DNA of 25,443 nucleotides. It comes from a virus. The stretch is taken from positions 1-25,443 of the IMG/VR virus record IMGVR_UViG_3300017758_000121; one strand, given 5' to 3'. A program made the position numbers and the translations under genes. The notes beneath the pieces are model-generated. The model was not told where the DNA came from and ran no database searches. It was given only the letters and a program-made list of their open reading frames with translations. Shown piece after piece: positions 1 to 25,443 of this stretch (within the stretch, counting starts at the first letter, position 1; every line of letters begins with the position of its first letter).

Positions 1-106
1 CAGTATCCATACGGCTACCTTCTACTAAGTTACCTTCTTCATCTGATTTAGCACCTTCAACTACAATTAGTTGTGTACCTTTAGGACCCCAAGTTATTTC
101 ACTCAT
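1..106 (-). CDS. Partial late-operon protein (N-terminal 35 residues)
   Basis: An open frame begins with ATG at 104-106 on the - strand (MSEITWGPKGTQLIVVEGAK...) and runs off the left edge. Its ATG overlaps the TGA of the upstream Nudix-domain gene in an ATGA arrangement, the same coupling used between other genes of this operon, which supports the start. Only about 35 residues are visible, with acidic and polar character, and they are not enough to recognise a family. From its place after portal and internal virion proteins it is probably another structural gene; that is inference from position only. Confidence 0.7.
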   Translation of the reverse strand, partial: MSEITWGPKGTQLIVVEGAKSDEEGNLVEGSRMDT

Positions 107-1578
107 CTATCTAACATCTTTCCTAGCCAACCATACCCTAAATTATCAAGTTTTTCATACTCTGTTTTTTCAGGCATGTTTTCAACTAACTTTGCAGTTG
201 GGGATATTTTAGCTGTTTCTTGTAAATTAGCTATTACTTGGTCTTTGTAACTTTCATTATTTTTAGGTGCTTTATATCCAGGTACAATGTATGGCATTAT
301 TGGTTCTAATAATTTTTGTGCAGCAGGTTCTGCTACAGCATATCCAATTAAACCTAATTCATACATATCTAAATAATTTAAACCACCAATAGCAAGTTTT
401 TTTAATCTGTTTTTTAATACTTGTTTTAATTGGTTACCTTTTAATGGTGCATTAGGTGTATCTATAACAATGTCATCAGGTATATTATCTATTGTATCAA
501 TTACTTCATCAGGAAACATATCAGCGTTTGATTGTTCTAATGCTTTTAATGTATCGTCCATTTGTGCTGTAGGGTCTACACCTCTTGATGTGTTTTCATT
601 AAGCCATTCTCTAGCAGACAATGCAACTTCATCTGTATCGTCTACAAAAGATTTTGCTACATCTGTTTTAAACTCTGTGTTTATATTATTTATTTGTGAA
701 GATGTCATAGTTTTAGTATCAGTAATATAATCTTTACCATACTTTTCTCCATACCATTCTGCTATTTCAGCATCTGTTGTTGCTGCCATATGTTCATCAA
801 ATGGTGTAGTTTCTATTGGTCCTTCACCTTCAAATTGGTCAGGTGGAAAATTTGTTTCAAATTCTGCATCAAATGTATTTCTAATATTTGTATCTTGTGA
901 TAAATCAATAGCATTAAAATTATCAGACACTCTTTTTTTATTAACTTCTACAATAAATTCTTGATTTCGTTTTGTATTTTCTTCTACAATATCAAACAGT
1001 TTATTTTTATTAGTATCATTAAAACCTTGTCCTTGCAAACCATCTTTACCTTTGTAACTATCAAGTATCCATTCTGCATGACCAAATGCTAAATCAATAT
1101 TTTTGTTTGTAATTTGTTTTATATTTACAAACTTTGCAGATAATGCGTCATCAGAAGCAATAGGAATAAAATTACTATCTACTACAAATACTTTTCCGTA
1201 TACATCAACACCTTTACCTGCTCTAGCGTCCCAGTCAAATCTGTTTAATTTAGGAGATAAATCATAACTATCAACAATATCTGTTGTTTGTAAACCCACT
1301 TCTTCTAGTGCTTCTCTACCTATAAAGTCTTCAATAGTATCCATTCCTTCTTCGTAAATACCTCCAGGTAAAGCGTATCCATTTTGATGAGGACCTCTTT
1401 TTCTTTGTATTAACAAAACATCAAAATCTTTCATTCCATCATTCATTTTAATAATTACTGCATCTCCAGTTATTTGTTTTTTATTAAATTTTTTATAAGT
1501 AAAATCATTAGTTACTTCATTAACTTCTGGTGAAAAATCAGGATTATAATAAGGGTCTTGTTTAGGGTCACGTGACAT
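103..1578 (-). CDS. Virion-operon protein with N-terminal Nudix-like hydrolase domain
   Basis: This is a 491-residue protein. Residues about 36-180 look like a Nudix fold: a strand with GDAVIIK near 38-44, LPGGIYEEG at 70-78 and REALEEVGL at 88-96. The usual Nudix box is G-x5-E-x7-REUxEExGU. Here the downstream REUxEExGU half is intact, but the GG-to-R spacing is one residue longer than usual and Met/Asp (79/80) stand where the first Glu is expected, so activity is uncertain. Nudix enzymes cleave nucleoside diphosphates linked to another group; the substrate cannot be told here. The remaining ~300 residues are acidic, with a hydrophobic stretch around 405-425 and no family I recognise. The start ATG overlaps the stop of the 381-residue gene (TAATG), and its stop overlaps the next ATG. 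The fusion or embedding of a Nudix domain in the structural operon is unusual. Confidence 0.75.
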   Translation of the reverse strand: MSRDPKQDPYYNPDFSPEVNEVTNDFTYKKFNKKQITGDAVIIKMNDGMKDFDVLLIQRKRGPHQNGYALPGGIYEEGMDTIEDFIGREALEEVGLQTTDIVDSYDLSPKLNRFDWDARAGKGVDVYGKVFVVDSNFIPIASDDALSAKFVNIKQITNKNIDLAFGHAEWILDSYKGKDGLQGQGFNDTNKNKLFDIVEENTKRNQEFIVEVNKKRVSDNFNAIDLSQDTNIRNTFDAEFETNFPPDQFEGEGPIETTPFDEHMAATTDAEIAEWYGEKYGKDYITDTKTMTSSQINNINTEFKTDVAKSFVDDTDEVALSAREWLNENTSRGVDPTAQMDDTLKALEQSNADMFPDEVIDTIDNIPDDIVIDTPNAPLKGNQLKQVLKNRLKKLAIGGLNYLDMYELGLIGYAVAEPAAQKLLEPIMPYIVPGYKAPKNNESYKDQVIANLQETAKISPTAKLVENMPEKTEYEKLDNLGYGWLGKMLDR

Positions 1579-2723
1579 TATAACTGTCCAATCATAGCTT
1601 GTATTAATGCTGCTTGTTGTCTTCTAGCTGCATTACCTTGTTCAATAGCAGACATTTCGCCTTCTAAATCTTGTTCTATTTGTTGAGTTACTTCAGCTTC
1701 AGGGTCTGTTATTTGAAATATATCTGTACGTAATTCTTGTTCAGGTACTACTTGTTCTCTGCCTTCTAAAGATACTGACATATCTGCATCTTGAAATATA
1801 TTTTTAGTACGTACTGCTTTTTGTAATGCTTGTAATTCTTTAAATCTTGTTGAATACTGTGTTGCTAATGCAGTAACGTATCTATCTTTTTCTTTTGCAG
1901 TAGCTTCTCTAGGTACTAACTGATTAAATATTTCATCAAGAGTATCGTCCATTTCTGCATAAGTAGGTATTGTATATTGTGCTGCAAGTACTTGTGTTGC
2001 TTCTTCATCTCTAAGTTTTTCTTGTGCTTCTTCTTGTAAACGTACATCTCTACCTAATGCTTCTACTGCTAAATCAAGTACAGCTCTAGCAAATATAATA
2101 TCTCTGCTTTCATTTTCTAAAAATCCATAATGTCCTGTACCATATTCTGTTATAAGTGCTTCACCTTGTTCACTATCTTTATCAATAAATATATTTGTAT
2201 CTGCATAATCTAAAACAACAGATAAAGCGTTTGCAGTTTTTTGACCAAACTCATCTTCATCATCAAAGTAATCAGCTTCAACTACACCACTTCTAATTAA
2301 ATCTTGTTGTAATCCTGCAACTAATTCAGGTTGTAAAGTTATGTTATATAGTGAAGCAAAGCCATCAGGAAATGCACTAGCTACTTCTACTTGTTTTAAT
2401 CCACCAGTTTCAGGGTCATAAACATAATAACCACGTTCACTTAAAAAACTTGGGTCAAGATTGTATTGAGTTAATGCTTGATTAACACTTTCATCTACTA
2501 TATTTTGTACTTCATTTTCATTAACAAGTCCTGCACCACCTGCTTGTCCTTGTACTGCTTCTATTTCTTCAATAATAAAATTTATAATTGTAGGGTCTTC
2601 AAGTTCAATAGCTGTTACTACTCTGTCATAAAATCCGCCAAGAGCTTGTCTAGCTTCAGCACTATCTATTTGGTCTGCTGTTATACCAAAGTTTTCTTGT
2701 AATAATTCGTTTATTTTATCCAC
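1578..2723 (-). CDS. Acidic 381-residue internal or structural protein
   Basis: The frame starts at GTG (2721-2723) and overlaps the end of the 1767-residue gene by 8 bases. The protein is strongly acidic and rich in Gln, Glu and Ala, with predicted helices and a Gln-rich C-terminus. The segment around residues 140-170 (LIRSGVVEADYFDDEDEF followed by GQKTANALSVVLDYAD) resembles the short helical repeats of phage peptidoglycan-binding-like and internal proteins, where a GxxTxxAL pattern follows an acidic loop. A later segment, around 270-300 (REATAKEKDRYVTAL), resembles a spacer seen in the same class of actinophage proteins. I infer a virion-internal or tail-associated role from operon position and these weak resemblances. 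It has no recognised enzymatic motif. Confidence 0.65.
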   Translation of the reverse strand: MDKINELLQENFGITADQIDSAEARQALGGFYDRVVTAIELEDPTIINFIIEEIEAVQGQAGGAGLVNENEVQNIVDESVNQALTQYNLDPSFLSERGYYVYDPETGGLKQVEVASAFPDGFASLYNITLQPELVAGLQQDLIRSGVVEADYFDDEDEFGQKTANALSVVLDYADTNIFIDKDSEQGEALITEYGTGHYGFLENESRDIIFARAVLDLAVEALGRDVRLQEEAQEKLRDEEATQVLAAQYTIPTYAEMDDTLDEIFNQLVPREATAKEKDRYVTALATQYSTRFKELQALQKAVRTKNIFQDADMSVSLEGREQVVPEQELRTDIFQITDPEAEVTQQIEQDLEGEMSAIEQGNAARRQQAALIQAMIGQL

Positions 2724-5700
2724 TTATAATACCCATTATTTCTGTATCATCTCTAAATAATCTACTGTAAACACCAATCCAAACATACTTGAAATCAGGA
2801 TAGTCTTCAATAATTTTCTTTGCAATCTGTGCAACTCCTAGTCTTAATGCTTTAGCTTTTGCATCATTACTGCTTAACCACCACTCAGGACTATCTGAAG
2901 GTGATAACTCAGCAGATATAGAAAGGGCTTGTTCCCATACAGGATTAAACTCAGCAAATGCTTTACCGCTCTCTGTACTCATTATTGTATCATTTGACAA
3001 CCACTTATCTTGCATTTCTCGTAAAACCTCTTTTGATTTAACTGGATTAATTAATCCATAATCTTGTTGAAATCCTGGTAATTCCTTTATTAAATAGTTT
3101 CTATATACTCTAAGTAATATTGTTTTTTCTGTACTTGTAGCACCTGTAGCTTCTACTTGTTCTTTAAAAGCTGTATATCTGTAATAACCTAATGTGTCAT
3201 TTACTTGTCTTTGATACTGTTCAGGGTCTAATGTTTCTATGTCACCTTTATTAAATGCATCATACATTTGTGAATAATTACGTTCATCATATGGACTATC
3301 AGGTATTACGTAATATCCTGATACATCTAAATTATCAAACACTTCTTTATGTTTTGCTTGAAACTCCATAACCCTATTAGTAAATGATTGTCTACCTACT
3401 TTAGATTGTGTTTTAGGTGCAGTTAACCAACCATGTTCTATACCGTATGTAGCAACAAAATCATTAAACGCAGCTATATTATCGCTATCGTTTTCATCAA
3501 CTAATTTAGTAAACTCTTGAGCAAGTACTTGTGTTCCCCACCATTTACCATTTTTATCTTCTATATAATATCTTGGTGTCCAACCTGTAGGTAAAAAGAA
3601 TTGTGATACACCTCTAAATAAATAAAGTTTAGATGCTTGAAATTTAGAATACTCTAAATACGCTTCATCTACTGTAAGTCCCTTATCTATGTATTTTTGT
3701 AGTTTACCTTGTTTTTCTAATGCTTTATCTCTACCAACAGCTTTACCATATTTATATATATCAATAGTTGTAGATGCACGTAATTGTTGTGCTTCATCTC
3801 CTACACCAACAGCAGCTTGTATTTTTTTAAGCCATGCAGGTAAAGGAACTACATCAGATGCTCTTGGAGGTCCAAACTCACCATAAAGTAATCCTCTAAC
3901 TTCATTTCCTAAACCATGTCTAGGTAATACTTTATCTGCAATAACACCTACATAAGGTAATGGTGCAGGTATAAAACCTTGACCTAACAAGTTAATACCT
4001 TGAACAAAACCTTTAGGTGCAACACGTACATCAGATTGTTCACCAAATATAGATTTAGTTAAGAAATCTGAACCTGGATATACAAACATTTCTGAACCTG
4101 AACCATTAGGGTCAGGTGCAAAGAAACCTTCTCCTACATAACTATTAGCATTAGAACCTCTAGCACCTGTTACAAATAATTGTGCTTGTCTTGCTCTATA
4201 AGGATTAGCTATAAGTAACTTACTCCATGTTTGTGCAAGTTCAAACCATACTTCAGGAAATGGAAATATGTTTCTAGTTATATCAGATATTAAATGTTTT
4301 TTAGATGCATCATATAAAAGTTCTTTTGTTGCAGCTAAACCATAAGCTCTACTTTGTGTATTAGCTAAATCATAGTTATCTATTTTTTGTGCAGATACTA
4401 TTCCTTTTAATCCTTCTAGTTCTTCAATAACTTTTTTAGGTATCTTAGCTTCTTTAGCTTCTTTAATAAATTGTTTTTGTAAATCATCAGACATACTTCC
4501 AAAGTTATCAGAAATCCATTGCCATCTATATTGTTTCCATACAACAGACCTAGATAAATAAGCATTTGGTTTAGTCATTAAATGTTTGAAAGCTATATCA
4601 ACTTTACTATCTAACCATTGTTCTAACTTACCAAGTGTTCCAGTTGGATTTAATGTTTGTGGTTTATAATATTTAACTACACCAAACTCTTGTCCTTCAT
4701 CTAGATACTTAGATAAACCTCTATATATATTTTCTAAATGTTTTTTGTTATATTCTTTTGTAACATCAGGTATAAATTCTACTGCAGAACCACCAGGTAA
4801 ATTCATTTTACCTGTCCATATAGCATCACGTATTTCTTGATTACCACCATAAATACCAAACTTATAACTATATTTATCTCCTGCAATATAATTTTTACCT
4901 TCTATTAATTGTTCACCTGTTTTTATTCTTATACGTGCTTCAACAGATGCTAAGTATGCGTCCATATCTTGTGTGTTACTTAAAAGACTTTTATATTTTT
5001 TACCACCAATACGTGCTAATTCTTCTCTAAAAGGTAAAGCAGCTTTACTTCTAAACCACGCCTTAGACCCATCATTAAAACCATTTTCAGCTAAATGTCT
5101 AGCAATAGGGTCATTACGTAATTGTATTAACTCTAAAGCAACACCATTAACATATTCAGGCGCTCCTTTATTTAAAGGAATAAAATCTCTAGCCATTTTA
5201 CTTTGTTTATTGTATTGACCTTTTAATGCACCTGCAGACCAGTTACTGTTAGTTACTTCTCTGTATTCAAGAGTTTCTCTAATCTTTGCACTATCAACTC
5301 CACCTGCACTTTCACCAAAAAATCTTTTAGATAATTTGCCTGCTTGACCATGTGACCTAGCCCAAACCATATGACTTGCAGGGTGAACAAACATATTGTC
5401 TAATCCTGCTGCTGCCATACGCATACTTTCTTCTAAGAATACTCTGACAAACCAAGCACCTCTAAGTAGTACTAATGGTTTAAATAAATTACGTGTCATA
5501 TAATCTAATGTCAATGTATATGCATCATCTGTTAAATTTTTAGAAGGAATTATGCCTTTAAAATTTGTATCTCCTCGTAGTAGTTGAATTATATTTTTAC
5601 TTGTATGTGTTAAATTAGCTTTTAACCCACCTTCAAACTCATCACCATAAGTAGTAAATAATTCACCCATAGCTCTATTTATTAATCTGTAATCTACAAG

Positions 5701-8019
5701 TGGTGCATGTAAATCAGCAGCTTCTGCTAATAAATGTAATGACGGAATAATTATTTCTATTTTGTCACCATTAATATCTCTTTCAACAACTGTTTCTACA
5801 ACATCACCAACAAATGGCATATTGTCACCTTTAACACTGTCAATAAAATATTGTCTAATAGCACCGTTTTCTTGAAATATTTTTTTTGCCATATTAACTG
5901 TTGCAATATTTTTACCTGATTGTTGCATAATAAATTCATCTCTTAATATTTGTTGATATGCAAATGTTTGTATTGCTTCAAAATCACCATCAGCAATATC
6001 TATAAGTTCATCAACATAAGGTTTCATAGCATCAAAAGACCAACCTGTAGTTTGCATATGTGCTATTAAATTACGTACTGCTTCATCTCTATTAGTAAAA
6101 GATAATCCTTGGTCAGGTGTAACACTTAATAATTTATTAAAATATGGTTTATATCCACTTCTTAAATTTGCACTAAATCCCATAAGTTCTGCAAAGTTTT
6201 CACCTTCATATGGTTGTTTCTTAAGAAAATTAATTGTTCTTTTAGCACCACCTGCTAAATAAGAACCTGCACTTCTAAATGCTGCATCTTCATTACCTAT
6301 AGCTGTAAGAGCTTTACCTGCAGTTTGTTTTAATACATTAGAACTTTGTGACAATTCTTTTCCTGCTTGTGCTGATTGTCTTAATACAGCATTAGTAATA
6401 CCTGATTGTTTTCCTGGTACTTGTGTAATTACACCTGTATCAAACAATTCATCAAGTACACCTCTAACTGATAAGTAATTATCTGCATCAGCAATTCTTT
6501 TAGCTACTTGATAATTTAAATTTGTAAAACCAGGAGTAGTCATAATTTTTGCTACATTACTTTCTTCTGTTAATGCACGTGTTACTTGCCTACCAAAAGG
6601 AGAGTTCATTAAATCACGTGATGTATTTCTAAATAATGATTTTCTAGTACCACCAATTACACCTGCTTGTTTATATAATTTACGCCCTGCTCTTACATCT
6701 TGAGCTTGTTCTTTAGAAAACTTTCTAATTAATTGTCCATTACGTCCTGATATTTTTATTTTTTTATCTTTAAATGGGTCAACGCTATCTTCTAAGTCAT
6801 CTATGTTTTTAGTAAACGCAGTTAAATAATCTTCAACTTTTGCAGCATTTTTAGCTTCTAATAATTTATCAACTGTTACAGCACCTTTACCTAGTTTTCC
6901 TAAAGCACCAATACCTTTAGCTAATGGTATATCTGCAGCTAACATTGCAGCTCCATCAATAAGACCTGACATAATATTTGCTTGTGTAGTACCACTAGGA
7001 GTAACTTGATAGGTTATTGCTCTACCAGGGCTATAAGGTTGTAATACGCCTGTATCTAATCCACGACTATTACGCCACCAATTAGAAATACTAAACATAT
7101 CATTTATGTTATTGCCTGGTGCATAATCAGATTTACGTCCTTCAAAAAACATAATTTTATTTGGGTCTGATAATGAAGTATATTCTTGTATTCCAAGTGC
7201 TTCGTTAGCTCTAATAGGTGTACCTATGTTTTCATAAAATACTTTTTTAGCATCTTCAGGAGATAATCCCATATCAACAAGTCTGTGATACCTTGCATCA
7301 TCTTCTGCTAATATACTTTCAAATAAAAATTTTCTACCTTCTCTTTGATAGTTGACTGGATTACCTTCTAACGCTTCTCTAAAAGCAGCTCCAAATGCAG
7401 TTTCTCCTGCTTTTTCGTTTGCTTCTCCCCACATGTCTACATAAGAACGTAATTCACCCCACATGTTTTTATCTTTACCAATATCAGGAACTTCTGTATT
7501 AGATACAAACATTTGTAAATTAGATTGTGCTTCTTCTTTTGTGTAACCTTCTTGTAAAAATTTATCATAAAACATTAAATCAGCAACATACTTACGTTGT
7601 CTGTTTAACATACGTATTTTTTCTCCAAAACTTTCTAATGCAAGTAATCCCCATATACCTAACTCAGCATCACCTTTTAATGCTTTACTTATATTTAAAG
7701 TCATATCTTGATGTTCAGGATATAAATATTCACCATTAACATCAGTAGAAGCTAACTCCCATACTTTTTTACCATACTCAGCTTGATTAATTGCATACTT
7801 ATCTGCTACATCTTCCATAGCTTTGCTTTCAGGATTAGCACCAGTTAATGCTGCGGATATACTTAAACTTTGTGGCATACCAGGATATTTTTGAGTAATA
7901 GCAATCATACGTTGAGCAACATCACTCGTCATATTCTTTTTAAGATTTTGAAATTTTCTATCTCTAGCTTCGTTTTGTTTAGCTAAATCTTCTTCAAATA
8001 CAGGGTCAGGGTAATACAT
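2716..8019 (-). CDS. Very large (1767-residue) virion protein, probably internal or ejected
   Basis: A single uninterrupted frame of 1767 residues fills more than 5 kb, directly downstream of portal and two small genes. The N-terminus is charged and helical (MYYPDPVFEEDLAKQNEARD). Mid-protein segments are Ala/Gly-rich and moderately hydrophobic, for example around 345-375 (IMSGLIDGAAMLAADIPLAK), which could contact membrane. I see no Walker, lysozyme or polymerase motif by eye. In podoviruses, and in several marine and actinobacterial phages, proteins of this size near the portal are internal core or ejection proteins; a tape-measure role is the main alternative. Function is inferred from size and context. 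The ATG shares a base with the stop of the preceding 134-residue gene. The frame shows no sign of a frameshift or insertion. Confidence 0.65.
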   Translation of the reverse strand: MYYPDPVFEEDLAKQNEARDRKFQNLKKNMTSDVAQRMIAITQKYPGMPQSLSISAALTGANPESKAMEDVADKYAINQAEYGKKVWELASTDVNGEYLYPEHQDMTLNISKALKGDAELGIWGLLALESFGEKIRMLNRQRKYVADLMFYDKFLQEGYTKEEAQSNLQMFVSNTEVPDIGKDKNMWGELRSYVDMWGEANEKAGETAFGAAFREALEGNPVNYQREGRKFLFESILAEDDARYHRLVDMGLSPEDAKKVFYENIGTPIRANEALGIQEYTSLSDPNKIMFFEGRKSDYAPGNNINDMFSISNWWRNSRGLDTGVLQPYSPGRAITYQVTPSGTTQANIMSGLIDGAAMLAADIPLAKGIGALGKLGKGAVTVDKLLEAKNAAKVEDYLTAFTKNIDDLEDSVDPFKDKKIKISGRNGQLIRKFSKEQAQDVRAGRKLYKQAGVIGGTRKSLFRNTSRDLMNSPFGRQVTRALTEESNVAKIMTTPGFTNLNYQVAKRIADADNYLSVRGVLDELFDTGVITQVPGKQSGITNAVLRQSAQAGKELSQSSNVLKQTAGKALTAIGNEDAAFRSAGSYLAGGAKRTINFLKKQPYEGENFAELMGFSANLRSGYKPYFNKLLSVTPDQGLSFTNRDEAVRNLIAHMQTTGWSFDAMKPYVDELIDIADGDFEAIQTFAYQQILRDEFIMQQSGKNIATVNMAKKIFQENGAIRQYFIDSVKGDNMPFVGDVVETVVERDINGDKIEIIIPSLHLLAEAADLHAPLVDYRLINRAMGELFTTYGDEFEGGLKANLTHTSKNIIQLLRGDTNFKGIIPSKNLTDDAYTLTLDYMTRNLFKPLVLLRGAWFVRVFLEESMRMAAAGLDNMFVHPASHMVWARSHGQAGKLSKRFFGESAGGVDSAKIRETLEYREVTNSNWSAGALKGQYNKQSKMARDFIPLNKGAPEYVNGVALELIQLRNDPIARHLAENGFNDGSKAWFRSKAALPFREELARIGGKKYKSLLSNTQDMDAYLASVEARIRIKTGEQLIEGKNYIAGDKYSYKFGIYGGNQEIRDAIWTGKMNLPGGSAVEFIPDVTKEYNKKHLENIYRGLSKYLDEGQEFGVVKYYKPQTLNPTGTLGKLEQWLDSKVDIAFKHLMTKPNAYLSRSVVWKQYRWQWISDNFGSMSDDLQKQFIKEAKEAKIPKKVIEELEGLKGIVSAQKIDNYDLANTQSRAYGLAATKELLYDASKKHLISDITRNIFPFPEVWFELAQTWSKLLIANPYRARQAQLFVTGARGSNANSYVGEGFFAPDPNGSGSEMFVYPGSDFLTKSIFGEQSDVRVAPKGFVQGINLLGQGFIPAPLPYVGVIADKVLPRHGLGNEVRGLLYGEFGPPRASDVVPLPAWLKKIQAAVGVGDEAQQLRASTTIDIYKYGKAVGRDKALEKQGKLQKYIDKGLTVDEAYLEYSKFQASKLYLFRGVSQFFLPTGWTPRYYIEDKNGKWWGTQVLAQEFTKLVDENDSDNIAAFNDFVATYGIEHGWLTAPKTQSKVGRQSFTNRVMEFQAKHKEVFDNLDVSGYYVIPDSPYDERNYSQMYDAFNKGDIETLDPEQYQRQVNDTLGYYRYTAFKEQVEATGATSTEKTILLRVYRNYLIKELPGFQQDYGLINPVKSKEVLREMQDKWLSNDTIMSTESGKAFAEFNPVWEQALSISAELSPSDSPEWWLSSNDAKAKALRLGVAQIAKKIIEDYPDFKYVWIGVYSRLFRDDTEIMGIISG

Positions 8020-8423
8020 TAACTACTACCTTGATTAATCATCTCCGATATTATTGAGCTAGGATATACTTGATACATAGCAGCTAGTAACATATTAGCA
8101 TCTTCATCTATAGCTTGATTTGGAGGACTTCCTGGTCCTAACATAGCACCTTCTGTTATTGGTTCAGCAGGTCTTTCGGTTGGTGCAAATATATTTATTC
8201 CTCTACCTTGTGTACCTGATTGTGCAGCAACAGGTAATGGAGCAGCTTGTTGTTGGTCAACTAATGCTTTACCTTCACCATATTGTTGTCCTGGTATTCT
8301 TCTTATAGGTTGTGTTTTACTTCCTGCACCACCATCTGTTCTAGCAGATAATGCTCCTGGACCACTTGTAGCAGCAGGATTTTTAGGTTGTCTATAACCA
8401 CCTCTAGAACGTTTCTTTGCCAT
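8019..8423 (-). CDS. Pro/Gly/Gln-rich basic-to-acidic 134-residue virion-operon protein
   Basis: The N-terminus is basic and low-complexity (MAKKRSRGGYRQPKNPAA), followed by SGPGALSARTDGG, then QPIRRIPGQQYGEGKAL, a QQQAAPLP stretch, FAPTERPAEPITEG and an acidic helical C-terminus. From memory, this order of short motifs (SGPGALS-RTDGG, RRIPG-YGE-KAL, FAPTERP-EP) recurs in a small protein next to the portal in actinobacteriophages; that memory is the main reason for the host suggestion and should be checked. It is probably disordered. A strong GGAGG ribosome-binding site lies upstream, inside the end of the 54-residue gene. It might act as a scaffold-like or portal-associated factor, but the function is unknown. 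Confidence 0.75.
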   Translation of the reverse strand: MAKKRSRGGYRQPKNPAATSGPGALSARTDGGAGSKTQPIRRIPGQQYGEGKALVDQQQAAPLPVAAQSGTQGRGINIFAPTERPAEPITEGAMLGPGSPPNQAIDEDANMLLAAMYQVYPSSIISEMINQGSS

Positions 8424-8568
8424 TATCCTCCATTATTACTATAAAAATATTTGGGTAAGGTTGTAGTATTTCATATGCTTGATTGAAATCAACAACTGTT
8501 GTATCTCCATATTCTTCAGTTACTAAACTCCAAAACTCATTATCAATAAAATCTTCTGAAAAAGTCAT
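8404..8568 (-). CDS. Small acidic protein (54 residues) between portal and Pro/Gly-rich protein
   Basis: An open frame of 54 residues (MTFSEDFIDNEFWSLVTEEY... ending IMEDNGKETF) fills the only gap in the late operon. Its ATG shares a base with the portal stop codon, and its last 20 bases overlap the start of the 134-residue gene, so it matches the overlapping style of every other junction here. The protein is acidic and aromatic, with no recognised family. The overlap suggests translational coupling with the portal. The tight packing makes it likely to be real. Confidence 0.7.
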   Translation of the reverse strand: MTFSEDFIDNEFWSLVTEEYGDTTVVDFNQAYEILQPYPNIFIVIMEDNGKETF

Positions 8569-10352
8569 TATACAAGACCAAATGCTTCTTGCATAGATGG
8601 TGGTTGTTGTGGCATAGCTTGTGACATTTGTTGTTGTTGTATCATAGCCATTTGTTCAGGACTAAGTTGTGGTTCTTCAGGAGTATAAAATTGTTTTAAT
8701 ATTTCAGTCATACCGTTTGGATTTTCATATACAGCAATAACTGCCATAGTAGCAGCAGGGTCACCTTCTGCACTTCTAGCAAGTACACTTTCAAATAAAA
8801 CGTTTTCTGCTTTATTTTTTCTAATACGTTCTTGTACTTTAGCTATATTTTCTAAACCATCAATGTTATCTTGTAATGTTTCAACATCAATAACACCTGC
8901 TTGTAACAACTGTAAACCTGTAACAATTTTTTGTGGTTCATCAAATCCTGCCATAACACCATAAATACGTCTAGTTTTATGGTCACCACCAATATCAGTT
9001 GACGGTTTATAATTTTCAGAAAAAGATGTTCCATTAAAATAACCTGCCATAGGTTTACTTTCTTGACCTATTTCTGCAGATACTATTTCATCTAGTTCTA
9101 ATCTTTTACTATCCATATCAGATATACCAACTTTTATTATTTCTCTATATTCATTAATCATTAATGACATAGATGAATTAAGTTCAGCTAATCCTGCTCC
9201 TGTTGCAACACTTGCAGGTGATTGTGCGTCATCTGTTACTGGGTAACCACCAACAAGTCTTAGTTGTCTTTCTAATCTGTCTACTTGTTGAAATAATTGA
9301 TAAGGTATATTATTTGCAGGTTTACTTACTTGTGTACCTGGAGCTAAATAGTTTACAGCAAATCTACCTTTACGATACTGTCCACTTTCTAATTCACCTG
9401 AAATGTTTGTTTCTGTAAATACAGCGTCTTCCATAGCTATAGCTGACATAATATTTATTTTTGCCATCATAGCCATTAAACCTACTGTGTGGTCGTATTG
9501 ACCTTTAAGTTCATCAAAACTAAATCTTTTCATAAACACAAAAGGAACTGTGCTTAATGCATTAGGTATGTAATCAAACAGTTGTCTTGTTTCAGGATAA
9601 ACTATATAAGTACCTGTAATGTCATAATATTCAATAACATCAACACCTTGACCTGTATTGTCTTCCCAATCTGCTGATTGAGTATTACCTCTGTCATATC
9701 CTATAAGAGATGTATTTGTATTACCTACACCTGATTTTTTCTTTTCATTAGGTTTTAATATAACATTTTGATACTCAGGATATATTTGAGCAAGTTTCCA
9801 TCTAGGTACACTTCTTAATACAGCTAACTCTTGTGGTTGTTGGTCTGCACCAAAGTTTCCAGGAAATGTATCATATGGGTCACGAAGTTCAGCAGTAGGA
9901 TATATAAAACCATTTTTATCCATCTTGCTAGTAATAACCCAAGCACAATATCCATAACCAGGTAGCCATCTAGCAGCTTGTGCTAATTGTAAATTTAATC
10001 TTTGTTTTTCATCATAAGATGAAACAATACGTTCTAATTTTTCTGCACGTATTCTTGCACGGTCACTTGAATTATTATTCATTACATCAACACGTACTTG
10101 TGGTATGCCTGATATTTTTTGTGCAAGTCTATCTATACCTGATTGTAAAAGGTTTGGAGCAGGTAATAAATCTGCATCTGCAGTATCCATTGTATTGCCT
10201 AATAAAGCACGTATACCATCAGAACCACCATTTAAGATAGCTTTAATTCTATATTTATTTATTTGTCTAGTATCACTAGGAGAACCTGCAACTAATTCTT
10301 GTGCTGCATCAATTACTTCTTGTGCTGACTTTTGATTTAAATCTATTGCCAT
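8568..10352 (-). CDS. Portal protein
   Basis: This 594-residue protein lies immediately downstream of the terminase, which it overlaps by 10 bases, the classic terL-portal order. Sequence features fit the SPP1/P22-type portal superfamily. The N-terminal region has APNLLQSGIDRLAQKISGIP, the helix-rich wing region contains RIRAEKLERIVSSYDEKQR, and a clip/stem-like part has LRDPYDTFPGNFG and VLRSVPRWKLAQIYPEY around 160-200. The C-terminus is Gln/Met/Pro-rich (EEPQLSPEQMAMIQQQQ), typical of disordered portal tails. The portal forms the dodecameric ring at the capsid vertex through which DNA is packaged and ejected. The length is typical for such portals. Confidence 0.85.
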   Translation of the reverse strand: MAIDLNQKSAQEVIDAAQELVAGSPSDTRQINKYRIKAILNGGSDGIRALLGNTMDTADADLLPAPNLLQSGIDRLAQKISGIPQVRVDVMNNNSSDRARIRAEKLERIVSSYDEKQRLNLQLAQAARWLPGYGYCAWVITSKMDKNGFIYPTAELRDPYDTFPGNFGADQQPQELAVLRSVPRWKLAQIYPEYQNVILKPNEKKKSGVGNTNTSLIGYDRGNTQSADWEDNTGQGVDVIEYYDITGTYIVYPETRQLFDYIPNALSTVPFVFMKRFSFDELKGQYDHTVGLMAMMAKINIMSAIAMEDAVFTETNISGELESGQYRKGRFAVNYLAPGTQVSKPANNIPYQLFQQVDRLERQLRLVGGYPVTDDAQSPASVATGAGLAELNSSMSLMINEYREIIKVGISDMDSKRLELDEIVSAEIGQESKPMAGYFNGTSFSENYKPSTDIGGDHKTRRIYGVMAGFDEPQKIVTGLQLLQAGVIDVETLQDNIDGLENIAKVQERIRKNKAENVLFESVLARSAEGDPAATMAVIAVYENPNGMTEILKQFYTPEEPQLSPEQMAMIQQQQMSQAMPQQPPSMQEAFGLV

Positions 10353-12235
10353 GGTGCGTTATTCATCTCTGTTATATTATAACCACTAAAACTTGGATTG
10401 TATTCCATTCCTACCTCTGCTAAGTGTTCTTTTTGAACACGTCTAAATACCTTCATAGGAAACCAACCTGCCATAACTATATCAGTTTTATGCTTGTTTC
10501 TACTAGAAACAGGTTTACCATCAAAGTACACTAATTGTCTTTTATAACTATCTATTTTAGCTTGACTTTCCGAATTGCCATAGGGTAAATGAATTTTATT
10601 TGCTTCAAATAATTCTGCCATTGCACCTACACCATATAGTGGGTCATGTTTATTTTTGCCTGTAAGATGTCCTTGTAACAATATTCCTGTTCTTAATACA
10701 AATTCTTTTATATTGTTATCTTGTCTTATAGCAGTTTGAAATCCATTTTCTTCTATTATCCAATGTGATAAATCATACTTATGAAACCAATCACTAATAA
10801 TTTGATTAGCAGCTTTAACACCACCACCTTGTTGATTGTCTATGTCTATAAGATAAAGTTCTGAGTTATAAGTATCTATTCCCCACAATACAGCAGCTTG
10901 ATAGCCTGATGATGAAGGGTCAAGTCCTGCAACAAGTTGTAATTGTTTTGGAATATCTCCAACTATTAATTCATTACGTTTACAACTATCAACAGCATCA
11001 GGATTAAAAATTTGTGTTCCTTGTACATAGGCTTGATTAAAATAAACCATTTCAAATATTTGTCTACCACCTGTAGTTTCAGCAGCTTTCATTCTTGACA
11101 TCAACCATTTATGTGAACGTTTACTAGACCACAACATACAATCTATATGCATTTCATTTGAGGCTTCAGGTAAATCACATTCTAAATCATGTGCTGTTTC
11201 TACAATAGCTTGATACTCATCATTGTTAAGTAGATGATGATATAAGTCATCAGGGTGCTGTCTTGAACCAATTACTACTACAGCAGTATGTTCCTCTTTA
11301 CGAGATGACAAAGTAGTTGTCCACCATTGTCTTGTGTTTTCTCTTGCACCAGGTTGCATAGTTGTTTGATGGTCTTCAATGTCGTCAGCAATAATAATAT
11401 CGCAGTCACGAGATAATATCTTTCCACCCTTACCTACAGCAACCATAGTAGGTGATTTAATACCAGGTACAGTTCTAGTTCCTACAGTAAATTGATTTGA
11501 TGCCCACATCTTACCTGAACGATTATCAGGTTTAAAATTTTTACCAGGTTCACAAAAATCTTGTTGTAATCTTTCATTACTTTCTAGTTGGTCAAGAACA
11601 GCAGACACAGCATTCTTAGCAATATCTTCGTTACCACCTACCCACATAATTCTTGTATTAGGGTTTTTACATATTTGATATACAGCAAAGTGTATTAACA
11701 ATTCTGTTTTACCGTGTCTAGGGGGTGATAGTATTAATAGTTCCTCACCATGTTCTATAGAATGTAAAATTTTATTTATCCAGTTTTCATGAAAGTTAGC
11801 AGTTTCATACTTCTCTCCTGTTTCAGTAGCAAAGTATTTGTTTCTAAATGCAGAGAAATTTTCTAGTGCTGCTTGTGCATCAGTAGATACTTGCCAACCT
11901 TCTGCATCTAATTTGTTTTGTAAATCTATTTGGTAAGCAGCGTTCATTTTAGATATAGTTGCTATTGGGCAACCAATAACTTCTGCTGCCTTAGTAGCTG
12001 TTAACTCACTATTCATAACTTTATCTGCTAAACCACTATCTACATACTCTTGATAATGTTTACCTTTCATAGGTGTTAACGCTGAGTACTTAGAATTAAT
12101 AGGTTTATCTTGTTTTTTATTATGTCTATATTCTTTCATATACTGTCTACGTTGACATTCTGTAGAACAATACTTTGATTTATTAGCTGTTAATCTTTTT
12201 CTACAGTTAGTAGCGTGGCATATCTTCTTAGACAT
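10343..12235 (-). CDS. terL: Terminase large subunit with N-terminal zinc finger and HTH-like segment
   Basis: The packaging motor ATPase and nuclease, 630 residues. The Walker A-like motif is SPPRHGKT at 170-177, Walker B is DIIIADDIED at 279-288, and a motif III-like segment is VIGSRQHPDD at 321-330. The C-terminal RNase H-like nuclease has AGLDPSSSG (Asp439), IIEENGFQ (Glu496 region) and KTDIVMAGW (Asp585). The first 45 residues add a zinc-finger pattern, C6-x4-C11 and C23-x3-C27, followed by a basic patch. Residues 71-103 (LTATKAAEVIGCPIATISKM) look like a helix-turn-helix of the kind found in small terminase subunits. No separate small subunit is visible upstream, so the N-terminus may supply DNA recognition. 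A TAGGA ribosome-binding site precedes ATG 12235, and it is the first gene of the leftward operon. Confidence 0.93.
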   Translation of the reverse strand: MSKKICHATNCRKRLTANKSKYCSTECQRRQYMKEYRHNKKQDKPINSKYSALTPMKGKHYQEYVDSGLADKVMNSELTATKAAEVIGCPIATISKMNAAYQIDLQNKLDAEGWQVSTDAQAALENFSAFRNKYFATETGEKYETANFHENWINKILHSIEHGEELLILSPPRHGKTELLIHFAVYQICKNPNTRIMWVGGNEDIAKNAVSAVLDQLESNERLQQDFCEPGKNFKPDNRSGKMWASNQFTVGTRTVPGIKSPTMVAVGKGGKILSRDCDIIIADDIEDHQTTMQPGARENTRQWWTTTLSSRKEEHTAVVVIGSRQHPDDLYHHLLNNDEYQAIVETAHDLECDLPEASNEMHIDCMLWSSKRSHKWLMSRMKAAETTGGRQIFEMVYFNQAYVQGTQIFNPDAVDSCKRNELIVGDIPKQLQLVAGLDPSSSGYQAAVLWGIDTYNSELYLIDIDNQQGGGVKAANQIISDWFHKYDLSHWIIEENGFQTAIRQDNNIKEFVLRTGILLQGHLTGKNKHDPLYGVGAMAELFEANKIHLPYGNSESQAKIDSYKRQLVYFDGKPVSSRNKHKTDIVMAGWFPMKVFRRVQKEHLAEVGMEYNPSFSGYNITEMNNAPWQ

Positions 12236-12273
12236 ATTTTCCTATCTTTTTTGTAAAGATTTGTGTAATGATA

Positions 12274-12302
12274 ATTATATGGTAACATACTTTAAATTAC
12301 AA
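12274..12302 (-). promoter_or_regulatory. Sigma70-like promoter for the leftward late operon
   Basis: Read on the - strand, TTGTAA (12302-12297) is followed by a 17-base spacer and TATAAT (12279-12274). That is a perfect -10 box, a near-consensus -35 and the optimal spacing. Transcription would start near 12267, about 30 bases ahead of the terminase ATG, leaving room for the TAGGA ribosome-binding site. It is the best promoter-like match I found in the window. Its host-type sequence suggests that late genes can be read by host RNA polymerase holoenzyme. Confidence 0.7.
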
Positions 12303-12690
12303 ACATTGGGAACAAGTAATTAGTTACAAGTGAAGTAGCAATCGGGGTGCTGAAAGCTAGGGATACGTAGAAGTATATAGCAGTAACACAAACCTAGTAC
12401 TCAAGGATTAACTAAAAGTTCCAATCATAATTCTCTCTCCCTTACTAGCCCGCTATGTCTGAGAAGGCAAAACTCCTTATAATTACTGTCTTCTTACCTT
12501 TACAATGTTTTACTAGAATATTTTTTAGTACTTACATATATACAGGTGGGGGTACGCACATTAAGACCTGTAGGTCAAACGCATGTGTGTAATACGTATG
12601 CAGGTAGTGTACGTAGGCATAATGTATAGGCATGTATGTCATGTGCTTGTGTACATAATCATGTGTGCCTAGATATAGGGGTATGCAAGT
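12303..12690. promoter_or_regulatory. Divergent control region: operator-like palindrome, direct repeats, TG/CA-rich tract
   Basis: No gene is visible between the two divergent operons. A perfect 12-base palindrome, GACCTGTAGGTC, lies at 12565-12576. TAGGCAT is repeated at 12614-12620 and 12627-12633 (period 13). CATGTGTG occurs twice (near 12582 and 12660). The stretch from about 12541 to 12690 is full of alternating purine-pyrimidine steps (TG, CA, TA, CG). The part from 12303 to 12535 is mixed sequence without a strong hairpin or gene. Such features suit operators, an origin with short iterons, or both, but no single function can be fixed by eye. Confidence 0.5.
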
Positions 12691-12840
12691 TAAACACCAC
12701 TATATGTAGTGGTATTAAGTTCTTTGAAAGTATCTGAAACTCTTAGACTATTCTTATAGAATAGAAAGTAGACCGATACACCATATATTGTGGTTTCCCA
12801 ATGAGCCACTAGATGTAGTGGTTATTGCCGAGAGGTAATA
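12691..12840 (+). promoter_or_regulatory. Structured leader of the early operon (four hairpins in tandem)
   Basis: Four inverted repeats follow each other. The first is ACCACTA-TATG-TAGTGGT at 12696-12713. The second is CTATTCT-TAT-AGAATAG at 12748-12764. The third, CCACTA-GATG-TAGTGG at 12806-12821, is nearly identical to the first. The fourth is TATTGCC-GAGA-GGTAATA at 12823-12840, with a GNRA tetraloop. A GTGG at 12790-12793 could also pair with the CCAC at 12806, giving an alternative to the third hairpin. The chain ends directly at the first copy of the CCCC/GGGG hairpin family. Whether it acts as RNA (leader, attenuator) or as DNA (operator pair) cannot be told; a rightward promoter was not convincingly found. 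Confidence 0.55.
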
Positions 12841-12877
12841 GTATTTAACCCCTTACTTTAGTAAGGGGATTAAATAC
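12841..12877 (+). repeat. CCCC/GGGG start-associated hairpin, copy 1
   Basis: Stem GTATTTAA plus CCCCTTAC, loop TTTA, then GTAAGGGG, one unpaired A, and TTAAATAC. All 16 pairs are perfect apart from the bulged A on the 3' side. It lies 28 bases before the ATG of the first early gene. No U-rich tract follows, so it is not an ordinary intrinsic terminator. Confidence 0.8.
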
Positions 12878-12905
12878 ATTAATCCGTGTGAGAAAGGTTG
12901 AGAAA

Positions 12906-13070
12906 ATGACTTTAGGCTACAAAGACCCAATGAACTCATGTATATGTGCAGGCTATCAAGGTTTCGCGTGTATATATTGCGAGGTAGAGGTTGAGGTGGA
13001 ATATGACCCTCAAGACTTTGCACGTGATAACGCTATACGCAAGAGTTGGGCTAACGACCCTAGGTTTTAG
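12906..13070 (+). CDS. Small Cys-rich protein (54 residues), first early gene
   Basis: I chose ATG 12906 because AGAAAGG (12891-12897) gives a good ribosome-binding site at proper spacing; a GTG at 12888 is in frame but has none. The protein has C12-x-C14 and C22-x2-C25, a compact zinc-knuckle-like arrangement, followed by an acidic VEVEVEYDPQDF stretch and a basic tail. No family is recognised. It lies between copies 1 and 2 of the repeated hairpin. Small Cys-rich early proteins often act on host transcription or defence in phages; for this one that is speculation. Confidence 0.65.
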   Translation: MTLGYKDPMNSCICAGYQGFACIYCEVEVEVEYDPQDFARDNAIRKSWANDPRF

Positions 13071-13072
13071 GA

Positions 13073-13108
13073 GGTTTTAACCCCTACTTAAGTAGGGGGT
13101 ATAAAACC
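13073..13108 (+). repeat. CCCC/GGGG start-associated hairpin, copy 2
   Basis: Outer stem GGTTTTA with TAAAACC; inner stem CCCCTAC with GTAGGGG around loop TTAA. The junction differs from the other copies (A on the left, GTA on the right). Both stems have changed relative to copy 1 but remain paired. It begins three bases after a stop codon and lies 22 bases before ATG 13131. Confidence 0.75.
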
Positions 13109-13130
13109 CCTAGAGAGATTGGAGAAAAAA

Positions 13131-13193
13131 ATGATTGAAATTTGTCCCGAATGCGACCTACCTGCGTATCACGCAGAATGCAAACATTCGTAA
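13131..13193 (+). CDS. Micro-ORF, 20-residue Cys/His peptide
   Basis: MIEICPECDLPAYHAECKHS. The ATG has a clear TTGGAG ribosome-binding site with proper spacing, and a copy of the repeated hairpin stands before it, exactly as for other early genes. The peptide has C5-x2-C8, H14 and C17/H19, enough ligands for one zinc ion. The stop overlaps the next ATG (TAATG). It could be the first half of a gene split by a frameshift, or a genuine micro-protein translated with the next frame by reinitiation. Family unknown. Confidence 0.5.
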   Translation: MIEICPECDLPAYHAECKHS

Positions 13194-13273
13194 TGTTTGA
13201 ATGCACAAAAATGTTGATAATTCTTTGTGAAGAACACGCGCAAGAGGATTGTTTGATTTGTGAAAATGATTAG
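13193..13273 (+). CDS. Micro-ORF, 26-residue Cys-rich peptide
   Basis: MFECTKMLIILCEEHAQEDC followed by LICEND. It begins inside the stop codon of the 20-residue frame (TAATG) and has no ribosome-binding site of its own, so it would depend on reinitiation. C4, C12, H15 and C20-x2-C23 form another zinc-binding pattern. Read together with the preceding peptide, the Cys/His order resembles a two-part zinc ribbon, so a frameshifted single gene is the main alternative. Copy 3 of the repeated hairpin follows directly after its stop. Confidence 0.45.
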   Translation: MFECTKMLIILCEEHAQEDCLICEND

Positions 13274-13311
13274 GGTATTTAACCCCATACAGAGTATGGG
13301 GATTAAATCCC
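13274..13311 (+). repeat. CCCC/GGGG start-associated hairpin, copy 3
   Basis: ATTTAA plus CCCCATAC, loop AGA, then GTATGGGG, bulged A, and TTAAAT, with flanking GG and CC that can extend the stem. The inner pairs (ATAC/GTAT) differ from copy 1 (TTAC/GTAA) on both arms, a compensatory change. It directly follows a stop codon. The following gene start carries AAAGGAGCCGAG before its ATG. Confidence 0.8.
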
Positions 13312-13331
13312 TATAAGAGAAAGGAGCCGAG

Positions 13332-13538
13332 ATGAGCTTTTCTGAAGAAGAAAAGAAAAAAATTATGGAGGAAAGAGCTAAACAGTTTTTTCAAAGTAAT
13401 GACAATGAAGTAAGCGACATACGTAATGACATAACTAATGTAGTAGAAACTACTATTGGTAAATGTAGTGCGAGTGAGGACATTATCCAAAATGTCTTGC
13501 TTACAATTGAAAATCATTATGGCGAAATTGATGACTAG
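13332..13538 (+). CDS. Hypothetical small acidic helical protein (68 residues)
   Basis: The ribosome-binding site AAAGGAG is ideally spaced from ATG 13332. The protein (MSFSEEEKKKIMEERAKQFF...) is highly charged, predicted helical throughout, with a single Cys, and ends acidic (NHYGEIDD). No membrane segment, signal or known motif is visible. It is flanked by copies 3 and 4 of the repeated hairpin, so it forms one 'hairpin plus gene' cassette. Function unknown. Confidence 0.7.
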   Translation: MSFSEEEKKKIMEERAKQFFQSNDNEVSDIRNDITNVVETTIGKCSASEDIIQNVLLTIENHYGEIDD

Positions 13539-13540
13539 GA

Positions 13541-13575
13541 TATTTAACCCCTTAAGGTATTAAGGGGATTAAATA
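13541..13575 (+). repeat. CCCC/GGGG start-associated hairpin, copy 4
   Basis: TATTTAA plus CCCCTTAA, loop GGTA, then TTAAGGGG, bulged A, and TTAAATA; GG and CC just outside can extend the stem. It begins right after a stop codon. Unlike the other copies it is followed by a second structured leader of about 150 bases before the next gene. Confidence 0.8.
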
Positions 13576-13577
13576 CC

Positions 13578-13727
13578 CTATGCTGATTGAAAAAAACAAA
13601 GCATGAACTCTTACGAGTGGAGCTAAAACACGTTTCAGCAACGTGTACCTGCGTGTGCAGGTGGATATGCCTTATGTATGTGGGGTGTGTCCAAGTGTAC
13701 ACACATACAAGAAATGAGAAAAATAAA
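13578..13727 (+). promoter_or_regulatory. Structured leader with three hairpins
   Basis: Three hairpins lie in a row: ACACGT-loop-ACGTGT at 13628-13646 (loop TTCAGCA), ACCTGC-GTGT-GCAGGT at 13647-13662, and TGTATGTG (13675-13682) pairing with CACATACA (13702-13709). The first two abut without a spacer. The stretch is open in the frame of the following gene, but it encodes an unlikely peptide and has no ribosome-binding site at its ATG, so I treat it as untranslated. Two tiny frames (8 and 7 codons, at 13580 and 13603) overlap as ATGA but lack ribosome-binding sites. Confidence 0.55.
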
Positions 13728-14054
13728 ATGAGTAAAGTTCTGTCTAACGACACAACAGAAGTACATAACGTACGTAATGACAAAAACGAAATACTACCTA
13801 ACTATTTCATAGTTAAAAACAAAGAAACTAAGGAATATTTCGTGTCTAATGCGTATGTTACAGATGTAAAAGAGTTGAATAAATCCAACACTGTTGCACC
13901 TATGAGTAAAAACTTCGCTGATGTAAGCGATATGATAAAAGAGTTATCAAAAAACCCTACTCTTACACACATAACAGCTAAAGGCTTAACTGCTATTAGG
14001 TCTGCACGTATGAAAAAGGTATGGGCAAAAAAGAAAGCTCTAGCAAACGCTTAG
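13728..14054 (+). CDS. Hypothetical early protein (108 residues) with basic C-terminus
   Basis: I chose ATG 13728 (MSKVLSNDTTEVHNVRNDKN...) over an in-frame upstream start at 13587, because the upstream codons lie in a hairpin-rich leader and read as an improbable Cys/Thr/Val string. The ribosome-binding site is only moderate (GAAATGAGAAAA). The protein has a mixed alpha/beta middle and a Lys/Ala-rich C-terminal helix (SARMKKVWAKKKALANA) that could bind nucleic acid. No family is recognised. Its expression may be controlled by the structured leader. Confidence 0.65.
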   Translation: MSKVLSNDTTEVHNVRNDKNEILPNYFIVKNKETKEYFVSNAYVTDVKELNKSNTVAPMSKNFADVSDMIKELSKNPTLTHITAKGLTAIRSARMKKVWAKKKALANA

Positions 14055-14150
14055 TGTTTATCTCGCACCTACCTGTAATGGGTGGGTGTAGGATATACAT
14101 TAACTGTATATTAATACTGTAAATATCCGTTCTAAAGAAAAGGAAAGATA
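14055..14150 (+). promoter_or_regulatory. Intergenic double hairpin
   Basis: A 9-pair stem, GCACCTACC (14065-14073) with GGTGGGTGT (14081-14089), allowing two G-U pairs, is followed directly by GGATAT (14091-14096) pairing with ATATCC (14123-14128). No U-run follows the first hairpin, so a simple terminator is unlikely. The ribosome-binding site AAAGGAAAGA of the next gene lies just after. Confidence 0.5.
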
Positions 14151-14306
14151 ATGACAAAACCAAAATATTGTATTCAAGTTTTTCACGAAAAAGAATTTGA
14201 TTATGGAAATTTAAGGTGGTATGAAACTAATCAAAAGTTTCTCAAAGAATTAAATAGATTAAACAAAAAGTACGGACATGAAAATGTTTTTGTACTTGAG
14301 GAGTAA
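14151..14306 (+). CDS. Hypothetical small protein (51 residues)
   Basis: MTKPKYCIQVFHEKEFDYGN then LRWYETNQKFLKELNRLNKK and YGHENVFVLEE. An AAGGAAAG ribosome-binding site precedes the ATG. The pattern of a beta strand (KYCIQVFH), a helix rich in Leu/Lys/Asn and a final strand (NVFVLEE) suggests a small folded alpha/beta protein. No known family. The stop lies five bases before the next start, and GAGGAG at its 3' end is the ribosome-binding site of the next gene. Confidence 0.65.
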   Translation: MTKPKYCIQVFHEKEFDYGNLRWYETNQKFLKELNRLNKKYGHENVFVLEE

Positions 14307-14311
14307 AAAAT

Positions 14312-14500
14312 ATGTGTTGCATGTGTTTAGTTAAATTAGAAATACCTTACATAAAGCATAATGACTTTTGGTATTGCGATTATGAGTGCTTTAACGAGGG
14401 CGTAAAAGATGAGTTGTTTTATGCGTGGCTTGTGTTTAAAAACTGCATTGACTTGTACAATAGCGAAGAACTATTGGGTAGTCGTACGTTAGTAAGTTAA
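14312..14500 (+). CDS. Small zinc-ribbon-like protein (62 residues)
   Basis: C2-C3-x-C5 at the very N-terminus and C22-x3-C26 further on (WYCDYECF) make a treble-clef or zinc-ribbon-like pair of knuckles, the spacing seen in many short phage and MYM/FCS-like zinc proteins. The remainder is helical and acidic with aromatic residues. A GAGGAG ribosome-binding site lies at the end of the preceding gene. The precise family is not recognised; a role in nucleic-acid or protein binding is likely from the motif alone. Confidence 0.7.
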   Translation: MCCMCLVKLEIPYIKHNDFWYCDYECFNEGVKDELFYAWLVFKNCIDLYNSEELLGSRTLVS

Positions 14501-14537
14501 TTAATTAAACGCAGAATGTTTAAGAGAGGATTGTTAA

Positions 14538-14663
14538 ATGGTTTATATAAAAAAGAATTATTATTGTAGATGTACAGAAAAATATATGTGTACTGTTCAT
14601 AGGTCAAGATATGAATACGAAATCTACAAAAGAGAAAATGGTTTGTACCCGTACGACAAGTAA
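14538..14663 (+). CDS. Small Cys/His protein (41 residues)
   Basis: MVYIKKNYYCRCTEKYMCTV then HRSRYEYEIYKRENGLYPYD K. C10-x-C12, C18 and H21 could hold one zinc. It is basic and Tyr-rich. AGAGAGGATT before the ATG serves as ribosome-binding site. Its stop codon is fused to copy 5 of the repeated hairpin. No family is recognised. Confidence 0.6.
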   Translation: MVYIKKNYYCRCTEKYMCTVHRSRYEYEIYKRENGLYPYDK

Positions 14664-14700
14664 TTAATTAACCCCTTAATTTATTAAGGGGATTAATTAA
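14664..14700 (+). repeat. CCCC/GGGG start-associated hairpin, copy 5
   Basis: TTAATTAA plus CCCCTTAA, loop TTTA, then TTAAGGGG, bulged A, and TTAATTAA. The outer arm differs from the TTTAA/TTAAA arms of copies 1, 3, 4 and 6, and both arms have changed together, so pairing is kept. It lies 19 bases before the next ATG, which has AGGAGA as ribosome-binding site. Confidence 0.85.
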
Positions 14701-14719
14701 TAATTAGTTAGGAGATTTT

Positions 14720-14896
14720 ATGAGTGTCCGTGTGAGTGGAAACGATAATGACATGTTATGCGATAATTGTAGACAAAACAATTATGCACGTGTAGGCATA
14801 CATAGCAATGTCAAAAGCAGTGTACTTGTAATGGTGCAATGTTTTTCTTGTAATTATCGCACAGTTAAAAAGCAATCTAGTAAGAGGAACTTATGA
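14720..14896 (+). CDS. Small zinc-ribbon protein (58 residues)
   Basis: Two knuckles, C14-x2-C17 (LCDNCRQ) and C41-x2-C44 (QCFSCNY), separated by a beta-rich segment (VGIHSNVKSSVLVMVQ), make a classic zinc ribbon fold; the tail is basic (TVKKQSSKRNL). The ribosome-binding site is TTAGGAGA. Zinc ribbons of this size commonly bind DNA, RNA polymerase or other proteins. Its TGA overlaps the ATG of the next gene (ATGA), so the two are probably coupled. Confidence 0.75.
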   Translation: MSVRVSGNDNDMLCDNCRQNNYARVGIHSNVKSSVLVMVQCFSCNYRTVKKQSSKRNL

Positions 14897-15066
14897 CAAA
14901 GCACGACAAAACTTCCCCAAGATATCACAAAGGATATAACTTTACTTTTCCAAAAGAAGAGTTTGGTTATAGAAGTGAGTTATTTGAGGAAGTAAAACGA
15001 ATACATAAACGAAAAAAACGTACATACGACCTTGATAAATTCAAGAAGTCGTTGTATATAGATTAG
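14893..15066 (+). CDS. Basic hypothetical protein (57 residues)
   Basis: MTKHDKTSPRYHKGYNFTFP then KEEFGYRSELFEEVKRIHKR and KKRTYDLDKFKKSLYID. Very basic and aromatic, with a central helix and an R/K-rich block (KRIHKRKKRTY) suited to nucleic-acid binding. It starts within the stop of the zinc-ribbon gene, with AAGAGGA as ribosome-binding site. No family is recognised. Confidence 0.65.
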   Translation: MTKHDKTSPRYHKGYNFTFPKEEFGYRSELFEEVKRIHKRKKRTYDLDKFKKSLYID

Positions 15067-15102
15067 TGTACAATGGTGTGTCATATGATGCACCACGTAC
15101 AC
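15066..15102 (+). promoter_or_regulatory. Intergenic hairpin before the 90-residue gene
   Basis: GTGTAC (15066-15071) pairs with GTACAC (15097-15102). Inside, GGTG (15075-15078) pairs with CACC (15091-15094), and four further pairs, two of them G-U, close on loop ATAT. The stem begins at the last base of the preceding stop codon. The next ribosome-binding site (AGAGGAGGAA) lies about 10 bases downstream. Confidence 0.55.
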
Positions 15103-15123
15103 CTGAAAAAAAGAGGAGGAATA

Positions 15124-15396
15124 ATGCCCTTAACTGAAAAACAAATACAAAAGATAAGTGATAAATGTAATCATAAAGTTGTAGCAAAGTTTGAAATTGA
15201 TTTTCATTTTGATATTGGACTTTTGAACTCTCAATCAATAACTGATTTTGTGCAAATTGAATTAGAAACTGAATACACAAAAAAAGATATTGTAAAAAGT
15301 TTTTTTACAGAGCAAAACTATAAAGAACTTGTTGATTGGAAAGGTAATTATTGTGATGATTGCGAAGATGAATATTTATCAGAGGAGGAGGAGTAA
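15124..15396 (+). CDS. Hypothetical acidic protein (90 residues)
   Basis: ATG 15124 is preceded by a strong AGAGGAGGA ribosome-binding site. An upstream in-frame ATG at 15073 lies inside a hairpin and is rejected. The protein has a helical N-terminus (TEKQIQKISDKCNHKVV), a beta-rich middle (AKFEIDFHFDIGLL) and a very acidic end with CDDCEDEYLSEEEE, where one CxxC is present. No family is recognised. Its stop overlaps the next ATG (TAATG). Confidence 0.65.
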   Translation: MPLTEKQIQKISDKCNHKVVAKFEIDFHFDIGLLNSQSITDFVQIELETEYTKKDIVKSFFTEQNYKELVDWKGNYCDDCEDEYLSEEEE

Positions 15397-15689
15397 TGAA
15401 AGCTAAAGTAAAAACAAACCAATCTATAAAATGCGTAGACCAAAAGAAACACGCACAAGAAAATAAATATAATGGTTGGGCTAATTATGAAACATGGAAT
15501 GTTTCTTTGTGGATTAATAACAATGAAAGATTGTATGATATTGCAAAAGATTGCAAAGATTATGCAGAATTTATTGCATTTACTAAGGATATAGATATAA
15601 CTATGACAGGCGACAAAGTAAAGTACGATAATGAATTAGTTAATGTAGATGAAATAAACGACATGTTAAAAGAACTAAGGGAGGAATAA
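15396..15689 (+). CDS. DUF7249-like phage protein (97 residues)
   Basis: Residues 26-42 read NGWANYETWNVSLWINN. An NGWxNYETWxVxLWxxN signature recurs in small proteins of many unrelated phages and plasmids and is, as far as I recall, the hallmark of DUF7249; the name should be confirmed by profile search. The rest has an acidic helix (LYDIAKDCKDYAEFIAF) and an acidic C-terminal helix. Function is unknown for the family. The gene is coupled to its neighbours on both sides by TAATG overlaps. Confidence 0.7.
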   Translation: MKAKVKTNQSIKCVDQKKHAQENKYNGWANYETWNVSLWINNNERLYDIAKDCKDYAEFIAFTKDIDITMTGDKVKYDNELVNVDEINDMLKELREE

Positions 15690-15841
15690 TGTTAAGTGTA
15701 CAAGGTCTTATCATTGCATTTATGGGTGGCGTAATGTTCATGGCACTTATATTTGGTGTATGGCTATACTTTATGGAAAGGCGTATTGAAAAAGAACAAG
15801 GTCTTTCAGACGAATTTATGGCGTGGGTAAAGAATTTATAA
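15689..15841 (+). CDS. Single-pass membrane protein (50 residues)
   Basis: MLSVQGLIIAFMGGVMFMAL then IFGVWLYFMERRIEKEQGLS and DEFMAWVKNL. Residues about 6-28 form a hydrophobic transmembrane helix, followed by a positively charged ERRIEK flank that would stay inside. It starts in the stop of the DUF7249-like gene (TAATG), with GGGAGGA as ribosome-binding site. It could be a superinfection or host-membrane effector, or an accessory holin; no evidence separates these. Confidence 0.65.
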   Translation: MLSVQGLIIAFMGGVMFMALIFGVWLYFMERRIEKEQGLSDEFMAWVKNL

Positions 15842-15873
15842 TTTAACCCCTTAATTTATTAAGGGGATTAAAT
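15841..15873 (+). repeat. CCCC/GGGG start-associated hairpin, copy 6
   Basis: ATTTAA plus CCCCTTAA, loop TTTA, then TTAAGGGG, bulged A, and TTAAAT. It overlaps the last base of the preceding stop codon and precedes AGAGAGGAGCCG and a GTG start at 15895. The GGAGCCG after this copy is shared with the gene start after copy 3. Confidence 0.85.
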
Positions 15874-15894
15874 AATAAATAGAGAGGAGCCGTT

Positions 15895-16125
15895 GTGAGT
15901 TGCAATGAAGGTATTTCACGATATGCAAAAAACGTTGATAAAAAAGATGAACTTATTACTATTGGGCATAAAAGCGTTCCCGTAATAGCTGTATCAAGAG
16001 CGTTTGGTAAAACAACAATAACGTATGGGGATACGAATAAACCAACGCAACGAGTATTTGCAGATAATGACAATGTTGTTATCAACGAAAAAGTTTATCG
16101 GAAACGCATAAAACCCAACAGGTAA
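15895..16125 (+). CDS. Hypothetical basic beta-rich protein (76 residues)
   Basis: The start is GTG 15895, preceded by AGAGAGGAGCC. The protein (MSCNEGISRYAKNVDKKDEL...) has several alternating hydrophobic segments (ELITIGHKSVPVIAV, TTITYG, DNVVINEKVY), suggesting a small beta-barrel, and a basic C-terminus (YRKRIKPNR). A DNA- or RNA-binding SH3- or OB-like fold is conceivable, but I cannot assign a family. It is the last gene before a longer structured segment. Confidence 0.65.
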   Translation: MSCNEGISRYAKNVDKKDELITIGHKSVPVIAVSRAFGKTTITYGDTNKPTQRVFADNDNVVINEKVYRKRIKPNR

Positions 16126-16250
16126 AAGCTACTGCATACACGTGTACTCCCTTACACAAAAGTGTGTGCATAGCTTAGTGTCTATTGTATGTTTAACAAC
16201 ATGCCCTGTTTCAACGCATATAGTAGGCACTAAGGTACTAAAGCATGATT
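16126..16250 (+). promoter_or_regulatory. Structured 5' leader of the 100-residue gene
   Basis: A 15-pair stem joins AAGCTA and TGCATACAC (16126-16141, with C16132 bulged) to GTGTGTGCA and TAGCTT (16162-16176). Stacked inside is GTGTA-CTCCCT-TACAC (16142-16157). A second stem pairs TAGTG (16176-16180) with CACTA (16228-16232). The exposed CTCC loop (16147-16150) is complementary to GGAG (16251-16254), the ribosome-binding site of the next gene, so a loop-to-RBS contact is possible. No open frame of note lies here. Confidence 0.55.
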
Positions 16251-16262
16251 GGAGGAAAAAAT

Positions 16263-16565
16263 ATGCAAATAAAAGTAGGTACAACCTTATCTACGTTGCC
16301 AAAATCAAATCCATTTGGTAAAGGCAGACAGACTATTTTCGTAGAACGAAAATGGGATACCATGTTAAAAGAAACACCATTTATGTGGGTGTGTCTTGAA
16401 ATTATGCCTAAAAATACTAACAAAAATGGTACTAGAAAAAGTAACGGCACGTTTTGGACAAGAGCCAAACAGTACAACAAACGTTATGAAGCTGACGGCT
16501 TTAAGTTTGCAGCACGTTGCGTAGGTGGAGTATATACCTTTTGGGGTAGATACGAAACAAAATAA
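16263..16565 (+). CDS. Hypothetical basic protein (100 residues)
   Basis: ATG 16263 follows TTGGAGGAAA at good spacing; an ATG at 16245 in the same frame lies upstream of that site and is rejected. The protein is basic, Lys/Thr/Arg-rich and aromatic, with a beta pattern at the end (FKFAARCVGGVYTFWGRYE). A segment around 55-80 (NGTRKSNGTFWTRAKQYNKR) is suited to nucleic-acid contact. No family is recognised. Structured non-coding segments flank it on both sides. Confidence 0.65.
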   Translation: MQIKVGTTLSTLPKSNPFGKGRQTIFVERKWDTMLKETPFMWVCLEIMPKNTNKNGTRKSNGTFWTRAKQYNKRYEADGFKFAARCVGGVYTFWGRYETK

Positions 16566-16830
16566 AATTGTGGACTAGCAATAGTTCACGTAAGCTATAC
16601 ATAACAACGATATAAATATCCACATGTTGTGTATAGAAACGCTATCTACACAAAACTAGCAATAGTTTTGTACCATAACTCAAGCGATTGAGTTGTAGGT
16701 AGCTTGTAGCACATAAGATAGAACTAACTAACCTCTCGCTCAGACTAGTCAAAGTATGATAACGAGCCGAGGCATACACGAAGTTAGTTGTCTCAGACTT
16801 GTGTGTTACAAGCTATCTATAAGAAAGGAA
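16566..16830 (+). ncRNA. Candidate structured RNA with three GNRA-tetraloop hairpins
   Basis: There is no gene for about 275 bases, but pairing is dense. GTGGACTA-GCAA-TAGTTCAC lies at 16570-16589. CTATACA and CAAC (16595-16608) pair with GTTG and TGTATAG (16626-16636). ACAAAACTA-GCAA-TAGTTTTGT is at 16650-16671, and AACTCAA-GCGA-TTGAGTT at 16677-16694. A long-range stem joins GGTAGCTTGTA (16698-16708) to TACAAGCTATC (16807-16817), extendable by A-U pairs. Within it AACTAAC (16722-16728, or the register 16726-16732) pairs with GTTAGTT (16783-16789). Three of the loops are GNRA. This is far more than expected for AT-rich spacer. It may be a free RNA or a long leader of the following operon. 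I recognise no known RNA class. Confidence 0.55.
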
Positions 16831-16840
16831 AGGTGATTAT

Positions 16841-17134
16841 ATGTTACCTGACGGCATGGTTCGTAAAGAACCACCTGCGACTACACAACGTGGTGGGCGA
16901 CAACCTAAAATTCTGTCACATGACAAAGTTATAGTGTTGTTAAACAATCCTAACACGTGGTATGTAATCGCTACACAAGAGAGATGGAGTAGTGGTGTTG
17001 TACAAAACATACAACATATGAAGCAACAAAACATTTCCCACTTAAAAGATAAAGGGTCTTTTGAGTGCCGACAAAGAAAAAATGAAAAAAATGGTGTGGA
17101 CTTGTATTGCAGGTTTGTACCGATTGGAGAATAA
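16841..17134 (+). CDS. Hypothetical basic protein (97 residues)
   Basis: ATG 16841 is preceded by AAAGGAAAGG at 16824-16833. The protein begins MLPDGMVRKEPPATTQRGGR, then has a beta strand (KVIVLL), NPNTWYVIATQERW and a basic helix, ending VDLYCRFVPIGE. The order 'Trp-x-hydrophobic, Ser/Thr-rich helix, F-E-x-R, then a V-x-Y-x-R-strand' resembles small actinophage proteins of unknown function as I remember them; this is weak evidence. It is the first gene of the ATPase operon, three bases before the ATPase start. Confidence 0.65.
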   Translation: MLPDGMVRKEPPATTQRGGRQPKILSHDKVIVLLNNPNTWYVIATQERWSSGVVQNIQHMKQQNISHLKDKGSFECRQRKNEKNGVDLYCRFVPIGE

Positions 17135-17137
17135 CAA

Positions 17138-17863
17138 ATGAGTAAAAAACAAACATGTTGGGAATTAGCCCAACTCGTTATTGGTAAAACTGATAGAGTA
17201 CTCTTATACGGACCCCCAGGGACAGGTAAGACACAATCAGCAGTGAAAGAAAACGTACCATTGAACATCAATGGTGACCCAAATGTGTATCAAATTACAC
17301 TTACAGAGGAAAGCACAAGTGCAGACCTTATGGGATATTATCAGATAGGAGAAAATCAACAGTTCGTATGGCATGACGGAATTGCTATACAGGCTTGGCG
17401 TAATGGTGGTAGATTGGTTATCAATGAGATAGACCACGCTTCACCAGACGCAATGACTTTCTTACATGCAATACTTGATGACAAAACTATTGCAGGTATC
17501 ACTCTCAACAACAGAGAAAAAGAAACTGTTAGACCTGCAGAGGGGTTTCAAGTAATTGCAACTTCTAATGCAGACCCTGAGAGTTTGCCACAAGCAGTTA
17601 AGGATAGGTTTCCTATCTCTATTAACGTAGATAGTATTCACCCTAAAGCACTTGAGAAATTTCCTGAGAGTTGGAGAGATGTTATAAACGATACATCTAC
17701 TATAGATGATGAGTTTGAACGTATTTCTATTCGTAAATGGTTAGAGTTCTTTAAACTTACAGATGAGTTATCTATGGATATGGATACAGCAGGTCAGTTA
17801 GTATTCGGTGATAGAAGTGAAGAATTACTTGACGCTATCAAGCTATCTAACATAGAAGAATGA
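17138..17863 (+). CDS. MoxR-type AAA+ ATPase
   Basis: A 241-residue AAA_5/MoxR-like ATPase. Walker A is GPPGTGKT at 25-32, the ADLMGYY segment at 62-68 is typical of the group, Walker B is LVINEIDH at 93-100 (Glu97, Asp99), sensor 1 is ATSN at 141-144, and the arginine-finger region is KDRF at 155-158. Such ATPases remodel a VWA-domain partner; known examples are MoxR, CbbQ, GvpN, and CobS with CobT. Here the partner is two genes downstream, a HELGH-plus-VWA protein, and the three genes overlap by ATGA and TAATG. CobS-like ATPases occur in several marine phages. The true substrate of this one is unknown, and cobalamin synthesis is not supported by any neighbour. Confidence 0.9.
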   Translation: MSKKQTCWELAQLVIGKTDRVLLYGPPGTGKTQSAVKENVPLNINGDPNVYQITLTEESTSADLMGYYQIGENQQFVWHDGIAIQAWRNGGRLVINEIDHASPDAMTFLHAILDDKTIAGITLNNREKETVRPAEGFQVIATSNADPESLPQAVKDRFPISINVDSIHPKALEKFPESWRDVINDTSTIDDEFERISIRKWLEFFKLTDELSMDMDTAGQLVFGDRSEELLDAIKLSNIEE

Positions 17864-18108
17864 GCTACTTATATCACATAGGTGAAAGTTCTGTAGATGA
17901 AAGACATTGGTCTATATCATCTACAAGAATACTCACAAAAAATGAAATAAATGAAGCGTTTTCTAACGCAGATTTTAACATTGGTGAAAGACCACAAACT
18001 ATTCATCTTGATACAGGTGTAGAAGTTACAGTTGTGTTTGAGGGATTAGAATTTGGTGATAACGCACAAGTCAATTTGTATCATGGTGAAGTAGCAGAGG
18101 AGGAATAA
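17860..18108 (+). CDS. Hypothetical acidic linker-gene protein of the ATPase-VWA operon (82 residues)
   Basis: It starts within the ATPase stop codon (ATGA) and ends in the start of the VWA gene (TAATG), so it is co-translated with both. It is acidic, with mainly beta character (YLYHIGESSVD, TIHLDTGVEVTVVFEGLEF, AQVNLYHGEV) and one helix (KNEINEAFSN). It has no known motif. Its fixed place between ATPase and partner suggests an adaptor or inhibitor role, which is inference from order alone. Confidence 0.65.
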   Translation: MSYLYHIGESSVDERHWSISSTRILTKNEINEAFSNADFNIGERPQTIHLDTGVEVTVVFEGLEFGDNAQVNLYHGEVAEEE

Positions 18109-19622
18109 TGCAACACAGACCATTTCCTGAAATAGTTACAGGAGAAAACGATTGGGAAGTCTTTGAGGAAACTGAAAGACCTCGTACAGATATGACCAAC
18201 AAAAAAATGTACGTTCCACTAGATGACAACTGTCACAAATGTGGATTGCAACATGGTCGTATGGTTCGTAGACACGAGTTAGGACATGTTAAATGGTCAC
18301 CCAAATCTATGGGTAGATTAAAGCAAGGTGTTATGGAAGAAGCAGTTCATCTGCTTGAAGAAATAAGAATAAATCATCTGCTTACATGGCATGGTATTCC
18401 TATGAGTGAGCCACATAAATGTATTAACGAAGTACAAATGTTCACAAGACAACTTGTAGAAAAAGGTAGCGTATCTGAAATACTTAAATGGTGTATCGCA
18501 GCTGCGTTCTTACGTGAGAAAAAGTCTAGTTGGCTTAGTCACAGACTTTATCTTGCAACAAGAAAAGGCAATGTAGGAAACTACAATAGCCCTTTGTCAC
18601 ATGAATTAGAAGCTACTTTGATTGCTATGCAAGATATGATTGATAGTCATACTTTAACTGCACAACGTATTAAAGACCTAGAGTTTGTAATAGAACAAAC
18701 ATATTGGTTTCATAGAGTGATGATTGTTACAAATAAAAACACAAGTACAATTACAAAAAACATATCATTCAATCGTGTTAAAAAGTATGCTAAAGATTTA
18801 TCTGACATACTATCAATGTTCAGTGAAAGACCTACAGAAGAAGAAGTATTTCTATCTGCTGAACAAAAAGCTAAGTTAGAAGAAGTAAAACTTGCTGATG
18901 AAAAAGATGAGGATAGTTATTTAGATACAGATGAGCTTTACGAAGAAGCAGGTATAAACGATACTAATTCATTGAAAGCATTAGACCAACGTAACAAAGC
19001 AGATGTACGTAAAAAATTGTATGACATGAAACAAGCAGGAACACCACCTAATTGGGGTACACTTAAAGTACATAACCCACAATGTTCTATCAATTTATCT
19101 AATAAGTTACGTCAAGGTTATACACGTATAGCAAAAGATTATGGTACAAACCCTAACAAAATACAACGTTATGTTGTAGACAAGAAAATATTTTCTCGTA
19201 AGCATAACGTATATGGTGGTACTGTTCTCATAGACGCTTCAGGTTCTATGCACTTTAGTGGTGAAGATATACTTGAAGTTATGCAACAAGTACCTGCAGT
19301 TACTATTGCTATGTACAATGGTATGAGTAGTTCAGGTGACTTACGTATTATTGCTAGAAATGGTAGACGTGTTAATGAAGAATATCTTAACACATACAGT
19401 GGTAGAGCTAATATTGTTGACTTACCTGCATTAGAGTGGTTAGGCAAACAAGAACCAAAACGTATATGGGTTAGTGATTTACAAGTATCGTCTAAAGGTA
19501 GTGACTTTACAAGAGAAGGTTTAGAAGAATGTGTAAAAGCATTATCTAAATATCACATAACTAGACTTGCTGACATTAATGAAGTAAAACAATTTGTTAA
19601 ACAGTTAAATGTACTAAAATAA
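18108..19622 (+). CDS. HExxH metallopeptidase-like plus VWA domain protein, partner of the AAA+ ATPase
   Basis: A 504-residue protein with two recognisable parts. At the N-terminus, CHKC (42-45) is followed by HELGH (56-60), a zinc-metalloprotease HExxH motif, and EEIRINHL (84-91), which could give the third ligand. At the C-terminus, residues 371-500 form a von Willebrand A domain with MIDAS motif DASGS (376-380), SGRANIVD (431-438) and WVSDLQV (454-460). The middle is helical and acidic (245-300). The architecture matches putative metallopeptidase-VWA proteins (DUF2201-type) and is related to CobT, all of which pair with MoxR/CobS ATPases. The complex probably acts as an ATP-driven remodelling or protein-processing machine. 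Target unknown. Confidence 0.85.
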   Translation: MQHRPFPEIVTGENDWEVFEETERPRTDMTNKKMYVPLDDNCHKCGLQHGRMVRRHELGHVKWSPKSMGRLKQGVMEEAVHLLEEIRINHLLTWHGIPMSEPHKCINEVQMFTRQLVEKGSVSEILKWCIAAAFLREKKSSWLSHRLYLATRKGNVGNYNSPLSHELEATLIAMQDMIDSHTLTAQRIKDLEFVIEQTYWFHRVMIVTNKNTSTITKNISFNRVKKYAKDLSDILSMFSERPTEEEVFLSAEQKAKLEEVKLADEKDEDSYLDTDELYEEAGINDTNSLKALDQRNKADVRKKLYDMKQAGTPPNWGTLKVHNPQCSINLSNKLRQGYTRIAKDYGTNPNKIQRYVVDKKIFSRKHNVYGGTVLIDASGSMHFSGEDILEVMQQVPAVTIAMYNGMSSSGDLRIIARNGRRVNEEYLNTYSGRANIVDLPALEWLGKQEPKRIWVSDLQVSSKGSDFTREGLEECVKALSKYHITRLADINEVKQFVKQLNVLK

Positions 19623-19837
19623 AAGAGGTCGTGTTGTCGGGCAACCGACACGCATTTCCTTTCGTGTGTAGTGCATGACAAGTGAGTGAGGAATAGAGGT
19701 GTAGGAGAACTACACACAGGTTAGTTTCCCTGAAATTTATTCATACAGAAAACAGGGTTTGTTACCGTTCATGAACACCTTACTTGCGTTTATTTCAATT
19801 CACGTGTATTCATTTATATTTATGTTAGACTTTTTTT
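19623..19837 (+). promoter_or_regulatory. Structured intergenic region with alternative pairings and a candidate promoter
   Basis: TGTCGG-GCAA-CCGACA (19635-19650), another GNRA hairpin, opens the segment and is extended by GTG/CGC with a bulge. CTACACAC (19710-19717) can pair either with distant GTGTGTAG (19664-19671) or, through CTACAC, with nearby GTGTAG (19699-19704, loop GAGAA). CCCTG (19728-19732) can pair with CAGGG (19753-19757) or, through CCTG, with CAGG (19717-19720). GTTCATGAAC (19767-19776) is a perfect palindrome. A weak promoter-like TTCACG, 16 bases, TATGTT ends about 16 bases before the next ATG. The alternative stems are the kind found in attenuators. Confidence 0.5.
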
Positions 19838-20074
19838 ATGGTAGATATAAATAAATTAATAGAAGAAGCCGAGCATGGCACAATGGGTAACTACGTTGAA
19901 CGTAAAATTACTGATGAGGCCATGCCTTTTTGGAACGCTTTAAAAGAGCGTGTACAAAATGGTAATGAAATTAAACCCTATCGTGTAAAAATGATACTTG
20001 AACGAGAGTACGATATCAAAATAAGCGATACTGCGGTAAGAAAATATTTACAAGGTCTTGCAAATGGTAAGTAA
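19838..20074 (+). CDS. Small HTH-like DNA-binding protein (78 residues)
   Basis: MVDINKLIEEAEHGTMGNYV and so on. Residues about 45-74 (IKPYRVKMILEREYDIKISD then TAVRKYLQG) look like a winged or simple helix-turn-helix: a helix, a DIKISDTAVRKYL recognition helix, and basic residues. No Shine-Dalgarno sequence is visible; only a run of T lies between the putative promoter and the ATG, so translation may be leaderless or nearly so. It overlaps the start of the metallophosphoesterase gene by 11 bases. Possible roles are repressor-like regulator or DNA-targeting partner of that enzyme. Confidence 0.6.
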   Translation: MVDINKLIEEAEHGTMGNYVERKITDEAMPFWNALKERVQNGNEIKPYRVKMILEREYDIKISDTAVRKYLQGLANGK

Positions 20075-21125
20075 AGATGTAGCTAAATTACTTGCAGAAG
20101 CTGAAAGTGCTAAGATACTTGAGCTTGAACAAGTAAACATAAAGCTACTCAAACAATTAGAGAAATCTAAAAACAAAACAGAAAAACTTGTAGACGCTGT
20201 GTATGACGCAGTTAAAACAAGCATCACGACATATCGTGCAGGTAAAATTCCTAAACCTAAACTTTCTAAAAAGAAAGTTAATGGTAAAGAGATAGCTTGT
20301 GCAATACTTAGTGATGTTCAACTAGCTAAAGTTACTCCAACTTATAATACAAAAGTTGCAGAAGAACGTGTTGTACGATACGCACACAAAATAGTTGAAT
20401 TAACAAACATACAAAGACAAGCAACAAACGTGACGAAATGTGCAGTGTTTGCAGTAGGTGACATTGTTGAGGGAGAACTTATATTTCCTGGGCAAGAACA
20501 TCTAATTGACGCTTCATTGTACAACCAAGTGACAGTTGACGCACCAAGAATATTGACACAATTCTTTGACATATTACTTGCAAACTTTGAGGAAGTAGAT
20601 GTTCATTGGGTTATTGGTAATCACGGACATTTAGGTGGACGTTCACGTAAAAACTATCACCCTGATAGTAATGCCGACAGAATGTTAGGCAAGATTATGG
20701 AGATGATATACGCTAAAGAACCTAGAATTAAATGGACAATACCTGACACTACAGGCGATAACCATTGGTTTGATATTGCAGACTTAGGAGAAAAATGTAA
20801 GTTTTTCTTATGGCATGGTGATAACGTTCGTGGTTTTGGTGGGTTTCCATGGTATGGATTTGGTAAAAAGATAATGGGTTGGAAAACATTAGCTAGTCAA
20901 GGACTTATGCCTGACTTTAATTACGCTATTGCAGGTCATTTTCATACACCAAACACACAGTATATTAATGATGTACGACTATGGATTAATGGAAGTACAG
21001 AAAGTTACAATACATATGCCTTAGAACAGTTAGCAAGTATGGGTAGACCATGTCAATACTTACTTTTTTGTAAGCCAAAGCATGGAGTTACTGCTGAATA
21101 TCTTGTGCAATTAGGTGATGTATAG
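20064..21125 (+). CDS. Calcineurin-like metallophosphoesterase (353 residues)
   Basis: I chose ATG 20064, with AAGG (20053-20056) as ribosome-binding site, over an in-frame TTG at 20058. After a coiled-coil N-terminus (residues 10-50) come the five metallophosphoesterase motifs: LSDVQ (82-86), VGDIVEGE (131-138), GNHGH (185-189), WHGDN (250-254) and AGHFHTPN (290-297). The first motif has Gln86 where the family usually has His (D-x-H), a notable difference. Such enzymes include MRE11/SbcD nucleases and 2',3'-cyclic phosphodiesterases; in this phage, with Rad52-like and nuclease genes downstream, a role in DNA end processing is plausible. The overlap with the HTH gene suggests the two proteins act together. 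Confidence 0.85.
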   Translation: MVSKDVAKLLAEAESAKILELEQVNIKLLKQLEKSKNKTEKLVDAVYDAVKTSITTYRAGKIPKPKLSKKKVNGKEIACAILSDVQLAKVTPTYNTKVAEERVVRYAHKIVELTNIQRQATNVTKCAVFAVGDIVEGELIFPGQEHLIDASLYNQVTVDAPRILTQFFDILLANFEEVDVHWVIGNHGHLGGRSRKNYHPDSNADRMLGKIMEMIYAKEPRIKWTIPDTTGDNHWFDIADLGEKCKFFLWHGDNVRGFGGFPWYGFGKKIMGWKTLASQGLMPDFNYAIAGHFHTPNTQYINDVRLWINGSTESYNTYALEQLASMGRPCQYLLFCKPKHGVTAEYLVQLGDV

Positions 21126-21141
21126 TTATAATAAATAGTAT

Positions 21142-21291
21142 ATGACATATGTTAATGTCAATAGCAGACAACAACTCGTAGGAATAGAGTACACAGGGGA
21201 TACTCCTGTGTTGATATTCAAAGGTATAAATGATGAAATATATTTTCAGAAACTACCTAGAGGAGTTACACGCTTAGACAAAATAAAGTAG
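21142..21291 (+). CDS. Hypothetical small protein (49 residues)
   Basis: MTYVNVNSRQQLVGIEYTGD then TPVLIFKGINDEIYFQKLPR and GVTRLDKIK. It shows an alternating beta-strand pattern (LVGIEY, PVLIFKG, EIYFQKL), consistent with a tiny beta-barrel. It fills the space between the metallophosphoesterase and the Rad52-like gene. The ribosome-binding site is weak (AATAGTAT), so confidence is moderate. It has normal coding texture and no overlapping better frame. No family is recognised. Confidence 0.5.
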   Translation: MTYVNVNSRQQLVGIEYTGDTPVLIFKGINDEIYFQKLPRGVTRLDKIK

Positions 21292-21297
21292 CATTTT

Positions 21298-21334
21298 CTT
21301 TTACTGTTCTCTATTTAGAGAGAACAGATAAAAG
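21298..21334 (+). promoter_or_regulatory. Hairpin before the Rad52-like gene
   Basis: CTGTTCTCT (21304-21312) pairs with AGAGAACAG (21319-21327) around loop ATTTAG. The flanks CTTTTA and TAAAAG extend it to 15 pairs with one bulged A. A mirror of the T-rich left flank makes an A-rich right flank, so a rightward terminator is unlikely; read leftward, the T-run would fit a terminator, but no leftward gene ends here. It may stabilise or control the mRNA of the next gene. Confidence 0.5.
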
Positions 21335-21359
21335 TAAATGAATAAAGGAAGGAAATAAT

Positions 21360-22394
21360 ATGGCAGACAAGCCTGTTAAATTGCTATCCCCTTTCCCAAA
21401 GAAGCTAGTTAAAAAAGCTCCTGCAGGAAAGTTCGGGGATTACGTTCCACACGCTAATTATGTAGAAAGACTACGTGATAGTGGTGTTAAATACTCATGG
21501 TCATGTGAACCTGTATATGGTTTACATAAAGGTGAGAACAGAATAGTGGGTGCTAAAGGTACGATAACTATTGAAGATATGGGAAGTTATGACGGCTTTG
21601 GAGATATTGATACGTTCAAGTTAGATAGTCCAAAGTTTAATGACGGAACTAATCTTAAAGACGCAGAAAGTGACGCATTCAAAAGAGCATGCATGCGTTT
21701 CGGTTTAGGTGTAGAACTGTGGTCGGGTTCTGATGTATCAGAAGAAGAACATACTGCACTAGCAACTACAAGTGACCCTGATACAGACAATGTTATGGTT
21801 ACTAAGATAGATATGAGGAAAAAGGAAAATAAAATTCCTGCTCCTGAGCCTAAACCCTTAGAAGAAATAGGTGAAGACGAAGCACCTTTTAACGATACCT
21901 CTCAACCTACTGCTGATAAAGTAACATTTATTAATCATACAGTTGAAAAGATGTTTGAGGGGGTTGATAAAGGAAAGAAACAATTTGCTCTTGACCTAGC
22001 AGATAACTATGCAAAGGTAAAGAAGTACCCTGATAAATCTCTTTGGAGTGACAGTGAGATTGACGGATACTTAGCTAAAATAGAACTTGGATTATCAAGT
22101 GATGTTGCAGATGTTAGTGATGATGATGACATTATTACTAAAGCAGACGCAATACTAGGAGGCGTTACTGAAATGGTAGAAGATATGCAAAAAGTTAGAG
22201 ATGATTTGAAATGTCCTTTTTGTCAAAACAAAGTATATGACAATAGAAGTGACAAGAAATCAGATAGAAGTCCTGATTTTGTATGTTCAGGTCGTGACCA
22301 AGATGAATGTCCTGCTCACACAGGTAAATGGCGTAAGTCATGGTGGTTAAACTCCAATGATTTACCGAAAGAGTGGGGATTTGGTAACCAATAA
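21360..22394 (+). CDS. Rad52-like single-strand annealing protein with C-terminal zinc finger
   Basis: The first 125 residues match the Rad52/Sak-type annealing core: YVERLRDSGVKYSWSCEPV (34-52), a beta-hairpin region with GAKGTITIEDMG (64-75), and the signature ESDAFKRACMRFGLGVELW (103-121), typical of Rad52-family phage proteins. These proteins bind single-stranded DNA and pair complementary strands in recombination or end repair. An acidic linker (130-260) follows, then a C-terminal zinc finger with CPFC (285-288), C309 and C317/H320. The ribosome-binding site is GGAAGGAAA. The neighbouring metallophosphoesterase and PD-(D/E)XK-like genes form a recombination set with it. Confidence 0.8.
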   Translation: MADKPVKLLSPFPKKLVKKAPAGKFGDYVPHANYVERLRDSGVKYSWSCEPVYGLHKGENRIVGAKGTITIEDMGSYDGFGDIDTFKLDSPKFNDGTNLKDAESDAFKRACMRFGLGVELWSGSDVSEEEHTALATTSDPDTDNVMVTKIDMRKKENKIPAPEPKPLEEIGEDEAPFNDTSQPTADKVTFINHTVEKMFEGVDKGKKQFALDLADNYAKVKKYPDKSLWSDSEIDGYLAKIELGLSSDVADVSDDDDIITKADAILGGVTEMVEDMQKVRDDLKCPFCQNKVYDNRSDKKSDRSPDFVCSGRDQDECPAHTGKWRKSWWLNSNDLPKEWGFGNQ

Positions 22395-22785
22395 AAAGAT
22401 TGACTATAAAAGACAGGGGTCACGTAACAAACGCAAGGGAAGACGTAAGCAATTAGAAGCATTAAGGCAGTTACAAATGCCTGAGCCGAAGTTACATCAC
22501 CTCCGTGTACATGAAGAAGGGTGGCATGAAGCCTTTATTCGTGTTGAAGTTAAAGCAGGTAAGCAAGTACAGTCATTATGGAATAGGTTTGTAAAAGCTA
22601 AAGAACAAAATGACACTAACTTGCCTAATGATGACAGACCTTTTGTGTTTGTTGCTAAACCTGACGGTACTTCTGATGGTCTTGTGTGCTTTAATATAAA
22701 AGACTTAGATGAATTTTGTATGGCATATGACTTACACATTATGGGTAGGAAATATAAAAAGCCACAATCTTTAGAAGAAGAATGA
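22357..22785 (+). CDS. Putative PD-(D/E)XK nuclease (Holliday-junction resolvase-like)
   Basis: 142 residues from ATG 22357. KRKGRRKQLEALRQL (25-39) resembles the N-terminal helix of archaeal-type Hjc resolvases, IRVEVKAGKQV (61-71) contains the E-x-K catalytic half, and DDRPFVFVAKPDG (92-104) supplies the following strand. A clear acidic residue for the PD position is not obvious, so the call is tentative. The start overlaps the Rad52-like gene by 38 bases with a weak ribosome-binding site; TTG at 22381 is an alternative. It lies in the recombination set, where a resolvase or junction nuclease is expected. Confidence 0.6.
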   Translation: MIYRKSGDLVTNKKIDYKRQGSRNKRKGRRKQLEALRQLQMPEPKLHHLRVHEEGWHEAFIRVEVKAGKQVQSLWNRFVKAKEQNDTNLPNDDRPFVFVAKPDGTSDGLVCFNIKDLDEFCMAYDLHIMGRKYKKPQSLEEE

Positions 22786-23222
22786 TTGAATTAATAATAG
22801 CTTGTGCAGTAACAACTCCACTTACACCTGCAGAAGTAGATAATTATTTATTATGTGTAGATACACAAGAAAAAGTAGAACACGTAATTGAATGGTATCC
22901 CACAATAGAAGAACACTTTGAACTAGAAGACATACTTAAAGCTATGTTAATTGTTTTCTGCGAAAGTTCAGGTAGACCTGCTGTTGTAGGTAGTAACACA
23001 AACGGCACAAGAGATGTTGGTTTGTGGCAATTCAATGATGTTACTTGGGCATGGTTACAACCCAAGTTAAATATAACAAGTAATAGAACAGACCCGTATG
23101 TGTCAACTGCAGTAGCTAGTTGGTTAGTTTACAATGACGGTTGGCATCATTGGTCTAGTAGTGAAAGGTGTTGGAATGAATATTTTTTCAGACAAAACAA
23201 AACTTCAAGAATGGGCTATTGA
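22782..23222 (+). CDS. Lytic transglycosylase (SLT-like endolysin)
   Basis: 146 residues. A lysozyme-superfamily SLT domain is visible: catalytic Glu in FCESSGRP (E61), then GSNTNGTRDVGLWQFND (70-86), the signature G-L-W-Q-(I/F)-N, and a C-terminal WLVYNDGWHHWSSS (114-127) like the 'A..L....G...W' end of the family. It cuts the glycan strand of peptidoglycan. The N-terminus (MIELIIACAVTTPLTPAEVD) has a short hydrophobic stretch that may be a weak signal, so export may depend on a holin. It is coupled to the preceding gene by ATGA overlap, and it sits in the early strand, away from the holin at 25174-25362. Confidence 0.8.
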   Translation: MIELIIACAVTTPLTPAEVDNYLLCVDTQEKVEHVIEWYPTIEEHFELEDILKAMLIVFCESSGRPAVVGSNTNGTRDVGLWQFNDVTWAWLQPKLNITSNRTDPYVSTAVASWLVYNDGWHHWSSSERCWNEYFFRQNKTSRMGY

Positions 23223-23370
23223 TTTAGCTAATGCTTGTGGTGGATTTAAAATTAAAAAAACGTTAGAGGTACAATCACCTAACGTAGATGAAGTTAATAA
23301 ACTATTAGATAAATTTGTTATTTCATTTGATGAAACAATTAATGCACGTGATAATGCAGAAGAAGAATAA
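23176..23370 (+). CDS. Hypothetical acidic protein (64 residues)
   Basis: ATG 23176 is preceded by GAAAGGTG at good spacing; an in-frame ATG at 23134 sits deep within the transglycosylase gene and lacks one. The frame overlaps the transglycosylase C-terminus by 47 bases. Sequence: MNIFSDKTKLQEWAIDLANA then CGGFKIKKTLEVQSPNVDEV and an acidic helical end with NARDNAEEE. No family is recognised. Its stop lies beyond the next start, so it overlaps the nuclease gene by 17 bases. Confidence 0.6.
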   Translation: MNIFSDKTKLQEWAIDLANACGGFKIKKTLEVQSPNVDEVNKLLDKFVISFDETINARDNAEEE

Positions 23371-23737
23371 AGACTATACAAATAAATTTGATATTGACCT
23401 TGCCAAAGGTATACAAATGGAAGAAACACTCAAAGAATTTTTTGAGGGTAAACGTATAGAAGTTAAATCAGAACGTCACATATGGGAAACTACAGGCAAT
23501 CATTTTGTAGAATATGAATGTCGTGGTAAACCTAGTGGCATAGCTGTAACAGAAGCAGAGTATTGGGCTTTAATGTTAGTTCGTGAAGACGAAACAATAG
23601 TAATGGTTTACATTGTACCTATTGAACGCATGAAAGCCTTAGCTCGTAAGTATTGGAAAAACAAAACTATTGGTGGAGATAACAATTTAAGTAAAGGAAT
23701 ACTTGTACCAATAGAAGAAATAGGAGAATGTATATGA
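23354..23737 (+). CDS. PD-(D/E)XK-like phage nuclease (127 residues)
   Basis: From ATG 23354: KGIQMEETLKEFFEGK (18-33) gives the N-terminal acidic helix, IEVKSERHIWETTGNHFVEY (35-54) carries the E-x-K core followed by the T-G-N-x-F-x-E-Y pattern, and CRGKPSGIAVTEAEYWALML (56-75) completes it. This 'VKSER...TGNxFxEYxxxGKPSGI' order recurs in small phage proteins thought to be PD-(D/E)XK nucleases. Likely roles are junction resolution or host DNA degradation. The ribosome-binding site is weak, and the overlap with the upstream gene suggests coupling. An in-frame ATG at 23315 is rejected as too far upstream. Confidence 0.7.
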   Translation: MQKKNKDYTNKFDIDLAKGIQMEETLKEFFEGKRIEVKSERHIWETTGNHFVEYECRGKPSGIAVTEAEYWALMLVREDETIVMVYIVPIERMKALARKYWKNKTIGGDNNLSKGILVPIEEIGECI

Positions 23738-23811
23738 TAGAAATAATGCAGATAATAATTCTTGCAATGACTGCTTTTGTATTGGGAGTAACCTATGGGA
23801 AAACTTTATGA
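23734..23811 (+). CDS. Micro membrane protein (25 residues)
   Basis: MIEIMQIIILAMTAFVLGVT YGKTL is almost entirely one hydrophobic helix. Its ATG overlaps the nuclease TGA and its TGA overlaps the next ATG, both as ATGA, and TAGGAGAA upstream gives a ribosome-binding site, so the chain of overlaps supports it. A single-span peptide of this size could be an accessory lysis or host-membrane factor. No homologue is recognised. Confidence 0.55.
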   Translation: MIEIMQIIILAMTAFVLGVTYGKTL

Positions 23812-23936
23812 GTTATCCTATTCCAGGTTACGATTACCCAAGATGTAAAGAATGCAATGAAGTACCTGAAACAACATTAGATAAAGAAGATTTGTGTACA
23901 TATTGTATGGCACATAAAGTAGAGGATTGCGTATGA
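23808..23936 (+). CDS. Small zinc-ribbon protein (42 residues)
   Basis: MSYPIPGYDYPRCKECNEVP then ETTLDKEDLCTYCMAHKVED CV. C13-x2-C16 and C30-x2-C33 form a textbook zinc ribbon, with H36 and C41 extra. It overlaps its neighbours by ATGA on both sides. It is one of several short zinc proteins in the early strand; the role is probably binding to nucleic acid or to a host protein. Confidence 0.65.
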   Translation: MSYPIPGYDYPRCKECNEVPETTLDKEDLCTYCMAHKVEDCV

Positions 23937-24193
23937 AAGTAGTATTACACAGACTTACATATTATGAGGACGGTGAAAAGTTTTATGCTTACACTACCGA
24001 GTATAAAAAACTAGAAAGACTATTACTATTGTGGAAAGAAAATGGTAAAGATACTACGTACGATAGAGTAGATACATTTACTTTTTCAATTGATAAACTA
24101 GAAATGTTTACACAATTTATTAACAAAGCTATAGCTACATACGATAGTGGTACAAACAAAAATCCTTGGTTTGAAGAAGTAGGATTATATTAA
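23933..24193 (+). CDS. Hypothetical protein (86 residues)
   Basis: ATG 23933 (MKVVLHRLTYYEDGEKFYAY...) sits in the stop codon of the zinc-ribbon gene. It has an alternation of strands and helices (KVVLHRL, EKFYAYTTE, YKKLERLLLLWKEN, TFTFSIDKLEMFTQFINKAI), suggesting a compact alpha/beta fold of the ferredoxin type. No family is recognised. It is coupled to the following HNH gene by TAATG. Confidence 0.6.
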   Translation: MKVVLHRLTYYEDGEKFYAYTTEYKKLERLLLLWKENGKDTTYDRVDTFTFSIDKLEMFTQFINKAIATYDSGTNKNPWFEEVGLY

Positions 24194-24465
24194 TGGACAA
24201 CTTATCAGAAATGCGAGAAGTAGCTCTTAAAAGGGCTAATTACGCGTGTGAGTGGGCTTACTGTACAGATAATAAATGGTTAGAGTTAGCTCACATACAT
24301 GCAATAGGTATGGGTGGTAATCCAAAACGTAAGTTTGACATTAATAATGTAGCTATATTATGTAAACATCATCATGATGTATATGACGGTAGGCAACGAA
24401 CAGGTGCTAACTTTGCTTATAGGGAATTGCTTACAGGTTTTCTTTCAAGGAAACCTACTTCTTAA
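24193..24465 (+). CDS. HNH endonuclease (90 residues)
   Basis: A compact HNH nuclease: C19-x4-C24 (CEWAYC), LELAHIHAIGMGGN (30-43) with the first His pair, NNVAILCKHHHDVYDG (51-66) with the Asn, C57 and the terminal His residues. The Cys pair and CKHH hold a structural zinc. Small HNH nucleases near packaging genes can cut DNA for terminase; others are homing enzymes. Here it ends the early operon, so a packaging, degradation or recombination role is possible. Its last 11 bases overlap the end of a gene on the other strand. Confidence 0.85.
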   Translation: MDNLSEMREVALKRANYACEWAYCTDNKWLELAHIHAIGMGGNPKRKFDINNVAILCKHHHDVYDGRQRTGANFAYRELLTGFLSRKPTS

Positions 24466-24577
24466 TTTTTTTTACTTTACCATTGTGAGTTCTAGCAAAC
24501 TTATGTGTTTTAGTTTCACGTATTAACGTTCCGTAATAAGTCTTGCCACCCCACTTCCAACTAACTTTTTTAGCCAT
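24455..24577 (-). CDS. Small basic protein (40 residues)
   Basis: On the - strand: MAKKVSWKWGGKTYYGTLIR then ETKTHKFARTHNGKVKKIKK. Very basic, with a short beta pattern (KTYYGTLIRETKTHKFART) reminiscent of an SH3-like or KOW-like fold. Its ATG shares a base with the TAA of the upstream 88-residue gene. It ends tail to tail with the HNH gene. Function unknown; nucleic-acid binding is likely from charge. Confidence 0.6.
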   Translation of the reverse strand: MAKKVSWKWGGKTYYGTLIRETKTHKFARTHNGKVKKIKK

Positions 24578-24843
24578 TACCACTTCACCTTGTTTGCCCA
24601 ATACGCGGCAGACATTTTTCCTTTTTTAATATTTTTTGCGTGACGTGCTTTAAATGATTTACGTCTAGCTTTAGATTTAGCGTCAGTTTTTTTACCTGCA
24701 CCTGATACACCTTGTTGACCAAACCTAATTAGTTTAATTTTGTCACCCTCTTTAGCTAAAACAGCATGTGATTTACTAGCGTTAGGTGTACGCTTAGGTT
24801 TATTGTAACCTGAGAAACGCTCTCCACGATATTCAATTGACAT
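24577..24843 (-). CDS. DUF6321-like basic phage protein (88 residues)
   Basis: MSIEYRGERFSGYNKPKRTP, then ...KSHAVLAKEGDKIKLIRFGQ QGV and an end KNIKKGKMSAAYWANKVKW. A conserved order of FSGYNKPKRTP, KSHAV, K-IRFGQQGV and SAAYWANKVKW recurs in cyanophage and marine-phage proteins annotated, as I recall, as DUF6321. It is highly basic and probably virion- or DNA-associated. Function of the family is unknown. It belongs to the leftward late unit. Confidence 0.8.
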   Translation of the reverse strand: MSIEYRGERFSGYNKPKRTPNASKSHAVLAKEGDKIKLIRFGQQGVSGAGKKTDAKSKARRKSFKARHAKNIKKGKMSAAYWANKVKW

Positions 24844-24845
24844 AA

Positions 24846-24911
24846 CTACTTCTTAATTTTTTTTCTTGTAGGCTTATAAGATTTCTTCTTACCTTTTTTA
24901 GTTACAGGCAT
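24846..24911 (-). CDS. Micro-ORF, 21-residue lysine-rich peptide
   Basis: MPVTKKGKKKSYKPTRKKIK K. Eleven of the 21 residues are Lys or Arg. Its ATG shares a base with the stop of the 87-residue gene, as is usual here, and it fills the gap to the DUF6321-like gene. A GGAG-type ribosome-binding site (AGATAAATA upstream) is weak. It may be a true small basic protein or a remnant; the Lys-Lys-Ile-Lys-Lys end resembles that of the 40-residue neighbour. Confidence 0.45.
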   Translation of the reverse strand: MPVTKKGKKKSYKPTRKKIKK

Positions 24912-25174
24912 TATTTATCTCCATATCTTTTACTATAGCTATCACGTGTTTTTTGAGAACCTCGTAACGCTTTTAATCTATCATCAGCTCTCATAGTTAA
25001 CTCATTACTTAGTTTAGCATATCTTTTTGCACGTCTTAAAACTTCAGGACGTGCAGTATTAGTACCTAATAATTGCTTACTTGCTTTACGCATTTCATCA
25101 GCAATTTTTAATTCACTCATGATAAGTTTTTTAGCTTTATCTTCGTTCTTAATTTTAGGTTTTTTGTGTGCCAT
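24911..25174 (-). CDS. Basic helical protein (87 residues)
   Basis: MAHKKPKIKNEDKAKKLIMS and further. It is strongly basic and almost wholly helical, with heptad-like Leu/Ile/Met spacing (LIMSELKIADEMRKASKQLL, then RRAKRYAKLSNELTMRADDR). A coiled coil is likely. The stop overlaps the next start, and the ATG is directly coupled to the holin stop. No family is recognised; virion- or lysis-associated by context. Confidence 0.6.
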   Translation of the reverse strand: MAHKKPKIKNEDKAKKLIMSELKIADEMRKASKQLLGTNTARPEVLRRAKRYAKLSNELTMRADDRLKALRGSQKTRDSYSKRYGDK

Positions 25175-25362
25175 TACTTAGTAATTTGTTTTTTAGCGTA
25201 TGTCTTAATGACTGCTAACGCAGCACCACCACCTGCAAGAGCAGCTAACTGAAGTGTTTCAGCTTCTACACCAACAAGAGGAGCGACAGTTAATGCACCA
25301 ATGAACGCTTCTACGAATGTCCAAGCTGTACGCTCAATCATATCTTTTAAGTCTTCACTCAT
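25174..25362 (-). CDS. Holin, r1t-like (start uncertain; may extend past the right edge)
   Basis: A 62-residue protein with two hydrophobic helices, about 13-30 (AWTFVEAFIGALTVAPLV) and 36-53 (LQLAALAGGGAALAVIKT), and a Lys-rich C-terminus. The RTAWTFVEAF and Gly/Ala-rich second helix ending in VIKTYA match small phage holins of the r1t type. ATG 25362 has GGAG at good spacing. However, the frame stays open upstream for 27 codons to the window edge (WTPWNEAWSYK before the Met), so a longer form could start outside the window. Holins open the membrane for endolysin; the transglycosylase at 22782-23222 is the likely partner. Confidence 0.75.
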   Translation of the reverse strand: MSEDLKDMIERTAWTFVEAFIGALTVAPLVGVEAETLQLAALAGGGAALAVIKTYAKKQITK

Positions 25363-25443
25363 TTTATAACTCCATGCTTCGTTCCATGGTGTCCACGCAA
25401 CGTCCTTTTTGAACGTACCATCAGAATTTCTTTTTCTTTTAAC

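Follow-up and report, generated by a model that had tools for sequence, protein, structure and literature searches.

The swapping of protein-coding cassettes between constant borders is well known, and the attC sites of integrons combine folded inverted arms and a variable terminal region with the exchange of cassettes. In polycistronic early mRNAs, RNase III sites of the T7 type take the form of intercistronic hairpins of about two duplex turns, located near start codons. Another described system is that of the promoter early stem-loops (PeSLs) of T4-type phages, promoter-stem-loop units which shuffle the genes between them (Arbiol 2010, Comeau 2014, as cited in PMC4503421).

Here we describe an RNA locus found in a viral DNA of 25,443 nucleotides (IMG/VR record IMGVR_UViG_3300017758_000121), the whole of which is referred to as the window. 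The locus resembles PeSLs in consisting of repeated, mobile intergenic stem-loop cassettes which mediate shuffling in phage genomes, and differs from them in that the exchange affects the RNA enclosed by the stem and that a shared strand has two alternative partners. The early promoter of a PeSL was not found: in a search directed at promoters other than phage-specific ones, promoter-like sites occurred at chance level, with none inside 16566-16840. The likeness to riboswitches and bistable leaders lies in two exclusive helices which share one strand upstream of a gene; the present elements differ in having no recognised aptamer and many interchangeable modules flanking the shared strand.

Compared with the T7-type RNase III sites, the elements possess an uninterrupted helix, a conserved clamp, a long exchangeable cargo and an alternative pairing, and their cleavage is putative. 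GOLLD and ROOL (PMC12286853) are likewise ornate RNAs of unknown function, some of them phage-borne, whereas here we are dealing with small modular arrays instead of one conserved fold, and with no Rfam match. The differences from integron attC sites are the lack of an integrase (0 of 14 relatives) and of ORF cassettes, a fixed orientation, and exchange that takes place inside the stem. In TIGR (PMC12045711) and CRISPR arrays constant and variable segments also alternate in phage DNA, but the constant parts of the present arrays are complementary rather than direct, and their variable segments consist of long, folded modules unequal in length. A literature search of partial coverage returned no paper with both clamp sequences, and structured RNAs swapped inside a constant RNA stem are undescribed in searchable sources.

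Structure of the window RNA

The RNA occupies a gap (16566-16840) between two plus-strand genes of the 25-kb viral contig. The original prediction, a multi-branched phage RNA with three GNRA hairpins of 7-9 pairs, named thermodynamic folding as a check, and the plus strand proved to fold far below chance: its minimum free energy (MFE) of -88.9 kcal/mol compares with -54.2 (sd 4.9) in dinucleotide-shuffled controls (z -7.1; 0 of 200); the minus strand of the gap gave z -3.8 against shuffled controls. All three hairpins are present, the 8-pair GCAA one including one G.U pair. The predicted long-range stem of at least 11 pairs (16698-16708/16807-16817) is also there and is actually larger, comprising 21 pairs (16695-16715/16800-16820), or 23-24 in the MFE structure. 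The inventory was thus accurate for the features it named, but a 12-bp hairpin (16595-16606/16625-16636) had not been itemised. The absence of a described class was likewise confirmed: searches of the window and 15 related loci with the covariance models of Rfam 15 produced no family reaching its gathering cut-off, a permissive Rfam search of the region gave no significant match, and ARAGORN detected no tRNA or tmRNA in the window and 35 loci. A Y RNA/Ro relationship, considered on account of the VWA gene, was rejected, the VWA protein having no Pfam match at the cut-off used and the RNA no Rfam match.

Comparative analysis placed the region among the copies of a recurring architecture, r1-Y-R-X-r2. 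Its 9-nt strand R (GUAGGUAGC) has complements on both sides: r1, upstream, with which it closes module Y, and r2, downstream, with which it closes cassette X. Outside this core, on its upstream side, lie an 8-bp GCAA hairpin (16570..16589; 16570-16577/16582-16589) which appears in both the MFE and the centroid structures and has a related form (GTGGACTAGCAATAGCTCAC) in L004 and L262, and the 12-bp hairpin, a leader module defined by the fold (16595..16636). The clamp strand r1 (GCTATCTAC, 16641..16649) is assigned as the partner of R in the Y-closed state by folding the transcript as far as R, by r1:R covariation and by motif enrichment. The Y module of the window is a three-way junction carrying a GCAA hairpin of 9 bp (16650..16671; 16650-16658/16663-16671), with compensatory changes at 4 pairs among 7 phages, and a GCGA hairpin of 7 bp (16677..16694; 16677-16683/16688-16694), both supported by compensatory changes and RNAalifold.

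The shared strand R (GTAGGTAGC, 16695..16703), whose pairing with r1 or r2 is indicated by covariation and toggle folds, is followed by the left strand of the X inner helix (TTGTAGCACATA, 16704..16715), which belongs to a 21-bp arm kept in 171 elements. An exchangeable cargo of 84 nt (16716..16799), delimited by comparison among phages, precedes the right strand (TGTGTGTTACAA, 16800..16811), recognised by arm conservation, and r2 (GCTATCTAT, 16812..16820), which according to the fold and arm conservation pairs with R in the X-closed state (21+ bp). In relatives, other complementary pairs substitute in the inner helix. The next segment (16821..16843) contains a Shine-Dalgarno-like stretch (aagaaaggaaaggtgattat) and the ATG of the next gene, 20 nt past r2. 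This first gene after the RNA encodes 97 aa of unknown function (16841..17134) and is followed by an AAA+ (MoxR/CobS-like) gene (17138..17863; PF07728); all of these features are on the plus strand.

The predicted RNA is genuine, undescribed, multi-branched and encoded on the plus strand, but it consists of two exchangeable modules and not of a single fixed fold. The docking of GNRA loops, also raised originally, is not a defining feature of the element, because the GNRA hairpins belong to one Y type that is replaced in many relatives.

Occurrence and genomic placement

Relatives were found via the AAA+ and flanking proteins and via the arm sequence; more than 100 viral contigs share the arms L = GTAGGTAGCTTGTAGCACATA and R-arm = TGTGTGTTACAAGCTATCTAT. 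From related contigs we collected 171 distinct elements, in which the inverted arms bracket a variable terminal region of 9-143 nt. The elements are intergenic and co-directional with the genes, and on neither strand does an ORF of at least 80 aa contain any of the 171. In 47 elements a start codon with a Shine-Dalgarno-like stretch is situated within 40 nt of the R-arm, compared with 1 on the opposite side and strand, and the R:r2 helix often terminates 11-35 nt upstream of the start codon; about three quarters of the elements are not immediately before a start codon. As for the suggestion of a leader of the AAA+/VWA operon, the RNA is indeed located there, but this placement is unspecific, many arrays preceding other small genes.

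A phage contig of about 40 kb usually has one array locus with 1-3 elements. Core genes of the AAA+/exonuclease/VWA lineage are common to 99 of the 130 element-bearing loci, and the carriers are a family of uncultured tailed phages. The window element itself is 100% identical in three loci (L002, L003 and L082). Blastn searches of named phages with the region, with the surrounding 8 kb, and with the Y1 module (see below) plus arm gave no match, and a pattern search of 85,000 prokaryote genomes revealed no genuine element; two bacterial pattern matches, in which the second arm is absent, were dismissed as chance. In one relative, G002 (L296-L298), genes for a SET-domain protein and for a capsid protein of the SU10 type are present, and no integrase was found.

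Pairing of the shared strand

The strand R (RTARRTAGC) and its complement r (GCTAYYTAY) show strict alternation in 361 of 375 neighbours, r1-Y-R-X-r2 being the usual arrangement, and the density of clamps is 5.7/kb within arrays versus 0.08/kb elsewhere. Among 166 elements chosen by their 21-nt arms only, 133 have a strict r1 motif within 110 nt upstream (1.2 expected); in 100 of these 133 it does not double as an arm of a further cassette of this kind. The sequence of r1 is often GCTACTTAC and that of r2 GCTATCTAT; their three differences are all C/T, and therefore both retain pairing with R. Covariation of r1:R was detected at three positions in 106 distinct triples (Fisher p 0.002, 0.004 and 0.001, values which serve as guides, the rows being related).

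Homologous phages lacking conserved pairing, which were named in advance as grounds for abandoning the prediction, were sought and not encountered: in the window-type Y module of 7 phages, 95.9% of cells are paired, 6 pairs are changed on both sides and 0 of 500 shuffles was as good, while sliding the alignment reduces pairing to about 40% or less. RNAalifold recovers the identical three-way junction in the relatives unaided. A second module, Y1 (e.g. L147:1614-1678), which is absent from the window, has an invariant AGUARGA/CCCU/ACYGAA core on freely covarying helices. Covariation of Y1 in 32 sequences, a set that includes whole-clamp replacements, amounts to 0.514 versus 0.227 shuffled (0 of 500) and to at most 0.10 when slid. 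The Y1 model detects some 50 strong copies across 70 sources, the 32 training sequences included, and Y1 by itself represents a new, compact motif.

The 171x21 arm pairs comprise 2896 Watson-Crick, 658 G.U and 7 A.C cells, pair counts here and below being inflated by lineage relatedness. The predominance of G.U over A.C means that pairing is selected on one strand only. This is the coding strand, because start codons lie downstream on the same strand (47 versus 1). The R:r2 helix together with the inner X helix, in 76 distinct arm pairs, contains 41 double changes that are paired versus 8 unpaired. A scan for triples, which required nothing of the inner helix and set aside helices shorter than 18 bp as wrong-strand or chance matches, yielded 194 distinct triples with 41 different inner 10-mers, yet the helix is uninterrupted over 19-28 bp, with a mode of 22-23.

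The r1:R and R:r2 pairings are mutually exclusive, and covariation supports each of them; in this respect the elements have what is expected of a riboswitch, namely mutually exclusive pairings upstream of a gene. Folding the window transcript up to R leaves r1:R closed, and the full transcript favours R:r2 (X-closed -80.9, Y-closed -74.3). If r1:R is imposed on the full transcript, the energy rises by 6.6 kcal/mol and the X inner helix remains intact; the two states can therefore interconvert by a 9-bp branch migration. The median cost of the toggle in the 194 triples is 4.7 kcal/mol, and 187 of them have Y-closed prefixes, a proportion which is partly built into the search pattern and does not constitute independent evidence.

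Exchange of cargoes

The cargo inside X is swapped whole between relatives. In three loci whose AAA+ proteins are 100% identical (L061, L064 and L066), both flanks are 98-100% alike and enclose three unrelated cargoes; for L061 and L066 the identity of longer flanks is 99.1% across 448 nt and 99.3% across 1 kb. Altogether, 22 pairs with the same flanks and different cargoes were identified, not all of them independent. Conversely, L005 and L067 have a 56-nt cargo in common (100% identity), while their flanks are unrelated and their AAA+ and VWA proteins share 64% and 43% identity. The core domain of the window cargo (16726-16783) recurs in other phages within different stems, in both X and Y positions. 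Three consecutive cassettes with different cargoes were observed at L004:3049-3718, together with a second copy of the window cargo core in Y position.

The segment swapped between L025 and L035 includes inner stem pairs, which fits short-homology recombination and not a site-specific cut. It should be noted that the contigs are metagenome assemblies, in which repeat mis-joins are conceivable, yet independent assemblies give the same combinations, as with the window element in L002, L003 and L082. In the cases checked, the cargo has a single orientation relative to the arms; apparent minus-strand matches, examined as possible inversions, were elements on the wrong strand, 5 of which were reoriented. 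Searches of 14 long relatives for tyrosine and serine recombinase genes were negative (controls were positive for the tyrosine search). A gene resembling single-strand annealing recombinases (21360..22394, plus strand) has homologues in relatives; it is assigned by a remote profile match (phrog_3290, E 2.5e-8; Rad52 in Pfam only at E 0.01), and the annealing protein is plausibly a candidate for driving the exchange of cassettes. Rad52-like phage recombinases carry out relaxed homologous recombination (PMC3945230).

Cargoes alone fold only weakly better than shuffled sequences (mean z -0.63). Within the loci searched, 1032 of 1043 cargo matches fall within arrays, and 10 of the other 11 are variant-clamp arrays. 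An antisense relationship of cargoes to phage genes was rejected, there being one outside-array match of 26 nt (e143 in L156). Cargoes with hairpins resembling the T-arm of tRNA (e.g. GTAGGTTGAATTCCTAC) were noted at L076:2971-3128, L004:3301-3444 and L046:2993-3096; some of them have acceptor-like closing stems, and ARAGORN does not recognise them.

Discussion

We propose, with roughly even confidence, that the locus is a co-transcriptional strand-exchange element which ends as an RNase III-type processing stem with an exchangeable RNA and diversifies by short-homology recombination. During transcription, R would pair first with r1, giving the Y-closed state; on its emergence r2 would displace r1 by branch migration while the X inner helix stays formed. 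The X-closed state would then place an unbroken helix of about 22 bp directly ahead of the following gene, where host RNase III, or a comparable nuclease acting on double strands, could cut it. Cleavage would separate the cistrons and either free the cargo or leave it exposed, in both cases as a small structured RNA, and the Y-closed state would delay or prevent this cleavage. The involvement of RNase III is suggested by the length and position of the helix: its 19-28 bp correspond to the duplex of about 20 bp or more, within a polycistronic transcript, that such a site calls for, and the neighbouring genes, judging from their spacing, probably form one transcript. A search of 14 relatives revealed no RNase III gene, so that a host enzyme would act. 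Cargoes and Y modules would be swapped between co-infecting relatives by homologous recombination via the constant 9-21-nt arms, plausibly driven by the phage single-strand annealing protein. Strand exchange at a nuclease site is the most economical reading of the transcribed strand, the location in pre-gene gaps, the perfect two-turn duplex with its unconstrained sequence and the upstream competitor. Computation establishes the RNA strand, the two alternative pairings, the modular exchange and the position ahead of genes; the nuclease, the kinetic order, the recombinase and the part played by the cargo are proposals. Points against this reading are the three quarters or so of the elements that do not immediately precede a start codon, the weak folds of isolated cargoes, the remote match behind the recombinase assignment, and the great diversity of Y modules and cargoes, for which a common molecular output is not obvious.

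It is possible, though in our view rather unlikely, that the stem is a mere holder and that the cargo acts in trans, as a small RNA decoy or regulator directed against a variable host or competitor factor in an arms race. The rapid turnover of whole cargoes on a constant stem would be explained in this way, as would their nature as a private pool almost exclusive to these arrays, and several of them carry T-arm-like hairpins. This explanation does not account for the upstream r1 in 133 of 166 elements or for the placement relative to start codons, and the cargoes match no known RNA nor, with one exception, any non-array sequence in the loci searched.

Less probable still is a riboswitch-like leader, in which Y would be the aptamer, r1:R its P1, and binding of a ligand or protein would set R:r2 and thereby the translation or processing of the next gene. 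Mutually exclusive pairing with covariation on both sides and the invariant AGUARGA...CCCU...ACYGAA core of Y1 on variable helices are in line with such a function; many unrelated Y types in otherwise similar phages, and the exchange of X as well, argue against it. Moreover, a search for an expression platform found no terminator-like site in the RNA, and the Shine-Dalgarno stretch is unpaired or weakly paired in both states, so that the window shows neither a terminator nor sequestration.

We regard it as very improbable that the elements are selfish recombinogenic spacers, whose identical arms spread modules by recombination and which are merely tolerated in gaps: their consistent absence from genes of at least 80 aa and the frequent swapping would agree with this, but the strand-specific wobble, the compensatory changes and the constant helix length require selection on RNA. 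A folded recombination site acting at the DNA level, like an attC site or cruciform, is scarcely credible despite the inverted arms around a variable region of 9-143 nt and the modular exchange, given the single cargo orientation in the cases checked, a G.U polarity that follows gene direction, and 14 long relatives without a tyrosine or serine recombinase.

Returning to the strand-exchange element, the speed at which its cargoes are replaced points to conflict with hosts or with other phages, but recombination alone could suffice. We tentatively suggest, at somewhat less than even confidence, that the arrays represent a new phage genetic system: a hypervariable RNA-cassette locus in which cartridges are exchanged between co-infecting phages and a three-strand toggle controls their release or display, countering host defences or competing phages. 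The turnover of cargoes outpaces that of the neighbouring genes; such a difference is usually the mark of an arms race or of a hotspot of recombination, and here both can be put to the test. Nature also provides, in the clamp, a design for a switch based on co-transcriptional strand displacement, available in hundreds of natural variants, and the arrays offer new compact RNA folds in large number.

Several further observations concern individual modules. The window has an HNH endonuclease gene at 24193-24465. A GCAA hairpin (CTAGCAATAG) also occurs as a solitary structure elsewhere in these phages (L129:3375, L168:3851 and L228:13101), and a module whose core resembles ATAGCGTGCTGT...TAGGTGGAA recurs within or behind the arrays of several phages (L027:2646 onward, L054 and L025:1600). 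Finally, the cargo core of the window contains an 8-nt palindrome (16743-16750), which across phages takes the variant forms GAGTACTC, GACTAGTC and ACGTACGT and the near-palindrome GACTGGTC; such a varying palindrome might be expected if the RNA dimerised by kissing loops.
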